Part shown: positions 1-64,000 of the stretch, piece by piece
How positions within the stretch are numbered: the stretch's first letter is position 1
How the letters are laid out: each line of letters opens with the position of its first letter
Assembly: GCF_013870525.1 (NCBI RefSeq)
Contig: NZ_JACBXD010000033.1
Span: forward strand, 1-64,000
Direction of reading: 5' to 3'
Length of the DNA stretch: 64,000 nucleotides
Origin: Amycolatopsis pittospori
Lineage (GTDB): Bacteria; Actinomycetota; Actinomycetes; Mycobacteriales; Pseudonocardiaceae
Notes under the pieces: model-generated
What the model was told of the DNA's origin: nothing
Seen by the model: the letters and a program-made list of their open reading frames with translations, nothing else
The model's database searches: none
Translations under genes and position numbers: made by a program

Positions 1-963
1 CGCTGGACCTACGCCCGGCGCGGCGCCCGTCTCCGCGCGCTCGTCCCCACCCCGGACAGGCTCCTGCTGTTGGCCGTCTACGGCGGTTCCGGCCGTGACC
101 ACCTCACGGTCCTCGACGCGTTCACGGGCGCACCGGTCCAGGACGCACTGATCGAAGAGGTGAGCGGCGCCGACCTCCTCGCCCCGACCGACACGGTGCT
201 CCCCTCGATCACTTACCTGGGGGACGACAACTTCCGCGTCAACGCGCTCGACCTCCGCACCGGAAAAGAACTCTGGACGTGGACCGCGCCTCCGGGCTGC
301 GTCTCCCCCTTCGCGCTGCCCGCGAGCGGCCGCGACGTCGTCCTCGCGCCGCTGTTGTGCCCGGACCGGCTCAGTGTGCTCGGTCTCGACGAACGCACCG
401 GAAAGCAGCGCTGGGAACACAACCTGCCGGTGACGCGACCTTCCGACGAGAAGGCGGACTACTACCTGCACTCCGCCCTCGACGGCGGCACCGTGTCCCT
501 GTCGCTGCGCTATGCCGGCCTGGCCAGTGGCGCCGGCACGGACGTCGTTCTCGACGCCGCCGACGGCGCCGTCGTGTCCACAATGGACCCCAAGGCGTCG
601 AAGCGGATCACCCTCGGCCCCGTGGCCGTCGCGGAACGCACCACGGACGGAAAGGTCACCGAGGCCACCTTGGACGGTGGGGTGGCCGTCGACCTCGCCG
701 CCTGTCCGGACCGGCGCGCACAGGCCACCACACCGACGGCGTATCTGCGCCTGTGCGTCCTTCCCGGCGGCGCGCTGGTGGTACACCGGCAAGAACTCGA
801 TGGCTCACCGGCCTCCACCCTGCCCGTCGACTGGCCGCAGCCCACGGACCCGGCGGGCGCGCTGAATTCCGGCTTCGCCCGCCACGCGCTCCTCCCCGCA
901 CCCGGCGCGCTGGTCGCCGTCCGCGGCGGCGCCACCCCGGTCGTCGGCTACCCCGCCGGCTGA
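1..963 (+). CDS. PQQ-like beta-propeller protein, 3' part only
   Basis: The frame is open from base 1, so the gene begins before the window and only about 320 C-terminal residues are visible. They contain repeated beta-propeller blades with Trp-bearing turns such as GKELWTW and GKQRWEHN, the hallmark of PQQ-like/BamB-like propellers. No catalytic residue or membrane segment is present in this part. Proteins of this class in actinomycetes often have an N-terminal membrane anchor and an extracellular propeller, but that end is missing. The next gene on the same strand starts 88 bases after the stop. The function is unknown; a sensor, a ligand-binding protein or the C-terminus of a larger membrane protein are all possible. 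Confidence 0.7.
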   Translation, partial: RWTYARRGARLRALVPTPDRLLLLAVYGGSGRDHLTVLDAFTGAPVQDALIEEVSGADLLAPTDTVLPSITYLGDDNFRVNALDLRTGKELWTWTAPPGCVSPFALPASGRDVVLAPLLCPDRLSVLGLDERTGKQRWEHNLPVTRPSDEKADYYLHSALDGGTVSLSLRYAGLASGAGTDVVLDAADGAVVSTMDPKASKRITLGPVAVAERTTDGKVTEATLDGGVAVDLAACPDRRAQATTPTAYLRLCVLPGGALVVHRQELDGSPASTLPVDWPQPTDPAGALNSGFARHALLPAPGALVAVRGGATPVVGYPAG

Positions 964-1051
964 GTTCGACGCGATTTCGTGGATTGACAAGGGCGCGAAC
1001 GGGTAACCACCGGGAGTGGACCGATATGTGCGGGGTGAGGAAGGAGTACGG

Positions 1052-1279
1052 ATGGGCGCCCTCATCTCACGCTGGAAGCGAACCGGCAACACGCTCGCTC
1101 TGACCTGGACGCTGATCTCCCTCGGCCTGGCCGCGATGCTCTGGGTATCGGGTTTTCGCGCGTGGCCGGTCTATCTGACCGTCGTGCCGAGTTCGATGGT
1201 GGCCGTTCTGTTGTGGATCGGCGCGGTTCGGACTCGCCGGCGGGAGGCTTCCGCGGGGAAACCCGAACCGGCGGACTGA
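1052..1279 (+). CDS. Small two-helix membrane protein
   Basis: This codes for a 75-residue protein with two hydrophobic segments (about residues 14-34 and 38-55) and a basic tail containing RTRRRE, so it should be an integral membrane protein. I chose the ATG at 1052 because GGAAGGAG lies six bases before it; an in-frame GTG at 1016 has no such site. I do not recognise a family. A strong hairpin begins two bases after the stop and probably ends its transcript. The gene for a SapB-like lanthipeptide converges on it from the other side of that hairpin, but nothing in the sequence links the two functionally. Confidence 0.55.
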   Translation: MGALISRWKRTGNTLALTWTLISLGLAAMLWVSGFRAWPVYLTVVPSSMVAVLLWIGAVRTRRREASAGKPEPAD

Positions 1280-1281
1280 AC

Positions 1282-1315
1282 CGAGCGAAGCCCGGTGTAC
1301 GCCGGGCTTCGCTCG
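1282..1315. terminator. Bidirectional hairpin terminator
   Basis: A perfect 14-bp inverted repeat (CGAGCGAAGCCCGG and its complement) with a 6-base loop lies between two convergent genes, two bases after one stop codon and seven bases beyond the other. Its position suggests it terminates both the small membrane protein gene and the lanthipeptide gene. Confidence 0.7.
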
Positions 1316-1322
1316 CTCTCGG

Positions 1323-1466
1323 TCAGTGACAGGTGAGCAGGCTGATCGAGCTGTGGTGACATCCCAGGAGCAGGCTCGCGTGGGAACGGTGATCCCATTC
1401 CGGTCCGTACCCGGCTTCCTTGAGCTCGACGGGTTCGAGTACCTGCAATTCGAGAACCGCTTCCAT
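1323..1466 (-). CDS. Orphan SapB/AmfS-type class III lanthipeptide precursor
   Basis: This 47-residue peptide fits the SapB/RamS/AmfS family of morphogenetic lanthipeptides. The leader carries LELQVLEPVE, which corresponds to the LLDLQ-x-M-(D/E)-x-P-x-E leader motif recognised by class III synthetases. The core, SHASLLLGC then HHSSISLLTCH, parallels SapB: S28-x2-S31-x4-C36 and S39-x2-S42-x3-C46 are two Ser-x2-Ser-x(2-5)-Cys ring motifs. I chose the ATG at 1466 because GGAGG (1472-1476) lies five bases before it; a longer in-frame reading to 1529 has no site. In Streptomyces the precursor sits in the ram/amf operon with a kinase-cyclase synthetase and ABC exporters. None is found here, so any modification would have to come from a synthetase elsewhere. 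SapB-type peptides act as surfactants for aerial growth. Confidence 0.85.
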   Translation of the reverse strand: MEAVLELQVLEPVELKEAGYGPEWDHRSHASLLLGCHHSSISLLTCH

Positions 1467-1504
1467 GCATTCCTCCGTTGTCGAGTAGATCTTCGCCTCG
1501 GCCG

Positions 1505-1533
1505 ACCATAGGTCTGCTTTTGTTCGCACACAA
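1505..1533 (-). promoter_or_regulatory. Possible promoter of the lanthipeptide gene
   Basis: On the minus strand TTGTGT (1528-1533) and TATGGT (1505-1510) are separated by 17 bp, a plausible -35/-10 pair. It would place the transcript start about 30 bases before the ribosome site of the lanthipeptide gene. This rests on hexamer similarity only. Confidence 0.35.
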
Positions 1534-1555
1534 CGGATTCCTGACCTTCAACCGC

Positions 1556-1574
1556 ATCGATCACTCGATCAGGT
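1556..1574 (-). promoter_or_regulatory. 19-bp upstream element shared with the Roadblock operon
   Basis: The + strand reads ATCGATCACTCGATCAGGT. The same 19 bases with one change (T to C at position 10) occur at 27609-27627, in the same orientation relative to a downstream minus-strand gene and at a similar distance from the start codon (90 versus 78 bases). The element contains a direct repeat of TGATCG on the minus strand. It is a candidate activator or developmental regulator site. Confidence 0.45.
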
Positions 1575-1852
1575 TCTCGTGCCGTTCATACGTCGATTCC
1601 ATCCGATCAAGGATCTTCGTTCACACCGGTTCGCGAATTCGAGCGGTGGGCCGACCGTTTCGGACACCGGAAAAGCGGGCCTGGACACCCGAATGGCGGT
1701 GCGCCCGCGCCGATCGGCGGACGGGGAGATCTCCACGGTGATGACCGGGTTCGCCCGTCGCGCGGGAGACCACCATCACTCGGCCCCACCGGCCACGAAT
1801 CCGACCCGAATGTCCGTATACAGACGCCCGCGACGCTGGCTAGCCTCCGCGG

Positions 1853-3706
1853 GTGAGGATCAAGAGCCTGCTGCTCGCGGTACTTCTGACCGCCGGTGCC
1901 GTGATCGCCCTGCCCCCGCTCACACCGGACCGCGCCGAGGCGGATCCGCCGGCCTGGACGGCACCGCTGTCCACCCGCGGCCGCTACATCGTCGACGCGA
2001 ACGGTGACCGGTTCAAACTGAAGTCCGCCAACTGGCATGGCGCGAGCGGTACGTGGAACGGTTCGGGCGACGTGAACGACCCCGGCAACCACCACGCGGG
2101 CGAGATCGCCCATCAGACTCCACTCGGGCTGGACAGGGCGTCGATCGACACCGTCATCGACGGGCTGGCGCGGCTGGGCCTCAACAGCGTGCGGCTGCCG
2201 TTCTCCAACGCGATGATCCATGACACGAAACCGGTTCCCGACCTGCCCGCCAACCCGGATCTGCGCGGCTCGACCCCGCTGCAGGTCTACGACCGCGTCG
2301 TCGCCAGGCTGACCGCACGCGGGTTCGCGGTGATCCTCAACAATCACACCACGACGTCGCGCTGGTGCTGCGGTCTCGACGGCAACGAACGCTGGAACAC
2401 CGCCCAGAGCGAGCAGCGATGGCAGGACGACTGGCTGTTCATGGCCCGCCGCTACGCCGCGAACAAGCGGGTGGTCGGCGCCGACCTGTACAACGAGGTC
2501 CGCCGCAACGTGCTCGACGACCCCAACTGGGGCTGGGGCAACGACCACGACTGGCAGCGCGCGAGCCGGCAGGTGGCCGATCGCATCCAGACCGAGGCCA
2601 ATCCCGACCTGTTGCTCATCGTCGAGGGCATCAACTGGACGGGCCTGCCCGTGGACGGTCTTCCGCACGGCAGGCCCACGCTCGAGCCCGCCCGCACGCT
2701 GTCGCATACGCTCGTGGACTCCGGAAAACTGGTCTACGCCGCCCATTTCTACGGTTACACCGGTCCGAACCACTCCGGCGCGACCGGCACGGGTGAGACC
2801 CACGACCCGCGCTACCGGGACCTGTCGCCTCAAGAACTGCGAGATGTCCTTTACCGGCAAGCGTTCTTCGTCTCCGCCGAGACCGGCAAGCATTACACCG
2901 CTCCCCTGTGGATCAGCGAGTTCGGCGAGGGCAGGCACACCACCGACACGGCCTCCCGCACCTGGTTCGAGAACTTCGTCGGCTACCTCGCCGAAACCGA
3001 CACCGACTTCGCCTATTGGCCCGCGGTCGGCTTCCACGACGGCGGCGGTGGAAACGGGTGGGCGTTGCTGGAATGGGACGCCGGCGGCCGCCGCATCGAC
3101 GTGCTGGACGGTTCGGACTGGCGTGGTCCCGCGTGGCGGCGGCTGGTGGACGCGCCGTCACGCACCGGCCGGATCCCGGCGGCGGAACGCTGGTCGATGC
3201 TCAACCTCGACCACGCCGACTTCCAGGCCTCCCGTTCGGTCCGGGCGAAAGCGGACTGGAACCCGGGCGCTCGCAAGGGTGCCTGCCCCGACGGGCAGCG
3301 GCTCACCGGACTCGCCCACACCGGCAACCGGGGCCTGTGCACCGGCACGCTCCCGGTCCCGTCCGAATACGTCGCGGTCCGCGACGAGTCCTATGTGGAC
3401 AATGACTGGGCATCCGGCTACACCAAGGTGCAATGCCCACCCGAGCACGCCGCTGTCGGCTACAGCGTCACCGGCGCGGCGTTCTCCGCCCTTCTGTGCG
3501 GCCGATCCGCGACCCCTCTGGGCCGCGCGGGGCGGACGGTCTGGTTCGACCGCGGTGACAACCGGCCGTCCGGTTCCCCCGGCGGCGACTTCGCATCGGG
3601 CCACTACAAGGGCCAATGCGCGCCGGGCGAATACGTCGCCGGCGTCGCCTACACCGGCCGCATCGGCTCGAACCGCACCCCCGACGCGCTTCTCTGCCGC
3701 TCCTGA
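1853..3706 (+). CDS. Secreted GH5 family glycoside hydrolase (cellulase type)
   Basis: A 617-residue secreted enzyme with a Sec signal peptide (residues 1-30, ending RAEA) and a GH5 (beta/alpha)8 domain at about 40-410. Visible active-site motifs are LYNEV (acid/base Glu215) and WISEFGEG (nucleophile Glu356), with LNNHTTT and YAAHFYGY on the substrate side. GH5 enzymes of this type hydrolyse beta-1,4-glucans or related beta-mannans outside the cell. Residues from about 430 hold three Cys-containing repeats of the kind C-x-G-x3-L-G-x-A-x-TG-x(3-9)-LC, probably a binding or accessory module. The GTG at 1853 gives a clean signal peptide. An imperfect 14-bp dyad (GTCCGTATACAGAC, 1812-1825) lies just upstream and could be an operator. 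The next gene codes for another secreted enzyme. Confidence 0.85.
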   Translation: MRIKSLLLAVLLTAGAVIALPPLTPDRAEADPPAWTAPLSTRGRYIVDANGDRFKLKSANWHGASGTWNGSGDVNDPGNHHAGEIAHQTPLGLDRASIDTVIDGLARLGLNSVRLPFSNAMIHDTKPVPDLPANPDLRGSTPLQVYDRVVARLTARGFAVILNNHTTTSRWCCGLDGNERWNTAQSEQRWQDDWLFMARRYAANKRVVGADLYNEVRRNVLDDPNWGWGNDHDWQRASRQVADRIQTEANPDLLLIVEGINWTGLPVDGLPHGRPTLEPARTLSHTLVDSGKLVYAAHFYGYTGPNHSGATGTGETHDPRYRDLSPQELRDVLYRQAFFVSAETGKHYTAPLWISEFGEGRHTTDTASRTWFENFVGYLAETDTDFAYWPAVGFHDGGGGNGWALLEWDAGGRRIDVLDGSDWRGPAWRRLVDAPSRTGRIPAAERWSMLNLDHADFQASRSVRAKADWNPGARKGACPDGQRLTGLAHTGNRGLCTGTLPVPSEYVAVRDESYVDNDWASGYTKVQCPPEHAAVGYSVTGAAFSALLCGRSATPLGRAGRTVWFDRGDNRPSGSPGGDFASGHYKGQCAPGEYVAGVAYTGRIGSNRTPDALLCRS

Positions 3707-3849
3707 AGGACCCGTGTCCGAAAGGACGGCATCCACGGCGCCGCGGGCAGAATTCGGACAGAAGACCGGACAATTCGCGACGCTCTCCGGAGGCCGCCGC
3801 ACACTCTGCGAGCAGTGTGTTTCTTTCCCCCGGCCTTGGAGGATCTCCC

Positions 3850-4974
3850 ATGCGTCGAAGAATCGCCCTCGCTTTCGGCGGCGCCGCCGTCCTTACCGCC
3901 AGTCTCGTCTCCGCAGCTCTCGCTCCCGTCGCACAGGCATCTCCCGGCTTGATCTCCGCCATGCAGCGGGACCTGGGACTCACCGCCGCGCAAGCGGAAA
4001 CCCGGCTCGCACGGGAAATGACCGCGACACGGGTGATGCCGGACGCCCAACGCGCGGCGGGCGCGGCGTTCGGCGGGGCCTGGTTCGACCCGGCGCTGGG
4101 CAAACTCGTCGTCGGCGTGACCGACCCGGCGGCCGCGGACGCCGTCCGGAAGGCCGGTGCCGAGCCGGCCGCCGTCGCGATCAGCGCGGCGAAACTCGAC
4201 GCGGCCAAGGCCGAGATCGACTCTTCGACCAAGTCCCGGCCGGCACCCGCGGCCGTCAGCGGCTGGCGAACCGACGTGCGCAGCGGCAGCGTCGTGATCT
4301 CCGTCCAGCCCGGCGCGCATGGCGCCGACGTCGAAAACTTCCTCGCCAGGGCAAGGAAAGCCGGTCCGGTCACCGTGGTCACCGCGCCGAAGGCCGAGCC
4401 GTTCGCGGCGGGCACCGTCGGCGGCGATCCCTACTACATCAACGGGAACACCCGCTGCTCGATCGGATTCTCCGTCCACGGCGGATTCGTCAGCGCCGGT
4501 CACTGCGGCGGCAACGGCAGCTCCGTCGTCGGCTGGGACGGCTCGGCGATGGGCAACTTCGCCGGATCCTCCTTCCCCGGCAACGACTACGCGTTCATCC
4601 GCATCGGCAACGGCTGGTGGACCGCGCCGGTCGTCCTCGGCTGGGGCACGGTCAGCGACGCGCTCGTGCGGGGATCGTGGGTCGCGCCCGTCGGCACCTC
4701 GGTGTGCCGGTCGGGTTCGACGACGCACTGGCACTGCGGAACCGTGCTGGGGCACAACGAAACCGTCAACTACTCGCAGGGCGCGGTGCATCAGATGACC
4801 CGCACCAACGTCTGCGCGGAACCCGGCGACTCCGGTGGTTCCTTCATCACCGGCGACCAGGCGCAGGGCGTCACTTCCGGCGGCTGGGGCAACTGCGGTT
4901 CCGGCGGCGAAACGTGGTTCCAGCCGGTGAACGAGATCCTGCAGACCTACGGCCTGTCCCTCGTCACGGCGTAA
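3850..4974 (+). CDS. Secreted alpha-lytic/streptogrisin-type serine protease (S1E)
   Basis: This 374-residue preproprotease has a signal peptide (1-30, ending AQA), an alpha-lytic-type prodomain (about 31-185) and a chymotrypsin-fold catalytic domain from about 190. The triad is visible as His218 (SAGHCGG), Asp246 (GNDYAFIRI) and Ser328 (EPGDSGGSF). Cys pairs around 203/219, 286/296 and 322/349 fit the conserved disulfides. In this family the prodomain acts as a folding chaperone and is then cleaved off. The ATG at 3850 follows GGAGG at 3838-3842. A 23-bp-arm palindrome shortly after the stop may serve as its terminator. It lies downstream of the GH5 gene, 143 bases away, and both probably feed extracellular polymer degradation. 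Confidence 0.92.
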   Translation: MRRRIALAFGGAAVLTASLVSAALAPVAQASPGLISAMQRDLGLTAAQAETRLAREMTATRVMPDAQRAAGAAFGGAWFDPALGKLVVGVTDPAAADAVRKAGAEPAAVAISAAKLDAAKAEIDSSTKSRPAPAAVSGWRTDVRSGSVVISVQPGAHGADVENFLARARKAGPVTVVTAPKAEPFAAGTVGGDPYYINGNTRCSIGFSVHGGFVSAGHCGGNGSSVVGWDGSAMGNFAGSSFPGNDYAFIRIGNGWWTAPVVLGWGTVSDALVRGSWVAPVGTSVCRSGSTTHWHCGTVLGHNETVNYSQGAVHQMTRTNVCAEPGDSGGSFITGDQAQGVTSGGWGNCGSGGETWFQPVNEILQTYGLSLVTA

Positions 4975-5004
4975 CCGCCGGGCGGCTGACCGCTTCCACC
5001 ACAA

Positions 5005-5057
5005 GACGTGAAGGCCTCCTTCCCTACCTTGAGCGTAGGGAAGGAGGCCTTCACGTC
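5005..5057. repeat. Palindromic intergenic repeat (GAAGGCCTCCTTCCCTAC type)
   Basis: Perfect 23-bp arms (5005-5027 and 5035-5057) flank a 7-base loop. The same arm core, GTGAAGGCCTCCTTCCCTAC, recurs at 29631-29687. It lies 31 bases after the protease stop, so it may act as a terminator, and directly abuts a truncated regulator gene. Confidence 0.8.
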
Positions 5058-5065
5058 ACTGGGAA

Positions 5066-5242
5066 GAGGACCAGCCGATCGTGCGCTATCTCGCCGAGAT
5101 GATGACCGACACCGGCGTCCCGGCGACGATGGCCAGGGTGCTGGCATTCCTGTTCACCAGCGAAACCGGCGGCGGCACCACCGCCGAACTCGTGGCACGG
5201 CTGGGGGTCAGCCCGGCGCCGTCCTGACCAAGGCGCTCAGCG
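5066..5242 (+). pseudogene. Remnant of a MarR/GbsR-type regulator
   Basis: The frame from 5066 reads EEDQPIVRYLAEMM, then TGVPATMARVLAFLF, TTAELVARLGVSPA, and stops at 5225-5227. This is the N-terminal winged-helix region of a GbsR/MarR-type DNA-binding protein. After GVSPA one base appears to be missing: shifting frame gives A-V-L-T-K-A-L-S, where family members continue with the recognition helix (AAVSKA...). The rest of the gene is gone and the fragment runs into the 3' end of an opposing gene. Upstream it abuts the palindrome at 5005-5057. I regard it as a decayed, truncated gene; a real 48-residue product from the GTG at 5081 is much less likely. Confidence 0.55.
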
Positions 5243-5473
5243 CGCCGCGCCGCCGACGTCCGCGCCGGCTTCGCCGAACGCGAGCCACAGCGCACCGGCC
5301 ACGCCCAGTATCAGGCCGGCCGCCGTCCACCACGACCACCAGCTGAAGAACGCGACGACGGGCCCGACGGCGAGCAGGACACCCCCGCCGACCGCCGCGG
5401 TCTCCCCCTTCCATGCGGACGCGGACCGTTCGACGACGTCCGGGGACGGCGGGGAATCGGATCGGACGGGCAT
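5237..5473 (-). CDS. Small membrane protein, unknown function
   Basis: A 78-residue protein with two adjacent hydrophobic segments (about residues 26-43 and 46-66; FFSWWSWWTAAGLILG), so probably a hairpin in the membrane. The ATG at 5473 is preferred because GGAGG lies six bases before it; an in-frame GTG 18 bases upstream lacks a site. I do not recognise a family. It overlaps the end of the decayed regulator fragment on the opposite strand. Confidence 0.5.
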   Translation of the reverse strand: MPVRSDSPPSPDVVERSASAWKGETAAVGGGVLLAVGPVVAFFSWWSWWTAAGLILGVAGALWLAFGEAGADVGGAAR

Positions 5474-5487
5474 CGCGGACCTCCGGC

Positions 5488-5640
5488 TCACTCGGCCAAC
5501 TGGCGAAACGCGTCCTGATACCCCGTCCAGGCCCCCTTCACACCTGACCAGGATCCGCTGCGGCCCCAGGCCGTCCCGGCGACCAGCCGCAGACCCATCC
5601 CGGGTGCGGCGGCCTCGCTGAGATCACTGTGCTGCCGAAA
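5488..5640 (-). pseudogene. Possible C-terminal gene remnant
   Basis: The minus-strand frame ending at the TGA in 5488-5490 reads SEAAAPGMGLRLVAGTAWG and then GAWTGYQDAFRQLAE. It looks like the natural end of a protein, but it has no start codon, no ribosome site and no recognisable upstream part. I read the 200 bases between the two flanking minus-strand genes as decayed coding sequence. The family is unknown. Confidence 0.25.
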
Positions 5641-5689
5641 CCTTCGAGGGCAAGAAGAAGCTCCGCGTCCCGATCCGCTGGTCGGGGTT

Positions 5690-6301
5690 TCAGCGGCGCA
5701 CCTTGAACTTCAAGTGCAGCACCCGGTCGCCCTGGATGACGACGTGCGGATCCTCCAGCAGATGCTGCCCGTCGATGTCACCGAAGAAACGTTTGCCCGA
5801 ACCGAAGACCACCGGCACGACGTCCATCGCGACCTCGTCCACGAGACCGGCCGCGAGGATCTGGCCGCCCACCTCGCCGGCGTTCACGGCGATGGTCCGG
5901 TCCCCGGCGAGTTCCTGGGCTTTGGCGATCGCGGCCGTCACGTCGCCGACGAAATGGTAGGACGCCTCGGGGTGCCAGCCTTCGGGCTTCGGCCGGTGTG
6001 ACACCACGACGACGTGGTCACCCGCGGGCGGCTTCCCCTCCCAGCCGTTCACCAGATCGAAGAGGGTGCGGCCCATGATGATCGTGCCGATCGAAGCCCA
6101 CATCGGCCGGACGTAGGCGGCCGACGTCTTCGAGACCCTGATGCCGCCGCCGCTTCCGGAGTGGTCGAAGTCCTCCGACGTGTCTCCGGTAAGCGGGATG
6201 TCCCCGCTGAAGTACCACTCGTGGAGCGAGCCGACATCGTCGTTCTTGTCGGCGATGAAGCCGTCCACCGACACCACATCGTGCATGATCACTGTGCCCA
6301 C
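5690..6301 (-). CDS. RibD C-terminal/dihydrofolate reductase-like protein
   Basis: A 203-residue member of the RibD-C/DHFR-like fold. It begins GTVIMHDVVSVDGFIA, the usual first strand with a catalytic-site Asp, and carries IIMGRTLFD (the nucleotide-binding GRxT/xFD turn), NAGEVGGQILAAGLVDE and a C-terminal VVFGSGKRFF, all typical. Proteins of this family reduce pterin- or riboflavin-type substrates with NADPH, but most stand-alone copies have no known substrate. The GTG at 6301 is preceded by GAGGAG. It lies 72 bases downstream of an AraC regulator gene on the same strand. A second family member occurs at 41763-42365 in a sigma-factor operon. Confidence 0.85.
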   Translation of the reverse strand: MGTVIMHDVVSVDGFIADKNDDVGSLHEWYFSGDIPLTGDTSEDFDHSGSGGGIRVSKTSAAYVRPMWASIGTIIMGRTLFDLVNGWEGKPPAGDHVVVVSHRPKPEGWHPEASYHFVGDVTAAIAKAQELAGDRTIAVNAGEVGGQILAAGLVDEVAMDVVPVVFGSGKRFFGDIDGQHLLEDPHVVIQGDRVLHLKFKVRR

Positions 6302-6373
6302 GGGGTTCTCCTCGGGTCTCTTGCGCGTTCGCTCCGATCTTGGCGCCCGGCGGACGGCGAGGCTTGTAAAAAA

Positions 6374-7192
6374 TCACTCGTCGGGGATCGGAGGGAACTC
6401 CGACTCGGCGGGATGCCGGCGCCGCAGATCCAGGAATTCCGTCGGGGTACAGCCGGTGAAGTCCTTGAACTCCTTGCCGAAGTGGGCCTGGTCGAAGTAG
6501 CCCGCCTCCGCCCAGTCGAACGGACGCCGGGTGTCGGCGGACAGGATCAGCCGCGCGAAGCGGTAGATCCGAGCCACCCGTTTCGGCGTGACCCCGACGT
6601 GGGACTTGAACTGCGCGGCCAGGTGGTTGCCGCTCACCCCGGCGGCGTCGGTCAGCGCTCCCACCGGGACCACGCCGTGGGAGGTCTCCAGCCGTCCGCC
6701 CGTGCGCAGGACCAGACCGAGGCCACGCGACGGCGCCTCGGCGAGTCGCGAGCGCAGCTCGGCCTCCACCACCCGCAGGGTCTCGGCGGGCGAGTTCAGG
6801 TCGCCGATCCGGTTGCGGATCCGGTCCAGGGACCGCCGCCAGACGGCGTCGACGGGCACCCAGCGATCCCGCAGCTCAGTCGCCGGCATGTCGACGAACG
6901 GCGACATCCCCCAAGGTTTGAAGTGCACCCCGACGAGCCGCACCCGCGCGGGATACTCGAAGAGGAAACGCCTGGTCCAGAGCCCCATGAACCATCCGTC
7001 GGCGAAGACCACCGGCGGCACCGACGGATCGGAATCCCACAGGCGGACGGGGTCGCCCAGGTTGAGGAACAGATGCGCCGACGGCATCGGCGGGACGTTC
7101 ATCCGGCGATGCGTCGGCACCCCGGTCAGGCAGTAGACGTCGTCGATGAAGCGGTCGAGCGGCGGGGCGGGCACCTGACCGACGTACTCCAT
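6374..7192 (-). CDS. AraC family transcriptional regulator
   Basis: 272 residues. The N-terminal 160 residues form a cupin-like sensing domain of the type found in DUF6597 regulators (HLFLNLGDPVRLW, VGVHFKPWGMSPFVDMPA). The C-terminal 100 residues are two helix-turn-helix motifs, ending in the AraC signature GYFDQAHFGKEFKDFTGCTP. It should be a DNA-binding activator or repressor. The gene starts four bases after the stop of the START-like gene, so the two are almost certainly one transcript and the regulator probably controls that unit. Confidence 0.85.
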   Translation of the reverse strand: MEYVGQVPAPPLDRFIDDVYCLTGVPTHRRMNVPPMPSAHLFLNLGDPVRLWDSDPSVPPVVFADGWFMGLWTRRFLFEYPARVRLVGVHFKPWGMSPFVDMPATELRDRWVPVDAVWRRSLDRIRNRIGDLNSPAETLRVVEAELRSRLAEAPSRGLGLVLRTGGRLETSHGVVPVGALTDAAGVSGNHLAAQFKSHVGVTPKRVARIYRFARLILSADTRRPFDWAEAGYFDQAHFGKEFKDFTGCTPTEFLDLRRRHPAESEFPPIPDE

Positions 7193-7196
7193 CTGC

Positions 7197-7691
7197 TCAG
7201 TGTCGCCGATATGCCCCGGCCGGCGCGGCGAGTTCGGCCAGGTGATGCAGCGAGTCGATGAGATGTCCGGGGCCGAAGGGCGGGAACTGGATGTACTCCC
7301 GGACGTGCGGCGGCACCGCCGACCAGTCGTAACCGAGCTTGACCTCGGTCTCGGACGGACCGAGCGGCGTCAGGTCGTACCGCCAGAACCAGCCGCCGAA
7401 CTCCAGCTGTCCGTCTTCCTTCTCGTACCCGGTGAGCCACCCGATGACGGACGGCGACTCGATCACCATGACCTTGTTGACCACCTGATAATCACCGTCC
7501 GGGTGGGCGCCGTGGTGCATGTCCATCCGGAAGATCTGCCCCGCCTCGGTCAACGGCGCCCGATCGACGGCTTCCTGGACCCAGCCGGTGCCGTCGATCG
7601 CGGAATGGGTCGTCGGGTCCGCCAGCACCTCGAACACCCTGGTGACGGGCACGGCGATGGTCAGCGTGGCGCTTACGTAATCCTGCTCCAT
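7197..7691 (-). CDS. SRPBCC (START-like) hydrophobic-ligand protein
   Basis: 164 residues with the SRPBCC/polyketide-cyclase-like pattern: an N-terminal strand SATLTIAVPVTRVFEVLADPTTH followed by helices, antiparallel strands (QIFRMDMHHG, YQVVNKVMVIE) and a C-terminal helix HLIDSLHHLAEL. Family members bind lipids or aromatic ligands in a helix-grip cavity; no catalytic residue can be assigned. The ATG at 7691 follows GAGGAG at nine bases. It is the first gene of a unit with the AraC regulator. Confidence 0.8.
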   Translation of the reverse strand: MEQDYVSATLTIAVPVTRVFEVLADPTTHSAIDGTGWVQEAVDRAPLTEAGQIFRMDMHHGAHPDGDYQVVNKVMVIESPSVIGWLTGYEKEDGQLEFGGWFWRYDLTPLGPSETEVKLGYDWSAVPPHVREYIQFPPFGPGHLIDSLHHLAELAAPAGAYRRH

Positions 7692-7815
7692 GATGGACGC
7701 TCCTCGGCATCGGCCCGGGCCTCCGCGAGACCCCTTACACCGACCCAACGAACGGCCGGACGCCATTCCGACACCTCGGTCCGCGGATTCGGTGAGGAAT
7801 TTCCGGGACCAGGGC

Positions 7816-7984
7816 TCACCGCGGTTCCGCGGGATCGACCCCGTGCCATCCGCGCAGCACCTCGACAGCGGCCAGCACCTCGGCGGCCCTGTCGGCGAAG
7901 GACTGCGTCCGCCAGTCCCCCGGCGACTTCCCGCAACCGGGTTTGTCGTGCACCAGCACGGCGGCACCGCGGCAGTACGGGGTT
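7816..7984 (-). pseudogene. Remnant of an alpha/beta hydrolase
   Basis: The minus-strand frame reads AAVLVHDKPGCGKSPGDW, QSFADRAAEVLAAVEVLR and ends GVDPAEPR before a stop at 7816-7818. This matches the segment before the nucleophile elbow in dienelactone-hydrolase-like esterases (V-x-x-D-K-x-G-x-G, then a helix, then GVDP). A stop lies just upstream, and there is no start and no catalytic part, so only about 55 codons survive. It fills most of the 372-base interval between the START-like gene and the next plus-strand gene; nothing else is visible there. Confidence 0.5.
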
Positions 7985-8063
7985 TACGGCGCCGAGCTGA
8001 AGAATCGAGTACGGTGAAAATCGTGTTCAGCGCCCATACTCTCTCGCGTTCGTTCCGAGGCTG

Positions 8064-8654
8064 ATGGTGAAAGAGCACCTCGACGCCGCTCACCTTCCCG
8101 AAGGCCTGGTGGCGCTCATCGACGCTCTCCGTCCCGGCGACGAACTGCATGTCACCCGCGATGGCGAATCGATCGCGACGATATCCAGCACGCGTGATCC
8201 TCGCGGTCGGGTCACGGAAAGCCCATCGTCGGCCGAGGGGGGCGTGACGGTCGTGGCCACCGCGATGAAGCTGTCCGCCTCGGCCCGGGCCTCGTTGTCC
8301 GAGCAGCTCGGCCCCGACTATCTGGTGCTGGACATGAATTCCGCACCCGAGAGCGTCGACATGGTGCTGACACCGCCGACCAGCCCGCAGCTGATCGGCC
8401 ATCTGCGCTCGATGTTCCCCAAGGCGCGGGTGATGATCGCGGAGATCGAGGACAAGGAACTCGGCATCAGCTACGAGGGCCCGGTCCGCCGCCTGCTCGA
8501 CGCGGGTGCCGAGGTCTACCTGCCGTCGAGCACGATCCCGCGCCTGGCCGAACAACTGGACCGCACGATGACCCAGTTGAACCAGATCGCCGGTGACACC
8601 TCGACACCGTTGACGATCGAATCGCCGCAAGACAGCAAATCACTCAACGGCTAG
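8064..8654 (+). CDS. Unknown protein with Phd-like N-terminal strand
   Basis: 196 residues, soluble, acidic. Residues 20-40 (PGDELHVTRDGESIATI) resemble the hairpin of Phd/YefM antitoxins and related DNA-binding proteins, but the following Arg-x-Leu part is missing. The middle region (YLVLDMNSAPESVDMVLTPPTSP, IAEIEDKELGISYEGPVRRLLDAGAEVYLPS) looks like an alpha/beta fold. I do not recognise the family and give no function. A GAGG lies six bases before the ATG. The 265 bases that follow contain no gene or recognisable riboswitch. Confidence 0.6.
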   Translation: MVKEHLDAAHLPEGLVALIDALRPGDELHVTRDGESIATISSTRDPRGRVTESPSSAEGGVTVVATAMKLSASARASLSEQLGPDYLVLDMNSAPESVDMVLTPPTSPQLIGHLRSMFPKARVMIAEIEDKELGISYEGPVRRLLDAGAEVYLPSSTIPRLAEQLDRTMTQLNQIAGDTSTPLTIESPQDSKSLNG

Positions 8655-8919
8655 TCGGCCGATGCGAGGCGAGCAGGTCGGCAACGGCACGGCGGCCTGG
8701 TCACGCCCTGACCGCGTGGACTTCGAGACGTCAGATGACTTGAATCCACACGGTTCCGCAGCACTGGCCCGATCGAAGGGTGATTTCCTCCCGGGCAACG
8801 CCTTGTGGCGCCGGCCAGAGGTCACCCGTTCACTGCTTCGGGTTGTCGCCGCGGTTTCGGGGTGCGGCAGGACACCGGCATGTCGATCATGGTGACTCCC
8901 GCACCGAAAGGCCAAGTAC

Positions 8920-9582
8920 ATGAGTCTCGCCGTTCCCGGACAGGCCCGCCGCGACAGATCGTCCACTATGGACACCGTCGCGGCCGCCGTGATGGACATC
9001 AGGGCCGGCCGTCCGGTGATCGTCGTCGACGACGAAGACCGCGAGAACGAAGGCGACCTCATCATGGCCGCCGAACACGCGACCCCGCGGGCGCTCGCCT
9101 TCTACATGCGGCACACCAGCGGCCTCATCTGCGCGCCGATGCCGTCCGAACTCGCCGATCGGCTGCGCCTCGCCCCGATGGTGCAGGACAACGAAGATCC
9201 CGCGGAAACCGCGTACACCGTGTCGGTCGACGCCGTGGAAGGCATCGAATCCGGTATCTCCGCGGCCGACCGCGCGCACACCCTCCGGGTGCTCGCCGAT
9301 CCCGCCACCACGGCGAGCGCGCTGTGCCGGCCGGGACACGTGTTCCCGCTGCGCGCCCGCTCAGGCGGTCTCGCCGAGCGGCGGGGACACACCGAAGCGG
9401 CCGTCGAACTGCTGCGCCTGGCCGGTCTCTCGCCGGTCGCGGTGATCAGCGAGGTCTGCAACGACGACGGCAGCGTCGCCCGGCTTCCCCAGCTCCGCAC
9501 GCTCGCCGACCGTCAATGGCTCAAGATCGTGTCCATCGAGCAGCTCGCCGCCCTCGCGCACCAGCCCACGGTGGCGCTCTGA
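8920..9582 (+). CDS. ribB: 3,4-dihydroxy-2-butanone-4-phosphate synthase
   Basis: 220 residues. This enzyme converts ribulose 5-phosphate to 3,4-dihydroxy-2-butanone 4-phosphate and formate, feeding riboflavin synthesis in the cytoplasm. Diagnostic motifs are VVDDEDRENEGDLIMAAE (Mg- and substrate-binding acidic loop), MRHTSGLIC, the SGISAADRAHT loop, RPGHVFPLRA and GHTEAAVELLRLAG. The length is that of a monofunctional RibB; actinomycetes usually carry a RibBA fusion, so this may be an extra copy. The ATG at 8920 has only a weak upstream site. The stop codon overlaps the start of a HAD phosphatase gene (TGATG), implying translational coupling. I looked for an FMN riboswitch upstream and did not see its conserved core. 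Confidence 0.93.
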   Translation: MSLAVPGQARRDRSSTMDTVAAAVMDIRAGRPVIVVDDEDRENEGDLIMAAEHATPRALAFYMRHTSGLICAPMPSELADRLRLAPMVQDNEDPAETAYTVSVDAVEGIESGISAADRAHTLRVLADPATTASALCRPGHVFPLRARSGGLAERRGHTEAAVELLRLAGLSPVAVISEVCNDDGSVARLPQLRTLADRQWLKIVSIEQLAALAHQPTVAL

Positions 9583-10232
9583 TGCTCGTCGCCACCGTGT
9601 TCGACCTCGACGAGACCCTCGTCGACAGTGCCGAAACGTGGAACCGTGTGATCGGCGCCGTCGCGGAACGCCACGGCCAGGGCTGGACCGCCGACGACTG
9701 GACCGCGATCCAGGGCACCAGCGTTCGTCATTGGAGCGGCTATCTCGCCCACCGCTGCCGGGATCTCACCCCTGAGTCAGCGGCGGCCGAATGCGCCGAC
9801 GGAATGATCGACGCCCTCGAAGGGGGCAGGATCGGCCTGCTCCCCGGTGCGGCCGACCTCGTCGCCGCCGCGGCCGGACTGGGCCCGATCGGCCTGGTGT
9901 CGGCCGCACCCGGCGGCTATGTCCGGGCGGCGGCGCGTACGTTCCGGCTGGACTTCGCGACGATGGTGACCGGTGAGGACGTCGAGCATGGCAAACCCGC
10001 GCCGGATCCGTATCACCTCGCCGCCCAGCGCCTCGGCGTCGACCCGGCCGGCTGCCTCGCCGTCGAGGATTCCGGTTCCGGGATCCGGTCCGCGCACGCC
10101 GCGGGGATGACCGTGCTCGCCATCCCCAACCCGGCGACGGCCCTCGACCTCGACGTCCTCGAACTCGCTGACCACTACGCCACCGACGCGCATATCGCCG
10201 CGAAGGCGCTCCCCTCGCTCGTCGGCCTCTAG
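9582..10232 (+). CDS. HAD family phosphatase coupled to ribB
   Basis: 216 residues with a complete HAD phosphatase set: FDLDETLVD (nucleophile Asp8, acid/base Asp10), LVSAAPG (motif II), HGKPAPDPY (motif III Lys) and VEDSGSGIRSAHAAGM (motif IV). A C1-type helical cap lies between motif I and II. Such enzymes dephosphorylate small phosphometabolites. Because the start overlaps the ribB stop, a role in dephosphorylating the ribitylamino-pyrimidine phosphate of riboflavin synthesis is an attractive inference, but the motifs do not prove the substrate. A LysR gene follows 32 bases later on the same strand. Confidence 0.85.
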   Translation: MLVATVFDLDETLVDSAETWNRVIGAVAERHGQGWTADDWTAIQGTSVRHWSGYLAHRCRDLTPESAAAECADGMIDALEGGRIGLLPGAADLVAAAAGLGPIGLVSAAPGGYVRAAARTFRLDFATMVTGEDVEHGKPAPDPYHLAAQRLGVDPAGCLAVEDSGSGIRSAHAAGMTVLAIPNPATALDLDVLELADHYATDAHIAAKALPSLVGL

Positions 10233-10264
10233 GCGCTGTCCACCTGCTGGTTCATACTCGGCGG

Positions 10265-11230
10265 ATGGATCTGGAGGTACGGCATCTGCGGTATCTCGAA
10301 GCCGTCGAAAACGCGGGCAGCGTGACCAAGGCCGCGGCGGCGCTCGGGCTTTCGCAGCCGTCGCTGGCCGCGCAGGTGCGGCGGGTCGAGGATCTGGTCG
10401 GCAGCCGGGTGTTCGACCGGAGCAGGCAGGGCTGCGCGCCCACGGCGCTCGGCGACCTCCTGCTGACCAGGGCCCGCGACGTGCTCGGCGCTGTCGAGGA
10501 GATGACGGCGGCGATCGCGCGTTTCCACGACGCCTCGGCGAACCGGATGCTGTACCTGGGCACTCGTTCCACCGTGCTCGCCTCCCGCCTCGGCGAGGTC
10601 GCTTCGGCCGTGTTCCCCGGCAGGCCGATCGACCTGGCCGTGCTCGACCGGCAGGAGGCGGCACTAACGGCGCTGGCGGACGGTTCCGCCGACGTCGTGC
10701 TGCATGTGGACTTCCCCGGCCGGGAGCTCGTGCCGCCCGCCGGGACGCGGCTGCTGCCGGTCGGGAGGGAGCCGGTCTTCCTCCTGGTCCCCGAAGGACA
10801 AGCGGCCGGCCCCGAACTGGATCTCGCGGAGCTGGCCGGCCGGACGTGGCTCCTGTGGGCCAGCGGAGACGACGAGATGAACCGCCATCTGGTGACCGAA
10901 TGCGAACGAGCGGGTATCGGGACACCGGTGATCAGGGATCACGACCTGCTCACCGCCGGACAGGTCCTGCGGCGCGGCGATTTCGTGGTGATGCCCGTGC
11001 AGCCCCTGGACGGTGGCGGCGGGCTGCCGGGCCGGGCGTGCGCGCTGCGGGGATCGCCGCTGCGGTTCCGGCACGTACTGGTGTGGCGCGAAGGCGTGGT
11101 CGACGTCGAGCGGATCGAGGCGCTGCGGGACGGGCTGCGGTCGGCGTACCGCCTGCTGGTGGCCGAGCGAGGCCGGATCCCGGCGTGGTGGGCGGGCAAT
11201 CCCGGATGGCTGGGATCGGCTTCGCCCTGA
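10265..11230 (+). CDS. LysR family transcriptional regulator
   Basis: 321 residues. The N-terminal winged helix is evident (LRYLEAVENAGSVTKAAAALGLSQPSLAAQVRRVE), followed by a periplasmic-binding-like effector domain (about 95-300). The effector is unknown. Its C-terminus (PAWWAGNPGWL) resembles that of the convergent LysR protein encoded just downstream (RTWLAAHPDW), so the two are probably paralogues. It may regulate the upstream ribB-phosphatase pair, with which it is colinear. Confidence 0.88.
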   Translation: MDLEVRHLRYLEAVENAGSVTKAAAALGLSQPSLAAQVRRVEDLVGSRVFDRSRQGCAPTALGDLLLTRARDVLGAVEEMTAAIARFHDASANRMLYLGTRSTVLASRLGEVASAVFPGRPIDLAVLDRQEAALTALADGSADVVLHVDFPGRELVPPAGTRLLPVGREPVFLLVPEGQAAGPELDLAELAGRTWLLWASGDDEMNRHLVTECERAGIGTPVIRDHDLLTAGQVLRRGDFVVMPVQPLDGGGGLPGRACALRGSPLRFRHVLVWREGVVDVERIEALRDGLRSAYRLLVAERGRIPAWWAGNPGWLGSASP

Positions 11231-11239
11231 TCTCCGTAC

Positions 11240-12175
11240 TCAGCCCGGGGTCGTCGTCCAGTCCGGATGCGCGGCCAGCCACGTCCGGTACACCGGGGTC
11301 CGTTCGACGACGTCGTGCTGGGCCTCGGCCAGCGCCGCGTGCAGCCGTTCGACGTCCGGTTCCCGGAGCGCGCCTTCGGGATGCCACAGCAGGGTGGTCG
11401 TCATCCGTAGCGGGATTCCTGCCAGCGGCACCTGCGCCAAACCCTCCCGGGGCCGGGAGCCGGGCATGATCGGCAGGACCGCCCGGTTCAGTTCGGCCAG
11501 TTGCAGGGCCGTCGTGTAGTCCGCGGTCCTGACGTGGCGTGCGTCGACGATGTCGGAGAGGTGCTCGACGAGACCGTCGTCGCGGGATTCGCTGACACAC
11601 CAGGTTTCCCCCGCCAGGTCGGCGATGTCGATCTCGGGCCGGGTGGCCAGCGGGTGGCTCACGGAAAGGGCCACGAACATCGGCTCGACCGCGACCGTCC
11701 GGGACGCCACTCCCGGTGGGCGTTCGACGGCGGGCGCCGGATGCTCGGCCAGCAGCGCGGCCTCGATATGACGGTCGGCGAGCAGTGCCAGCTGGGGTCC
11801 GGCGTCCGGTGTGGTCCGGACTTCCACCTCGGACCCGAAGATCGCGGGCGCGAGCACCCCCAGACTCGCCACCAGCATTCCCGGGGTGCAGCCGAACCTG
11901 GTGCGTCCGGTGGCGTCGCGGACCACGGCCGCGCCCAGCCGGTCCACCGCGGCCAGGACGATCCGGGCGTGTTCGGCCACCAGCTCCCCGAGCCGGGTGG
12001 GTGTCGAACCCGTGGCGCCACGCTGGAACAGCGCCCCGCCCGCGATCCGCTCCGCCCGGTGCAGTGCGTGGGTGACCGCCGGCTGGGAGACACCCAGCCG
12101 GTTCGCGGCCGCGGTCACGCCACCCGTTTCCAGGATCGCGAGGACCACGCGCAAGTGCCGGAATTCCAGCTCCAT
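11240..12175 (-). CDS. LysR family transcriptional regulator
   Basis: 311 residues with a typical N-terminal helix-turn-helix (LRVVLAILETGGVTAAANRLGVSQPAVTHALHRAE) and a LysR effector-binding domain. It is transcribed divergently from the trypsin-like protease gene, with 91 bases between the start codons, the usual LysR arrangement, so the protease is its most likely target. Its 3' end converges on the other LysR gene nine bases away. A palindrome overlapping its start codon is a candidate autoregulatory site. Confidence 0.88.
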   Translation of the reverse strand: MELEFRHLRVVLAILETGGVTAAANRLGVSQPAVTHALHRAERIAGGALFQRGATGSTPTRLGELVAEHARIVLAAVDRLGAAVVRDATGRTRFGCTPGMLVASLGVLAPAIFGSEVEVRTTPDAGPQLALLADRHIEAALLAEHPAPAVERPPGVASRTVAVEPMFVALSVSHPLATRPEIDIADLAGETWCVSESRDDGLVEHLSDIVDARHVRTADYTTALQLAELNRAVLPIMPGSRPREGLAQVPLAGIPLRMTTTLLWHPEGALREPDVERLHAALAEAQHDVVERTPVYRTWLAAHPDWTTTPG

Positions 12176-12204
12176 AACCGAACACTATGCACAATTGGGA
12201 TTAT
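12174..12204. promoter_or_regulatory. Candidate LysR operator
   Basis: An imperfect 31-bp dyad, ATAACCGAA at the left and TTGGGATTAT at the right, overlaps the LysR start codon and faces the protease promoter region. It is AT-rich in an otherwise GC-rich sequence. The match to a LysR operator is by position and symmetry only. Confidence 0.3.
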
Positions 12205-12266
12205 TTAAAAGACGCGGGAACGCCGACGGTGGTGGAACACCATCCACCCAGTGTCGAAGGAATCAC

Positions 12267-13247
12267 ATGCGTATGCGCACAACGTTGCGCGCTGCGCTCA
12301 TCCCGGCCGTGCTCACCGCCGCCGTGATGACGATGCCCAGCGCGTTCGCCGCTCCCCTGTCACCGGAACCACCGACGATGACCCCCTCGATCGTCGGCGG
12401 CGGCCAGGCCACCGAAACCTATTCGTTCATGGGGTCGTTGCAGTCCAACGGGAACCACGGCTGCGGCGCCTCATTGGTCCAGGCACAGTGGATGGTCACC
12501 GCGGCGCACTGCGTGACCGATCAGCAAGGCAGGCAGCTGCCCGCTTCCCAGTTCCGGGTCCGGGTCGGCTCGACCAGCACCTCGAGCGGCGGGACGCTCG
12601 CGGCGGTCTCGCAGGTCGTACGGCATCCGTCCTACACCGGCCAGGTCGGTCCGGGCGACATCGCGATGCTCCGGTTGTCCAGCGCCGTGCCGGGCGCGCC
12701 GATCACCATCGACGACAGCTCGCCCGCAGCCCAGACCGCGACCCGGTTGATCGGCTTCGGCCAGACCTGCCCGCAGCAGGGCTGCGGCGGCGCGTCGCCC
12801 ACGCTCAAGCAACTCGACACCCGGATCAACCCGGACTCCCTGTGCGCGCAGGGCTTCAACGCGAGCAGTGAACTGTGCGTCTACAGCACGACCAGCCAGA
12901 CCGCTTGCTACGGCGACTCCGGCGGTCCGGCCGTCGTCCAGGTCGACGGCGCCTGGCGGCTCGTCGGCGCGACCAGCCGCGCGGGCCAGAACAGCGGCAC
13001 CTGCGGCACCGGCAACGCCACGATCTACACCGACGTGACCGCGTACCGCCAATGGGTCGAGAGCACGATCGGCGGCGGCGGTCCGGGTGAGCCTCCCGGC
13101 TGTTCGGTGGCCGCCTGGAATCCCGGCGTCCAGTACCCGCCCGGGTCCACTGTGTCCCATCAGGGCTACGTCTGGCGCGCCATGACGTGGACCTACGGTC
13201 AGCCGCCGGGCGCGACCTTCGCCTGGCAGGCCATCGCCCGGTGCTGA
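12267..13247 (+). CDS. Secreted trypsin-like protease with C-terminal chitin-binding-type module
   Basis: 326 residues. A signal peptide (1-29, ending AFAA) is followed by a short propeptide and the trypsin N-terminus IVGG at 42-45. The triad is His81 (TAAHC), Asp131 (GDIAML) and Ser218 (CYGDSGGP), and Cys pairs fit an S1A trypsin. A Gly/Pro linker (268-277) leads to a 48-residue CBM5/12-like module, recognised by AAWNPGVQYPPGSTVSHQGYVW and a final WQAIARC. Such modules bind chitin or other insoluble polysaccharides. GAAGGA precedes the ATG at 12267. It is divergent from a LysR gene and followed by a strong hairpin. Confidence 0.9.
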   Translation: MRMRTTLRAALIPAVLTAAVMTMPSAFAAPLSPEPPTMTPSIVGGGQATETYSFMGSLQSNGNHGCGASLVQAQWMVTAAHCVTDQQGRQLPASQFRVRVGSTSTSSGGTLAAVSQVVRHPSYTGQVGPGDIAMLRLSSAVPGAPITIDDSSPAAQTATRLIGFGQTCPQQGCGGASPTLKQLDTRINPDSLCAQGFNASSELCVYSTTSQTACYGDSGGPAVVQVDGAWRLVGATSRAGQNSGTCGTGNATIYTDVTAYRQWVESTIGGGGPGEPPGCSVAAWNPGVQYPPGSTVSHQGYVWRAMTWTYGQPPGATFAWQAIARC

Positions 13248-13305
13248 TCCGGTGAGCCAGGCCGGGCGCGGCGGGAAGCAGGGCCCGCGGCGCCCGGTTG
13301 CCGGG

Positions 13306-13342
13306 CCGGGGTGGGTGACGCGGCCCTCGTCACCCACCCCGG
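13306..13342 (+). terminator. Hairpin terminator of the trypsin-like gene
   Basis: Perfect 15-bp arms (CCGGGGTGGGTGACG and its complement) with a 7-base loop, 58 bases after the protease stop. There is no U-run, which is usual for high-GC actinomycetes. Confidence 0.6.
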
Positions 13343-13487
13343 CGACAAGCGAGATCTCCTTCTGGTCACGTGACTTCGCCGGGTGCTCACCGCGGTTGCG
13401 AGCCATCCACGATCCCGCTCCGCATTCGATCCGAAGGACGGTAGTGCCGGCCGCGGGGTTCGTCGCACACTGGCGGCGAGGTGAGCC

Positions 13488-14393
13488 ATGATCGAATCCG
13501 CCCTGCACACCGGACCGTTCTGCCATGCGTTCGCGGTGGCCGCACACGAACGCGGACTGAGTCTCCGGCAGCTGCAATACCGTCTCCGCGCCCAAGGTGC
13601 TTCGGTGAGCGCGATGACCCTGAGCCACTGGCAAAGCGGACGAAGCAAGCCAGAACGGGAGGAATCCCTTCAGGCAGTGGGAATCCTCGAACAGGTGCTC
13701 GCGCTGCCCCCGGGATCCCTGCTCCGGCTACTCGGTTCCCGGCGGCCGCGCGGACGCGGAGTCCGTTCGGTGAAACCGGGCGACCGTCTCCAGCGGGCCT
13801 GGGGCCATCCCGCCTTTCTGCCGCCGCTCCTCGCCGAATTCCGGGACTCGGTGGGGAATCCGGTCCGCAAGATCGGCCTGCACGAAACGTTCCAGGTGGC
13901 GTCGGACCGCTGTGCCCGGCGGATCGCGGTGCGGGAACTGATCGAAGCCCGGCAGGACCGGACGCGCACGATGCTCATCGCGGCCAGAAGCGTGCCGGGC
14001 GTCCCGCCGCCCCAGGTGTCGGCCAGCACCCGCTGTCGGCCAGGTGCCGTGCTCACCCTCCCCGACGAGGGCTTCTCCATCACGGAACTGGTGCTGGACA
14101 AGACCTTGAGCCGCGGCGAACGGCTTCTCATCGGCTACGAACAGGAGTATCCGCGGCCGGTCGTCACCGTCCACCACCATCGCAGGATCGCCGAACGCGT
14201 CGATGCCTACCACGGCCGGTTCGTCTTCAGCCGCGACGCGGAACCGGTCGGGTGCCGGACCTGGCGGACCCGCACCCCCGAAGGCTGGACCACCGGCTGG
14301 ACGGACGTCCGGCCCGACGCCGGGCGCACCGTCCGCGTGTCGCGCCGGAACGCGGCGCCCGGAATCCACGGTCTGCACTGGAGCTGGGAATAG
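13488..14393 (+). CDS. Helix-turn-helix (XRE-like) protein, unknown role
   Basis: 301 residues. The first 75 residues form an XRE-like helix-turn-helix (LSLRQLQYRLRAQGASVSAMTLSHWQSGRSKPER), so the protein should bind DNA. The rest (about 100-301) is beta-rich with no recognisable motif and may sense a ligand or a partner. GAGGTG lies five bases before the ATG. It is followed after about 100 bases by a secreted phosphatase gene on the same strand; no operon signal is obvious. Confidence 0.7.
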   Translation: MIESALHTGPFCHAFAVAAHERGLSLRQLQYRLRAQGASVSAMTLSHWQSGRSKPEREESLQAVGILEQVLALPPGSLLRLLGSRRPRGRGVRSVKPGDRLQRAWGHPAFLPPLLAEFRDSVGNPVRKIGLHETFQVASDRCARRIAVRELIEARQDRTRTMLIAARSVPGVPPPQVSASTRCRPGAVLTLPDEGFSITELVLDKTLSRGERLLIGYEQEYPRPVVTVHHHRRIAERVDAYHGRFVFSRDAEPVGCRTWRTRTPEGWTTGWTDVRPDAGRTVRVSRRNAAPGIHGLHWSWE

Positions 14394-14501
14394 CGTTTCT
14401 CTGTTTACAGAAGTTTCCGCCGAAGCTTTCCCCGGCGAATCCCGCTGGTTAGGTTCGTGGCGCAACGTTCTCGTATCGCCACAAGGGAAAGAAGGGTCGC
14501 T

Positions 14502-15059
14502 GTGAAGCACACTACCGCACGCGTTCTGGCCGTGACCGCACTCGCCGGCGCACTGACCGGCGTCGTCGTTCCGTCGGCTTCAGCGAGTCAGGTACCGGAC
14601 TACCGGACCTGGGTGTCCGATGTGCACACCGCGATGCAGGGCGGGACGACCTACCTCGACGACCGGATCGCCAAGGGCGGCACGAAACTGGCCGTCGTCA
14701 CCGACATCGACAACACCGCGCTCGAAACCTACTACCATCCCGGCGAACCGACCGCAGACGTCCTCGCCTTCATCAAGCACGCCAAGGAAAACGGCGTCAG
14801 CGTGCTGGTGGCGAGCTACCGCAGCAGCGCGAGCGGCGCGAAGGAGGCACTCGTCGACGCCGGATATCCCGTCGACAAGGTCTGTGTCCGGAAGAGCTCG
14901 GAGAAACACGCGACCGAGACCAAACAACGCTGCCGCAAGGAATACGCCGCGGCCGGCTACACCATCATCGCCAACGTCGGGAACCGGCCCGGCGACATGA
15001 CCGGCGGCAACTACGAAAAGGGCTTCAAACTCCCCGACTACAACGAGCAGCTCTCGTAA
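14502..15059 (+). CDS. Secreted HAD (subfamily IIIB) acid phosphatase-like protein
   Basis: 185 residues with a signal peptide (about 1-28, ending ASAS) and a HAD core: VVTDIDNTALETYY (nucleophile Asp and acid/base Asp), VLVASYRSS (motif II), a Lys-rich region near residue 130 and NVGNRPGDMTGG (motif IV). This layout is that of class B/LppC-like acid phosphatases, which release phosphate from nucleotides or sugars outside the cell. I prefer the GTG at 14502 because GAAAGAAGGG precedes it and the signal peptide then begins correctly; an upstream frame to 14457 has no site. A composite repeat follows the gene. Confidence 0.85.
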   Translation: MKHTTARVLAVTALAGALTGVVVPSASASQVPDYRTWVSDVHTAMQGGTTYLDDRIAKGGTKLAVVTDIDNTALETYYHPGEPTADVLAFIKHAKENGVSVLVASYRSSASGAKEALVDAGYPVDKVCVRKSSEKHATETKQRCRKEYAAAGYTIIANVGNRPGDMTGGNYEKGFKLPDYNEQLS

Positions 15060-15140
15060 CCGGGGCTTCGCGGCGCGGGTCTGGATTGATCAGTGAGTCC
15101 CGACGCCCCCTTGCCGGAAGGGGGTCGTGAGTGTTGAAGA

Positions 15141-15451
15141 GGGTTATTGAGCAGAAAGGCAAAGGTGGCGTGTTCTTCCGGTCGCCCGCACGCCGACCTC
15201 GGGTGTTGCGAAAGCCACTTTCGCAACGTTGAAGGTTGCGAAAGTGGCTTTCGCAACACCCGGGAACTCCGCCGCCCACGAGAACCGCAAGACCCGCGCC
15301 GAAGGGGCCTTTCCCCTCACTATACGAGCGGAAAGTCCCCTTCACCCCGCTGATCACCGGTCCGTGAAGGCCTCCTTGAGGGACCCAGAGTCCCTCAAGG
15401 AGGCCTTCACGGAATCGGCACCCGACACGACACCTTTGCCTTACCCCTCAA
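15141..15451. repeat. Composite palindromic repeat, copy 1
   Basis: A 311-bp unit made of three consecutive hairpins: GGGTGTTGCGAAAGCCACTT-type 27-bp arms (15201-15227/15235-15261), a weaker GAAGGGGCCTTTCC/GGAAAGTCCCCTTC pair, and 23-bp arms of GTGAAGGCCTCCTTGAGGGA (15361-15383/15391-15413). It recurs almost base for base at 32953-33262 and inverted at 61425-61699. No gene, transposase or flanking duplication is visible. It fills the interval between the secreted phosphatase and the DinB gene. Confidence 0.85.
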
Positions 15452-15460
15452 TAACTCTCC

Positions 15461-15979
15461 TTACCGCTCACGACCACCCCGGCCCAGCGCGATTCGCCGG
15501 TCCTCGTCGATCTGTTCGCGCAGGATGTCGCCGTGGCCCGCGTGCCGTGCGAATTCCTCGATCATGGCCAGCAGGGTGAACCGCAGGCTGATCGTCCCTT
15601 CACGGGGGATCTCCTTGGTGTCGTCGAGGGCGAAACGGGCGGCGATCTCCCGAGAGAGCTCGCTGGCGCGTTCGAACTCGGCGATCACGTCGGTCAGGGT
15701 CTCGTCGTCCGTGACGGTGAAGGTGCCCAGGTCCCGGGCCGCGTAGCCGTCGCATTCGGACTCGTCGAGGCCCGCCCAGAATCGCTGGAACCAGATCCGT
15801 TCGGCGGCAGCGGCGTGCTTGATCACGGAGATCGGTGTCGTCAGCGAAGCGACGAGCCGTCGTCTGGCGTCGGCTTCGGAGAGGCCGCGCGCGGTCTCGA
15901 TCAGGGCTTCGCGGTTGCGATCGAGCATGTTCTCGAGGAGCGTCCGTTCGACGCCGTCGGTGATTCTGGTGGTGCTCAT
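15461..15979 (-). CDS. DinB-like (DUF664) protein
   Basis: 172 residues forming a four-helix bundle of the DinB/DUF664 type: TLLENMLDRNREALIETARGL, SVIKHAAAAERIWFQRF and IEEFARHAGHGDILREQIDE. The His in helix 2 (IKHAA) and the pair in RHAGHGD form the usual metal site. Family members include mycothiol- or bacillithiol-dependent S-transferases and other metal enzymes; the exact reaction here is unknown. The roughly 270 bases upstream, to the terminator at 16253, contain no gene. Confidence 0.85.
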   Translation of the reverse strand: MSTTRITDGVERTLLENMLDRNREALIETARGLSEADARRRLVASLTTPISVIKHAAAAERIWFQRFWAGLDESECDGYAARDLGTFTVTDDETLTDVIAEFERASELSREIAARFALDDTKEIPREGTISLRFTLLAMIEEFARHAGHGDILREQIDEDRRIALGRGGRER

Positions 15980-16252
15980 GGGCCTTCACTCCGTTCGTCG
16001 GCGACGAGCCCGCGTTTCGACGCGGGTTTCGAGGGCAGGGCGAGGAGTCCCGAAGCTGGAACGAGCCGGGGACGTCGATGCGGGCAGAGGTGAACACCGC
16101 TGTCGAGATCAGCCGCCGGGAAGATCCGGCAAGGCGTCGACGTCGTCATCCTAGGGCGTCCCCGAGGCGTGGGTCAACGCGACGGGTTTTGTCGGTGCCC
16201 CGTGCCATGATCACCGCGCCCGAGACTCACTCGGGCCTGGGTGGGTAACCCT

Positions 16253-16288
16253 GCTGGGTGGCGGCGTCCGAGAACGCCGCCACCCAGC
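16253..16288 (-). terminator. Terminator of the metallophore operon
   Basis: Perfect 15-bp arms (GCTGGGTGGCGGCGT and its complement) with a 6-base loop begin two bases past the stop codon of the last gene of the nine-gene operon. Position and strength make it a convincing end point for that transcript. Confidence 0.75.
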
Positions 16289-16290
16289 GC

Positions 16291-17670
16291 TCACACCGCC
16301 GCCGCGAAGCGCCGTCCGAGCAGGATCGCGGTCGCCGCGAAGCCCAGGCACAGCCCGGCCCACACACCCCAGCCACCCCACCCGGACACGAAGGCGGACA
16401 AAGCCATGGCCGGCACCCCGACCAGCCAATATCCGACGAGTGTGCAGCGGAGCCCGGAAACGGTGTCGCCGAGCCCGCGCAGCAGGCCGACGAGGATGTT
16501 CTGGGTCCCCTTGCTGTACTGCTGCGCCACGGCGAACAGCAGCAGCGTCGACGCGGTCGCGAGCACCAGCGCGTCGACCTCGCCGTGCAGGAACGGCCAC
16601 AGCAGGATCTGGGGCGCGAGCAGGTATCCCAAGCTCACCACCGCCATGAAACTCCACGACAGCGTGAGCGCCTGCCGCGCGATCACCGGCGCCCGCCGCC
16701 GCTCGTCTTGGGCGACGGCGCGGCTGACCAGGATGGACGATCCCTGCGACAGCCCGATGTTGACCTGGTAGACGATGTAGGCGAGCTGGTTCGCGACGTT
16801 CGACGCGGCGAGCATCGCGGGGCCGAAGGCGCCCATCAGCATCGTCGCGATCGAGGTGATCGCGGCTTCCGATCCGTAGGTGAAACAGATCGGCGTCCCG
16901 TGCCGGACGATCTGCCGGACCACCGCCGGATCCGCGCGCCAGAGCGCGAGCGACACCATCGGCCGCAGCTTCGGATCCCGGTGGACGGCCGAAGCGAACA
17001 CCGCGAGCGTGAAGAACTGGACGAGCGTCGTCGCCAGGCCGATGCCGGTGACGCCCAGTTCGGGCAGCCCCGCCCAGCCGTAGATGAAGGCGGCGTTGAG
17101 CGCGGCGTTGACCCCGATCGACACCAGCGTCACCGCGAGGAGCGAACCCGGACGCCGTAAGCCGACGGCGAACTGGCGCAGGACGTTCAGCCACACCATC
17201 GGGAACAACCCGCCCGCCAGCGCGAACATCATCGCCCTGGCGAGCGAGACGATCTCCGGTTTCTGGCCCAGCATCGGGAGGGCCGACGCCAGTCCACAGA
17301 GGACAGCAGCGCCGATCGCCGCCGTCAGCGTCGCGACGAGCAGCGCCGAACGCAGCAGTGTCCGGATCTCGTCCCGTGCCCGTTCGTCGAGTTCGCCGGT
17401 ACCGGTGCGGACTTCCCCCGCCCCGGCCGCCGTCGCCACGAGGTTCCCGATGCCGGTGACCATGCCGACGCACATGGTGCGGATCTGGTTGTAGAGCAGG
17501 ATCGCCAATCCGCCCGCCGCCACGGCGGTGACCCCGAGCAGGCCGAGCATGGCCAGATCGACGCTGGTCAACGCCACCTGCGCCAGCTGGATCCCCGCGA
17601 TCGGCGCCGCGAGCGCGACGAGCGCCCGGTATCCGCGTGCCGTCACCGGCGCCTTCACCGCCGTGCTCAC
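16291..17670 (-). CDS. MATE family efflux transporter, probable metallophore exporter
   Basis: 459 residues with about 12 hydrophobic segments and the MATE layout: two homologous halves, the second beginning near MVSLALWRADPAVVRQIVRHGTPI. Motifs such as VDLAMLGLLG, NVLRQFAVGLRRPG and SRAVAQDERRRAP are typical. MATE proteins export cationic or zwitterionic small molecules using H+ or Na+ gradients. The GTG start at 17670 overlaps the stop of the synthase gene by four bases (GTGA), so it is the last member of the operon and most simply exports the compound made by the three preceding enzymes. Confidence 0.9.
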   Translation of the reverse strand: MSTAVKAPVTARGYRALVALAAPIAGIQLAQVALTSVDLAMLGLLGVTAVAAGGLAILLYNQIRTMCVGMVTGIGNLVATAAGAGEVRTGTGELDERARDEIRTLLRSALLVATLTAAIGAAVLCGLASALPMLGQKPEIVSLARAMMFALAGGLFPMVWLNVLRQFAVGLRRPGSLLAVTLVSIGVNAALNAAFIYGWAGLPELGVTGIGLATTLVQFFTLAVFASAVHRDPKLRPMVSLALWRADPAVVRQIVRHGTPICFTYGSEAAITSIATMLMGAFGPAMLAASNVANQLAYIVYQVNIGLSQGSSILVSRAVAQDERRRAPVIARQALTLSWSFMAVVSLGYLLAPQILLWPFLHGEVDALVLATASTLLLFAVAQQYSKGTQNILVGLLRGLGDTVSGLRCTLVGYWLVGVPAMALSAFVSGWGGWGVWAGLCLGFAATAILLGRRFAAAV

Positions 17671-18725
17671 GCGCTCACCGCCATCGGCACCGGCACGGGC
17701 CGCCGGTCTCGTGTGGCGACCCGGACGGAGACGGCGTAGGTGGTGAACCAGCGTTCCACGCGGCGATGGGCGAGTTCGTCCAGGACGCCGCGCACCCGCA
17801 ACCACTCGTCGTCGTACACCGAGTCGAGGTACTTCTCCCCCGCGTCGTTGCACAGCACGACGACGGTGCTCCCGGCCGGGTACGAGTAGAGCCGCCGGAG
17901 CGCGACGTGGATCGCGCCGCCGGTGGTCCCGCCGACCAGCACCCCGGTGCGCCGGGCGACGACACGGGCACCGGCGAAGGCGTCGCTGTCGGATACTCGG
18001 TGGGCCTCGTCGATCACCGACCGGTCCACATTGGTCCCCAGCGGGAAGCCGGCCGGGCTGCCCGCGCCGGTCTGATGGTAGATCCCCGGCGCGCCACCGA
18101 AGATGATCGAGCCCACCGGTTCGACCGCGACCGCGTGGGTACCCGCCCCCGCTGCCCGCAGAGCGCGGGCCGTACCGCAGAGCGAACCACCGGTACCGAT
18201 CGCCGCGACGAGTACGTCGACGGAGCCGACCTGCTCCACCAGTTCCCGCGCGAGCCCGGTGTATCCGTTGCCGTTTCCGGGATGGTTGTGCTGATCGGGG
18301 TGGTACGCACCGGTTTCGGCGGCGATCCGGGCCGCGACCTGCCGCCGCTGGACCGAGCTGACCCCGCCGTCCGGCGGACAGTCGACGAACACCAGATCCG
18401 CGCCCAGCGCGCGCAGCATCCGGAGTTTCTCGCGAGCCGCGTGGTGATCGACGACGGCGGTGAACCGGTAACCGCGTTCCAGCGCCACCAGCGCGAGCCC
18501 GTTCCCGGTGTTGCCGGAGGTGGGCTCGACGATATGCCCGCCGGGCCGGAGCCTTCCGTCGAGCTCCGCCTCGTCGATCATCTGCCTGGCCATGCGCACC
18601 TTGCAGGAACCGGTCGGGTTGAGGTGGTCGAGTTTGAGCAGCAGGCGGGTCCCGGTGCCGGTGCACGCGAGCTCCAGCAACGGCGTACCGCCGATCAGAT
18701 CGGACGCGCGCTGGACGATGGTCAT
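17667..18725 (-). CDS. SbnA-like PLP-dependent amino acid synthase
   Basis: 352 residues of the cysteine-synthase/SbnA fold-type II family. The PLP Lys is K42 in NPTGSCKVRMA, the substrate loop is EPTSGNTGNG and the phosphate loop is AAIGTGGSLCG. SbnA of staphyloferrin B synthesis joins O-phosphoserine and glutamate to give N-(2-amino-2-carboxyethyl)-glutamate. The close match in layout and the presence of an SbnB-like partner argue against ordinary cysteine synthesis. Here the amine donor could be aspartate, as expected for an EDDS-like product, but sequence reading cannot decide. It overlaps both neighbours by four bases. Confidence 0.85.
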   Translation of the reverse strand: MTIVQRASDLIGGTPLLELACTGTGTRLLLKLDHLNPTGSCKVRMARQMIDEAELDGRLRPGGHIVEPTSGNTGNGLALVALERGYRFTAVVDHHAAREKLRMLRALGADLVFVDCPPDGGVSSVQRRQVAARIAAETGAYHPDQHNHPGNGNGYTGLARELVEQVGSVDVLVAAIGTGGSLCGTARALRAAGAGTHAVAVEPVGSIIFGGAPGIYHQTGAGSPAGFPLGTNVDRSVIDEAHRVSDSDAFAGARVVARRTGVLVGGTTGGAIHVALRRLYSYPAGSTVVVLCNDAGEKYLDSVYDDEWLRVRGVLDELAHRRVERWFTTYAVSVRVATRDRRPVPVPMAVSA

Positions 18726-20074
18726 CGGATCTCCTGGATCGGGTGCTCGGTGTCGACGTGCCAGCGGTCTCCGTCGAGCACGACCTTGGGCGGCAAGGGA
18801 AGCTGATGGAAGCCGCTCTCGTTCTTGTCCATCTGGTAGCCCGCCGTATTGGGGTAGACGAGCAGGTCACCGGTCTTCGGCCGCGCGGGCAGTTCGACCG
18901 CGCGCCAGGTCAGCACGTCGTACTCCATGCAGCTGGAACCCCCGACGATGGTCCGCACCGGCCGGTCCCCCGGATCCGGCCCGTTCGGGCGTACCAGGAC
19001 CGGGTCGGGCAGGAACTCGCTGCCCTTCCACTGTTCGGACAGGCTCATGGACAGGCCCGCGACCGTGGTGATCAGGTGGTCTTCGGCAGCTTTGCAGCCC
19101 AGCACCGGGAACACCGAGAACCCGGCGCCGTCGACGAGGGCCCGGCCCGGTTCGAGCAGCAACTCGATCCCGGACGCGCGCAGCCGGTCCGCGAGCGGCG
19201 AACCGTCGATCTCGTGCCGGAGAATGGCGGTGACCATGGCCGCACCGGTCGGCGACTGGTGATAGGGATAGGTCCGCGCCGGATTGCGGCCGGCGTGGAA
19301 CCAGCCCTCGTTCCGGCCGGACTCGAACCGCACCCAGTCATCGGAGTCCACATAGGACACCGCGATCCCGCCACCGATACTGATCTTCGACGCGGGATGC
19401 CCGAGCGCGCGGGCGTCCCGGCAGAGATCGATCAGATACGCGGCGAGTTCCGCGCGAGGGACCGGGTCGTAGCCGTCGAGGTGGAACGAGAACCCCCGCA
19501 GCACGACCGGGCCGCCGCACTGCCGCACGGCCGTCGTCACCGAGTCGGGGGCGAAGCCGAACCGGCTGTCCGGCGCGGACGGCGGACGCACTCGCAGCAG
19601 TACCTCGGCCGTCTCCCCGATCTCCGTGGCCAGCCGCGTGACGCGTTCCAGTTCGTCGGCGGCGTCCACCGCGATGAGACAGCGATGCCGCAAGGCGAGC
19701 CAGAGCAGGCCGTCGGGTTTGGCGGCCCCGGTCACCCCGATCGACTCGCCGCGCAGACCGTTGCCGAGGGCGTGCACCAGCTCGGGCACGCTGGCGACGT
19801 CGACCCCCGCGCCGGGACGGGCGCACTCGCGCAGCCATGCCGCCGCCTTGTTCGCCTTCTTCCCGTAGTAGACGGTGCCGGGGACCCGCTCGGCGGCGAG
19901 GGCGGCGATCATCCCGTCCAGGTTCCCGGCGAACGATTCCGGGTGGATCACGTGGAAGGGGCCGCCGCCGACGCCGCGGGCGATCTCCCACAGGGTCTCC
20001 GAGGCGCGCAACCGGTGCGCCCAGGGGCGTTCGAGTGCGGGCAGGGGCGGGGACAGGGTGTCGATCAGGTCCAC
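18722..20074 (-). CDS. Fold III PLP decarboxylase (Orn/DAP/Arg type, SbnH-like)
   Basis: 450 residues. The N-terminal barrel carries VYYGKKANK with the PLP Lys (about K73), a glycine-rich phosphate site (KISIGGGIAVSY), LLLEPGRALV, and the C-terminal GGSSCMEYDVL, whose Cys and Asp complete the active site across the dimer. Relatives decarboxylate ornithine, diaminopimelate or, for SbnH, a citryl-diaminopropionate. In this operon it probably decarboxylates the product of the SbnA-like enzyme to give an ethylenediamine backbone. The GTG start at 20074 overlaps the SbnB-like gene by ten bases. Confidence 0.85.
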   Translation of the reverse strand: MDLIDTLSPPLPALERPWAHRLRASETLWEIARGVGGGPFHVIHPESFAGNLDGMIAALAAERVPGTVYYGKKANKAAAWLRECARPGAGVDVASVPELVHALGNGLRGESIGVTGAAKPDGLLWLALRHRCLIAVDAADELERVTRLATEIGETAEVLLRVRPPSAPDSRFGFAPDSVTTAVRQCGGPVVLRGFSFHLDGYDPVPRAELAAYLIDLCRDARALGHPASKISIGGGIAVSYVDSDDWVRFESGRNEGWFHAGRNPARTYPYHQSPTGAAMVTAILRHEIDGSPLADRLRASGIELLLEPGRALVDGAGFSVFPVLGCKAAEDHLITTVAGLSMSLSEQWKGSEFLPDPVLVRPNGPDPGDRPVRTIVGGSSCMEYDVLTWRAVELPARPKTGDLLVYPNTAGYQMDKNESGFHQLPLPPKVVLDGDRWHVDTEHPIQEIR

Positions 20075-21042
20075 AGGGCCACCTCGCGTCCGCGGCCCGC
20101 CGCGATGGCGCGGGCGGCCAGGGCGTGCGCCACCGGGATGTCGGTGATGATCATTCCGCTGCTGAACGCGAACACCCGGTCTTCGTCCGCGCGACGCCCG
20201 GGCGCGCGGCCCGCGAGGATGTCGGGCAGTTCGGCGTCGATGCGGAAGACACCGTCCGGGCCCGCCATCCGCTGCCCGGTCACCTCGACCTGCGCGCCGT
20301 TGGTGGCCACGGTGTAGTCGGCTTCGGCGAGCGTGCCTTCCTGGACTCCCTTGCTGGCGACGGAGATCAGGAGGCCGCCCGCCGGGAGCCAGCCGAGGCG
20401 GATCTTCGGATGCGCGGCCCGGCCCGAAGCGGCGACCACGATGTCGGACTCGCGCGCCGCGGCCTCGACGTCGTCGACGAGTTCGACCTCACGGTCCGGG
20501 AACTGGTCCTTCAGCGCGGCGACGCTGTCGCGGAGACCGTCGGGATGCGTGCCGAACAGCCGCAGGCGTTCGAGGTCCGGCAAGGCGGTGAGCAGGTACG
20601 GCAGCGTCCGGATCCCCTGCGCGCCGGTGCCGACCATGAGCGCGGTGCGCGCCCCCGGCCGCGCACAGGACCGTGCGATCAGCGCGGTGCTGGCGGGCGT
20701 GCGGGTGGCGCCGACGCGGTGGCAGTCCATGAGCGCGAACGGCAGGCCGGTGGTGTCGTCGTAGAGGGTGATCGTCGTGTAGTACTTCTCGGCCGACGTG
20801 CTGCCCTGCCGGTAGCTGGTCTTGAACGCGGCCTGTTCGAGGGAGCCGTCGTAGCCGAGCATCGAGTACGCGACGGCGTCCCGCGCGGCATCCGGCATCG
20901 GCACCATCAGCTTCGCCGGGTTGCGTGACGCTCCGGACGCGTAGGCGAGGTAGCCGTCTTGGACCATGGTGATCGCCTCGGCCGGGGTGAGTTCGAGGTT
21001 GTGCAGATCCGTCCGCGTGAGGATGTGCAGCGAGGGGTTCAT
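20065..21042 (-). CDS. SbnB-like ornithine cyclodeaminase/dehydrogenase family enzyme
   Basis: 325 residues of the ornithine cyclodeaminase/mu-crystallin family: LTRTDLHNLELTPAEAITMVQDGYLAYA at the N-terminus, TALIARSCARPGARTALMVGTGAQG (Rossmann NAD(P) site) and VAASGRAAHPKIRLGWLPAGGLLISVAS. SbnB oxidatively splits an N-(2-amino-2-carboxyethyl)-glutamate to diaminopropionate and 2-oxoglutarate using NAD; run in reverse, such an enzyme can join an amine to a 2-oxoacid. Either direction fits this operon. The ATG at 21042 overlaps the upstream ATPase gene by four bases. Confidence 0.85.
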   Translation of the reverse strand: MNPSLHILTRTDLHNLELTPAEAITMVQDGYLAYASGASRNPAKLMVPMPDAARDAVAYSMLGYDGSLEQAAFKTSYRQGSTSAEKYYTTITLYDDTTGLPFALMDCHRVGATRTPASTALIARSCARPGARTALMVGTGAQGIRTLPYLLTALPDLERLRLFGTHPDGLRDSVAALKDQFPDREVELVDDVEAAARESDIVVAASGRAAHPKIRLGWLPAGGLLISVASKGVQEGTLAEADYTVATNGAQVEVTGQRMAGPDGVFRIDAELPDILAGRAPGRRADEDRVFAFSSGMIITDIPVAHALAARAIAAGRGREVALWT

Positions 21043-21665
21043 GAACGGGCGACCTTTCTTGTGGACAGGGTGGTGGACGGTGCGACACGCGTGCCCCGGA
21101 TTTCGAGGACGCGATCGGAGCACGCACCGACCAAGGGCAGGTCATGACTGATGAAGAGCACGCCGGCGCCGTCGTCCGCGGCGCGGCGCACGGTCGTGAC
21201 GACGGCCGCCGTCGTCGCCGGATCGAGGGCGGCGGTCATTTCGTCGCACAGCAGATAGCCCGGTTTCCCGACGAGCGCGCGGGCGATCGCGGCCCGCTGC
21301 AGTTGCCCGTCCGACACCTGGCGCGGATACCGGTCGAGCAGTCCGGGCGGGAGATCCGCTCTGGCGCACAAGCGTTCCCAGTCGATCTCGGGGTCCGCCG
21401 CGCAGATCTCGATGGACCGGCGCAGGGTCAGGCGAGGATCGACGGACCTGCGCGGCGACTGGAAGAGCATCGCCACCCGGCCGTCGATGCGCACTTCACC
21501 TTCGAGTGGCCGGTTCAGTCCGGAAAGGACCCGAGCCAAGGACGTCTTTCCGGAGCCCGACGGCCCGACGAGGCCGACGATCTCCCCGGGACCGATGTCC
21601 AGGTCGACGCCTTCGAGCAGCGGGGTGCGGCCGTGACCGACCGCGACGGAACGGGCGGAAAGCAT
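21039..21665 (-). CDS. ABC transporter ATPase, nickel/peptide type (second)
   Basis: 208 residues: Walker A VGPSGSGKTSLARVL, Q-loop AMLFQSPRRSVDP, signature VSDGQLQRAAIARAL and Walker B YLLCDEMTAALD with the H-loop FISHDLPLV. The signature reads VSDGQ rather than LSGGQ and the domain ends about 50 residues earlier than NikE/DppF, without the oligopeptide C-terminal extension. It energises the importer together with the ATPase encoded just upstream. It starts two bases after that gene's stop. Confidence 0.88.
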   Translation of the reverse strand: MLSARSVAVGHGRTPLLEGVDLDIGPGEIVGLVGPSGSGKTSLARVLSGLNRPLEGEVRIDGRVAMLFQSPRRSVDPRLTLRRSIEICAADPEIDWERLCARADLPPGLLDRYPRQVSDGQLQRAAIARALVGKPGYLLCDEMTAALDPATTAAVVTTVRRAADDGAGVLFISHDLPLVGACSDRVLEIRGTRVAPSTTLSTRKVARS

Positions 21666-21667
21666 GA

Positions 21668-22411
21668 TCAGCCCCCGTAATGGCGGTCGGCGGGCAACGG
21701 ATTGAGCCCGTTCTCGGGAAGCGCGGCCAGCAGGTCGCGGGTGTAGGGGTGCTCCGGCGTCGTGAGGACGTCGGCCGCGCGCCCGGTCTCGACGACCCGC
21801 GAGGCGAGCATCACCGTCAGGTCCGCGTCGTCCGGCACCACACCGAAGTCGTGGGTGGTCACCAGGACCACGCGGTCCGAGCCCAGCCCGGTGAGCAACG
21901 CGACGATGTCCCGCGAGTGGTCCCGGTCGAGCGCGGACGTCGGTTCGTCCGCGACCACCACCGGCGGGTCGCCCGCCAGCGCGGCCGCGATCGCCGCCCG
22001 CTGCACCATGCCGCCCGAAAGTTCATGCGGATACTTCCGCAGCGCTCCGGCTTCGAGACCCACGAGTTCGAGCAGTTCTTCCGGCCCGCGTTCGCCGCGA
22101 AGGTGACGAACCGTTTCCGCGAGCTGCCCGCCCAGGCGCCGGACAGGCGTGAAGCACGTCATCGCGGATTGCGGCACCACGCCGATGACGCTCCCCCTGC
22201 GCGGTTCCGGATGACCGTCGACCGACACCTGCCCGGTCAGCTTGGCCGAACCAGGGAGAAGCCCGGTCACGGCGGCGCACAAGGTGGACTTACCGGAACC
22301 CGAACCGCCGATCACGAAATGCGGCCTGCCCGCGGCAGCGACGAGATCGACGTCCGTGAGAGCTTGGCCAGTGGGGAACCACACCCCGACCCCTTCGAGC
22401 GACAGCGTCAC
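21668..22411 (-). CDS. ABC transporter ATPase, nickel/peptide type (first)
   Basis: 247 residues with Walker A IGGSGSGKSTLCAAV, Q-loop VIGVVPQSAMTCFTP, signature HELSGGMVQRAAIAAAL, Walker B VVVADEPTSALD and H-loop LVTTHDFGVV; the C-terminus TPEHPYTRDLLAALP is the usual end of the Dpp/Opp/Nik ATPase class. The GTG start at 22411 overlaps the permease gene (GTGA). It pairs with the shorter ATPase to drive import of the substrate bound by the lipoprotein encoded by the first gene. Confidence 0.92.
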   Translation of the reverse strand: MTLSLEGVGVWFPTGQALTDVDLVAAAGRPHFVIGGSGSGKSTLCAAVTGLLPGSAKLTGQVSVDGHPEPRRGSVIGVVPQSAMTCFTPVRRLGGQLAETVRHLRGERGPEELLELVGLEAGALRKYPHELSGGMVQRAAIAAALAGDPPVVVADEPTSALDRDHSRDIVALLTGLGSDRVVLVTTHDFGVVPDDADLTVMLASRVVETGRAADVLTTPEHPYTRDLLAALPENGLNPLPADRHYGG

Positions 22412-23217
22412 GCGATCACCTCCGGACGACGGGTCAAGGACCTGCCCAGCGCGGAGAGCGCCAGGGTGACGGCGACGATCGCGCCCGCCGGGAACACCAG
22501 CCGCCACCAGTGTCCGAGCAGCAGCGCCTCCCCGGACTCGGCGAGCAACGTGCCCAGAGATGCCTGGTGCGGCGGCAATCCGACGCCGAGGAAAGACAGC
22601 GTCGACTCGTGCCAGACGGCGTGGGCGACCAGCAGTACCGCGGCCACCCCGGCCTGGCCCGCCGCGACGGGCAGGAAATGGATCCGCGCGATCCGCGCCG
22701 CGGGCAGTCCCCTGAGCCGCGCGACCTCGACGTACTCGGCGTTGCGCAAGGAAAGCAGTTCGGCGCGGACGACCCGGGCGGTCGCCGTCCAGTGCGTGAG
22801 CACGAGCGACACCACGATGGCGATGAGCGAACCCCGGAACAGCGTGACGATGAGCAGCGACAGCAGGAGACTCGGGATCGCCGTCATCGCGTCGGCCACG
22901 CGCATCCCGACGCGGTCCCACCAGCCACCGAACGCTCCGGCCGCGACGCCGACGAGCAGCCCGACGATCGTGGAAAGAACGGCGGTGGCGAGTGAGATCC
23001 CCAGCGATACCCGCATTCCCATCGCGACCAGGGTGAACAGATCGCGTCCCGAAGTATCGGTGCCGAACCAGTTCCCGGCGCCGGGTCCCCGATCAGCCGC
23101 CGCGAAATCCGTGATGGCTTCGTCGATCGGGTGCACGATCGGGGTGATGATCGCGTAGGCGGCCAGGGCCGCCACGGCAGCGCCGGCGATCCAGGTGGCG
23201 CGTTCGTGGTCAGCCAT
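22408..23217 (-). CDS. ABC transporter permease, DppC/NikC type
   Basis: 269 residues with about six hydrophobic segments and the OppC/NikC pattern: GTDTSGRDLFTLVAMGMRVSLGISL near the N-terminus and the EAA loop YVEVARLRGLPAARIARIHFLP. It forms the inner-membrane channel with the DppB-type permease. The ATG at 23217 overlaps the upstream gene by eight bases. Confidence 0.9.
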   Translation of the reverse strand: MADHERATWIAGAAVAALAAYAIITPIVHPIDEAITDFAAADRGPGAGNWFGTDTSGRDLFTLVAMGMRVSLGISLATAVLSTIVGLLVGVAAGAFGGWWDRVGMRVADAMTAIPSLLLSLLIVTLFRGSLIAIVVSLVLTHWTATARVVRAELLSLRNAEYVEVARLRGLPAARIARIHFLPVAAGQAGVAAVLLVAHAVWHESTLSFLGVGLPPHQASLGTLLAESGEALLLGHWWRLVFPAGAIVAVTLALSALGRSLTRRPEVIA

Positions 23218-24196
23218 CGGCTTCGATCCTCGGGTCGACGGCGATCGCGGCGGCGTCCGCGGCGAGGTTGCCCAGCAGGACCAGTCCCACGGTGAGCACG
23301 GTGACGATCGCCAGCAGCGGGAAATCCAGGGCCCGTGCGGAATCCACGGTCGCGTCGCCGAGACCGGGCCACGCGAACACGGTCTCCACGACGGTGGCCC
23401 CGACGAGCAGTTCCGGCAGCCTGCCTCCGATGAGGGCGAAGAAGGGCGCCGAGGCCATCGGCAAGACGTGTCCACTGTGGACCACGTGCCGTGGGAGGCC
23501 GCGGGCGCGGGCTCCTCGTACGGCGTCGCTGCTCATGGCGCCGGTGATGGCTTCCCGCAGTCCCAACGCCAGCCATGGCACCTGCGAAACCCCGAGGACC
23601 AGAGCGGGCAGGACGAGATGGCGAGCGGCGGACGCGGCCGTGACCGGCTCCCCCGGATCCGTGAGCCCCGATGTGGGGAACATCCGGAGCGTGACGGCGA
23701 ACAGCAGGACGGCGCCCAAGGCGACGATGAACGGCGGCACGGCCTGCAGCACCACGGCGATCGCGCTGATCACGCGGTCGGCGAAACCACCGGCTCGCAA
23801 ACCCGCCGTGACACCGAGAGCGCATGCGAGCACGACCGCCACCACCGAGCCGGCGAGACCCAGCAACGCCGTCCATCCCAGCCGTTCGGCGAGTACCTGC
23901 GCGACCGGCTCGTGGTACGCCCGTGAGTAGCCGAAGTCGCCGGTCACCGCGCCGCTGATCCACTGCCACCAGGCCGCGATCCAGCTCTGGTCGAATCCCA
24001 GCGTGTGGCGGAGCACCTCGCGCTCGGCCTCGGTGTAGCCGTCGCCCGCCCCGCCGAGGTACGCCTCCAGCGGGTCGAACGGGCTCGCCGCCGCCAGCGC
24101 GAAAGCGGCCATCGACACGACGAGCACCAAGGGGACGCCGAACAGCAGACGGCGAACGGTGAGACGACCGATCCGGGCGCGGCGCGACCGCGTCAC
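23210..24196 (-). CDS. ABC transporter permease, DppB/NikB type
   Basis: 328 residues with six predicted membrane helices and the DppB/NikB layout: an N-terminal helix RRLLFGVPLVLVVSMAAFAL, the conserved LGFDQSW and GDFGYS region, and the EAA loop DAVRGARARGLPRHVV. The GTG start at 24196 overlaps the stop of the binding-protein gene by four bases; an open frame further upstream lies inside that gene and is not real. Confidence 0.9.
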   Translation of the reverse strand: MTRSRRARIGRLTVRRLLFGVPLVLVVSMAAFALAAASPFDPLEAYLGGAGDGYTEAEREVLRHTLGFDQSWIAAWWQWISGAVTGDFGYSRAYHEPVAQVLAERLGWTALLGLAGSVVAVVLACALGVTAGLRAGGFADRVISAIAVVLQAVPPFIVALGAVLLFAVTLRMFPTSGLTDPGEPVTAASAARHLVLPALVLGVSQVPWLALGLREAITGAMSSDAVRGARARGLPRHVVHSGHVLPMASAPFFALIGGRLPELLVGATVVETVFAWPGLGDATVDSARALDFPLLAIVTVLTVGLVLLGNLAADAAAIAVDPRIEADG

Positions 24197-25815
24197 TTCC
24201 GCGTCCAGCGCGCCAGGGAGTACCACGGACCCCAGGCCACGCCGTGCGCGTGCGGCTCCAACGCGGTGGCCCCCGGGTGCCATCCGTTGTCCCGGATCAC
24301 GTAGACGTGGTTCTCCGAGACGAGCGCGAGCATACCCGGCGCGGCGTGGTAGGCGGCCTGGAAGTCCCGGTACAGCTTCGCCCGCTTGGCCGGATCCCGT
24401 TCGACACGGGCCTCTTCCAGCGCCTTGTCGACGGCGGGATTCACGTAGTCCGAGGCGTTGTCCCACTTCGAGCCGACCCCCGCGGCCGCGTACCGCGAGT
24501 GGAACTTCGGGTACAGCTGGGTGTCCACTGTGTACGGTTGTCCGCCCCCGCCGAGCAGGAACGCCGTGGTGGAAAGGTAGTGCGGCGTCATGGTCGACTT
24601 CTCCACCGCCACCGGCTTCATCTCGATGCCGATCTTCTTGGCGTCGGAGACGCTGGCCATCGTGAGATCGCGGCGCAGTGTCTCGGTCGGGTAGTAGGCG
24701 ACGTCGAACCGCGCCCGGCGGCCGTCCTTCACACGGACGCCATCGGCGCCGGTGCGCCATCCGGCGTCGTCGAGGACCTTCCGCGCGCGGTCCGCGTCGA
24801 AAGTGAAGTCCTGCGCGGGATCGTAGGCGTCGCCGAACAGCGGGGTGACCAGGGTCGAGACCGGAGTGCCTTCGCCTTGGAGGATGTCGCGCACCATCGC
24901 GCCGCGGTCGACACCGAGGTTCAGGGCGAGCCGGACGGCGGCGTCACCGGCCACCGGATCGCCGCTGGGAAGCGTGATGCCGAGCCAGTCGTTGGCCTTG
25001 CTCACCACCGTGCGGTAACCGTCCTTCGAGACGGCACGTGCCAGCGCCGGGGACAGCCGGGTGCCGTCCGCACCGCCCGCGAGCTGAGCCGCACGCGCCT
25101 TCTCGTCGTCGGTTCGCCGCACGACGAAGGTCTTCACCTGCGGTTTGGCACCCCAGTACCCGTCGCGCGCGGTGAGGACGACCTGATCGGGCCGCAGTTC
25201 CGTCAGCGCGTAAGGCCCCGTCCCGACGGGGTGGTCCCCCAGCGTCGACTTGTCCGCCGGTCCGGGGGTGGCCAGCGCCTCCGAGGGCGCGATCGCCAGG
25301 AACAGCCGGTGCGGCACGTCGCCGTAAGCGCCGTTCAGCAGGAAATCGACGGTGTCCGGGCCGGCCACCTTCGCGGTGCGCAGGAAGTCGAAGTTCGCCG
25401 CGATCGGTGACGCGAACTTCGGATCGACGACGGCGTTGTACGTCGCGGCGACGTCCTCGGGCCCGAAGGACGTCCCGTCCGAGAAGGTGACACCCTTCCT
25501 GGTCCGCACCCGCCAGTGGGTGAGATCGCCGTCGACAGGCTCGGGCGCCCCCTCCGCGAGCACCGGTACCGCGTCCGGAATCCGGTCGTCCTGCCCTTCC
25601 GCGACGCGGTACAGGCTCTCGTAGATCTTCGATTCGCCGTTGCCGCCGTGTCCGGTCAAGGGATTGAACCGGCCGAGTTCTTCGGCGTCGATCACGACGA
25701 ACCTGTCCGGTGCACCCCCTGAAGTCGCTGGTGCGCCACAGCCCACGAGAACGGCGGCGGAGAGGGTGGTGAGCGAAACGGTGAGCAGGCGCGAAGGCCG
25801 ACGATGGAAAAGCAC
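24193..25815 (-). CDS. ABC transporter substrate-binding lipoprotein (family 5, NikA/CntA-like)
   Basis: 540 residues. The signal peptide ends in the lipobox LVGC (Cys26), so the mature protein is a membrane-anchored receptor. The body is a family 5 extracellular solute-binding protein: WRVRTRKGVTFSDGTSFGPEDVAATYNAV, VGTGPYAL, VLTARDGYWG and VRLALNLGVDRGAMV are all diagnostic. Relatives bind peptides, nickel or metal-opine complexes (NikA, CntA). As first gene of an operon with metallophore-like enzymes, it probably captures the returning metal complex. The GTG start at 25815 lies only nine bases from a Zur/Fur-like operator and has no ribosome site, suggesting a leaderless or nearly leaderless mRNA. 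Confidence 0.9.
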   Translation of the reverse strand: MLFHRRPSRLLTVSLTTLSAAVLVGCGAPATSGGAPDRFVVIDAEELGRFNPLTGHGGNGESKIYESLYRVAEGQDDRIPDAVPVLAEGAPEPVDGDLTHWRVRTRKGVTFSDGTSFGPEDVAATYNAVVDPKFASPIAANFDFLRTAKVAGPDTVDFLLNGAYGDVPHRLFLAIAPSEALATPGPADKSTLGDHPVGTGPYALTELRPDQVVLTARDGYWGAKPQVKTFVVRRTDDEKARAAQLAGGADGTRLSPALARAVSKDGYRTVVSKANDWLGITLPSGDPVAGDAAVRLALNLGVDRGAMVRDILQGEGTPVSTLVTPLFGDAYDPAQDFTFDADRARKVLDDAGWRTGADGVRVKDGRRARFDVAYYPTETLRRDLTMASVSDAKKIGIEMKPVAVEKSTMTPHYLSTTAFLLGGGGQPYTVDTQLYPKFHSRYAAAGVGSKWDNASDYVNPAVDKALEEARVERDPAKRAKLYRDFQAAYHAAPGMLALVSENHVYVIRDNGWHPGATALEPHAHGVAWGPWYSLARWTRK

Positions 25816-25823
25816 GGCCGCAG

Positions 25824-25854
25824 CTTAATGAAAATGATAGTCTTTATCATTAAG
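25824..25854. promoter_or_regulatory. Zur/Fur-like operator before the metallophore operon
   Basis: A 31-bp dyad with perfect outer arms CTTAATGA/TCATTAAG, inside which TGAAAATGAT matches the first ten bases of the actinobacterial Zur box TGAAAATGATTTTCA; an inner TGATA-N5-TATCA pair is also present. It overlaps a plausible minus-strand -10 (TATCAT) and lies nine bases before the start of the binding-protein gene. The dyad also contains the stop codon of the upstream gene. Confidence 0.65.
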
Positions 25855-26587
25855 TGTGAGCCTTGTCACGAACCGAGGTCGCCGGCCAGACGGGCAGTTC
25901 CACCTCCAGCCCCATGACCCGGGCGGTCAGCCGGCGGCGCGGCCATCTGCCCGCGGTGCCGACGTCGGCCAGATCGCCGATGAACACCTTGCGCTGCAAC
26001 GACGTCATCGAGCGCCACCCCATCCTGAACATCGGCCGGACCGGCGCGACGAACTCCCTGACGGGTTCGTGCACCCCGGCGACCCGAGCCGGATAGTCGT
26101 GGACCGGCAGGTAGATCAGGTCCAGGTCGATCAGCGGTTCGGCGCCGCCCGTCCGGTGATGACAGCGCGCGAGGATCCGGGCGATCTCGTCCAAGGCGAG
26201 CCGCACCGTGCCGAGCATCTGATGCTGCCACCGGCCGAGGAACGGCGCGTTCAGCGACTGTGCCGCCACCTCCTCGGGCATCACGATCAGCGCCCGGACC
26301 GCGGTTCCGGGAAGTTCCACGCGCAGCCGCGCCCACTGACCACCGGCGTCGACGAGGAAACGCGGCAGGGGCCCGGCGTCGTCCAACCGGACTCGGATCC
26401 GTTCCTGCACTTGAGCGAACGGATGGTCAAGCGGCTCGGCGCCGTTGTTTCGTCCGCCGGGCAGCACGAGCACGAACTCCAGGTCGTCGCCGGTCAGCCT
26501 CAACCGCACGGGGAAGAGGGAGCCGACGTCGTTCGTGAGTGCCGAACCGGCGACGAGTGCCGTGGCGCTGGAACCGCCTCGGCTCAT
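25850..26587 (-). CDS. Unknown protein in the Roadblock operon
   Basis: 245 residues, soluble, with no motif I recognise. The N-terminal half is beta-rich (VRLRLTGDDLEFVLVLPGG, ARLRVELPGTAVRALIVMPEE), the middle helical (WQHQMLGTVRLALDEIARIL) and the C-terminus basic (GRWPRRRLTARVMGLEVELP). The ATG at 26587 is preceded by GGAGGAGG. It is the third gene after two Roadblock proteins on the same strand, 44 bases from the second, and probably works with them. Its stop codon lies inside the Zur/Fur-like operator. Confidence 0.65.
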   Translation of the reverse strand: MSRGGSSATALVAGSALTNDVGSLFPVRLRLTGDDLEFVLVLPGGRNNGAEPLDHPFAQVQERIRVRLDDAGPLPRFLVDAGGQWARLRVELPGTAVRALIVMPEEVAAQSLNAPFLGRWQHQMLGTVRLALDEIARILARCHHRTGGAEPLIDLDLIYLPVHDYPARVAGVHEPVREFVAPVRPMFRMGWRSMTSLQRKVFIGDLADVGTAGRWPRRRLTARVMGLEVELPVWPATSVRDKAHT

Positions 26588-26631
26588 CGCAGCCTCCTCC
26601 GATACAGCCGATCGTCACCGGGAACCGCCGG

Positions 26632-27003
26632 TCAGACCTGCAGTTCGGCCTCGATGCGCTTGAGATAGTGCCGGGCCAGCGCGAGATTCGCCTGCTCCCT
26701 GTCGAGCACCAGGTACAGGAACAAACTGCTCCTGCTACCGACCGAATCCAGCAGCCGGATGAGGTGATACTGGCGGTGCAACGTGATGAGGATGTCTTCG
26801 ATGCTGTCGTTCAGCCCGAGCGCGGAAATGACCCGGAGCTTCGATCTGACGACATCGGTATTACCCGCCGCCGCGACCTCCAGGTTGAGCCAATCACCTC
26901 CCCCGCTGGTACCGAGCGACATGCCGCTCTCGTAGTCGACCAACGCGACACCGACGGCGCCGGCGATCGACATGGACTCCTTCAGAGCCGCTTCGATGTT
27001 CAT
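26632..27003 (-). CDS. Roadblock/LC7-like protein
   Basis: 123 residues with the Roadblock fold pattern: an N-terminal helix NIEAALKESMSIAGAVGVALVDYESGMSLG, a central helix LEVAAAGNTDVVRSKLRVISALG, strands DILITLHRQYHLIRLLD and SLFLYLVLDR, and a long last helix ANLALARHYLKRIEAELQV. Such proteins dimerise and bind small Ras-like GTPases, as MglB does for MglA. I chose the ATG at 27003 with GGAG just before it over an upstream GTG with no site. Confidence 0.75.
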   Translation of the reverse strand: MNIEAALKESMSIAGAVGVALVDYESGMSLGTSGGGDWLNLEVAAAGNTDVVRSKLRVISALGLNDSIEDILITLHRQYHLIRLLDSVGSRSSLFLYLVLDREQANLALARHYLKRIEAELQV

Positions 27004-27060
27004 GGAACTCCACTTCACTTGTTGAGGGGACGACGACGCGAGTGAGGCGTCGGCGGGATT

Positions 27061-27108
27061 GGTCGTGAGTGGCGTTTCGGGTTAGAACCCGAAACGCCAC
27101 TCACGACC
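27061..27108. repeat. Perfect palindrome between two Roadblock genes
   Basis: 23-bp arms (GGTCGTGAGTGGCGTTTCGG and three more bases) with a two-base loop, lying between the first and second Roadblock genes. Half copies of the arm (GTCGTGAGTGGCGATTCG) occur near 51190 and 40270. In this position it could attenuate or terminate transcription after the first gene. Confidence 0.75.
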
Positions 27109-27135
27109 AGCGGCACCGACCAGGCCCCGTTCGCC

Positions 27136-27531
27136 TTACCTTCGTTCGTGGCCCGAAACCGCGACGGGGGCGACCAACAAGCCGATCCGCTCGATGATGG
27201 GGCGACATTCGAAAAGAAGGCGTCCGACGTTCAGGTTCTTGTCTCCCATGATGACCAGCAACGCCATCCGGCCGACGGCGTAAACGGCCATATAGCCGTC
27301 GCTGCTGAAGACCACGGTCTGGTTGAGCGTCCCCTTACCGGTCATTTCGGCCGCCTGCCGGGCGATCCCGAGGTTCGCGGCCGCGAGCGCGGAAACCTTG
27401 CCGGGGTCGATGTCCGCGGCCGCGTCGGCGATGATGGGGATCCCGTCCACCGCCGCTATCACCGTGTCGGTCACCCCGGCGATATTGTCGCGGAGATTCC
27501 GCAGCTCAGCGGCCAATGCGTCGAAATCCAC
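27136..27531 (-). CDS. Roadblock/LC7 domain protein
   Basis: 131 residues with a clear Roadblock/LC7 domain: LAAELRNLRDNIAGVTDTVIAAVDGIPIIADAA, KVSALAAANLGIARQAAEMTG, LNQTVVFSSDGYMAVYAVGRMALLVIMGD and a last helix GRLLFECRPIIERIGLLV. In actinomycetes such genes usually sit in conservons with a sensor kinase, a DUF742 protein and a GTPase; none of those is here. I prefer the GTG at 27531 (AGGAAG eight bases upstream) to a TTG 24 bases earlier. A 19-bp element shared with the lanthipeptide gene lies 78 bases upstream. Confidence 0.85.
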   Translation of the reverse strand: MDFDALAAELRNLRDNIAGVTDTVIAAVDGIPIIADAAADIDPGKVSALAAANLGIARQAAEMTGKGTLNQTVVFSSDGYMAVYAVGRMALLVIMGDKNLNVGRLLFECRPIIERIGLLVAPVAVSGHERR

Positions 27532-27608
27532 TACTCCTACTTCCTGGGTTCGCAATGGTCAGCGCTTCGGAGATCCGGCGTGAAAAGAACAGGGAACAAT
27601 TCACCGGA

Positions 27609-27627
27609 ATCGATCACCCGATCAGGT
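27609..27627 (-). promoter_or_regulatory. 19-bp upstream element, second copy
   Basis: ATCGATCACCCGATCAGGT on the + strand, identical to 1556-1574 except for one base. It lies upstream of the first Roadblock gene, in the same orientation as the first copy relative to the lanthipeptide gene, next to a possible -35 (TTGTTC, 27594-27599). Confidence 0.45.
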
Positions 27628-27800
27628 CTTCTCGACTGCGGGCGACGCTACCAGCATCACTACTTTTCGCCTATCGATGAAGAGCTACCCGCGGCAGAGT
27701 CACGCGATCGGCTCAAACACTCGCTGTCGTCATGAGAATTCGCCAGAATTCCCCGGACCGGAGCGGCTGTGGTGAAATTTCAACACTTCCCGGAAAGCCG

Positions 27801-28763
27801 TCACGATCGCGCAGGACGCGCGAGCAGTCGCTCCAGCCAGGATTCCCTCGCCGCGACACAGGCTTCGGCCACGGCCGAGGTCGGGGCGAGGTCGTAGAAG
27901 CCGTGGAAGGCGCCACCCCAGACATGTAGTTCGGCCTCTCCTCCGGCCGCCCAGATGGCGCTCGCGTACGCCACGACCTCGTCCCGGAAGACCTCGGCCG
28001 CGGCGACGTCGAGGAACGTCGGCGGCAACCCGCCGAGGTTCCTGGCGCGGGCCGGGGCCGCATACGGCGAGACGTCGGGCGTACCCCGGCGCTCTCCCAG
28101 GACCATCGTCCACGCCGTCAGGTTGCTGGTGCGGTCCCAGACACCGACACCGTCGTACTGGCGCGCGGACACGGTGTCGTTGCGGTCGTCGATCATCGGG
28201 CACTGCAACAGCTGCCCCGACAACGCGGGACCGCCGCGGTCCCGCGCCAGCAGGGTGGTGCCGGCGGCGAGGCCCCCGCCGCCGCTCCCGCCGAAGATGA
28301 CCAGCCTGTTCGCGTCGAATCCCAGCTCGTCCGCGTGCGCGGCCATCCACGCCAGACCCGCGTAGCAATCCTCCACCGGCACCGGATCCGGGAACTCGGG
28401 CGCGCGCCGGAACTCGACGGTGACCGCGACGGCGTCGTACTTCATCGCCCAGTCGATGAGCGGCCCCACCGACGCGAACCTGTCGGCCATCACCATCCCG
28501 CCGCCGTGCACGTGATAGATCCCCGGGCCGCCGCCGCGGTGATCCTCGCGTGCGATGACCGACACGGTGATCGTCGCGCCGCCGTATCCGGGGATCGTGT
28601 GATCGGTCCACGTGACGGGGCGGTCCCCGATCTGCTCCTCGATGGACGGGATCTTCAGCGCCCGGTAGTGCTCCAGCTCCTCCGCCGTCATGCCGACGGG
28701 TACCTGCCCCGCCAGCGCGGGCAGGACCGCGGCGAGTTCGGGATCGTAGACGGGCTCACTCAC
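27801..28763 (-). CDS. Alpha/beta hydrolase, hormone-sensitive-lipase-like esterase
   Basis: 320 residues of the HSL (family IV) esterase type. The oxyanion motif is YHVHGGGMVM, the nucleophile elbow FGGSGGGGLA, and the acid and base lie in the FLDVAAAEVFRDE region and GGAFHGFYD. These cytoplasmic enzymes cleave short acyl esters. The GTG at 28763 gives MSEPVYDPELAAVL, the natural N-terminus; an upstream in-frame ATG at 28811 has no better support. About 237 bases upstream of the Roadblock operon's first gene separate the two units, including the regulatory element. Confidence 0.88.
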   Translation of the reverse strand: MSEPVYDPELAAVLPALAGQVPVGMTAEELEHYRALKIPSIEEQIGDRPVTWTDHTIPGYGGATITVSVIAREDHRGGGPGIYHVHGGGMVMADRFASVGPLIDWAMKYDAVAVTVEFRRAPEFPDPVPVEDCYAGLAWMAAHADELGFDANRLVIFGGSGGGGLAAGTTLLARDRGGPALSGQLLQCPMIDDRNDTVSARQYDGVGVWDRTSNLTAWTMVLGERRGTPDVSPYAAPARARNLGGLPPTFLDVAAAEVFRDEVVAYASAIWAAGGEAELHVWGGAFHGFYDLAPTSAVAEACVAARESWLERLLARPARS

Positions 28764-28819
28764 CCGCCCGACCCTAAACGCCGCGCGCCGACAACGGATA
28801 TACGACCTCATCGGCAGCC

Positions 28820-29449
28820 TCAGTAGGCGTCGCGGATGCTGAACGTGGTGACGCAGAATTCGTCGTCGTCCTTGCGGTCCGAGATCATCGTGCCCCTGAC
28901 GGCCCGGTTCTCGACGGTCCCGGAGACGTCCGCGAGCACGAACCTGGACGTCCCGCTCGTCCTGGTGATCTCGACCCGGGAGCCCAGCGGGAGCAGGGAA
29001 TCGATCTTGTCGTCCATGAACCGTTTCTGCTGTTCGCAGGCCAAGGCGATCGCCCCCGGCTTGTCACCCCCGGCGATCTTGCCGAGGAAGTCCTTGATCA
29101 CCTGGACCCCCTTCTCCGGCGCTTGAGGCGCGGGACGTCGGGTCACGGTGACCCGCGAACGAGACGGCCTGCTGACCCTCGTGCTGCTCGTGGGGCTCGT
29201 GGTCTCGGAAGTCGGTGCGGGGCTGCTGGACGACGGGACCGGGAGCGGGATGCTCTCACCCTTGCTGAGCAGGAACCCGGGAGCGGCGAAGCCGGTGATA
29301 CAGAAGGCGACCAGGGCGACCACGCCGATCAGGATCCCGACCGCCAGGCCGGTCCTGTTCTTGTCCGGCGGCGGTGGGGTGCCCCAGCCCTGCTGAGGGT
29401 ACGGCTGCGGCTGAGGGTCGTGGTGGCCGGACGGACCTGGGTAAGTCAT
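28820..29449 (-). CDS. Membrane-anchored extracellular protein, unknown
   Basis: 209 residues: a Pro/Gln/Gly-rich cytoplasmic N-terminus (1-32), one membrane helix (about 34-60, LAVGILIGVVALVAFCITGF), a Ser/Thr/Pro-rich linker (70-105) and a small folded domain (about 110-209) with two Cys. The layout is common in Pseudonocardiaceae membrane proteins of unknown function, sometimes called DUF4878- or Lumazine-binding-like. The ATG at 29449 has GGAAGGTGA before it. Nothing nearby hints at a role. Confidence 0.65.
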   Translation of the reverse strand: MTYPGPSGHHDPQPQPYPQQGWGTPPPPDKNRTGLAVGILIGVVALVAFCITGFAAPGFLLSKGESIPLPVPSSSSPAPTSETTSPTSSTRVSRPSRSRVTVTRRPAPQAPEKGVQVIKDFLGKIAGGDKPGAIALACEQQKRFMDDKIDSLLPLGSRVEITRTSGTSRFVLADVSGTVENRAVRGTMISDRKDDDEFCVTTFSIRDAY

Positions 29450-29630
29450 CGGAGTCACCTTCCGTTCGAATGGCCTGAAACTGGTGCTCCGACGGCCATC
29501 GGAAGAGACGGGTTCCCACCTTTCGGTGATATTACGGCTACCCGGATTCCGTTCCTGAACTGGGAAAAGTGTGGTTCAGGGCGAATTTCGGACGCCTCGC
29601 CACCCCTCTGTCCTCAAAGGATTCGGCGGA

Positions 29631-29687
29631 TGTCCGTGAAGGCCTCCTTCCCTACTCTCAGGGTAGGGAAGGAGGCCTTCACGGACA
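29631..29687. repeat. Palindromic intergenic repeat (GAAGGCCTCCTTCCCTAC type)
   Basis: Perfect 25-bp arms with a 7-base loop. The inner 20 bases of each arm are the same as in the palindrome at 5005-5057, while the loop differs. It lies between the TetR gene and the next minus-strand gene. Confidence 0.8.
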
Positions 29688-29702
29688 TCGCGATCGGGGT
29701 TG

Positions 29703-29717
29703 TGACACTGAGTGCCA
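29703..29717. promoter_or_regulatory. Second TetR-type operator, downstream of the TetR gene
   Basis: TGACACTGAGTGCCA, a near-perfect 15-bp dyad, ends four bases before the TetR stop codon. Fourteen of the same bases form the centre of the operator upstream of that gene (30487-30501). Confidence 0.45.
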
Positions 29718-29720
29718 GAG

Positions 29721-30458
29721 TCAGCGTTCGGTCTTCAGTGCCGCGCTGACCTGGGCGATGACCTCCTGCAGCGGCGTGGCGGTGGTCATCACCGCTACCA
29801 CGGTCTTCTCACCGTCACCCGCGACGGCGGCACCGGACCGGAACGCGTCGACGACCAGCGCGAACGCCTCGGCCGCGCTGGCCTTGATGTCGTCCTCGCC
29901 GCCGCTGCGCAGCCAGCGCCGGAGTACGTGGTTGTTCGCCGCCGCGATCGCCGCGGCGGCGACGGCCGCCCGCAGACTCGCGACGTCGTCACCGCGATCC
30001 TCGAACCGCGCCTGCAGATACCGCGCGAGAACTCGCTGATAGCGGTCGACGGTCGCGACCTCCTTGTCCCGCAGCGCGGGAACCGTACGGGTCAGCGTGA
30101 AGCGTTTGAGCGACACATCGAGTTCGGCGGCGTAGGAATCGAGCACCAGTGCGACGGCGCCGCACGCCACCTCCACCGGCTCACGCGTCGGGGACGCGGC
30201 GTCGAAGTACTCGTTCATCTCCGCCACGATCTCGTCGTGGTTGGCGAAGAGGACGTCGTCCTTGGTGTCGAAGTAGCGGAAGAAGGTCCGGCGGCCGACA
30301 CCGGCGGCGGCCGCGATCTCGTCCACGGTGGTGGCTTCGTAGCCGTTGGCCACGAAGAGGTCCACGGCCGCGGCGGCCAGCTCACGACGTAGGCGCAGCC
30401 GTCCCGCGGGAGTCGCGCCCACCCGGGCGACCGGCGCGCGGCGCGGCGATTCCGTCAT
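29721..30458 (-). CDS. TetR family transcriptional regulator
   Basis: 245 residues. The N-terminal DNA-binding domain is evident (LAAAAVDLFVANGYEATTVDEIAAAAGVGRRTFFRYFDTKDDVLF); the C-terminal 170 residues are helical and resemble the MftR/AcrR-type ligand domain. The gene is divergent from 30566-31024, with a 25-bp dyad between them. A second copy of the dyad core lies just after its own 3' end. It probably represses itself and the divergent gene. Confidence 0.9.
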   Translation of the reverse strand: MTESPRRAPVARVGATPAGRLRLRRELAAAAVDLFVANGYEATTVDEIAAAAGVGRRTFFRYFDTKDDVLFANHDEIVAEMNEYFDAASPTREPVEVACGAVALVLDSYAAELDVSLKRFTLTRTVPALRDKEVATVDRYQRVLARYLQARFEDRGDDVASLRAAVAAAAIAAANNHVLRRWLRSGGEDDIKASAAEAFALVVDAFRSGAAVAGDGEKTVVAVMTTATPLQEVIAQVSAALKTER

Positions 30459-30481
30459 GGATCGGACGGTAGCAGCTACTT

Positions 30482-30506
30482 GCTAATGACACTGAGTGCC
30501 GTTAGC
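30482..30506. promoter_or_regulatory. TetR operator in the divergent promoter
   Basis: A 25-bp dyad with half-sites GCTAATGACACT and AGTGCCGTTAGC (10 of 12 positions symmetric) around a central G, between the divergent TetR gene and 30566-31024. The core TGACACTGAGTGCC is repeated at 29703-29717. Confidence 0.6.
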
Positions 30507-30565
30507 CTCGATCCGTGCAGTGGAGGCTCGTGTCTCCCCAACTCGCTGAGCGGAAGGCGCCGACG

Positions 30566-31024
30566 ATGTCGCTCGACCAGAAGTTGCCGCCGATCACCCT
30601 GGACCGGGCCTACGACCGGGTCGATGCCTACGGCCGGCTCTTCGGCTGGCCGGTCCGGTGGCGCGGGCCCCAGCCCTTCCTGGCACTCGAAAACGGACTC
30701 TGCGCCGTCACGATGCCCAAGCTCAGCGCGGGACCGCCACTGGCCCGTCTCGACCTGATCGGCTGCGCGGGCCCGGCCATGATGCTGCAGACACAGCGCG
30801 GCCCCCGGGTCGCCGTGCTCGCGGAGATCGACGGTCTCGTACCGCTTCGGGACGACCTGCCCAGGGACGTCGAGGTCCTCGCCTGGGGAACCTTGCTCCC
30901 ACTCCCCGCCGGGCCCCGGCGCTCCGACATCACGTCGGAATGGATCACGGCGCCCGACCCGCACCGCAGGTGGCTCCCCGGTCTCGACGCGGTCCTCTCC
31001 GGCATCGCCGACGCCGACCGCTGA
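30566..31024 (+). CDS. Unknown soluble protein, probable TetR target
   Basis: 152 residues with no recognised domain. It has an RLFGWPVRWRG segment, a stretch of strands (PFLALENGLCAVTMP, RLDLIGCAGPAMMLQ) and a Pro-rich C-terminal third; the start weakly recalls the N-terminal part of bifunctional primase-polymerase-like proteins, but the catalytic residues are not there. GGAAGG lies eight bases before the ATG at 30566; a GTG at 30515 is possible. It is divergent from a TetR gene with an operator between. Confidence 0.55.
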   Translation: MSLDQKLPPITLDRAYDRVDAYGRLFGWPVRWRGPQPFLALENGLCAVTMPKLSAGPPLARLDLIGCAGPAMMLQTQRGPRVAVLAEIDGLVPLRDDLPRDVEVLAWGTLLPLPAGPRRSDITSEWITAPDPHRRWLPGLDAVLSGIADADR

Positions 31025-31046
31025 CCGGCGGGCTCGGGCCGGTCAG
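31021..31046. terminator. Bidirectional terminator between convergent genes
   Basis: Perfect 9-bp arms (CTGACCGGC/GCCGGTCAG) overlap the stop codons of two convergent genes, so the hairpin can end both transcripts. Confidence 0.5.
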
Positions 31047-31726
31047 TCCACGATCGCGGCGATCTCCCACAACCCCAGCGACTTGTCGGCGTAGGCCCCG
31101 TTCTCCTCGGTACACCCCTCGACGAGGACCTCCAGCGGCGCCGGGAACCCGAACGGTTCCCGGCACAGGTTCAGGGGCCGCCAGTCGCCCGTCACGATGT
31201 CGACGTTCGTTTCCAGCTCCGTGAACGTCGTGGTGAGCAGGTATCGCGCGCCGCCGCGCCGAAGATTGCGCAGCGCCCGCCGGATGTCGGCGTAACTCAA
31301 GTGCACCAGGCAATCCCGGCACAGCACCAGATCGACCTCGGGCAGCGGGTCACCGGTCAGGTCGAGCACACGGAACTCGTGCACCGGATCGTCCCGGAAC
31401 CGCGCGGCGTTCATCTCGACCAGATCGGTGACGATGTCGGCCCCGATGTACCGGTCGAGATCGAGGTCGGCCTCGCTCAGCCACCCGAAATCCCCGCACG
31501 GCAGATCGAGCACCGTCCGCACGCCGAAGCGATCGAGAAGTCCCGGCAACCGCTCGCGGAGCTGCCGGGTCTGAGCCGATTCGGATCCCGGCCCGGAAAC
31601 CGATCCGGAACTCCACAGCCGCGATCGGAAGATGTAGGTGAAGCGATCCCGGTTCTCCATGCTTTCGAGCTCGTCGGCGACTCGCCGGAAGTTGAGCTGC
31701 GCGGTGGTGATCGGCCGTTCGTCCAC
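31043..31726 (-). CDS. Class I SAM-dependent methyltransferase
   Basis: 227 residues. The SAM-binding motif I is TVLDLPCGDFGWLSEADL (about residues 71-88), followed by YIGADIVTDLVEMNAARF (motif II), VDLVLCRDCLVHLSYADIRRALRNL and a Tyr-rich strand ARYLLTTTFTE. The fold is the common Rossmann methyltransferase; the substrate cannot be read from the sequence. It stands alone, convergent with the TetR-controlled gene. Confidence 0.82.
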   Translation of the reverse strand: MDERPITTAQLNFRRVADELESMENRDRFTYIFRSRLWSSGSVSGPGSESAQTRQLRERLPGLLDRFGVRTVLDLPCGDFGWLSEADLDLDRYIGADIVTDLVEMNAARFRDDPVHEFRVLDLTGDPLPEVDLVLCRDCLVHLSYADIRRALRNLRRGGARYLLTTTFTELETNVDIVTGDWRPLNLCREPFGFPAPLEVLVEGCTEENGAYADKSLGLWEIAAIVD

Positions 31727-31801
31727 ACATCCATCGTAAAGGCGGACAGGACGATCAGCCGGGCGATGACCGGCGGTTCGCCGCGACGGTGGATCGCAGT
31801 G

Positions 31802-32116
31802 TCACCTTCGGGCCGACCATGCTTGGTCGTGAAGCCGCCCGCGAAGGCCACCCGGGAGCCGGCCCTGGCGTCGACCGGCTTGGTGCGTCGAGCAGCGTGT
31901 CGCGCAGCTGGTCGTCGCGCTGCCGGCGGCCGGTATCGTCCGGTCGGTTTCCAGCTCGCATACGGCGCGCCCGTTGATCTGGCTCGCGCGCATCCGCGCC
32001 AGCTCCTGGACCGTGACCGGCAGAGACGAGCCGGCCAGCGCCCTTCCCGCCGAAACGATGGTCTTGAGAAACTTTCCGCCGACCGGGTTGCCGAAGTAGT
32101 CGATTCGGGCGTCCAT
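31802..32116 (-). pseudogene. Decayed AhpD-like carboxymuconolactone decarboxylase
   Basis: The first 55 residues match the AhpD/CMD family (DYFGNPVGGKFLKTIVSAGRAL, QELARMRASQINGRAVCELE). Functional members have a redox CxxC in the helix after QING (NGCAYC); here the first Cys is Arg and the following reading becomes nonsense rich in Ser, Arg and Thr. The catalytic proton-relay His is also missing. I conclude that a deletion and frame change after QING destroyed it. It retains a ribosome site, so a short peptide could still be made. Confidence 0.6.
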
Positions 32117-32192
32117 CGCGATCTCCTTGTCGTAGTGGGTCTATACCCGACCGACGACGTAGCGCCGCGAAATGTGAGGCCGTACCGAACGC

Positions 32193-32639
32193 TCAGTCCT
32201 GCGGGGTAAGGACGACGATCGGGATCTCGCGATCGGTCTTCGCCTTGTACTCGTCGTACAGCGGGAAGATGCGTGCCATCTGGACCCAGAGGGTTTCGCG
32301 TTCGGCCGCGGTCGCTACCCGGGCGCGAGCGGTGAACCGGCGGTCGCCGACCTGCACCCCGACGCTCGGGTCCGCAACGAGGTTCTTGAACCACGCCGGA
32401 TCGTCTTCGGCACCGCCTTTGGAGGCGACGACGACGAAATCCTCGCCCGCGGTGCCGTAGATCAGGCAACAGCGGCGCGCGATACCGGACTTTCGTCCGG
32501 TCGTGGCCAGGATGAGCGTGTGGACGCCGTTCGACTCGTGTCCCTCGGCGCCGTCCGTGGCCAGATACTTGCGAGTCTGCTCGGCGACCCAGTCCCATCG
32601 CGAATCGGTGGCACGGTCGAGGTCATCGGCGACAGCCAT
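32193..32639 (-). CDS. Deazaflavin (F420)-dependent nitroreductase family protein
   Basis: 148 residues of the Ddn family: LILATTGRKSGIARRCCLIYG is the split-barrel strand pair that binds F420, followed by FVVVASKGGAEDDPAWFKNLVADPSV and VGDRRFTARARVATAAERETLW, all signatures of the family. Members reduce quinones, nitroimidazoles or enones with F420H2. It lies 76 bases upstream of the decayed AhpD-like gene on the same strand and may once have shared a transcript. Confidence 0.9.
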   Translation of the reverse strand: MAVADDLDRATDSRWDWVAEQTRKYLATDGAEGHESNGVHTLILATTGRKSGIARRCCLIYGTAGEDFVVVASKGGAEDDPAWFKNLVADPSVGVQVGDRRFTARARVATAAERETLWVQMARIFPLYDEYKAKTDREIPIVVLTPQD

Positions 32640-32952
32640 GACGGAAAGTCCTTTCTGGACGGAAGTCGCGCAGCCGTCGTGGCCGCTCTTGCCCTTCGTT
32701 CAGCGCATGCGCTGCTACCGAAGATAGCCGAAGCGGGATGGGTCACGGTGCGAACAACCGGTCCGAGGCGTGCAGGGATCGGCGGCGCAGCGGATCGAGC
32801 TCGATGAGTCGCCGGCATCGAACCCGGGATGCGGCCGGGCGAACGTGGCATGTCGGATCGCGCGTCCATGAAGGCCTCCTTCACTACCCAGCCGAGCACC
32901 TCCATGGTGACGATCGAGACCCACCCAAGATCAACTCAAGCTACGTGGCATT
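32640..32952. other. Non-coding interval
   Basis: About 310 bases between the deazaflavin reductase gene and composite repeat copy 2. I see no credible gene; a lone arm of the GAAGGCCTCCTTCACTACC palindrome (near 32870-32890) is present without its partner, suggesting a decayed repeat. Confidence 0.4.
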
Positions 32953-33262
32953 GGGTTATTGAGCAGAAAGGCAAAGGTGGCGTGTTCTTCCGGTCGCCCG
33001 CACGCCGACCCCGGGTGTTGCGAAAGCCACTTTCGCAACGTTGAAGGTTGCGAAAGTGGCTTTCGCAACACCCGGGACTCCGCCGCCCACGAGAACCACA
33101 AGACCCGCGTCGAAGGGGACTTTCCCCTCACTATACGAGCGGAAAGTCCCCTTCACCCCGCTGATCACCGGTCCGTGAAGGCCTCCTTGAGGGACTCTGG
33201 GTCCCTCAAGGAGGCCTTCACGGACTCGGCACCCGACACGACACCTTTGCCTTACCCCTCAA
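32953..33262. repeat. Composite palindromic repeat, copy 2
   Basis: 310 bp, almost identical to 15141-15451 and in the same orientation. It has the three hairpins: 27-bp arms of GGGTGTTGCGAAAGCCACTT, then GAAGGGGACTTTCC/GGAAAGTCCCCTTC, then 25-bp arms of GTCCGTGAAGGCCTCCTTGA (33171-33195/33201-33225). Here the middle pair is perfect, while in copy 1 it has a mismatch. Short open frames inside it are by-products of the repeats. Confidence 0.85.
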
Positions 33263-33447
33263 GAGAACTCACGAATCTCCGGATGCACCAGGAACAGCCA
33301 CATCGAGTTACGATGCCGACCCCGGCCGGTTCGGCGACCTCTTCGCGCCAGTTCCCGGGCGGGGTCCACGGTGGAGGTCGTCCGCGACACGACCCGCGTC
33401 CTGACCCAGGGCGATACGAGGGTCCGAACCCGCCACTGACGGCCCGC

Positions 33448-33636
33448 TCAGCAGGCCTCGACGAGGGGCGGGGCGGTGCAGCACGCGCCGGTGAAGCAGC
33501 CGAAAACATCGCCGGCGGCCTGGTTGGTCCAGTTGTCGAAGCGGTGGATGGTGAAGTCGATCCGCGCCGTCGTCGCCGTGTCGATCCCGGTTTCGGCGAG
33601 CAGCGACCGGACGTTGTCGGCAGTGGTGGTCCGCAT
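33448..33636 (-). CDS. Cys-rich small peptide, candidate RiPP precursor
   Basis: A 62-residue peptide with a charged, Thr-rich N-terminal part (MRTTTADNVRSLLAETGID), a TARIDFTIHRFDNW stretch and a compact C-terminus GCFTGACCTAPPLVEAC holding all four Cys (47, 52, 53, 62). This split into a leader-like and a Cys/Thr core-like half is typical of ribosomally made, modified peptides; the IDFTIHRFD stretch weakly recalls the leader of FxLD-type lanthipeptides. The ATG at 33636 follows AAGGGGA. No modifying enzyme or exporter is adjacent; the nearest methyltransferase is 1.7 kb away. A small metal- or disulfide-binding protein is the alternative. Confidence 0.5.
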   Translation of the reverse strand: MRTTTADNVRSLLAETGIDTATTARIDFTIHRFDNWTNQAAGDVFGCFTGACCTAPPLVEAC

Positions 33637-33782
33637 CGAAGTCCCCTTGGCTCGAGGTGTTGGTGAGTACCCGAATCCTGACTCCGGCGACAAGATGACA
33701 ACAGTGCGGCGCGTCACCGGGGCGGTATGCCTTTTACCTACGCCGAACGGAGCAGCCGGGCATCGGTCCGAGGCCGGCCACG

Positions 33783-33857
33783 CGCTGTATCCACACCCGC
33801 GACGTCTACGACTTCACCGGCTGGAAGAGCCTCACCGACACCATCGGCGACCGCTGA
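33783..33857 (+). pseudogene. Possible C-terminal remnant
   Basis: The frame ending at the TGA in 33855-33857 reads CIHTRDVYDFTGWKSLTDTIGDR. It looks like the end of a protein but has no matching upstream part in any frame. I report it as possible decayed sequence only. Confidence 0.2.
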
Positions 33858-33866
33858 CGAGCGGGC

Positions 33867-34871
33867 TCACCCCGCGGCGGCCGTCACCCGAGGCTGCCGC
33901 GGGAACGCGTTCCGGTAGGCGCCGGGTGACACACCGACCTGTTTGAGGAAATGGTGGCGCAGGTTGTTCGCGGTGCCGAGGCCGCTGAGCTCCGCGACCC
34001 TCTCCACCGGGAAGTCGGTCGATTCCAGCAGGCTCTGCGCCTGGGAAAGGCGTTGCGCGAGCAGCCATTGGAGCGGTGTCGTGCCGGTGGCCTGCTGGAG
34101 CCGCCGGTAAAAGGTCCGTCGGCTCATCATGGCGCGCCGCGCGAGATCCTCGATCGTCAGCGGCTGGTCGAGATGCGCTCGCGCCCAGTCGAGCACCGGC
34201 GCGAGTCCTTGATCGTCGGTGGCGGGGACCGAGAGAGCGATGAACTGGGCCTGCCCGCCGGGCCGATGCGCCGGCACGACCATCCGGCGGGCCAGCTGAT
34301 TGGCCACATGCGCCCCGAGATCGCGGCGGACCAGGTGCAGGCACAGGTCCAGACCGGCGGTCATCCCGGCGCTGGTGAGCACGTCGCCGTCGTCCACGTA
34401 GAGCACGGAGTCGTCGACCTCGATCCGAGGGAAGCGCTCGGCGAGCCGAGCGGTGTGCATCCAGTGCGAGGTGGCTCGACGACCGTCGAGCAGCCCGGCC
34501 TCGGCGAGTGCGAAAGCGCCGGAGCACAGGGAAACCATGCGAGCGCCCGCGTCGTGGGCGCGGCGTAGCGCGGTGATCAGCTCGGGCGAGACGGGCGCGC
34601 CTTCGCTGAGCACGTCGTCCGGTACCGAGGACACGATGACCGTGTCGGCGCCGACGATGTCGTCGAGCCGGTACGGGGTGCGAAGCGCGAACCCCGGTGC
34701 GGCTTCCGAGGCTCGATCGCCTGTCCCGCACATCCGCAGGTCGTACCAGGGATCGGCGAGATCGGGCTGGGGCATCCCGAAAACGGTGGCGGGGATGCTC
34801 ACCTCGTACAGGTCCCAGAAGGCGACCCCGATCTCTTCGGGGACGATCAAGGCGACCGATCCAGCGCTCAT
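33867..34871 (-). CDS. GlxA-type regulator (DJ-1/PfpI plus AraC domain)
   Basis: 334 residues. The N-terminal 200 residues are a DJ-1/PfpI-like domain with the conserved nucleophile-elbow MVSLCSGAFALAEAGLLDGRRATSHW. The C-terminal 110 residues are an AraC helix-turn-helix pair (LARRAMMSRRTFYRRLQQATGTTPLQWL, GLGTANNLRHHFLKQVGVSPGAYR). Such regulators usually bind DNA rather than act as proteases. It is divergent from an oxidoreductase pair, with a 7-bp-arm dyad between, and most likely controls it. Confidence 0.9.
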   Translation of the reverse strand: MSAGSVALIVPEEIGVAFWDLYEVSIPATVFGMPQPDLADPWYDLRMCGTGDRASEAAPGFALRTPYRLDDIVGADTVIVSSVPDDVLSEGAPVSPELITALRRAHDAGARMVSLCSGAFALAEAGLLDGRRATSHWMHTARLAERFPRIEVDDSVLYVDDGDVLTSAGMTAGLDLCLHLVRRDLGAHVANQLARRMVVPAHRPGGQAQFIALSVPATDDQGLAPVLDWARAHLDQPLTIEDLARRAMMSRRTFYRRLQQATGTTPLQWLLAQRLSQAQSLLESTDFPVERVAELSGLGTANNLRHHFLKQVGVSPGAYRNAFPRQPRVTAAAG

Positions 34872-34886
34872 GGCCACATCCTATGG

Positions 34887-34915
34887 CACGAATTTGGTGC
34901 TTCCGGTCATTCGTG
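34887..34915. promoter_or_regulatory. Candidate operator in the GlxA/oxidoreductase promoter
   Basis: Perfect 7-bp arms CACGAAT (34887-34893) and ATTCGTG (34909-34915) are separated by 15 bp between the divergent start codons. The spacing of half-sites fits AraC-type binding. This is by symmetry and position only. Confidence 0.35.
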
Positions 34916-34954
34916 TCACTGGCAGCGCGGATTCCGGGTCACGAGGCTGGACAT

Positions 34955-35830
34955 ATGAGCACGACACCCGAACACATCACCGTCATCGGCCTCGGCAATC
35001 TGGGCCGTGCGCTGGCCGAGGCCTTCCTCCGCCACGGCCATCCCACCACCGTCTGGAACCGCAACGCCGACAAGGCCGAAGCGCTCGTCGCGGCCGGAGC
35101 GACGGAGGCGGCCACGGCCGCCGAGGCGATCGCGGCGGGCGATCTCGTGATCGTCGCCCTGCTGGATTCCACCGTCGCCCGGCAGGTCCTGGAGGGCGCG
35201 GCCGACGCCGTCGCCGGGCGCGCCCTCGTCAACGTCACCTCCGGCGGGCCGGAGCACGCACGGGAACTCGCCGCCTGGGCCGCCGAGCACGGCGCGGAAT
35301 ACCTCCACGGCGCCGTTTACGCGGTACCGCAAACGATCGGCACCACCGAGTCTTCGATCAGCTACAGCGGTTCCGAAGCCGTCCACCAGCGCGGGCAGGC
35401 ATCGCTGGACCTGTTGGGAAAGGGCACTTTCCTCGGCGCCGACGCCGGCCTCGCTTCCAGCTACGACGTCGCCATCCTCGCCGGGATGTACGGCATGATC
35501 GGCGGTTTCCTGCACGCCACGGCGATGGCGACGGCGGCCGGGATCCGCGCCACCGAACTGACGCCGATGCTGCTTTCCTGGCTTTCGGACGCGTTCCCGG
35601 CGCTGTCCACTTTCGCCGAAGAGATCGACGGCGGCGCCTACAGCGGCGGCGAGTCCAGTCTGGCCATGAACCAGGCCGGGTTGACCACGATCATCCGGGC
35701 CGGGCAAGGGCTGGGCGTCCCGGCCGACACACTGCTCCCGATCAAGGAACTGATCGACCGGCAGATCGCCGCCGGACACGGCGCGGCCAGCCTCTCGCGC
35801 GCCGTCGAGTCCCTTCGGAGTGCCGCGTGA
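34955..35830 (+). CDS. NAD(P)-dependent oxidoreductase, imine reductase/beta-hydroxyacid dehydrogenase type
   Basis: 291 residues. The N-terminus TVIGLGNLGRALAEAFLRHGH-PTTVWNRN is a Rossmann NADP site with Arg at the 2'-phosphate position. The middle VNVTSGGPEHARELAAWAAEHGAEYLHGAVYAVPQ and the helical C-terminal half match imine-reductase-like proteins, in which a Tyr or Asp replaces the catalytic Lys of hydroxyacid dehydrogenases. The start at 34955 has a GAGG eleven bases before it. The stop overlaps the next gene's GTG by four bases. Confidence 0.85.
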   Translation: MSTTPEHITVIGLGNLGRALAEAFLRHGHPTTVWNRNADKAEALVAAGATEAATAAEAIAAGDLVIVALLDSTVARQVLEGAADAVAGRALVNVTSGGPEHARELAAWAAEHGAEYLHGAVYAVPQTIGTTESSISYSGSEAVHQRGQASLDLLGKGTFLGADAGLASSYDVAILAGMYGMIGGFLHATAMATAAGIRATELTPMLLSWLSDAFPALSTFAEEIDGGAYSGGESSLAMNQAGLTTIIRAGQGLGVPADTLLPIKELIDRQIAAGHGAASLSRAVESLRSAA

Positions 35831-36309
35831 GCACGACGACCCGCGACTTCGGCCAGCTGGAAACCGAATTCGACACCTACGTCGGCGCCATCAACTACGC
35901 CACGATGGTGACCGTCGACGCCGAGAACCGTCCGCGGACCCGCGTCCTCATCCCGGTGTGGGAGAAGGTCGACGGACGACCGCGCGGCTGGCTGGCCACC
36001 TACCGGACCCCGGTCAAGGCGGCGCATCTGGAGGGCAACCCGCACACCAACTTCTCCTACTGGGCACCGGGGAACAACTCCGTGGCCGTCGACGCGGTCG
36101 CGGTCTGGGACAACGACCTCCCGGTCAAGGAACACGTGTGGGACCTGTATCGCAGGACCAGCCCGCGCGGCGCCGGCTATCCCCTCGGCAATTTCTGGAA
36201 GTCGCCGTCCGATCCCCGGCTGCACGTGCTGCGGTTGACACCCTGGCGGATCCAGGTGATCCGGGGCACCGACCTGCGCAGCCGGATCTGGCGAGCGGAC
36301 CGGCCCTAG
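35827..36309 (+). CDS. Pyridoxamine 5'-phosphate oxidase-like flavoprotein
   Basis: 160 residues of the split-barrel FMN-binding family: INYATMVTVDAENRPRTRVLIPVWE, a strand WLATYRTPVKAAHLEGNPHTNFSYW and a final LHVLRLTPWRIQVIRG. It should bind FMN or F420; the substrate is unknown. The GTGA overlap with the reductase gene shows a two-gene unit, probably under the GlxA-type regulator. Confidence 0.82.
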   Translation: MSTTTRDFGQLETEFDTYVGAINYATMVTVDAENRPRTRVLIPVWEKVDGRPRGWLATYRTPVKAAHLEGNPHTNFSYWAPGNNSVAVDAVAVWDNDLPVKEHVWDLYRRTSPRGAGYPLGNFWKSPSDPRLHVLRLTPWRIQVIRGTDLRSRIWRADRP

Positions 36310-36324
36310 GCGAGCCGTCTCCGG

Positions 36325-36795
36325 TCATCCGCTCTGCTGGGCCAGCGCGACGGCGATACCCGCGGGACCACGGAGGTAGCAGAGCCGGTAGCTGTTCTCG
36401 TACTGCACCACCTCGCCGATGAGTTCGGCTCCGTGCGGCCGCAAGCGTTCGATGACGGCGTCGATGTCGTCGACGGCGAACATGATGCGGTGTGCGCCCA
36501 ACGTGTTCGTCGGGGCGTGCGGGTCGCTCTCCCGGACCGACGGCGTCCGGTACTTGGTCAGCTCGAGTCGTCCATGGCCGTCCGGGGTGCGCATCATCGC
36601 GATGTCCGATCGGACACCTTCGAGCCCGACGAGGCGATCCACCTCGCTGCCCTCGACCGTCGCCTCGCCTTCCAGTTCCAGGCCGAGTTCGGCGAAGAAC
36701 GCCTTCGCGGCCGCGAGGTCGTCGACGACGATGGCGATGTTGTCCAACCGCTGGGTCGCAGCGCGCCCAGTGCTTCGCTGGTCGGTGTCGGTCAT
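36325..36795 (-). CDS. VOC (glyoxalase/dioxygenase fold) protein
   Basis: 156 residues with two beta-alpha-beta-beta-beta modules: LDNIAIVVDDLAAAKAFFAELGLELEGE and HRIMFAVDDIDAVIERLRPHGAELIGE, ending with the usual YENSYRLCYLRGPAGIAVALAQ. Metal ligands may be His and Glu in each half, but only part of the set is clear (LELTKYR). The family includes glyoxalases, dioxygenases and antibiotic-binding proteins. A closely similar VOC protein is encoded at 61752-62189. Confidence 0.85.
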   Translation of the reverse strand: MTDTDQRSTGRAATQRLDNIAIVVDDLAAAKAFFAELGLELEGEATVEGSEVDRLVGLEGVRSDIAMMRTPDGHGRLELTKYRTPSVRESDPHAPTNTLGAHRIMFAVDDIDAVIERLRPHGAELIGEVVQYENSYRLCYLRGPAGIAVALAQQSG

Positions 36796-36821
36796 GGTGA
36801 TCTCCGTTCAGGGGTACGTGT

Positions 36822-37319
36822 TCAGGCGCTCTGGCGTTCTTTCTGGCGTTGCATGAGCTCCTCGATGGCGGTGGGCAGCGTGGTCTCGAAGTCGATCAGC
36901 TTGACCCAGGTCGGCTTCACCACGACCCGGACCATGCCTTCGTAGAGCGACTTCACGCCCACCTCCCACTCGGCGCGCTGCTCGGGCGTCATCTCGTAGG
37001 TGCCGTTCCACTGGAGGTACTCGTCCGGGATGCCCTCGACGACGTCCAGCTCCGCATTGCCGCGGATGAGCAGGACCTTCGGCGGATGCGACTCGGTGTC
37101 GATCGTCAGCGCGACCGCGGGATTGCGGCGCAGTGCCGGGAGTTTCCGCGCGTTCGTCGCGGTGCACATGACGATTTCCTTGCCGTTCCAGACGATTCCG
37201 ATCGGGATCGACCGCGGGGTGCCGTCGAGCGCGACGAAGGCCAGCCTGGCCAGATCACGGGCCAGCAGTTCCTGGCTGAACGGGCGGCTCAGTACCTCGT
37301 CGATGGCGTTCTGGTCCAT
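36822..37319 (-). CDS. PPOX-class flavin/F420-dependent enzyme
   Basis: 165 residues of the split-barrel pyridoxamine-phosphate-oxidase-like family: LARLAFVALDGTPRSIPIGIVWNGKEIVMCT, KLPALRRNPAVALTIDTESHPPKVLLIRGNAEL and a C-terminal VVVKPTWVKLIDFET. The middle segment with an Arg/Lys-rich phosphate pocket is typical. Cofactor (FMN or F420) and substrate are not decidable. It lies 12 bases downstream of the cysteine-dioxygenase-like gene, so the two probably form one transcript. Confidence 0.82.
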   Translation of the reverse strand: MDQNAIDEVLSRPFSQELLARDLARLAFVALDGTPRSIPIGIVWNGKEIVMCTATNARKLPALRRNPAVALTIDTESHPPKVLLIRGNAELDVVEGIPDEYLQWNGTYEMTPEQRAEWEVGVKSLYEGMVRVVVKPTWVKLIDFETTLPTAIEELMQRQKERQSA

Positions 37320-37331
37320 GGTTCGGGCTCC

Positions 37332-37832
37332 TCAGTTGTAGTAGCGGCGGGCGCTGGACCCGACGCGGGTGATGTCGGTGCCGTAGATGTGGAGGCTGAC
37401 GGCGGTCTCGTCGCCGACGTTGCGGATACGGTGGATGTCGCCGGGTGGCGCGAACCCGCTGACCTCGCCGGGAGCGTTGTCCCGCGTGCCCAGGGGATTG
37501 AGTGCTTCGTCGAACAGTTCCTCGTGCTCGATGCCCGACAGCACACCCACGACGCACCACGTGATGTGATCGTGGATCCGGGTGGTCTGCCCGGGGCGCC
37601 ACACCAGGCCGAGGATCGAGAACGCCCCGTCGGCCTCGGCGTGCAGCAGGTGGCCCGCGACCCGGTCGGGCTCGCCGAGAAGCTGCCCGGGTGTCAGGAT
37701 CTCGGGGCCGGGCAGATGCGCCCGGAGCTGATCGGCGACCAGGTCCGCGGTGTCCGACCAATCGGTCCCTACATCGACCGCTCGGCGCACCGCCCCGACG
37801 AGATCGGTGAGCGTCGTCAGTGAGCGTGTCAT
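37332..37832 (-). CDS. Cysteine dioxygenase-like cupin
   Basis: 166 residues with a complete three-His iron site: His88 and His90 in RIHDHITWC and His134 in GDIHRIRN, on a cupin barrel. The length is shorter than mammalian cysteine dioxygenases but normal for bacterial 3-mercaptopropionate/cysteine dioxygenases. These oxidise a thiol to a sulfinate with O2. It is divergent from a LysR gene, so thiol or sulfur metabolism under LysR control is likely. Arg residues in the pocket that select cysteine over mercaptopropionate cannot be assigned with confidence. Confidence 0.85.
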   Translation of the reverse strand: MTRSLTTLTDLVGAVRRAVDVGTDWSDTADLVADQLRAHLPGPEILTPGQLLGEPDRVAGHLLHAEADGAFSILGLVWRPGQTTRIHDHITWCVVGVLSGIEHEELFDEALNPLGTRDNAPGEVSGFAPPGDIHRIRNVGDETAVSLHIYGTDITRVGSSARRYYN

Positions 37833-37939
37833 CGCGGCGTCCTCCTTTCGCTGAGCGGGTTCGTCCCGATCAGCTTCCCGCGCGCCGACTCATTCGTCTA
37901 ATGACAATGATTGGGCGAACCTATCGGTACCCTTTATGC

Positions 37940-38830
37940 ATGCTGGATATCCTGCGGTTACGGGTGCTCGCGGCGATCGCCACCCAGGGCTCGGTCACCA
38001 AGGCCGCCAAGCACCTGAACTACTCCCAACCCGCCGTCAGCCACCATCTGGCCAGGCTGGAGGCCGAGACCGGCGCCAGGCTCGTCCAGCGGGTCGGCCG
38101 CGGCATCCGGCTCACCCCGGAGGGCGAGCACCTGGCCCGCCGCGCCACCGAGATCCTCGGCCGGGTCGACACCGCCGCAGCGGAACTGTCCGCGATGGTG
38201 GGCCTGCGCACCGGCCGCGTCCGGGTCGCCGGCTTCCAGTCGGCGCTCGCCGCGCTGGTACCGCACGCCGCGGGCACTTTGCGCCGCGACCACCCCGGCA
38301 TCGACCTGCACCTGGTCGAGGCCCACCCGCGCGTGGCCCTCGATCTGCTGAGGGCCGGGGAGGTCGACGTCGCGGTCGCCTTCCGCTACGACGACGCGAC
38401 CCCGGACGACGTCCGCGCCACGCACCTGTTCGACGACCCGATGTACCTGCTCAGCCTCGAACCCGGCCAGACACTGGCGGGCAACCGCGACTCCGAATGG
38501 ATCGCAGGCTGCGAAAACTGCCGCCGCGAGTTCCTCGAGGCCTGTGACAAGGCGGGTTTCGTCCCGCCCATCACGTACACGAGCGACGACATCATCGTCC
38601 AGCAGTCCCTGGTCGCCGCGGGTATGGGCGTGACCACCATGCCGGGGCTGGCCCTGCGCACCCACCGCGCACCCGGAATCGAGGCCAGCGTCGTTCGCGA
38701 CTTCCAACGGCACGTCTACCTGGCCACCTACGGCGACCCGCCCGATCCGCCCGCTACCGCGGCCTTCGTCGGCGCGCTGCGCCACGCCGTCCAGCAGACC
38801 CGGCCAGGCGATCTGACCCCACCCGCGTAG
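37940..38830 (+). CDS. LysR family transcriptional regulator
   Basis: 296 residues with helix-turn-helix LRLRVLAAIATQGSVTKAAKHLNYSQPAVSHHLARLE and an effector domain holding two Cys (GCENCRREF, residues about 193-196) that could respond to thiols or oxidants. It is divergent from the cysteine-dioxygenase-like gene across 107 bases, which fits a sulfur-related regulator. The ATG at 37940 lies close to an AT-rich TACCCTTTATG stretch with no ribosome site, so the mRNA may be leaderless. Confidence 0.88.
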   Translation: MLDILRLRVLAAIATQGSVTKAAKHLNYSQPAVSHHLARLEAETGARLVQRVGRGIRLTPEGEHLARRATEILGRVDTAAAELSAMVGLRTGRVRVAGFQSALAALVPHAAGTLRRDHPGIDLHLVEAHPRVALDLLRAGEVDVAVAFRYDDATPDDVRATHLFDDPMYLLSLEPGQTLAGNRDSEWIAGCENCRREFLEACDKAGFVPPITYTSDDIIVQQSLVAAGMGVTTMPGLALRTHRAPGIEASVVRDFQRHVYLATYGDPPDPPATAAFVGALRHAVQQTRPGDLTPPA

Positions 38831-39059
38831 AGCCACGCGCTCGACGGTGCACCCAGGTGCGCTTCGCGGGATGAGCGGATGTTGGGCAGGTCACGGATTG
38901 TCGACGAAGCTCCCGACTCCGAAACGCAGCGGCGAACGAAACTGACTTGCCGGGCGGGGGTGGTGCGATCGGCCAGGACTCGACAGCCGGGGTCGGACGC
39001 CCCCGCGCTTTCCGCCACTGTGGCGGTCAGGTGACGCCTATCCCAAGGAGTTCCGGTCG

Positions 39060-39545
39060 GTGTTCCAGTCATTGATCTTTCTGATGGCCGGCGGTGTGCT
39101 GGGTGTTCTGCTCTCTCCCTCGGAGGACACCTTCAAGAACCTGGTGGCAGGCAGGCGTGGTGAGCTCACCGGAAAATGGAGCCAGACGTGCGCCGCCTCG
39201 TACCACAAACCGTATGCCAGAGTCGACGTCGTCCGGGTGACGCAGCGTGCCGACGGGAAGGTCTCCGGCACCGTACGGCGTGTCGAGCCGGCCGGTGAGC
39301 GCGGCCGGAAGTGGCACCTGGCGGGTCTGGTCAACGGAGACGAGCTGGTGCTGATCTTCCAGCCTCGCGGGCGAAACTACGATGGCTCCAGCTACGGGGC
39401 CATCGTCCTGCACCGCAATTCGCAGGGGGCCAGAAACGCTTGGTGCGGGTCCTACGTCCGGCCGGGTACCGATGTCGACAGACCAACCGGCGTGAGCAAC
39501 TGGGAACGCGTCGACCTGACGTGGAGCCGGGACTTCGCGAAATAG
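39060..39545 (+). CDS. Single-helix membrane-anchored protein, unknown
   Basis: 161 residues. The first 20 (LIFLMAGGVLGVLL) are a membrane anchor; the rest is a beta-rich extracytoplasmic or cytoplasmic domain (WSQTCAASYHKPYARVDVVRVTQ, VSGTVRRVEP, DELVLIFQPRGRNYDGSSYGAIVLH). It has two Cys that could pair. No family recognised. The GTG at 39060 is the best start. The 229 bases before it hold no gene. Confidence 0.55.
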   Translation: MFQSLIFLMAGGVLGVLLSPSEDTFKNLVAGRRGELTGKWSQTCAASYHKPYARVDVVRVTQRADGKVSGTVRRVEPAGERGRKWHLAGLVNGDELVLIFQPRGRNYDGSSYGAIVLHRNSQGARNAWCGSYVRPGTDVDRPTGVSNWERVDLTWSRDFAK

Positions 39546-39569
39546 CCGCGCACGAGCGAAGCTGCGCCG

Positions 39570-40166
39570 TCAAGTACGACGCATGCCCGCGGCCGGAATC
39601 GCGTGGACGCCCCGGCCGTACTCGTACCGCAGGCCGGCGTGCTCGATGAACCGCGCCGCGTGCGGCAGTACCGGATGTGAGCCGATCTTGCGCACGGCCA
39701 TCCGGCGAATGGCCCGGTTGAGCCGGCCGGAGGCACTGGTGACCGCCGCCCAATCCCACTCGGCGGGGTCACCGAGTCGCTGCAAAGTCGCGGCCCAGGC
39801 CACGGCGCGCTTTTCCGAGTTGTGGTTCGTGTGGCTCCAACGCAGCTCCCCCGTACCAGCCACCGAGCCGTGGTAGAGCTGGATCATTCCCCAGCCTTCG
39901 CAGCAATACCGGAAGGTGGCGTCGGGATGCACTCCTGGAAGGAAATCGATCCGCTTCGGCACAGGACCCGGCCCCGACCCGATGGCCAGCAACGCCAGGC
40001 TTCGCCCCTGCCGGCCGTCAGGGACCTCCGCGGGAGTGTGGAATTCGCGCAATTCGCGATCCAGCTCCGAGTCGGACTCGAAGACACGGAACAAGCCGAG
40101 ATCGAACACGGTCTCGAGGACCGCGGACCAATCGTCGTCAACGGCGTAGAAGTCGAGGTTCGGCAT
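39570..40166 (-). CDS. Unknown soluble protein
   Basis: 198 residues: an acidic N-terminal half (FYAVDDDWSAVLETVFDLGLFRVFESDSELDREL), a central strand-rich part (DATFRYCCEGWGMIQLYHG) and a helical C-terminus (RFIEHAGLRYEYG). The size and acidic start recall SMI1/SUKH- or other immunity-type proteins found near polymorphic toxins, but no toxin is adjacent and I do not claim the match. It stands alone, convergent with the membrane-anchored protein gene. Confidence 0.6.
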   Translation of the reverse strand: MPNLDFYAVDDDWSAVLETVFDLGLFRVFESDSELDRELREFHTPAEVPDGRQGRSLALLAIGSGPGPVPKRIDFLPGVHPDATFRYCCEGWGMIQLYHGSVAGTGELRWSHTNHNSEKRAVAWAATLQRLGDPAEWDWAAVTSASGRLNRAIRRMAVRKIGSHPVLPHAARFIEHAGLRYEYGRGVHAIPAAGMRRT

Positions 40167-40324
40167 GAGCTCACTATTCCGGTCGGGATTCCACCGGCGC
40201 CAACGCCCCCTACGCCCGACTCGCGGTTGTCAGCGGAGCCCTTTCGGTTTCCGGAAAGTGCCGGGCACATCGTGAGTGGCGATTCGTTCTGTCGAAGAGA
40301 AAGGCAGACGTAACGTGTCGCGGG

Positions 40325-40516
40325 TCAGCCGTGATCCCCTGGTGGCGGTGGGAGGGTTGCGTCCCGGCGGCTCCTGGCCGCCGCCCACCATTCGGCGTGC
40401 CATGCCTCTTGTTCCGCGACGGCGCCGATCTGGTCGAGTGGCGCGTCCGCCAGTGTTTCGGCCCGCGCCACCAGCACTTCTCGGTCTTCCAGCAGTCTCG
40501 GATAGCCCTCGCTCAT
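40325..40516 (-). CDS. Small acidic protein, unknown
   Basis: 63 residues, helical and acidic (EGYPRLLEDREVLVARAETLADAPLD, AEQEAWHAEWWAAARSRRD) with a Pro-rich end. The codon use has high GC at third positions on this strand, which supports a real gene. The ribosome site before the ATG at 40516 is weak. The function is unknown. Confidence 0.4.
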   Translation of the reverse strand: MSEGYPRLLEDREVLVARAETLADAPLDQIGAVAEQEAWHAEWWAAARSRRDATLPPPPGDHG

Positions 40517-40620
40517 CGGCCCGTCCAATCAACCGAACCGGGCTGACGTCGACCTGAGCGGAGCCTCGCCGATCCGACAATGTGATGGCGTGGCGGAGAC
40601 TCGCTTGGCATCGTGATCGG

Positions 40621-40974
40621 ATGGAGCGACACCACCGAACCGGGGACTGGAAATGGGTCAAGGTCTCGGTACCGCATGCCCAGGATGAACCGCGCCCAGC
40701 CGGGCAGCCATGCACTGGTGACATCTACACCTACGTGTACCGGCACTACCCGCCGGAGTCTTCGTCATACGATCGATGTATCAGCCTCACCTGGTGCACC
40801 ACCTGCCGCGAGTACAGCGGAGCGATGGTCCAGGTTCCGAGGGACGACGTACTCGTGGACGCTCTTGCCGACCTTGGTGCACCGGAGCGCGACAGAGTGT
40901 CGCGCAGCGAGGTGCGTTTGCTCGACCACCTCGACCGGCTCGTGCGACGCGGCACATGGCCTCCGGGTACCTAA
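40621..40974 (+). CDS. Unknown small protein with Cys pair
   Basis: 117 residues, beginning ERHHRTGDWKWVKVSVPH and containing TWCTTCREY, a CxxC that could bind zinc. I prefer the ATG at 40621 because the 13 residues encoded upstream are Arg/Trp-rich and look like non-coding reading, but a start at 40582 is possible. No family recognised. Confidence 0.45.
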   Translation: MERHHRTGDWKWVKVSVPHAQDEPRPAGQPCTGDIYTYVYRHYPPESSSYDRCISLTWCTTCREYSGAMVQVPRDDVLVDALADLGAPERDRVSRSEVRLLDHLDRLVRRGTWPPGT

Positions 40975-41065
40975 GAAGGGTTGGATGATGGCCCGTCACC
41001 GATGATCGGACTTCGACACCCTCGATCCGGCATGACCGGGCACCGGTCATGGATACGCTGACTCG

Positions 41066-41641
41066 GTGACGGGTTTTCCCACCGCGGCCCGCCGGGTTCG
41101 CGACACCGGCCTCGAGTCGCGTGACAGGTTGCTGGCGTTGCGGACCTGCGTGCTGCGTTTCCAGCCGTACGGTTTCCGTGCCACCTGGCATCACCTGATC
41201 GTCAGCGCGAACGTGCCGAGGCGGCTCGACGACGATCCGCTCTCCTTGCGGCGCGCGGTGGACGAACTGGAGGAGGCCCGCCTGGTGTGGCAGGCGTGGA
41301 ATCACGAACACGCGGCGCGCCGCCGCCGGGAGAAGGCCGCCGGTCGCCGGGTCTCTCCTCGTGCCGAGCAGTGGCCCGATTGGGCCGGGCTGGTCGCCTA
41401 CTGTCCCGAGTTCGAGAAGCATCCCACCGAGCGGATGGCCGTCGTCGTCCAGCGCGTGATCGCCGCGTACGAATCCCACGTCGATCAGACGGCGACCTGC
41501 CGGGCTTGCGGGCGCTCGCTGACCGCGGACGCCCCCTGCCCGGACTGCGGCGTCGACCCCAGGCCCTCCGCGCACCGCACCGAATTCCGTACCCTCGCCG
41601 CCCACCATCGATGGCGCGAGGTGTGGCGACGCGATCGCTGA
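41066..41641 (+). CDS. Unknown protein with zinc-ribbon
   Basis: 191 residues. Residues 30-150 are helical (ALRTCVLRFQPYGFRATWHHLIV, VDELEEARLVWQAWNHEHAARRR). A four-Cys zinc ribbon follows, CRACGRSLTADAPCPDCG. The C-terminus is basic. Ribbons of this kind are common in nucleic-acid-associated and assembly proteins, but I cannot name a family. The GTG at 41066 is the natural start. Confidence 0.55.
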   Translation: MTGFPTAARRVRDTGLESRDRLLALRTCVLRFQPYGFRATWHHLIVSANVPRRLDDDPLSLRRAVDELEEARLVWQAWNHEHAARRRREKAAGRRVSPRAEQWPDWAGLVAYCPEFEKHPTERMAVVVQRVIAAYESHVDQTATCRACGRSLTADAPCPDCGVDPRPSAHRTEFRTLAAHHRWREVWRRDR

Positions 41642-41762
41642 CGACAGCCGCCGGAAAATTCTTCGAAGAAATCCGCGAGAGGTTGTCGGATCGGGGTGGT
41701 GGGGTTCGTAGCAGGGGTGAAGCGGCCCACGAGGGGCGGCGCCAAGGTAAGGAACCGCGACC

Positions 41763-42365
41763 ATGAAGCTGACGACCATGACCCAGGTGACCCTCGACGG
41801 AGTGGCGCAGGGGAACGGGGGCGCGTCGGAGGAGGACCGCAGGAACGGGTTCGTGCGTGGCGGCTGGGCCCCGGGGGCGGGTGACGACGAGACCAGGGCG
41901 TTCATCACGCGGACCTACCAGCGCGCCGACGCGTTCCTGTTCGGCCGGCGCACCTACGACCTGTTCGCCGGCGCCTGGGGGCCGATGCGGACGCATCCCA
42001 TCGGCGCGGCCTTGAACGCGGCCCCCAAGTACGTCGCCTCGACCACGCTCGTCGACCCGGAGTGGTCGGGCACCACCGTCCTTTCGGGAGACGTCGCGGC
42101 CGCCGTCCGGGAGTTGAAGGCCAAGCCGGGTGGCGAACTGCAGGTGCACGGCAGCGGCACCCTGACCCGGTGGCTGCTGGAGAACGACCTGGTCGACGAG
42201 ATGACCCTGATCGTGGTCCCGGTGATCCTCGGCCAGGGCGCGCGACTGTTCCCGGAAAACGGACCGGACATCGCGCTCGCCCCGGTCGAGTCGCGAGTGG
42301 ACTCGAAGGGCGTGACGATCCAGACTTACCGGCCTGCCGGCCGCCCGCGGTACGCGACCGCCTGA
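41763..42365 (+). CDS. RibD C-terminal/dihydrofolate reductase-like protein
   Basis: 200 residues: KLTTMTQVTLDGVAQG, AFLFGRRTYDLFAGAWGPM (the GRxTYD nucleotide turn), LQVHGSGTLTRWLLENDLVDEMTLIVVPVILGQGARLFPE. This set is diagnostic for the RibD-C/DHFR-like family. Such genes are frequent partners of ECF42-type sigma factors. It is the first gene of a probable three-gene operon, 43 bases before the YCII gene. The ATG at 41763 is preceded by AAGGTAAGGAA. Confidence 0.88.
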   Translation: MKLTTMTQVTLDGVAQGNGGASEEDRRNGFVRGGWAPGAGDDETRAFITRTYQRADAFLFGRRTYDLFAGAWGPMRTHPIGAALNAAPKYVASTTLVDPEWSGTTVLSGDVAAAVRELKAKPGGELQVHGSGTLTRWLLENDLVDEMTLIVVPVILGQGARLFPENGPDIALAPVESRVDSKGVTIQTYRPAGRPRYATA

Positions 42366-42408
42366 AGCCCAGCCCACGTTTCTCGACACCACAGGAGGAG
42401 ATCTTCGG

Positions 42409-42732
42409 ATGCGGTACCTGGTTTCCGTGATCGACGACAAGAGCGATCCCGGCAGTACGGACAGGCAACCCGCGATCAGCGAGTTCAACGAACGGCTGAT
42501 CGCCGAGGGCTACTGGGTTTTCGCGGGCGGACTCGCGGACACCGACTCGGCCACGGTGATCGACAACCGGGGCGAGCAGGCGGTGATCAGCGACGGGCCT
42601 TTCGTGGAGTCGAAGGAGTATCTCGCCGGAGTCTGGGTGTGGGAGGCCCCCGATCTGGACGTGGCGCTCGAACTGGCCACCGAGGCGTCGAAGGTCTGCG
42701 ATCGCAAGATCGAGGTGCGTCCCTTCCAGTGA
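42409..42732 (+). CDS. YCII-related DGPF-domain protein
   Basis: 107 residues of the YCII fold containing the name-giving DGPFVESKEYLAG motif. DGPF proteins are the conserved partners of ECF42 sigma factors and are required for or modulate their activity, by an unknown mechanism. AGGAGGAG precedes the ATG at 42409. Its stop overlaps the sigma-factor GTG by four bases. Confidence 0.92.
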   Translation: MRYLVSVIDDKSDPGSTDRQPAISEFNERLIAEGYWVFAGGLADTDSATVIDNRGEQAVISDGPFVESKEYLAGVWVWEAPDLDVALELATEASKVCDRKIEVRPFQ

Positions 42733-43964
42733 ACGACGTCGAAGAGGCGATCACGCGGGTCCACCACGAGGAGTGGGCTCGGGTGGTCGCCGCCCTCACC
42801 AGGCGTTTCGGAGACCTCGACATCGCCGAGGAGTCTGCGGCCGAAGCGTTCGCGACCGCCGTCGAGCGGTGGCCCGCCGACGGCGTTCCGCCCAACCCCG
42901 GCGCATGGCTGACCACCACCGCCAACCGCAAGGCCATCGACCGGATCCGGCGCGAGAACAAACGCGACGACAAGCAGAAGGAGGCTCGGATGGTGCACGA
43001 CGACGAACCGCACGAGCCTCTCGGTGCCATCGACGACGACAGGCTCCGGCTGATCTTCACCTGCTGTCACCCGGCGCTGGCGATGCAGGCGCGCGTGGCG
43101 CTGACCCTGCGCATGCTCGGCGGACTGACCGTGCCCGAGATCGCCCGCGCCTTCCTGGTGCAGGACACCACTTTGGAGCAACGGATCACCCGCGCGAAGG
43201 CCAAGATCAAGGCGGCTCGCATCCCCTACCGGATGCCGGCCGCGGAAGATCTCCCGGCACGCGTCACCGGCGTGCTCGCCGTCCTCTTCCTCGTCTTCAA
43301 CGAGGGTTACCTGGCGAGCGGCCCCGACACCGATCCGATTCGATCCGACCTGACCACCGAGGCGATCCGGCTCGCCCGCCTGATCCGTACTCTGCTGCCG
43401 CAGGACGGTGAGGTGGCCGGGCTGCTGGCGCTGATGCTCCTCATCGAGGCCCGCCGCACCGCCCGGGTCTCGGCGAGCGGCGAACTCGTCGCCCTCGACG
43501 AGCAGGACCGAGGCGCCTGGGACACCTCGCTGATCGCCGAAGGCCACCGGCTGGTGCGCGAACGCCTCGCCGCTGCCGCCGCCGGAGTCGCTCCGGGTCG
43601 CTATCAGATCCTCGCCGCGATCAACGCCGTCCACACCTCCGCCCGCGACATCCGCGACACCGGCTGGTCGCAGGTCGTCGCCCTCTACGACCAGCTCGTC
43701 CGCCTCGACTCGTCGCCGGTCGTCGCCCTCAACCGGGCCATCGCGGTCGCCGAACTGGACGGCCCGGAGGTGGCGCTGGCGGCCGTCGAACGTCTTGAGG
43801 ACAAGCTGACCGGCTATCACGCCTATCACGTCACCCGTGCCGACCTGTTGCGCCGGCTGGGCCGCGGTCAGGAAGCGCGCGGGGCGTACGACAAAGCCAT
43901 CGAGCTGGCGGGCAACACCGCCGAGACCGCCTACCTGACCCGCCGCCGCGACCAGCTGGGTTAG
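42729..43964 (+). CDS. ECF42-type RNA polymerase sigma factor
   Basis: 411 residues. Region 2 is at about 10-70 (IAEESAAEAFATAVERWPADGVPPNPGAWLTTTANRKAIDRIRR) and region 4 at about 110-165 (LTLRMLGGLTVPEIARAFLVQDTTLEQRITRAKAKI). The C-terminal 220 residues are a TPR-like extension (YQILAAINAVHTSARDIRDTGWSQVVALYDQLVRLDSSPVVALNRAIAVAE). Long C-terminal extensions and a coupled DGPF protein define ECF42; there is no anti-sigma factor. The GTG at 42729 overlaps the DGPF gene. It probably transcribes its own operon; no promoter could be assigned. Confidence 0.92.
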   Translation: MNDVEEAITRVHHEEWARVVAALTRRFGDLDIAEESAAEAFATAVERWPADGVPPNPGAWLTTTANRKAIDRIRRENKRDDKQKEARMVHDDEPHEPLGAIDDDRLRLIFTCCHPALAMQARVALTLRMLGGLTVPEIARAFLVQDTTLEQRITRAKAKIKAARIPYRMPAAEDLPARVTGVLAVLFLVFNEGYLASGPDTDPIRSDLTTEAIRLARLIRTLLPQDGEVAGLLALMLLIEARRTARVSASGELVALDEQDRGAWDTSLIAEGHRLVRERLAAAAAGVAPGRYQILAAINAVHTSARDIRDTGWSQVVALYDQLVRLDSSPVVALNRAIAVAELDGPEVALAAVERLEDKLTGYHAYHVTRADLLRRLGRGQEARGAYDKAIELAGNTAETAYLTRRRDQLG

Positions 43965-43967
43965 CGA

Positions 43968-44677
43968 TCACGCAGCGGCGACCTCGGCGGCCGCTCGCGT
44001 GATCACCTCGGCGATCCGGGCCGGATCCGTAAGTGGTGCCAAGTGATCCGCGTTCTCGCGCCGCACCCACCAGCCTCGGCGTTCGGTCTCGTCCGCTTGG
44101 CCGTCGTACGCCTCGCTCAACCGCACATAAGCGCAGCGGACGTCAGACCACCCTGCCGGATCCGGCGCCGGTTCCGCGAAGCAGGCCAACGGCGCCCTCG
44201 GAAGCTCGGCGATGAATCTCCTGCGCAACAACGGGTCGGGAACCAACGCGACGAGAGTCTCGGCGGGGAACCACTCGTTCCACGGCGGAAGCCGGCCGTC
44301 CCGGGCCAGCTCGGCCAGCTGCTCACGGAGATGAGCGGGGGCGGTGTCGAACCAGCTGCTCTCCCCGGATGCGGCAGCAGCGCGTCCACGAAGACGGCGC
44401 CGCGGACATCGTCTCCCGCCACCTCGGCGATGACGGGCAGCAAAGCCCCGGCACCACTGTGGCCGACGAGCACCACGGGTCCGCCGGAATCGAGCGCGCG
44501 TGCCGCCGACTCAGCGAATTTCCGATAGTAGGGCGGGCCATCTTCGACGACGGCCGTCAGCGAGGGCACGACGACGCTCCATCCCTCGTCCCGCAGACAT
44601 GTCGCCGTTGACTCCCAGGTCAACGGGCCTACGAGCGGGCTGTGAACAAGCAGCAACGTGGGCGCGGACCGTGCCAT
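43968..44677 (-). pseudogene. Frameshifted alpha/beta hydrolase
   Basis: Two frames together give one alpha/beta hydrolase. The 5' part from the ATG at 44677 has APTLLLVHSPLVGPLTWE, VVVPSLTAV and the elbow VVLVGHSGAGALLP. Near 44363-44367, in a CCGGGG run, the frame is lost by one base. The other frame then continues sensibly with SSWFDTAPAHLREQLAEL, PWNEWFPAETLVALVPDPLLRRRF and the final NADHLAPLTDPARIAEVI with the catalytic His. Either a recent mutation or a sequencing error in the G run explains it. It is convergent with the sigma-factor gene. Confidence 0.75.
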
Positions 44678-44705
44678 GGACCCATTTTGTCCGTTAACCG
44701 GTTCC

Positions 44706-44735
44706 TTGACACGCACCGGCCGTCATTCATACAGT
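44706..44735 (+). promoter_or_regulatory. Promoter of the flavoprotein operon
   Basis: TTGACA (44706-44711) and TACAGT (44730-44735) with an 18-bp spacer form a strong sigma-70-like promoter for the downstream gene. The operator at 44722-44758 overlaps its -10. Confidence 0.6.
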
Positions 44736-44758
44736 CAGCGCCACTTTGTATGAATGAC
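44722..44758. promoter_or_regulatory. TetR-type operator of the flavoprotein operon
   Basis: Perfect 12-bp arms GTCATTCATACA and TGTATGAATGAC separated by 13 bp span the -10 and start region of the promoter. The TetR gene at the end of the same transcript is the obvious binder, giving negative autoregulation. Confidence 0.6.
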
Positions 44759-44775
44759 GTGGGGAGTTGATCCGT

Positions 44776-46269
44776 ATGCGGCTCGGCACTACCGCCGTCG
44801 TCCTGGGTGGCAGCGCCGCCGGTCTGTGCACCGCGGGCGCGCTCGCACCGCACTTCGACCAGGTGCTGGTGCTGGAACGCGACGAACTCCCCGCGGAGGC
44901 CGAACATCGGCGCGGGGTACCGCAGAGCAAACATCCGCATTTCCTGCTGAACTCCGGCCGTCGCGCGATCGGAGCGCTCTTCCCCGGTTTCGAGGACGAC
45001 CTCATCGCCGCGGGCGGACTGCATCTGATGCCGTCCATGGACGCCGCCTACCTCGATGGCGAAGGCTGGTCGGCGCGCAAACGCGGCACGATGACGATGA
45101 TCTACAGCTCGCGGATCCTCATCGAACGCGTCCTGCGCGACAAGGTTCGAGGCCTGGCCAACGTGGTCATCCGCGAAGGTGTCGCGGTGAACGGCCTGAC
45201 CGTCCGGGGTGGCGGCACTCCCGGTGGCGAGGTCACCGGCGTCGACTTCTCCACGTCCGACGGCGACGAGCACATCGATGCCGACTTCGTGGTGGACACG
45301 ATGGGCCGCGGCTCCTCCGTCGGCGGCTGGCTGGTCGCCGCGGGCTGGCCCGAGCCCGAGGTCCAGACCCTCGACGCCAAGGTCACCTACACCTCGCGCT
45401 GGTACGACCTGCCCTCTCCGGCGGAGCGGCCCCCGTCCTGGTGGTGGCGTCACCTGGTGATCATGCCGACGCCGGACAAGGGCGAACACCCCGCCGAGCA
45501 CGAGTTCCTGGTGAACTTCTTCCCGATCGAAGGGGACCGCGCGATCGCCTGCATGGGCTCCTGGGGAATCGAAATGCCTCGCACCACCGACGCGTTCCTC
45601 GAGTCGGCCCGCCGGGTCCGGACGCCGTTGTTCGCCGGCGCGATGGACCGGTGCGCTCCCACGTCGGAGGTGCACCTGACGCGGTCGACCGGCAACAAAT
45701 GGCGCCGCTACGACAAGCTGCGCACTCCCCCGAAGGGTCTGGTGTTCGTCGGCGACTCGATCTGCGCCTTCAACCCGTTCTACGCGCAGGGCATCAGCTC
45801 CGCGGCGGGCTCGGCGTTGCTGCTGCGCGAGCACCTCGACCGCGCCGACCGGCTCGACGCCAGATTCTCCGCACGATTCCTTGTGGCGCAACGCAGACTG
45901 CTCAGCGTTCCGTGGCGCCTGGCGATGGCCCGAGACCAGGGCTACGAATGCGCGGTGGGCACCGAGAAGCCGCCCGAGTGGCGACGTCGCGTCCTCGCGG
46001 CCGTTTCCGGTCCGGCGTTCAGCCTGATCGTCGGTGCCGCACGCGAAGACGCGGTGGTCGACGAGCATTTCGCCAAGGTGTTCAATCTCGACGAATCACT
46101 GGGCGACATGCTGCGAAACCCGCGCGTGCTCTGGGGTCTCGCGCGCTACCGCGTGCGCGCGGCGCTGGGCAGGCACCGCGTTCCCTTCGGATTCGACCCG
46201 CGGGCCGATCCGCCCGCCACCGACTACTCACCGGAAAGCGCCGCCCCGGCACCGGCCGCCGCGCGATGA
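44776..46269 (+). CDS. FAD-dependent monooxygenase/dehydrogenase
   Basis: 497 residues. The N-terminus TTAVVLGGSAAGLCTAGALAPHFDQVLVLERDEL is a GxGxxG-type FAD site (here GGSAAG). VGDSICAFNPFYAQGISSAAGSALLLREHL is the second flavin motif (GDxxxxxxP), as in geranylgeranyl reductase/tryptophan halogenase-like group A enzymes. It lacks the halogenase WxWxIP motif. The substrate may be lipophilic, given the WWWRHLVIMP segment. The ATG at 44776 has GGGGAG nine bases before; a TTG at 44767 is less likely. Its stop overlaps the membrane-protein gene by four bases. Confidence 0.85.
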   Translation: MRLGTTAVVLGGSAAGLCTAGALAPHFDQVLVLERDELPAEAEHRRGVPQSKHPHFLLNSGRRAIGALFPGFEDDLIAAGGLHLMPSMDAAYLDGEGWSARKRGTMTMIYSSRILIERVLRDKVRGLANVVIREGVAVNGLTVRGGGTPGGEVTGVDFSTSDGDEHIDADFVVDTMGRGSSVGGWLVAAGWPEPEVQTLDAKVTYTSRWYDLPSPAERPPSWWWRHLVIMPTPDKGEHPAEHEFLVNFFPIEGDRAIACMGSWGIEMPRTTDAFLESARRVRTPLFAGAMDRCAPTSEVHLTRSTGNKWRRYDKLRTPPKGLVFVGDSICAFNPFYAQGISSAAGSALLLREHLDRADRLDARFSARFLVAQRRLLSVPWRLAMARDQGYECAVGTEKPPEWRRRVLAAVSGPAFSLIVGAAREDAVVDEHFAKVFNLDESLGDMLRNPRVLWGLARYRVRAALGRHRVPFGFDPRADPPATDYSPESAAPAPAAAR

Positions 46270-47372
46270 GCGCGGTCTGCGGGCCGGAAGCGGAAGCCGT
46301 CACGCGTGACCTCGGCTTCGACTGCCACGACGTCTCCCCCGTCGTCTCGCTCCGTTTCCCGTGGGATCTCGGCCATCCGACGATGCCGTTACTCGAACTG
46401 CTCATCATCGGCGGCGCCGTTTTCGCGCTGGTCCACGCCGTCCGACGGCACCGCGGCGGCGATCCGACCAACCTCGCGCTGTGGTTCGCCTCGCTGATCT
46501 ATCTCTTCGTGATCGAGCCGCCGCTGTACTTCCCGGAGTGGTTCGGGCTCGAACAGCGGTACGGCTTCATCTTCGCCCACAACCAGTTCACCGTGCAGTT
46601 CATGGCGGACCGGCTGCCGCTCTACATCATCGCGTTCTACCCGGTGATCAGTCAGCTCGCCTACGAACTCGTGCGCTCACTCGGGATTTTCCGGAGCCGT
46701 GGCGCGCTGTCCGGGTCCGTGGCCGTCGCCTTCGCCTGTCAGGTGTTCTACGAGGTCTTCGATCACCTTGGCCCGCAACTGAAATGGTGGGCCTGGAACG
46801 GGGACAACCACATCGTCAACCATCCCGCGCTGGCGTCGGTGCCCCTGAACAGCATGCTGCTCTTCGCCTCCGTCTCGATGGGAGCCATGACCTACCTGGT
46901 CGTACGCCTGACCGGGAGCCCCGCCGCGGACGGCGGACCGCGCCGTGGCCGGTCCCTGGTGCTGCGCACTCTGGTGGCCGGCGTACTCACTCCGCCGACC
47001 ATGGCGATCGCCGGTATTCCCTCCAGTTTCTTCGGCGGCGACGATCCGAATACGACCGCGCAGGCCTGGGTCCTCGGAGCCGAGTTGGCCCTGCTCTGGG
47101 TGGCCGGTGCCTGGATCGTCGTCTCTCACCTGCGATCCCCGGAGAGCGGACGAGCCGAACCCTTGTCCGCCTTCGCCAGGTTCTATCCCGCCGTCTACCT
47201 GGTCGGGATGGCCGCGTTCTGGCTCAGTGCCCTGCCGGCGTACCTCTCCGCGGAGAACGGCGTCACCGATGACGGCACCCCGATCGGAAGCGGCCCGTAC
47301 GCGCTCGTCTGCTTCGTCGGCGCGGGTCTGTTGCTGGGCGCACTGCGCCGGAAGGCACCTGCCACCGTCTGA
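46266..47372 (+). CDS. Multi-pass membrane protein coupled to the flavoprotein
   Basis: 368 residues with about eight or nine hydrophobic segments (PLLELLIIGGAVFALVHAV, LWFASLIYLFVIE, YIIAFYPVISQLAYELV, VAVAFACQVFYEVF, ...LALLWVAGAWIVV). Conserved-looking polar spots are WWAWNGDNHIVNHPAL and a double Gly/Asp loop FFGGDDPN. I do not recognise the family; carotenoid-related or DUF7802-type membrane enzymes have a similar build. The ATGA overlap with the flavoprotein gene shows translational coupling, so it probably acts on the same substrate. Confidence 0.65.
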   Translation: MSAVCGPEAEAVTRDLGFDCHDVSPVVSLRFPWDLGHPTMPLLELLIIGGAVFALVHAVRRHRGGDPTNLALWFASLIYLFVIEPPLYFPEWFGLEQRYGFIFAHNQFTVQFMADRLPLYIIAFYPVISQLAYELVRSLGIFRSRGALSGSVAVAFACQVFYEVFDHLGPQLKWWAWNGDNHIVNHPALASVPLNSMLLFASVSMGAMTYLVVRLTGSPAADGGPRRGRSLVLRTLVAGVLTPPTMAIAGIPSSFFGGDDPNTTAQAWVLGAELALLWVAGAWIVVSHLRSPESGRAEPLSAFARFYPAVYLVGMAAFWLSALPAYLSAENGVTDDGTPIGSGPYALVCFVGAGLLLGALRRKAPATV

Positions 47373-47400
47373 GGTGTTCCCCTCGGGGAAGATGGAGCGC

Positions 47401-48000
47401 ATGGGGCACCACGGATGGCAGGGCGACCCGCCCCGCACTGAGGACGAGGCACGCCGCCGGATCGTCGAGGCGGCGACGGCCTGCATCGACCGGGTCGGGC
47501 TCGCCAAGACCAGCCTCTCCGACGTCGCCGCCGAGGTCGGCGTGACCCGGCAGACCGTCTACCGCTACTTCCCCCGTCTGGCGGACATCCTCCGCGCCGT
47601 CGCCCTGGCCGGTGTCGAGGAGTTCGCCGGCCGGATGGAACGCCACCTGGCCTCGTTCGGCAGCGCCGAAGACGCGGCGGTGGAATCCGTGGTGTTCGCG
47701 GTCCGGGCCCTCCCCGAGGAGCCCTATCTCGGCCTGCTGCTGGAGGCGGGTGAAACCGACTTCTTCACCACCGAAGTCGCGTCTCCCCCGGCCTTCGCCC
47801 TCGGCGCGCGGATCCTCCGCAACCTGCCGGTCGACTGGACCGCCGTCGGCGTCACCTCCGACGAAGACCTCGAAGGGCTCGCCGAAATCCTGATGCGGCT
47901 CTTCCTCTCGTTCCTGCACTACCCCTCGACACCGGCTCTCACCGACGACGGGCTGCGCACTCTCGTCCGCCGCTGGATCGGACCGGCTCTCCGCGCCTGA
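47401..48000 (+). CDS. TetR family regulator, probable autoregulator of its operon
   Basis: 199 residues with a clear helix-turn-helix (IVEAATACIDRVGLAKTSLSDVAAEVGVTRQTVYRYFPRLADIL) and a helical ligand domain with a Trp/Phe-rich centre. It is the third gene after the flavoprotein and membrane protein, 28 bases downstream. The 12-bp-arm dyad over the operon promoter is its likely site. The ATG at 47401 is preferred; an ATG at 47392 adds three residues. Confidence 0.85.
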   Translation: MGHHGWQGDPPRTEDEARRRIVEAATACIDRVGLAKTSLSDVAAEVGVTRQTVYRYFPRLADILRAVALAGVEEFAGRMERHLASFGSAEDAAVESVVFAVRALPEEPYLGLLLEAGETDFFTTEVASPPAFALGARILRNLPVDWTAVGVTSDEDLEGLAEILMRLFLSFLHYPSTPALTDDGLRTLVRRWIGPALRA

Positions 48001-48008
48001 CCATCTGC

Positions 48009-49772
48009 TCAGCGGGCCGCGGTCCAGGCGATCAGCTTGCCCATGTTGGCCACATAGGTACTGCCGCTGATCACCTGCGGCCGGTCCTTCGGCAGGTACG
48101 GCGGCTCCTCGGGTGGGGTGAGCGGGTCGTAAGGCGAGGTGTCGTACAGGTCCCCCACGTGCTTGCTCATGTACGCCTTGCCGAGGTACGGCGTGGCCGG
48201 GGAGGGACCGCGATACGGGTTGGTGACCGCGTCCGCCGGGGTCAGCCAGTAATCGTTGTCGCCGAGCCCGCCGACCAGCGCCGCCGCCTCCTCGTCCGAC
48301 ACGACCGGCAGTTGCTGGGGCGCGCCGAGGAAAAGGTCGGAAAGCTGGGGCTCGCGCGGGGTGAAGTACCGAGGGAGCGGAACCCGGACGCCGCTGAGCG
48401 GCGAACGCGCCTTCAGGTCGGCGACCTGCGCCGGGGTGAGCGCCCGCAGTTGTTCGTACGTCGCGCGCAGGGCGGCGGTGTCGATCGCGCGGCCGCCGGA
48501 ATAGTGGCTCAGCGTCGCGCGGTGGTCGTTGTCGGTGTAGTAGGCGCCGTTGCGGATGTTCGAGCCGAAGCGGTGTACGAAACGCGCCTTGTTGGTTCCC
48601 AGATCCACGAAGGTGGGATGGGTTCGCCCGGCCAGCAACGGGTTCTCGGCGAGTTGCCGTGCGGTGAGCCGGCAGCTGTCCAACCACGCGATGGCTTCGG
48701 GAACTCGTTCGAGGAAGCCGTGGTCGCCGGTGAGCCGGAAGTAGTGGAACAGCTGCTGCACATTGGTCTGTGTGGTGTGCGTGGCCAGGGCGCGGGGTTC
48801 GTAGGAGCGTGCGCCCGCCGGAGCACCGGCAGGCCTTCCGCCCGCCGCCTCGGCGAGGTGCTGCAACGCCCAGCCCGCCTGCGGCCACGGCTGCTGCAGC
48901 CGCCGCAAGCAGCCCATCGCGCGCCGGATCGGCTCGGCCAGCCCCGGCTTGTCCAAAGTGGACATGCACATCAGCAGGAACTTGATGTTCTCGCCGAGGA
49001 CGTCGTCGTTGAACGTGACGTGGCCGGTGTAGTCGCCGTCCTCCATACCGTGCCGGATGTCGTCGGGCAGCCATGATGGCAGCACGTCGGGCCACGGGGT
49101 GTCCTTCACCGCTCCGGAGAACCGGGGGAAGCGCTGTGGCCAGCCGCCGTCGGCGATGCCACCGCGGATCTGCGCCTTCACCACGAACCCGAGGACGCGG
49201 TCGAGGGCCGCGCGGAGCCGATGGTCGCCGCGTTCGAGATAGAGGCGCAGGATGAGCTGTGCCGCAGAGGACGTACCGGCGTCGTCGAAGGTCGCGTTGC
49301 CGTAGTAGTGCTGGAATTCCTCCAGCCTCCAGCCGTTCGCGCCGACGGTGTCGTACCACTTCCGCAGCGACTTCGTCCCCGCGAAGTCGTGCACGTAGTT
49401 CCAGCCGCCGCTCGGCAACTGGACGGCCGCCAAGGCGAGGCCGGTGCGAGAAGCCGCGCGGTAGAAGGATTCGTCACCGGTCGCGTGGTAGGCGTCGAGC
49501 AGGCTGTGCCCGATCGACGGCGTACCCGGTGGCTGCACCCAGCACATGGTGCGGCGGGCCGCCATCTCGCCCCAGGTCTGGGACAGGTCCGGCAGGTAGC
49601 TCCAGACGTAGGCGCCGCGATAGGAGAGCTGCTCGTCGAAGTAGGCCGCGGCCCGGCGCATCGCGTCCGGGATTCCGGGCCCGGCGGCCTGAGCGGGCCG
49701 GTGCCCGCCGGCGAGAACGGCCACCGGCACGGCGGTGGCGAGGAGTCCGAATCCGCGGCGTGTGAGGGTCAT
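48009..49772 (-). CDS. Secreted pectate lyase, PL10-like
   Basis: 587 residues with an N-terminal signal containing a twin-Arg (TRRGFGLLATAVPVAVLAGG), so export by the Tat or Sec route. Residues 40-420 match the PF09492 pectic acid lyase (PL10) type: helices of an alpha/alpha toroid with SYLPDLSQTWGEMAARRTMCWVQPPGTPSIGHSLLDAYHATGD, WVYVHDFAGTKSLRKWYD-like and TNVQQLFHYFRLTGD. It should cleave polygalacturonate by beta-elimination using Ca2+. The C-terminal 150 residues, after LFLGAPQQLP, are of unknown function. It is divergent from a PL1 pectate lyase gene; a CebR/CelR-like box lies 61 bases upstream of its start. Confidence 0.82.
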   Translation of the reverse strand: MTLTRRGFGLLATAVPVAVLAGGHRPAQAAGPGIPDAMRRAAAYFDEQLSYRGAYVWSYLPDLSQTWGEMAARRTMCWVQPPGTPSIGHSLLDAYHATGDESFYRAASRTGLALAAVQLPSGGWNYVHDFAGTKSLRKWYDTVGANGWRLEEFQHYYGNATFDDAGTSSAAQLILRLYLERGDHRLRAALDRVLGFVVKAQIRGGIADGGWPQRFPRFSGAVKDTPWPDVLPSWLPDDIRHGMEDGDYTGHVTFNDDVLGENIKFLLMCMSTLDKPGLAEPIRRAMGCLRRLQQPWPQAGWALQHLAEAAGGRPAGAPAGARSYEPRALATHTTQTNVQQLFHYFRLTGDHGFLERVPEAIAWLDSCRLTARQLAENPLLAGRTHPTFVDLGTNKARFVHRFGSNIRNGAYYTDNDHRATLSHYSGGRAIDTAALRATYEQLRALTPAQVADLKARSPLSGVRVPLPRYFTPREPQLSDLFLGAPQQLPVVSDEEAAALVGGLGDNDYWLTPADAVTNPYRGPSPATPYLGKAYMSKHVGDLYDTSPYDPLTPPEEPPYLPKDRPQVISGSTYVANMGKLIAWTAAR

Positions 49773-49832
49773 GTTCGCCTCTCGATTCACATATCTGAAC
49801 GACGTCCACATTTGTAAACGCATCGTGATACC

Positions 49833-49846
49833 TGGGAGCGCTCCCG
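49833..49846. promoter_or_regulatory. CebR/CelR-type operator
   Basis: TGGGAGCGCTCCCG matches 13 of 14 bases of the actinobacterial CebR/CelR (LacI family) operator TGGGAGCGCTCCCA, which represses cellulase and related genes until cellobiose appears. It sits in the divergent promoter region of the two pectate lyases, 61 bases before the PL10-like gene. Confidence 0.75.
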
Positions 49847-49901
49847 TCAAGACCGCTTCGTCCGTCCGGAGCAATATCGGCGAACCACGGTGCGCCTGGC
49901 C

Positions 49902-49927
49902 TCGCGATTCACCAGCGTGAATCGCGA
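49902..49927. promoter_or_regulatory. Second dyad in the pectate lyase promoter region
   Basis: Perfect 11-bp arms (TCGCGATTCAC/GTGAATCGCGA) with a 4-base spacer, between the CebR-type box and the PL1 gene. It may be an operator for another regulator; a hairpin in the leader of the PL1 transcript is the alternative. Confidence 0.4.
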
Positions 49928-50053
49928 ATCGGCATTCGACGGTTGACGCCGCGCCGGTTCGTTGGTCTCCTGTTCTCGGCGCCGTTCGGCCCGGATCCCG
50001 GGATTCAATCCTTTGAGGACATTCACATTTCTCGACCGCAAGGAGGCGGCGAA

Positions 50054-51007
50054 ATGACTTTGCGTCCTTCACGATTTCTTTCGATTCTGGCCTTGACCGT
50101 AATCACTTCCGCGACCGTGGCGACCACCGGCGCGAACGCGGAGATCTCCGCACTGGCCGCGCCGATCGGCTGGGCGAGCCAGAACGGCGGCACCACCGGC
50201 GGCGGTGGCGCGTCGCCGGTCACGGTGACCTCGGCGTCCGCGCTGAGCTCGGCGATCAGCGGGACCACCGCGGCGGTGATCCGGGTCGCCGGCACCATTT
50301 CCTGCTCCGGCATGCTCAAAGTGGGGTCGAACAAGTCCATCCTCGGCAATTCCGGCGCGACGATCGACGGCTGCGGCCTGACCTTGAGCGGCTCCAAGGA
50401 CGTGGTGATCCAGAACCTGTCCTTCCGGGACTGGGACGACGACGCGATCAACATCGAAAAGGCCTCGACCAACGTGGTCGTCGACCACAACACCTTCACC
50501 AACGGGTACGACGGCGCCGTCGACATCAAACGTGCCTCGGATTTCATCACGGTTTCCTGGAACCGCGTGTACGGACACAACAAATCGATGCTTCTCGGAC
50601 ACAGTGACGACAACGGGAGCCAGGATCGCGGCAAATTGCGGGTGACCTATCACCACAATTACTTCGACGGTTCCGGGACGCGGCATCCCCGCGTGCGCTT
50701 CGCCAATCCCGTGCACGTGTTCAACAACTACTACCGGGACAACGAGTACGGCGTCGCGTCCACCTACAGCGGCGGCGTACTGGTCGAGAACAACCACTTC
50801 GACAACGTCGACGAGCCGACGCTGGTCGGCTACGCCGGTTCGCCGGCGGGCACCCTGGTGCAACGCGGCAACCTCTTCACCGGATCCGGTTCACCGCAGG
50901 CGAGCGGGTCGGTGGCGACCATCCCGTACTCGTACAGCCTCGAGTCCGCGAGCGCGGTGAAGGGCAGCGTGACCGCCGGAGCCGGGGCGGGCAAGATCCA
51001 GCCCTGA
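50054..51007 (+). CDS. Secreted pectate lyase, PL1 family
   Basis: 317 residues with a signal peptide (1-29, ending ANA) and a right-handed parallel beta-helix of the PL1 type. The Ca-site Asp residues lie in FRDWDDDAINIEKASTNVVVDHNTF and YDGAVDIKRASDFITVSWN, and the catalytic Arg in YFDGSGTRHPRVRFANP. The enzyme cleaves polygalacturonate by beta-elimination. AGGAGG lies seven bases before the ATG. It complements the divergent PL10-like lyase. A 25-bp-arm palindrome after the stop may terminate transcription. Confidence 0.92.
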   Translation: MTLRPSRFLSILALTVITSATVATTGANAEISALAAPIGWASQNGGTTGGGGASPVTVTSASALSSAISGTTAAVIRVAGTISCSGMLKVGSNKSILGNSGATIDGCGLTLSGSKDVVIQNLSFRDWDDDAINIEKASTNVVVDHNTFTNGYDGAVDIKRASDFITVSWNRVYGHNKSMLLGHSDDNGSQDRGKLRVTYHHNYFDGSGTRHPRVRFANPVHVFNNYYRDNEYGVASTYSGGVLVENNHFDNVDEPTLVGYAGSPAGTLVQRGNLFTGSGSPQASGSVATIPYSYSLESASAVKGSVTAGAGAGKIQP

Positions 51008-51026
51008 CGCGTTCACGGCGCCCGAA

Positions 51027-51081
51027 GTCCGTGAAGGACTCCTTGAGGGACTCTGGGTCCCTCAAGGAGTCCTTCACGGAC
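51027..51081. repeat. Palindromic repeat after the PL1 gene
   Basis: Perfect 25-bp arms of GTCCGTGAAGGACTCCTTGA type with a 5-base loop (TCTGG), a variant of the third hairpin of the composite repeats: GACTCC replaces GCCTCC in both arms, so the change is compensated. Confidence 0.8.
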
Positions 51082-51572
51082 CTGGAACACACGCCTGCGG
51101 CCTCGGCTGCCCCGCCTCTCACACCGATCTCGCGTGAAGGCCCCTTTCGTGTACTTCAGGCGACCAGGACACCGGAAAGCGCGGGGTCGGGGTGGTCGTG
51201 AGTGGCGATTCGGGTCGGTGACGGGACGTCGACCGTGCCATGTTCGTGGGCGGGGCCGAAGTCCGTGAAGGGCTTCCTTCGCTGCGCCTGACGCGACGAA
51301 GGACGCCTTCGGTCCTCGTCAGGCGCAGGGTCGTGGGGGTGTGTGGAAATAGGGACGTTGAGTGTCCCTATTTCCACACAGCTTCGTCGGGGCGTCGCCT
51401 CGTAAGGTCGCGATCGGACCGGCGACCGGGGACCGCCCCGCCACGACCCTTCGGGCCGTCATCACCGTTCTGTGGGCAAAGTCTTCCCGCCTGCCGGGGA
51501 GGCGCTCGCGGCGGTGGTAAGAATGGCACGGCACGCAGGCGTCGGAGCTCCCGAGGAAGAAGACATCGCACC
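51082..51572. other. Gene-free interval rich in palindromes
   Basis: About 490 bases before the Rhs toxin gene hold no credible gene. They contain half-arms of the GTCGTGAGTGGCGATTCGG palindrome (near 51190), an imperfect GAAGGACGCCTTCGGTCCTC region and the perfect dyad at 51340-51380. Confidence 0.5.
51340..51380. repeat. Palindrome upstream of the Rhs toxin gene
   Basis: Perfect 17-bp arms (TGTGTGGAAATAGGGAC and its complement) with a 7-base loop, about 190 bases before the toxin start codon. The arm differs from the other palindromes here. Confidence 0.7.
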
Positions 51573-54500
51573 ATGGCGAATCCGCTGGTCGCTGAACGTC
51601 AGGACTCCACAAAGGGCTTCTCGGGCGTTCCGTTGCTGGAGTCGGCGAACGACCTCAAAGAAGGCATCGAGAAGGGCGACTGGGCCGCGGTCGCGATGGG
51701 CGCCGTCGGGACGGCTCTCGACGCGCTGTCGATGGCGATGGATCCTTTCGGGTCGATCCTCGCCGCGGGGGTGGGGTGGTTGCTGGAGCACGTCGGCCCG
51801 CTCTCCGACGCACTCGACGCCCTGACCGGCGACGCCGATCAGATCAAGGCACAGTCCGAGACCTGGGCCAACGCCGCCAAGGAACTCGGCGCCATCGGCA
51901 CGGATCTGTCCGGCATGGTCGAGGCCGACCTGCAGTCGTGGACCGGGGACGCCGCCGACCGGTACCGCGAGCGGACCAAGGACATGGTCGTTCTCCTGAC
52001 GGCCGCGCAGAAGGGCTGCGAAGGAGCCTCCAGCGGTGTCAAGACCGCGGGCGAGGTCGTCGCCGCCGTCCGTACCCTGGTCCGCGACATCATCGCCGAA
52101 CTCGTCGGCCATCTCATCAGCTGGGCGTTGCAGGTCCTGTTCACCCTCGGCATCGGCCTGACCTGGGTGGTGCCGCAGGTCGTGACCGCGGTCGCCAAGA
52201 CCGCCTCGAAGATCGCCGACCTCACCACCAAGCTCGTCAAGGCACTCAAGGCCCTGATGCCGCTGCTCAAGAGGGCCGACACGCTCTTCGACGACGCCGC
52301 CAAGGCCATGCGCAAGATCCAGGGCGGCAAGGTGGACGCCCCGCCCCCGGTCAAGACCAAGGACGGCGGTGGCGACCGCGGGCTCGACGGCAAGAAGGAC
52401 AAGGACGACGAAGGCACGTCCGCCTCCGGCGCCGACAACAACGGCAAGCACGACGGCGGCAACGACAAGGGTGGCACCGGCAACAACACCAACGACAAGA
52501 ACAACACCAAGAACGACACCGACCAGACGAACACCAGCGGCACCGGCGGCGGCACCCGCGACCGGGGCGGCAGCGGCAACGACTCCACCAAGAAGGACGG
52601 AAACGGCGACCGCTCGACGTCGTCGGATTCCAAGAACTACTGCGGCGACCCGGTCGACATCGCGACCGGCGAGGTCGTCATGACGCAGGTCGACGTGACC
52701 TTGCGCGGTGACGCGGCGGACCTGGAGATCTCCCGCACGCATCTGTCGTCCTACACCGCGGGCCGCTGGTTCGGTCCATCATGGACGTCCACTTTGGACC
52801 AGCGGCTGGAGTTCGCAGGCGACCGGATCCGGTTCTATGCCGAGGACGGGATGGTGCTGGACTATCCGGTTCCCGCCAACGAACCCGTGCTGCCGGCGCA
52901 GGGTCCGCGCCACCGGTTGCGCCGCGCGGCGGACGGCTACCGGCTGTCGATCGGCGATCGTGAGCTGCACTTCGCCGGCGCCACCGGCGTCCTGCCGCTC
53001 ACGGCCATCGAGCAGGGCGGCGGCCGCACCGAGATCGCCTACGCCGTCGACGGAACGCCCGCGAAACTCCGCCGCGACGACGGCGTCGAGCTCACGATCG
53101 GCACCGCGAACGGGCGGATCGTCGCGCTCGGGGCTCCGGAACAGCCACCGCTGGTGCAGTTCTCGTACAACCGGCATGGCCAGCTGAGCACCGTCATCGA
53201 CTTCGCGGGCCGCCCCATGGCCCTCGACTACGACTTCAGCCACCGGCTCGTCGGCTGGCAGGACCGCACCGGTACCTGGTACCGCTATGTCTACGACGAC
53301 GCCGGCCGCTGTGTCCGCGCCGTGGGGGCGAACGGTTTCTACAACGCGACCTTCGTCTACGAGCCCGGCACGACCCGGCACACCGACGCTGTCGGCCACA
53401 CCTGGATCTACCGCCTCAACGACGCCAAGCAGCTGATCGAACGCATCGACCCGCTGGGCAACTCCCGGCGCTACGCGTGGAACCGGCGCGACGAACTACT
53501 GTCCCAAGTGGACGAACTCGGCCGGGAAACCGGTTACGAGTACGACGATGACGGTGAGCTGGTGGCCGTTGATCGCCCCGGGGACGCCAAGGTGCGGGTG
53601 GCACCGGCCGCCGACGGCGAGGTCCGGCTGTGGGCGGGCGAAGGCGAGAACCGGGTCGAGCGAGTGGTCCCCGAGTTCGACCCGGCCACCACGCTCGTCG
53701 GCACCGGGCCGCGGCTGGACATCCCCGACGCGCCCGACCCGCTCGACGACGACCCGGTGACGGACCGGACGGCTCGCCCCGGCGATCGCGACCTGTTCGG
53801 CCGTCCTCGCCTCGTGCACACGGCTTCCGGTGGCTCGGCGACGCTCGGTTGGACGGCCGACGGCCACCGTGCCTGGCGGCTCGGGCCGCACGGCGATCGC
53901 GAAACGTGGGTGTACGACGCGGAAGGCCAGGTCGTCGAGCACCGCGACGCGACGGGCGCGGCGCGGCGCCGCAAGTACGGCCCGTTCGGTCTCGTGACGG
54001 AGGAGACCGACGCCGCCGGCGGGCGCACGCTCTTCACCTACGACGGCGAACTGCGGCTCACCTCGGTGACCAACCCGAACGGCTTCACCTGGCAGTACGT
54101 CCACGACGCCGCGGGCAGGCTCGCCGAGGAGATCGACTACGACGGTCGCAGGATCACCTATGCCTACGACGTGGCGGGCCAGCTGCGCCGCATGACCAAC
54201 GGCCTGGGTCAGGCGACCGAGTACGACTACGACCTTCAGGGCAACGTCGTGGCACGGCGCACCCTCGACGACATCACGCTGTACGAATACGACGCGCTCG
54301 GCAGGCTGACCGTCGCCGAGAACGCCGAGTCCCGGGTCGAGATCCGCCGCGACGGTTCCGACACGATCATCGCCGACACGATCAACGGGCTCGGCGTGTG
54401 CTGGCGCCAGGACGGCGAGACGCTCGTCCGCCGGACATCGTCCGGTGTGGACAGTGAGTGGCGCTTCACCGAGTCGAACCTGCCGCGGTCGCTGCGGATC

Positions 54501-56129
54501 GCCGGCCACGAAGTCGCGTTCGCCTACGACGACGCCGAACGCGAGATCACGCGCAGCGTCGACGGCGCCGTGATCCTCCGGCGGCGGTTCGACGCGGAAG
54601 ACCGGCTCGCCGAAGAGGAGATCGCGGGCGTCGGCCCGCGCACCTACGGCTACCGCCCGGACGGCAGGCTCGCCGCCGTCGACGACGCGATCCGGCCTTG
54701 GCTGCTCTCCTTCGACAGCGCCGGCCGGGTCAGCGAGGCGCGCGGGCCGGCCGGTGTCGAACGGTTCACCCGGGACGCGGCGGGCAACATCACCTCGGGC
54801 GCGACAGGACCGCGGACCTACGAACGCAACCAGCTCGCCTCTGTCGGTGCGACCCAGTACGGCGCCGACGAGCAGGGCAGGGTCACCGGTCTGCGCCACG
54901 GCGACCGGTCCTGTGTCTACGAATGGGACCACCTCGACAGGCTGCGTTCCGCGCGCACGCCCGACGGCGCGCTCTGGACCTACCACTACGACCCGATCGG
55001 GCGGCGGTTCGCCAAACGCCGCTGGACGACCGGCCCCGACGGCGAACCCGAGCTCACCGTCGACGTCCGCTTCCTGTGGAGCGAGATGAACCTCGTCGAG
55101 CGGATGGAATACCACCCCGCCGACGGGTCCTACCGGTTCCTCACGTGGGAGCGGTACGACGACGATCGCCCCGTCGTGCAGATCGAGCACACCGGCGACG
55201 TCGGCAAGGCCCTGTTCCGTGCGGTGATCACTTCGCCCGCGGGGACACCGACCGAACTGCTCGACGAGCACGGCACGCTGGTCTGGCAGGACCGCAGCAG
55301 TCTCTGGGGCGCGCCGCTGCCCGGCGCCGACGTCGCGGCGATGCCGCTGGCGTTCCCCGGCCAGCACCGCGACGAGGAGACCGGGCTGCACTACAACGTC
55401 TTCCGGTACTACGACCCCCAGACCACGCGCTACCTCAGCCAGGACCCGCTCGGGCTCGCCGCCGCGCCCAACCCCGTCGGCTACGTCGAGCAGCCCCTGC
55501 TCGACGCCGACCCGCTCGGCCTCACCGGCCGCTGCGGCAGGAGCGGGCCGGGCAGGCAGACGCGGCCCCAGCCGGTGGGCACCAGGGGACAACAGCCACC
55601 GCGAAGGAGCCCGAGGGGGCACCAATACCGCGTCGACAAGATGTCCAAAGAGGAGTTCGACAAGTTCAAGCCGAAACTCGACGACATGCTGAAGGCCGAC
55701 AAGCACTTCTTCTGGTCCGGCGGCACCATGAAGCGCAAACGCGGTGAAGCCGACGAGTACCTTGGTTCGGTCGAAGAGAAGGCCACCAAGATCGCGAAGC
55801 AGAACGGTGGCAACACGCTCGAAGGGACTCTCCGGGACAACGGTGTGCGGATGCCCGGTTGGATCAACAAGCCCGACGACCCGAACAAGCCGCTCGTCCA
55901 AGCGAAATGGGATTACGTCTCCGAAACCTTCGCGAAGAACTCCAATCAGGACACTCACGTCGTCTTCCCCAGCTGGCCGGGCAAGGGGCACGACATCTAC
56001 CCGCACCGCCGGGAGGACAACGTCTTCAAGGTGACCGAGTATCCGAGGCTCGAGGCGAGCGGTATCGACCACATCACCAAGCACAACGCCGAAACCGGTC
56101 ACACGCGCCCTTACCGGCACACCAAGTGA
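51573..56129 (+). CDS. WXG100-Rhs polymorphic toxin with CD38-like NADase C-terminus
   Basis: 1518 residues. Residues 80-150 are a WXG100-like helical hairpin (SWTGDAADRYRERTKDM), implying export by a type VII system. A hydrophobic segment lies at about 182-206 and an Asn/Asp/Gly-rich linker at 255-352. DUF6531 starts at CGDPVDIATGEVVM (357), then about 900 residues of YD/Rhs repeats end in RYYDPQTTRYLSQDPLGL. The last 200 residues are the variable toxin. They hold FFWSGG (Trp1381), NTLEGTL (Glu1417), KWDYVSETFA (Trp1446) and VTEYPRLEAS (Glu1489), in the order and spacing of the FWSG, TLEDT, W-x2-VSRRFA and final catalytic Glu of CD38. NAD hydrolysis or cyclisation is the predicted activity. 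The ATG at 51573 is the only good start. No immunity gene follows within 75 bases. Confidence 0.85.
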   Translation: MANPLVAERQDSTKGFSGVPLLESANDLKEGIEKGDWAAVAMGAVGTALDALSMAMDPFGSILAAGVGWLLEHVGPLSDALDALTGDADQIKAQSETWANAAKELGAIGTDLSGMVEADLQSWTGDAADRYRERTKDMVVLLTAAQKGCEGASSGVKTAGEVVAAVRTLVRDIIAELVGHLISWALQVLFTLGIGLTWVVPQVVTAVAKTASKIADLTTKLVKALKALMPLLKRADTLFDDAAKAMRKIQGGKVDAPPPVKTKDGGGDRGLDGKKDKDDEGTSASGADNNGKHDGGNDKGGTGNNTNDKNNTKNDTDQTNTSGTGGGTRDRGGSGNDSTKKDGNGDRSTSSDSKNYCGDPVDIATGEVVMTQVDVTLRGDAADLEISRTHLSSYTAGRWFGPSWTSTLDQRLEFAGDRIRFYAEDGMVLDYPVPANEPVLPAQGPRHRLRRAADGYRLSIGDRELHFAGATGVLPLTAIEQGGGRTEIAYAVDGTPAKLRRDDGVELTIGTANGRIVALGAPEQPPLVQFSYNRHGQLSTVIDFAGRPMALDYDFSHRLVGWQDRTGTWYRYVYDDAGRCVRAVGANGFYNATFVYEPGTTRHTDAVGHTWIYRLNDAKQLIERIDPLGNSRRYAWNRRDELLSQVDELGRETGYEYDDDGELVAVDRPGDAKVRVAPAADGEVRLWAGEGENRVERVVPEFDPATTLVGTGPRLDIPDAPDPLDDDPVTDRTARPGDRDLFGRPRLVHTASGGSATLGWTADGHRAWRLGPHGDRETWVYDAEGQVVEHRDATGAARRRKYGPFGLVTEETDAAGGRTLFTYDGELRLTSVTNPNGFTWQYVHDAAGRLAEEIDYDGRRITYAYDVAGQLRRMTNGLGQATEYDYDLQGNVVARRTLDDITLYEYDALGRLTVAENAESRVEIRRDGSDTIIADTINGLGVCWRQDGETLVRRTSSGVDSEWRFTESNLPRSLRIAGHEVAFAYDDAEREITRSVDGAVILRRRFDAEDRLAEEEIAGVGPRTYGYRPDGRLAAVDDAIRPWLLSFDSAGRVSEARGPAGVERFTRDAAGNITSGATGPRTYERNQLASVGATQYGADEQGRVTGLRHGDRSCVYEWDHLDRLRSARTPDGALWTYHYDPIGRRFAKRRWTTGPDGEPELTVDVRFLWSEMNLVERMEYHPADGSYRFLTWERYDDDRPVVQIEHTGDVGKALFRAVITSPAGTPTELLDEHGTLVWQDRSSLWGAPLPGADVAAMPLAFPGQHRDEETGLHYNVFRYYDPQTTRYLSQDPLGLAAAPNPVGYVEQPLLDADPLGLTGRCGRSGPGRQTRPQPVGTRGQQPPRRSPRGHQYRVDKMSKEEFDKFKPKLDDMLKADKHFFWSGGTMKRKRGEADEYLGSVEEKATKIAKQNGGNTLEGTLRDNGVRMPGWINKPDDPNKPLVQAKWDYVSETFAKNSNQDTHVVFPSWPGKGHDIYPHRREDNVFKVTEYPRLEASGIDHITKHNAETGHTRPYRHTK

Positions 56130-56204
56130 TCGTTCCGGGCTGCCGCGCCACGCGGGGGCCGACTCGCCCCGGTCCGTCACCTTCGACCTCTTCCCCGCGA
56201 GAGG

Positions 56205-57578
56205 TCAGGTCGCCGGACGCCGGGATACGAGTATCGCGAGGCCGACGAATACGGCCACACCGATCGTCGCGACCACGGCGAGCCCGGTGGTGAAACCGTG
56301 CCCGCGCTGGACGAACGTACCGACGCTGCCGAGGACCGCCACCCCGAGTGCCAGCCCGAACTCCACGCTGGTCTCCGACAACGCCGATGCCGCACCGGCC
56401 CGGTCGGGTGGCGCCGCGCCGACCACGACGTCCGTGCTCAGTGCCATCACCGGCCCGAGGCCGAGGTAGATCAGCACGAGACCGGTGACCAGTGGGGCGA
56501 TCCCCTGTTCGTCCGGGGTCGAGGCCAGCACGCCGAAACCGAGAGCCGACACCACGAGTGACGACGCGAGCAGGCGGTGGACCGGGATCCGGCGGGCCAG
56601 TGAGGGCGCCGCGACCGACGTGAGGATCATCGCCACCGCGGAGGGCACCAGCCACATCCCGGCCTCGATCGGGGACAACCCGGCCTCCTGCTGAAGGTAG
56701 AGCGCCGCGAACAGGTAGATCCCGGCGACGCAGGCGAGCGCGGCGAGCAGCACCAGCAGCGCGTTCCGGAACGGCCGGGCGGCGAACAACCGGAGGTCGA
56801 TCAGCGGCGGGCTCAGCAGCCGCTGCCGTCGCAGGAACACGGTCCCGGCGGCCACGCCTAGCACCAGGGCGATCCCACCCGGCAGTACCGATCCGCCCTC
56901 CGCGAGGTGCTTGATGCCGTAGACGACCGGCAGCACCGTCGCCAGGGAAAGGGCCACGCTCGCCAGGTCCAGCTTCCCGGGGTCGGGGTCGCGGTGTTCC
57001 GGCAGCAGGATCGGCCCGGTGATCAGCAGCAGGACCATCACCGGGACGGCGAGCAGGAACACGGAGCCCCACCAGAACCATTCGAGCAGCAGTCCGCCCG
57101 CCACCGGGCCGAGCGCCACTCCGGCGGACAGGCCCGCGGACCACAGTCCGATCGCGACACCGCGCCGGCGCGGATCCCGGAACATGTTCCCGATCAGCGC
57201 GAGGGTGGACGGCATGAGGGTGGCACCGGCGAGGCCGAGCAGTCCACGGGCGACGATGAGCAGTTCGGCCGAGGGCGCGTAGGCCGCCAGCACCGATACG
57301 ACCAGGAAGGCGGCCGCTCCGATCAGCAGCAGACGGCGCCGGCCCACGCGGTCGCCCAGCGTGCCCATGGTGACGAGGAAACCGGCGACCAGAAAGCCGT
57401 AGGCGTCGGAGATCCACAGCAACTGGCCGGGGGTCGGGGCCAGGTCGGCGGCGAGACTCGGCAGCGCCAGGTAGAGCACCGTGGCGTCCATGGACAACAG
57501 CGCGGTCGGGAGCACGAGTACGGCGAGCCCGAGCCATTCGCGTGGCCCGGCGGAGATTTCGAGTTGTCGATCGGACAT
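56205..57578 (-). CDS. MFS drug exporter, DHA2 (14-helix) type
   Basis: 457 residues with about 14 hydrophobic segments. Motif A is GTLGDRVGRRRLLLIG, motif B ARGLLGLAGATLMPSTLALI and motif C GLWSAGLSAGVALGPVAGGLLL, which marks proton-driven drug exporters of the EmrB/QacA type. N-terminal DATVLYLALPSLAADL is also typical. The MerR gene is divergent, and the MFS promoter has the long 19-bp spacer used by MerR activators, so export is probably induced by the drug that MerR senses. Confidence 0.92.
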   Translation of the reverse strand: MSDRQLEISAGPREWLGLAVLVLPTALLSMDATVLYLALPSLAADLAPTPGQLLWISDAYGFLVAGFLVTMGTLGDRVGRRRLLLIGAAAFLVVSVLAAYAPSAELLIVARGLLGLAGATLMPSTLALIGNMFRDPRRRGVAIGLWSAGLSAGVALGPVAGGLLLEWFWWGSVFLLAVPVMVLLLITGPILLPEHRDPDPGKLDLASVALSLATVLPVVYGIKHLAEGGSVLPGGIALVLGVAAGTVFLRRQRLLSPPLIDLRLFAARPFRNALLVLLAALACVAGIYLFAALYLQQEAGLSPIEAGMWLVPSAVAMILTSVAAPSLARRIPVHRLLASSLVVSALGFGVLASTPDEQGIAPLVTGLVLIYLGLGPVMALSTDVVVGAAPPDRAGAASALSETSVEFGLALGVAVLGSVGTFVQRGHGFTTGLAVVATIGVAVFVGLAILVSRRPAT

Positions 57579-57585
57579 ACGATGA

Positions 57586-57616
57586 AGCTAAAGTCTCACA
57601 TGGATGTGAGAGTCAA
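57586..57616 (-). promoter_or_regulatory. MerR-type promoter of the MFS gene
   Basis: On the minus strand TTGACT and TTAGCT are separated by 19 bp, and the spacer holds a CTCACAT-CC-ATGTGAG dyad. Overlong spacers with a centred dyad are the hallmark of MerR-activated promoters. It overlaps the region before the MerR gene as well. Confidence 0.7.
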
Positions 57617-57636
57617 GCGTGAGTTTCGGAGGGGCC

Positions 57637-58029
57637 GTGCGCATCAGCGAGCTGGAACGCAGGACCGGTGTCAGCCAACGCCTGCTGCGTTACTACGAGG
57701 AGCAAGGACTACTACGGCCGGAGCGGCTCCCGAGCGGTTATCGCGTGTACGCCGAGGGCGATGTAACGACCGTCGAGCACATCCGCAACCTGCTCGCCGC
57801 GGGTCTGTCCACCAGCACGATCGCCGATCTGCTGCCCTGTATGGCTTCCGCGGACGGGCGGCTCATCGCCGATTGCCCCGAGCTGCTGGTGGACCTTCAT
57901 CGGGAACGTGCCCGGCTCAGTGCCGCGATCATCGAGCTGACCACCGCCCGCAGCACCTTGGATCAGGTGATCGCCACCGCTCCGCCCTCGGTCGAGCACG
58001 CCGCCACTCGGCTGCTCGACGCCGGCTGA
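57637..58029 (+). CDS. MerR family transcriptional regulator
   Basis: 130 residues: winged helix RISELERRTGVSQRLLRYYEEQGLLRPERLPSGYRVYAEGDV, then a coiled coil (LHRERARLSAAIIELTTARSTLDQVI). Four Cys-poor C-terminal residues suggest a drug rather than a metal ligand. I prefer the GTG at 57637, preceded by GGAGG and giving the usual MRISEL start, to the GTG at 57619. It is divergent from the MFS gene it probably controls. Confidence 0.9.
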   Translation: MRISELERRTGVSQRLLRYYEEQGLLRPERLPSGYRVYAEGDVTTVEHIRNLLAAGLSTSTIADLLPCMASADGRLIADCPELLVDLHRERARLSAAIIELTTARSTLDQVIATAPPSVEHAATRLLDAG

Positions 58030-58071
58030 CCAAACCGGTGGCCACTCCGTTCGGTGGTCCCGTGGAAGTGC

Positions 58072-58902
58072 TCAGGGGATGCGGGCCATCCCGGCGAGAC
58101 CGCGGGCACGGCTGGCGTCGGCTTCCGAGCCCGCGATTTCGGGGTGCCATTGGGGCAGCCATACGAGACCGGGCTCGACCAGGTCCAGGTCGCCGAAGAA
58201 GCCGGCGATCTGTTCCCGGGTCCGCATGATCGCGGTGTGGTTGGTCCGCCGCCCGTACTCCTCCGCCACCTTCCGGCCCGCGGTCTGCGTCCGGACGTCC
58301 TCAGGGGCGACGTGGATGTGCGACAGCGCCAGAAGGCTGCCCGGCGGCAGCATCGCGCGATGGAAGCCGAGCGCGGCATGCGGGTTCTGCTCGTCGGGCA
58401 TGAAGTGCAGCAACGCGACCAGCAGCAGTCCGATCGGCTGGGTCCGGTCGATCAGCCCGGTGTCCATCACGCGTTCCCACAGCCGGGCCCGGTCGAAGAA
58501 GTCGGCGTCCAGTGCGGCATGCCGGTTCGGGTCGGCGGTCTGTTCCAGCAGGATCTGCGCGTGTGCCCGGGCGATCGGTTCGTTGTCGATGTAGACGACC
58601 CGGCATTCGCCCGGGGCCACCTCGTCGGCGACTTCGTGCACGTTGCCCTGCGTCGGCAGACCCGAGCCGATGTCCACGAACTGCCGGATCCCTCGCGCGA
58701 CCATGTACCGGACCGCACGGCCGAGGAACGCCCGGTTCGCCCGGGCGAAGTCACGGATCTCCGGCAACACCGCGAGCTGCTTCTCCGCGAAGGCCTGATC
58801 GACGGCGTAATTGTGGGTCCCGCCGAGCAGATAGTCATACACCCTGCCCACCGAAACCTTGTCCACCGCCGCCCCCAGGCGCGCGGCCTCATCCATGCTC
58901 AT
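58072..58902 (-). CDS. DUF574-type SAM-dependent methyltransferase
   Basis: 276 residues of the Methyltransf_19/DUF574 family: SVGRVYDYLLGGTHNYAVDQ, RQFVDIGSGLPTQGNVHEVAD (SAM motif I), RVVYIDNEPIARAHAQILL and IGLLLVALLHFMPDEQNPHAALGF. These proteins are abundant in actinomycetes and their substrates are unknown. The ATG at 58902 has GGGGA five bases before it; a GTG at 58926 would add eight residues. It stands between the MerR and ChrA units. Confidence 0.85.
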   Translation of the reverse strand: MSMDEAARLGAAVDKVSVGRVYDYLLGGTHNYAVDQAFAEKQLAVLPEIRDFARANRAFLGRAVRYMVARGIRQFVDIGSGLPTQGNVHEVADEVAPGECRVVYIDNEPIARAHAQILLEQTADPNRHAALDADFFDRARLWERVMDTGLIDRTQPIGLLLVALLHFMPDEQNPHAALGFHRAMLPPGSLLALSHIHVAPEDVRTQTAGRKVAEEYGRRTNHTAIMRTREQIAGFFGDLDLVEPGLVWLPQWHPEIAGSEADASRARGLAGMARIP

Positions 58903-58986
58903 CCCGATCCCCAGGTCCTCGCACAACGGAATACCCGCACACGAACAGTACCCACACTCGGACAGGCGTGTCCCGGGGTCGGGCGA

Positions 58987-60171
58987 TCAGCCCGGAACGA
59001 CGACCCCCAGCAGGGCGAGCGCGGTCCCGATGCCCGCCGCGGCGAGGAGGGTGGTCACGACGCCGCGCCTCAGCACGAAAAGCAGGATCAAGGCACCGGC
59101 GAGCACCGCGAACTGCCATGGCCGGCCGAGACTCAGCGCGAGCGGGATCGCCGAGCCGAGGATCGCGCCGACGGCGGCCGGGCCCGCGCCGTCGAGGAAC
59201 GCGCGCACGCCTGTGTTGCCGCGCAGCCGGTCGAAGTGCTTGGCGCCGAACAAGACGAACAGGATCGACGGCGTGAAGGCGACCACCGACGCCAGGATCC
59301 CGCCGGCGAGCCCGGCCGCCGCGTAGCCGACGACGGCGACGGTGTGCACCACCGGGCCCGGGGTGATCTGGCCGAGCGCGACCGCGTTGAGGAACTGCCC
59401 GGCGGTCATCCAGTGGTAGGTGTTCACCGCGTCGTCCTGCATCAACGGGATGATCACGAAACCGCCGCCATAGGACAGCATCCCGACTTTGAGCGCCACC
59501 CAGGCGACGGACGCGAACACCCCGGCGCCCGCCGTCGCGGTGAGCAAGGTCTGCGCGGGCAGGGCGAACAACGCCGTGCCCGTGTCGCCGCGGCGGGCGC
59601 GGTGCACGGTCCATTCGACCAGGCCGCAGCCGAGGAGCACCAGGACCAGCCACGGACCGACGAGGGCGGCGGAGGCGATACCCGCGACGACGTAAAGGAT
59701 CCAGCGCACTCGGCCGGGGCCGGACACGCGTCGCCATCCCGCGGGCACGAGCGCGGCCCCCGCGTGCACCGCCACGGCCGCGACGGCGGCACCCGCCCCC
59801 GCTCCGGCCCCACGCACCCACGCGGGCGGCGACCCGGTCAGGAACAACGCCGCCAGCGCCAGGATCACGATCAACCCGGGCACGATGAACGCCGCCCCAC
59901 CGACGAGCGCTCCCGCCCGGCCGCGGACCCGCCATGCGGTGAAGACGGCCAGCTGGGTCGAGGCCGGACCGGGCAGCAGGTTGCACGCGGCGATCGCGTC
60001 CTCGAACTCCTGGTCCGACAGCCATCCCCGGCGCCGCACGCACAACGCCCGCAGCAGAGCGATGTGGGTGGGCGGGCCACCGAAGCCGACACATCCGATC
60101 CTGCCCCATTCCCGCAGCACGGTTCCCAGACCGGGCGTGCCGATTTCGTCCTTTGTGGACTCCTGGGTCAT
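58987..60171 (-). CDS. chrA: Chromate transporter family protein
   Basis: 394 residues with two homologous halves. The first has WGRIGCVGFGGPPTHIALLR and NLLPGPASTQLAVFTAW; the second has KVGMLSYGGGFVIIPLMQ and GQITPGPVVHTVAVVGYAAAG. These GFGGP and PGP repeats define the long-chain ChrA family, which exports chromate or transports related anions. It overlaps the VOC gene by four bases, as the third gene in the unit headed by an ArsR-phosphatase fusion, so it may deal with an oxyanion rather than with chromate strictly. Confidence 0.9.
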   Translation of the reverse strand: MTQESTKDEIGTPGLGTVLREWGRIGCVGFGGPPTHIALLRALCVRRRGWLSDQEFEDAIAACNLLPGPASTQLAVFTAWRVRGRAGALVGGAAFIVPGLIVILALAALFLTGSPPAWVRGAGAGAGAAVAAVAVHAGAALVPAGWRRVSGPGRVRWILYVVAGIASAALVGPWLVLVLLGCGLVEWTVHRARRGDTGTALFALPAQTLLTATAGAGVFASVAWVALKVGMLSYGGGFVIIPLMQDDAVNTYHWMTAGQFLNAVALGQITPGPVVHTVAVVGYAAAGLAGGILASVVAFTPSILFVLFGAKHFDRLRGNTGVRAFLDGAGPAAVGAILGSAIPLALSLGRPWQFAVLAGALILLFVLRRGVVTTLLAAAGIGTALALLGVVVPG

Positions 60172-60551
60172 CGGGCGGCGGGCTGGAACAGTTCGACCGG
60201 GTTCCCCGCCGGATCGTCGAACACGATCTGGCGGCCACCGGGTCCGGTGACGACGTCGCCGCGGAACCGGATGCCCGCCGCACGCAGCCGATCGACTTCG
60301 GCGTCGATGTCGGAGACGATGAGGTGGATGCGGTTCCAGCCGCCCGGGGCGGGTGTCGTGCCATCCGGCATCGGACGTCCGGCGGAGCTGGCGGGGCCGC
60401 TGAGGAGCAGGCGAAGGTTGCCGCGCACCACGTCGGCGAACGCCGGCAGCACGCTCGATCGCACGACGAAGCCGAGGTTTCCGGTATAGAACCTGACGGC
60501 CGCCTCGACGTCGTCGACCAGGTAGCGCACACTCACCAGATCCGTCGTCAT
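60168..60551 (-). CDS. VOC protein of the ArsR-ChrA unit
   Basis: 127 residues with a glyoxalase/dioxygenase fold: LVSVRYLVDDVEAAVRFYTGNLGFVV, GGWNRIHLIVSDIDAEVDRLRAAGIRF and a closing QIVFDDPAGNPVELFQPA with a likely metal Glu and His. It lacks the vicinal Cys of ArsI-type C-As lyases, so an arsenical lyase is not supported. ATGA overlaps on both sides tie it to the fusion gene and to chrA. Confidence 0.82.
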   Translation of the reverse strand: MTTDLVSVRYLVDDVEAAVRFYTGNLGFVVRSSVLPAFADVVRGNLRLLLSGPASSAGRPMPDGTTPAPGGWNRIHLIVSDIDAEVDRLRAAGIRFRGDVVTGPGGRQIVFDDPAGNPVELFQPAAR

Positions 60552-61306
60552 GCTCTTTTCACCTCATCTTGGGAATTCGGCTCGCCGAAACGGGCGATCA
60601 GGTATCCGATCCGGCGGTCCAGTTCGACGGCGAGCCGTTGGAACGCCGGATAGGTCTCCCCCGTGTCCTCGGCTTCCCGCGCCGGATCGGGCAAGCTCCA
60701 ATGGATCACCCGGGGATGCCCGGGAAATTCGGGGCGGACCTCGCGGACCCGGTCGCACAGGCTGATCACCCAATGGAAGCGTCTCCGGCGCAGATCGTCC
60801 ACATGGGACGGTTCATGGCGAAGCGCGATCCCGTGTTCGGCGAGAGCGCGAACGGCGTCGGGATGCAGCGGTTTCGGCCGACTGCCGGCGCTGGACACCT
60901 CGACGGCCGAGCCGGCCCGGTGCCGCAACAACGCCTCCGCCATGGGCGAGCGGCCACTGTTCCCGGTGCACAGGAACAGAACCTTGACCGGGGAAGTCGC
61001 CCGTCGACCTTCCGCAGTGGCCGTCGCGAGGCCTGGATGCAGCGCGTTTCCCGCGGAAGCCAGCGACTTCGCGCACTGGCGCAGATCGAGGTGATAGTAG
61101 GTGTCACGCCCGTCGAAGCTGCTCCTCCGTGCGGTGACCAGCTCCGCGGCCCGCAGTTTGCGCAGGTGGTAGGACACCAGGTTCTGCGGCTGCCCGATCG
61201 CCTCCACCAGCTCCCGCACCCGGCGATCGCCGTGCGCGAGCTCGCGCAGCAGCCGCCAGCGCAGCGGATCGCTCGCCAGCCGTACGAACGGCGGCGGTCC
61301 GGGCAT
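60548..61306 (-). CDS. ArsR regulator fused to a low-Mr phosphatase/arsenate reductase
   Basis: 252 residues. The first 90 are an ArsR winged helix (DPLRWRLLRELAHGDRRVRELVEAIGQPQNLVSYHLRKLRAAELV). Residues 107-252 are a low-molecular-weight protein-tyrosine phosphatase/arsenate reductase: VLFLCTGNSGRSPMAEALL holds the C-x5-R loop (Cys113, Arg119) and SLPDPAREAED the general-acid Asp. ArsR proteins that bind As(III) normally have a Cys pair in the recognition helix; none is here, so the sensing mode is unclear. The start is uncertain: ATG 61306 or ATG 61336, the latter inside the operator. It heads a three-gene overlapping operon. Confidence 0.88.
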   Translation of the reverse strand: MPGPPPFVRLASDPLRWRLLRELAHGDRRVRELVEAIGQPQNLVSYHLRKLRAAELVTARRSSFDGRDTYYHLDLRQCAKSLASAGNALHPGLATATAEGRRATSPVKVLFLCTGNSGRSPMAEALLRHRAGSAVEVSSAGSRPKPLHPDAVRALAEHGIALRHEPSHVDDLRRRRFHWVISLCDRVREVRPEFPGHPRVIHWSLPDPAREAEDTGETYPAFQRLAVELDRRIGYLIARFGEPNSQDEVKRA

Positions 61307-61334
61307 CTCGACGGAGGACACGACCGGACGATAC

Positions 61335-61350
61335 ATCAACCTGTATTGAT
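61335..61350. promoter_or_regulatory. ArsR-type operator
   Basis: ATCAACCTGTATTGAT, a perfect ATCAA-N6-TTGAT dyad as used by actinobacterial ArsR regulators, directly before the ArsR-phosphatase fusion. It overlaps the alternative start codon at 61336, which favours the start at 61306. Confidence 0.6.
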
Positions 61351-61424
61351 ATATCCAGGGGTGCCGGGACCGCGTCAGCGGACCGGGCCAGGCCTCCAGA
61401 GTGAGGTTCGCAGCGGGGTCGTGA

Positions 61425-61699
61425 GCCGAGTCCGTGAAGGCCTCCTTGAGGGACTCTGGGTCCCTCAAGGAGGCCTTCACGGACCAGTGATCAGCGGAGT
61501 GAAGGGGACTTTCCGCTCGTACAGTGAGGAGAAAGGCCCCTTCGACGCGGGTCTTGCGGTCCTCGTGGGCGGCGGAGTCCTGGGTGTTGCGAAAGCCACT
61601 TTCGCAACCTTCAACGTTGTGGAAGTGGCTTTCGCAACACCCGAGGTCGGCGTACGGGCGACCGGAACACGCCACCTTCGCCTTTCTGCTCGATAACCC
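61425..61699. repeat. Composite palindromic repeat, copy 3 (inverted)
   Basis: 275 bp, the reverse complement of the units at 15141-15451 and 32953-33262 with a few changes, some of which break pairing in the first hairpin (CCACAACGTTG). The third hairpin is perfect (61430-61454/61460-61484). It lies between divergent genes, the ArsR fusion and a VOC gene. Confidence 0.85.
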
Positions 61700-61751
61700 T
61701 CCTTATCACTCACGACCCAGGCAGGGCTTTCCGCTCAGTAGCATGCGGCAC

Positions 61752-62189
61752 ATGGTCATCAAACTCGAGAACGTCGGCATCACCGTTCGCGACCTCGAAG
61801 CAGCGATCTCCTTTTTCACAGACCTCGGGCTCACGGTCGTCGGCCGTGACACGGTCAGTGGCGAGTGGACCGACACCGCTGTCGGCCTCGATGGCAACCA
61901 CGCCAACATCGCGATGCTCCAGACGCCGGACGGTCACGGTCGCCTCGAGCTCTTCGAGTACATCCACCCCGACGCGATCGAGTCGGATCCCACTCGTCCC
62001 AACGAGATCGGCATGCACCGCGTCGCCTTCTCGGTCGACGACATCGACAAAGTCCTTGAGATAGCCGCGAAACACGGATGCCGTCCACTTCGCGACGTGG
62101 CCACCTATGAGGACATCTACAAGCTCACGTACGTCCGCGGTCCCAGCGGCATCATCGTGATGCTCGCCGAGGAACTGAAGAAGAACTGA
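61752..62189 (+). CDS. VOC (glyoxalase/dioxygenase fold) protein
   Basis: 145 residues. Two modules are clear: VIKLENVGITVRDLEAAISFFTDLGLTVVG with GHGRLELFEYI, and MHRVAFSVDDIDKVLEIAAKHGCRPL with TYVRGPSGIIVMLAEE. The spacing of His and Glu (IGMHRVAF, GRLELFEY) could form one metal site. It is about half identical by eye to the VOC protein at 36325-36795, so the two may have arisen by duplication. I prefer the ATG at 61752 to that at 61743; neither has a strong ribosome site. Confidence 0.85.
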   Translation: MVIKLENVGITVRDLEAAISFFTDLGLTVVGRDTVSGEWTDTAVGLDGNHANIAMLQTPDGHGRLELFEYIHPDAIESDPTRPNEIGMHRVAFSVDDIDKVLEIAAKHGCRPLRDVATYEDIYKLTYVRGPSGIIVMLAEELKKN

Positions 62190-62246
62190 CGTCCGATCGG
62201 CGAGATCCGTCTCGCACCGGGTTCGCCGGCGACGGCGGCCAGGCCG

Positions 62247-62531
62247 TCAGCGTCTCCGGGTGGGGGTGTGGCGCGGGGTCGTCGGGCGCTTGGCGGTCGT
62301 CGTGGAGCGATGAGTCGTGGTCCTCGTCGTCTGCGGCGTCAGCTGGGTCGTGGTGGTCGCCGGGGTCTCCGGCGGTGACGACGTCGATGTCTTCAGAGGA
62401 CCGGTCGCCGTCGTCGTCGGGGTCCGCGCGGTCGTCGCGGGCACCACCTGGCCGGTCTTGGACCCGCCCCCGACGCACGCGCCGAGTAGCACTCCCAAGC
62501 CCACGACCAGGCCACAGCACCACATCCGCAT
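62247..62531 (-). CDS. Thr/Pro-rich lipoprotein
   Basis: 94 residues with a lipobox VLLGAC after a hydrophobic signal (WCCGLVVGLGVLLGAC), then a Thr/Ser/Pro-rich tail (TTARTPTTTATGPLKTSTSSP ...TTAKRPTT) that ends in basic residues. It should be membrane-anchored and unfolded, perhaps glycosylated. The function is unknown. Its plus-strand complement contains an open frame, which I reject. Confidence 0.45.
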   Translation of the reverse strand: MRMWCCGLVVGLGVLLGACVGGGSKTGQVVPATTARTPTTTATGPLKTSTSSPPETPATTTTQLTPQTTRTTTHRSTTTAKRPTTPRHTPTRRR

Positions 62532-62709
62532 GGCCCGGGACCCTAACAGCCGCCGTCGCCTCGGTCGGCCGTTATCGACGGATAGGCCTCCGCTCGTGTG
62601 GTCTGTTCGGCCCTTGTGCGATCCGTACCCGGCGGCCAAGGTGGCGTCGATCTGGTCGAGGTGAGAAGAAGCCGCCGACAGCGAAGTTTCAGACGCGAGA
62701 GAGAACCGA

Positions 62710-63153
62710 ATGACGGTCGACAACAGCCCCGAGGTGGTCGCCGAACTCGACCGTCTCGACGAGGCGGTCAAAGCAGCGCCCGCGGGAGACACGGCGGCGC
62801 AGATCGCGCTGTGGCGGCAGGTGACCCGCTTGGAGCACTGGTTCTTCATCGCGCGCGGCCCGGCCGACCGGCCCCGTCCCTACGCCGTGGCCTCCGAGCA
62901 GGGGCCGATGATCTGCCTTTACAGCAGTGCCGTGCGGGCGAACGAAGCCGCCCGCGCCCTCGGCCTGGCCGTCCCGGAAGGTGACACGGTGCCGCTGTTC
63001 GGCGTGCCGATGCCGGCCGCGGTCGACTACCTCGCCGCGTTCGCCGACTCCGGCGTCGTCGGCGTGACGCTGGACCATCCTCGGATCGGCCACTACATCC
63101 CGCTGGCGAACCTGGGTCTGCTCAAGGGCTGGATCGCAGAGGCCGCGCGATGA
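62710..63153 (+). CDS. SseB-like protein
   Basis: 147 residues resembling the N-terminal SseB domain found in many actinomycete proteins: VTRLEHWFFIARG, PMICLYSSAVRANEAARALGL, PMPAAVDYLAAFADSGVVGVTLDHPRIGHYIPLANLGLLKGWI. The function of these proteins is not known. AGAGAGAA precedes the ATG. Its stop overlaps the ATPase start by four bases (ATGA), so it should work with that ATPase. Confidence 0.65.
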   Translation: MTVDNSPEVVAELDRLDEAVKAAPAGDTAAQIALWRQVTRLEHWFFIARGPADRPRPYAVASEQGPMICLYSSAVRANEAARALGLAVPEGDTVPLFGVPMPAAVDYLAAFADSGVVGVTLDHPRIGHYIPLANLGLLKGWIAEAAR

Positions 63154-64000
63154 CCGGTGCCGATCGAGGCGACGGTTTCCTCGAGGTGATCGCGTGCGAG
63201 GTGGAGGCGGACCCCGGCAATCTGGCGCTGCGCGAGGACTTCATCACGCTGCTGCTGGAGCAGGACCCGGACCGCGCCGCCACCGAACTGACGGCGTTCG
63301 AGGCCCACGGCGGTGATCCGGCGCGGATCCGCTTGCTGCGCGCCCGGCTGATGGCGACGCGGTTGCGAACCTCGAACCCGCCACCCGCCGAGACCGTTCC
63401 GACCCCGGCCGACCAGGACCGGCGTACCGGCGGTGCCGCTGGTTCAGCGTCGCCGTGGGACACCGAGCGCCCGGCGGTGACGCTGGCCGACGTCGCGGGT
63501 CTCGCCGAGGTCAAGCGGCACCTGGACACCACGTTTCTCGCTCCGCTGCGCAATCCCGAACTAGCGGCGGCGTTCGGGCAGAAGCCCGGCGGATCCCTGC
63601 TGATGTACGGCCCACCCGGTTGTGGCAAGACGTTCATCGCCAGGGCGATCGCCGGCGATCTCGGCGCTTCCTTCATCCACGTGACCCTCGCGGACCTGCT
63701 CAGCCAGTGGATCGGGGAGAGCGAAAAGGCGATCCAGAGCGTGTTCCGCCATGCCCGCGCGGCAGCGCCTTGTGTGATCTTCTTCGACGAGTTCGACGCG
63801 CTGGGCGGACGGCGTTCCTCCGGTGGCGGCGGGTCCAAGTCGATGCGGATGCTCGTCACCCAGCTGTTGGAGGAGCTCGACGGCGTGGCCGGCGCGAACG
63901 ACGGGGTCTACTTCCTGACCGCGACGAACCGGCCATGGGACATCGACTCCGCGCTGCGTCGACCGGGCCGGATCGACAAGACGGTGCTGGTGCTGCCGCC
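63150..64000 (+). CDS. AAA ATPase, 5' part only
   Basis: The gene continues past the window; 283 residues are visible. A short TPR-like N-terminal region (NLALREDFITLLLEQDPDRAATELTAFEAHGG) is followed by a Cdc48/FtsH-class AAA domain: ADVAGLAEVKRHLDTTFLAPL, Walker A GPPGCGKT (154-161), Walker B CVIFFDEFDALGG (about 207-219) and the second region of homology NRPWDIDSALRRPGRID. It should remodel or unfold a protein partner. The overlap with the SseB-like gene implies a joint role. Confidence 0.9.
   Translation, partial: MTGADRGDGFLEVIACEVEADPGNLALREDFITLLLEQDPDRAATELTAFEAHGGDPARIRLLRARLMATRLRTSNPPPAETVPTPADQDRRTGGAAGSASPWDTERPAVTLADVAGLAEVKRHLDTTFLAPLRNPELAAAFGQKPGGSLLMYGPPGCGKTFIARAIAGDLGASFIHVTLADLLSQWIGESEKAIQSVFRHARAAAPCVIFFDEFDALGGRRSSGGGGSKSMRMLVTQLLEELDGVAGANDGVYFLTATNRPWDIDSALRRPGRIDKTVLVLP

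What the first reader, a model, noticed from the sequence alone, without database searches (positions are those of the whole stretch)
51573..56129. WXG100-Rhs toxin with CD38-like C-terminus and no immunity gene
The C-terminal 140 residues contain FWSG, TLE-x-T, W-x2-VS-x2-FA and a final Glu in the order found in CD38 and ADP-ribosyl cyclases, an NAD-consuming fold also seen in a few contact-dependent toxins. The N-terminus has a WXG100 hairpin, implying type VII export. Toxins of this class nearly always have an immunity gene directly downstream; here only 75 bases separate it from an opposing MFS gene. The immunity protein may be missing, located elsewhere or unnecessary.
Basis: partly seen in the sequence, partly recalled or inferred. 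Interest (0 to 1): 0.72.

Follow-up and report, generated by a model that had tools for sequence, protein, structure and literature searches.

The report
CD38-like Rhs toxin without linked immunity
A soil actinomycete gene encodes a large, probably exported toxin whose tip resembles the human NAD-destroying enzyme CD38; this toxin family is already known, but here and in its relatives no antidote gene travels beside it, so the target may not be close kin.

Summary
[quoted passage not shown] A profile of 14 relatives hits crystal structures of the toxins Tac1 (7e-15) and ARCtox (1.4e-14); all 39 PDB hits are ARC-family. A low-confidence model still aligns to both toxins (Z 11.2, 9.6) and CD38 (5.9). 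Four catalytic residues are invariant; the retained E1417 predicts NAD(P)+ hydrolysis. The family is known: predicted 2012, two members proven 2025.

Absence of a linked immunity gene is real and systematic. In 43 ARC loci the first downstream gene falls into 30 blast clusters, the largest shared by 7 loci. Imm74 and Imm63, reported Tox-ARC partners, were found in 0 of 80 same-genus genomes. Other C-termini on this chassis differ: some have an adjacent immunity-like gene (Imm35, DUF6881, SseB-like), while VirD5-like and RIP-like ones do not. An excess of toxins over immunity proteins in actinobacteria was published in 2012. Best reading: an exported NAD(P)+-depleting toxin against non-kin, possibly eukaryotes; export and target are inferred.

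The parts
51573..56129 (+). WXG100-Rhs-ARC protein, 1518 aa; ATG after a purine-rich stretch (GAGGAAGAAG) a few bases upstream
   Evidence: the MANPL start is conserved in 7 of 7 aligned species
51573..52322 (+). N-terminal trafficking region (about residues 1-250): WXG100-like (WTG at 123) followed by a hydrophobic stretch (about 178-208)
   Evidence: PF25547 29.4 bits over residues 86-204; hydropathy and motif positions; a match at E up to 0.001 in 80 of 80 same-genus genomes
52635..55523 (+). DUF6531 plus RHS/YD repeats plus Rhs-associated core: predicted cocoon
   Evidence: PF20148 6.5e-20, PF05593 5.4e-48; TIGR03696 1.7e-18 over residues 1245-1317
55443..55523 (+). DPLGL-(17 aa)-DPLGL: Rhs-type autoprocessing motif (function recalled from Rhs/TcC proteins, not from a call)
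   Evidence: start-to-start spacing of 22 in 36 of 48 chassis sequences examined
55602..56126 (+). [quoted passage not shown] catalytic W1381 (55713), E1417 (55821), W1446 (55908), E1489 (56037)
   Evidence: residue roles from PMC12356396 and PMC12605009 (sections read)
56130..56204 (.). 75-bp gap with no room for an immunity gene; no promoter- or terminator-like site found in 55900-56500
56205..57578 (-). Opposing MFS transporter; its blast cluster is next to the toxin in no other of the 43 ARC loci
   Evidence: PF07690 1.1e-47; neighbour clusters (L024 = window)
49943..51007 (+). Upstream pectate lyase, 565 bp away; other genes lie upstream in the six named relatives (compared by eye)
   Evidence: PF00544 2.7e-34

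Best explanation
An Rhs-type polymorphic toxin whose C-terminal cartridge is an ADP-ribosyl cyclase/NAD(P)+ hydrolase with a complete active site. Shown here: architecture, ARC homology and fold, all four catalytic residues, an ESX-type secretion locus in the same genome, and no neighbouring gene common to 43 relatives. Inferred: export by type VII (ESX) secretion through the WXG100-like N-terminus; storage of the toxin inside the Rhs shell and self-cleavage at the DPxGL motif; in the target, NAD(P)+ is cyclised and hydrolysed to linear ADP-ribose(-phosphate), so the cell loses NAD(P)+. The producer is protected by encapsulation and export rather than by a linked immunity protein, which fits a weapon against non-kin, possibly eukaryotic competitors or predators.
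For: ARC. W/E/W/E invariant in 14 of 14 aligned relatives. Alanine at the equivalents sharply lowers Tac1 hydrolysis (E573A abolishes it) and abolishes ARCtox toxicity in E. coli (PMC12356396, PMC12605009). The Glu that drives cADPR hydrolysis in Tac1 (E516) is kept as E1417; the cADPR-releasing Nac1 has Ala there. Chassis in 80 of 80 and ARC (decayed copies and fragments included) in 35 of 80 same-genus genomes. ESX locus. No downstream gene type shared by more than 7 of 43 loci; no upstream gene shared by more than 3 of 7. The amidohydrolase-like gene that flanks the toxin in several relatives lies on another contig here. Imm74 and Imm63 in 0 of 80 genomes; the Imm74 search rings once in 396 phylum genomes. 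An attenuated ARCtox also inhibits yeast. Precedent: Sec-exported alarmone synthetases of Streptomyces, harmful in the cytoplasm, lack immunity genes and scatter over loci (PMC12691689, passages).
Against: No activity or export data. No Y-x3-[DE] export motif in residues 1-300. The AF2 model is weak (mean pLDDT 60.6; much of the C-terminal lobe under 50). The tested ARC toxins (Tac1, ARCtox, LisARC) are antibacterial with linked immunity. In the same alarmone-synthetase paper the T7SS-linked Streptomyces group does have adjacent putative immunity genes. Endonuclease-like and unnamed C-termini on this chassis also lack a consistent adjacent gene, so its absence does not single out eukaryote-directed cartridges. 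An immunity protein of an unknown family elsewhere in the genome was not excluded.
Confidence: 0.6

Rival explanations
1. Classical antibacterial polymorphic toxin whose immunity protein is encoded at an unlinked place in the genome.
For: The three ARC toxins tested in the papers read are antibacterial and neutralised by immunity proteins; predicted folds of ARC immunity proteins differ between systems (PMC12356396, PMC12605009). Immunity-like genes do sit next to some cartridges on this chassis: Imm35, DUF6881, SseB-like, DUF7691-like.
Against: Known ARC partners Imm74 and Imm63 in 0 of 80 genomes; for Imm63 nothing rang anywhere, so that negative is weak, and the 2012 table does not list actinobacteria for Imm74. 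43 ARC loci in 30 contexts share no partner. Unlinked immunity is hard to keep with a gene that changes places (inference).
Confidence: 0.25
2. Secreted ARC enzyme that works outside cells on released NAD(P)+, as proposed for the non-toxic Nac1 of Actinophytocola oryzae, and not as an injected toxin.
For: Nac1 is a bacterial ARC without immunity gene, predicted to be secreted (PMC12356396). Sec-exported alarmone synthetases show the same gene pattern.
Against: Nac1 has Ala in place of the hydrolase Glu; here E1417 is kept in 14 of 14. The domain sits on an Rhs shell, and some other C-termini on that shell match toxin families. No signal-peptide predictor was run.
Confidence: 0.15
3. Degenerate or silent toxin that lost its immunity gene because it is no longer harmful.
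For: Shortened ARC copies exist: L030 (G014, 250-aa frame) and partial matches in short frames in G067 and G220.
Against: Full frame, invariant catalytic residues and ARC identity of 70-92% between the window and six named relatives.
Confidence: 0.05

Closest known systems
Tac1 (Streptococcus parasanguinis, T7SSb LXG; PDB 9OUF; PMC12356396)
   Same: ARC fold (Z 11.2), W/E/W/E active site, T7SS context
   Different: LXG trafficking domain with Lap partners and adjacent Imm74-type immunity; here an Rhs chassis and no adjacent immunity
ARCtox PANA_2924 (Pantoea ananatis, T6SS PAAR; PDB 9RO8; PMC12605009)
   Same: ARC domain (Z 9.6), the same four catalytic residues; inhibits E. coli and, as an attenuated variant, yeast
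   Different: PAAR/T6SS delivery and adjacent immunity PANA_2923
Tox-ARC of Zhang et al. 2012 (PMC3482391)
   Same: Same domain class, already predicted in actinobacteria and other phyla with T5SS, T6SS and T7SS (LXG, WXG) links
   Different: Described as typically coupled with Imm74 (also Imm63) and hence intraspecific; neither was found in 80 same-genus genomes
Nac1 (Actinophytocola oryzae; PMC12356396)
   Same: Bacterial ARC without immunity gene (that the organism is of the same family as Amycolatopsis is recalled)
   Different: Hydrolase Glu replaced by Ala, predicted Sec signal peptide, releases cADPR
CD38 (metazoa)
   Same: Fold (Z up to 5.9) and catalytic residues
   Different: Larger animal ectoenzymes; 14-19% identity in the structural alignments listed

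Membership tests
Bacterial ADP-ribosyl cyclase toxins (Tox-ARC/Tac1/ARCtox) | Sequence homology to Tac1/ARCtox | tested here: met
   Profile E 7e-15 and 1.4e-14; single sequence 1.3e-5 and 4.2e-7
Bacterial ADP-ribosyl cyclase toxins (Tox-ARC/Tac1/ARCtox) | ARC fold | tested here: met
   Foldseek 2e-5 (9ouf) and 1.1e-4 (9ro8), next other structure 0.34; Z 11.2/9.6, CD38 5.9; model confidence low in the C-terminal lobe
Bacterial ADP-ribosyl cyclase toxins (Tox-ARC/Tac1/ARCtox) | Two Trp and two Glu of the active site | tested here: met
   W1381, E1417, W1446, E1489; invariant in 14 of 14
Bacterial ADP-ribosyl cyclase toxins (Tox-ARC/Tac1/ARCtox) | NAD(P)+ hydrolysis and growth inhibition | not testable with these tools
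   needs an assay
Bacterial ADP-ribosyl cyclase toxins (Tox-ARC/Tac1/ARCtox) | Cognate immunity gene adjacent (typical, not strictly defining) | tested here: not met
   Window and 43 loci, window included; Imm74 0 of 80, Imm63 0 of 80
Pfam PF02267 (metazoan-type ADP-ribosyl cyclase) | Score over the gathering cut-off | tested here: not met
   11.2 bits, cut-off 25; 12 of 14 relatives match at E up to 1, best E 0.003
Rhs polymorphic toxins | RHS repeats, Rhs-associated core, DPxGL pair, variable C-terminus on a shared chassis | tested here: met
   12 C-terminal clusters besides ARC among 36 paralogues
Type VII (ESX) substrate | WXG100-type hairpin | tested here: met
   WXG100_2 29.4 bits over cut-off 27; the classic WXG100 model stays under its cut-off
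Type VII (ESX) substrate | Y-x3-[DE] export motif | tested here: not met
   none in residues 1-300
Type VII (ESX) substrate | Machinery in the genome; export shown | tested here: inconclusive
   EccB, EccC, EccD, mycosin and two WXG100 proteins on C17, EccB and EccD on C131; export itself not testable here

The most novel reading that the evidence does not exclude
Amycolatopsis uses one Rhs chassis, probably type VII-exported, as a dual-use platform: cartridges with a linked immunity gene (ART, papain-fold deamidase) serve fights among bacteria, whereas cartridges without one (CD38-like ARC, VirD5-like, RIP-like) are aimed at eukaryotic cells such as fungi or amoebae.
Probability: 0.3. Interest if true: 0.65.

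Novelty: new member of a known kind. Interest (0 to 1): 0.38.

Why it matters
It extends the ARC-toxin family characterised in 2025 to an actinomycete Rhs/WXG100 chassis and shows a lineage in which ARC cartridges consistently lack a linked immunity partner, against the 2012 generalisation that Tox-ARC is typically coupled with Imm74. If the cartridges without immunity are eukaryote-directed, a secretion platform of soil actinomycetes would deliver CD38-like, VirD5-like and RIP-like activities, which can be tested in laboratory yeast and amoebae.

Tried and rejected
Imm74 and Imm63 in the genus: no hit. Imm74 is found once in 396 phylum genomes, so that search works; Imm63 rang nowhere, so that negative is weak. 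A nuclear-localisation-like motif in the C-termini: 33 seen against 23 expected by shuffling, in 48 partly redundant sequences; not pursued. Closeness test (first downstream gene on the same strand, gap up to 100, up to 250 aa): 4 of 43 ARC loci against 10 of 36 other cartridges, Fisher p 0.04. The loci are not independent, so it is weak. The 4 ARC cases fall into four different clusters; of the 10 others only 5 look like immunity genes, the other five are GNAT-like (3), glycosylase-like and kinase-like neighbours named by eye. ARC beyond the family: 1 of 396 phylum genomes, the window's own. One search was run without turning minus-strand loci and was replaced. Downstream gene calls come from my own codon-usage script trained on seven window ORFs.

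Rows dropped before counts. The 43 loci are the 30 that had loci plus 13. From I left out seven repeats (L091-L097), L100 (repeat of L042), and fragments, second pieces or domains inside a longer frame (L106, L108, L114-L119). L030, a shortened copy, is counted. Eight of the 38 rows had no locus; the places in G051, G003 and G027 among them entered through. The other-cartridge sample is 36 chassis genes: the own-genome L120 plus 35 plus-strand places picked by me from the capped list, so it is not random. Five further ARC regions fetched (L160-L164) were not counted among the 43.

Full report
Observation. The window lies in an 8.4-Mb genome of 192 contigs. The six named relatives of the C-terminal domain found in genome contigs are all Amycolatopsis, at 70-92% identity (which reaches close relatives only); the genus name of the window and of the unnamed 'same genus' genomes rests on that. 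The ORF 51573-56129 encodes 1518 residues, and the 75-bp gap to an opposing MFS gene is as described.

Anatomy. The N-terminus matches Pfam WXG100_2 (29.4 bits, cut-off 27), with sub-threshold matches to T7SS_signal and classic WXG100, and carries a hydrophobic stretch near residues 178-208. DUF6531, RHS repeats and the Rhs-associated core follow. The pair DPLGL/DPLGL has the spacing of 22 found in 36 of 48 chassis sequences; its self-cleavage role is recalled from Rhs and TcC proteins. The C-terminal 175 residues hit the PDB entries 9ro8 and 9ouf.

The domain is an ADP-ribosyl cyclase. A profile of 14 relatives gives 7e-15 for Tac1 and 1.4e-14 for Pantoea ARCtox; the other 37 of 39 hits up to E 10 are weak (0.046 and above) but are all CD38 or other ADP-ribosyl cyclases (5bnf is labelled 'Uncharacterized protein' there and porcine CD38). 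Pfam's metazoan model reaches only 11 bits, under its cut-off. The AF2 model, from seven sequences, has mean pLDDT 60.6 and a poor C-terminal lobe. Even so Foldseek puts 9ouf and both chains of 9ro8 first (2e-5 to 1.6e-4) with the next hit at 0.34, and VIA-align gives Z 11.2, 9.6 and, for CD38, up to 5.9, a level at which unrelated folds also appear (one at 5.5). W1381, E1417, W1446 and E1489 align with the active-site residues of Tac1 and ARCtox and are invariant in 14 of 14. In Tac1 only the last Glu was indispensable, and most weakened variants still stopped E. coli growth; in ARCtox each of the four was needed for toxicity. E1417 matches Tac1 E516, whose loss lets cADPR escape, and the cADPR-releasing Nac1 has Ala there; I therefore predict a hydrolase.

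Distribution. The chassis N-terminus is found in 80 of 80 same-genus genomes and ARC in 35 of 80, fragments included; ARC is in 27 of 297 genomes drawn from the family, 13 of them in the genus, and in 1 of 396 drawn from the phylum, the window's own. The genome has an ESX locus on C17 (EccB, EccC, EccD, mycosin, two WXG100 proteins) and EccB and EccD on C131; EccE was not sought.

Immunity. In 43 ARC loci the first downstream gene falls into 30 blast clusters; the largest is shared by 7 loci, and it lies on the opposite strand in 24 of 43. The commonest, an amidohydrolase-like gene (named by eye), follows the toxin in those 7, lies upstream of it in A. orientalis, and in this genome sits on contig C189 at 94% identity, where one search lists no chassis match. 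Upstream, three of seven loci share a permease-like gene (by eye) and the others differ. So the toxin gene appears to change places without a partner. Imm74 and Imm63, the partners reported for Tox-ARC (PMC3482391, passages), are found in 0 of 80 genomes. The 2012 table names actinobacteria for Imm63 but not for Imm74, so the lack of Imm74 alone is unsurprising.

Control on the same chassis. I compared 36 paralogues with other C-termini. Five have a plausible adjacent immunity gene: Gln_amidase with Imm35 (L147), Tox-ART-HYD1 with DUF6881 (L143), two weakly ART-like C-termini with SseB-like genes homologous to each other (L144, L149), and L128, unnamed, with a DUF7691-like gene under its cut-off. 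Others lack a consistent one: a VirD5-like cluster of 11 (six scanned: three over the PF04730 cut-off, two under it, L120 without a match; best 9.3e-14), two RIP-like members (PF00161, E about 0.001, under the cut-off), an endonuclease-like cluster of 8 (one scanned, weak) and several unnamed ones. A locus flanked by the same GNAT-like gene (by eye; one blast cluster) carries three different C-termini (L126, L128, L130/L135), and only L128 has an extra small gene between. Absence of linked immunity is thus common on this chassis and seems to depend on the cartridge; it is not a loss at one locus. The endonuclease-like and unnamed clusters show that it is not confined to cartridges with eukaryotic relatives.

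What is known. Zhang et al. 2012 (PMC3482391: passages; section 46) predicted Tox-ARC, linked it to T5SS, T6SS and T7SS, called it typically coupled with Imm74 and therefore intraspecific, and reported an excess of toxins over immunity proteins in slow-growing multicellular bacteria, mainly actinobacteria and deltaproteobacteria, read as weapons against other species. Colautti 2025 (PMC12356396: abstract and four sections) and Martinkus 2025 (PMC12605009: abstract and four sections) proved NAD(P)+ hydrolysis; the latter lists RHS, LXG and EsxA architectures and actinomycete examples (Gordonia, Nonomuraea, Streptomyces) and shows toxicity to yeast. PMC12691689 (passages) gives the precedent of Sec-exported enzymes that harm the cytoplasm but lack immunity genes, while its T7SS-linked group does have putative ones. 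I saw no paper on Amycolatopsis Rhs-ARC or on VirD5-like Rhs cartridges among the rows listed; those lists were capped, the library is open-access only, and PMC9990079, which names both Amycolatopsis and polymorphic toxins, was seen in a listing only.

Verdict. The fold, family and missing neighbour are right. The family and the imbalance are already published, so this is a new member of a known kind. The open question is the target of the cartridges that travel without immunity.

Noticed in passing
L130, L135, L132, L142, L141 (Rhs paralogues of same-genus genomes): C-termini matching Agrobacterium VirD5 (PF04730, best 9.3e-14; three over and two under the cut-off) on the same Rhs chassis, without a consistent adjacent immunity gene.
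   Followed up: partly
L155, L158: C-termini with weak matches to ribosome-inactivating proteins (PF00161, E about 0.001, under the cut-off); the two nearest downstream genes are on the opposite strand.
   Followed up: partly
L126, L128, L130, L135: A locus flanked by the same GNAT-like gene carries three different Rhs C-termini; one has an extra 158-aa gene (DUF7691-like) directly downstream.
   Followed up: partly
L120 (G000:C111), 853-6658: Second full-length Rhs paralogue of this genome, preceded by a WXG100-like and a YbaB-like gene (named by eye) and ending in ...DAMDVD; its C-terminus clusters with the VirD5-like group but has no Pfam match itself.
   Followed up: partly
L030 (G014); partial matches in G067, G220: Shortened ARC copies or fragments in short frames.
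   Followed up: no
L108 (G214) and L115 (G263): ARC-like matches inside giant frames of 6742 and 4476 aa, apparently not at the C-terminus.
   Followed up: no
window 49943-51007: Pectate lyase (PF00544 2.7e-34) upstream of the toxin gene.
   Followed up: no
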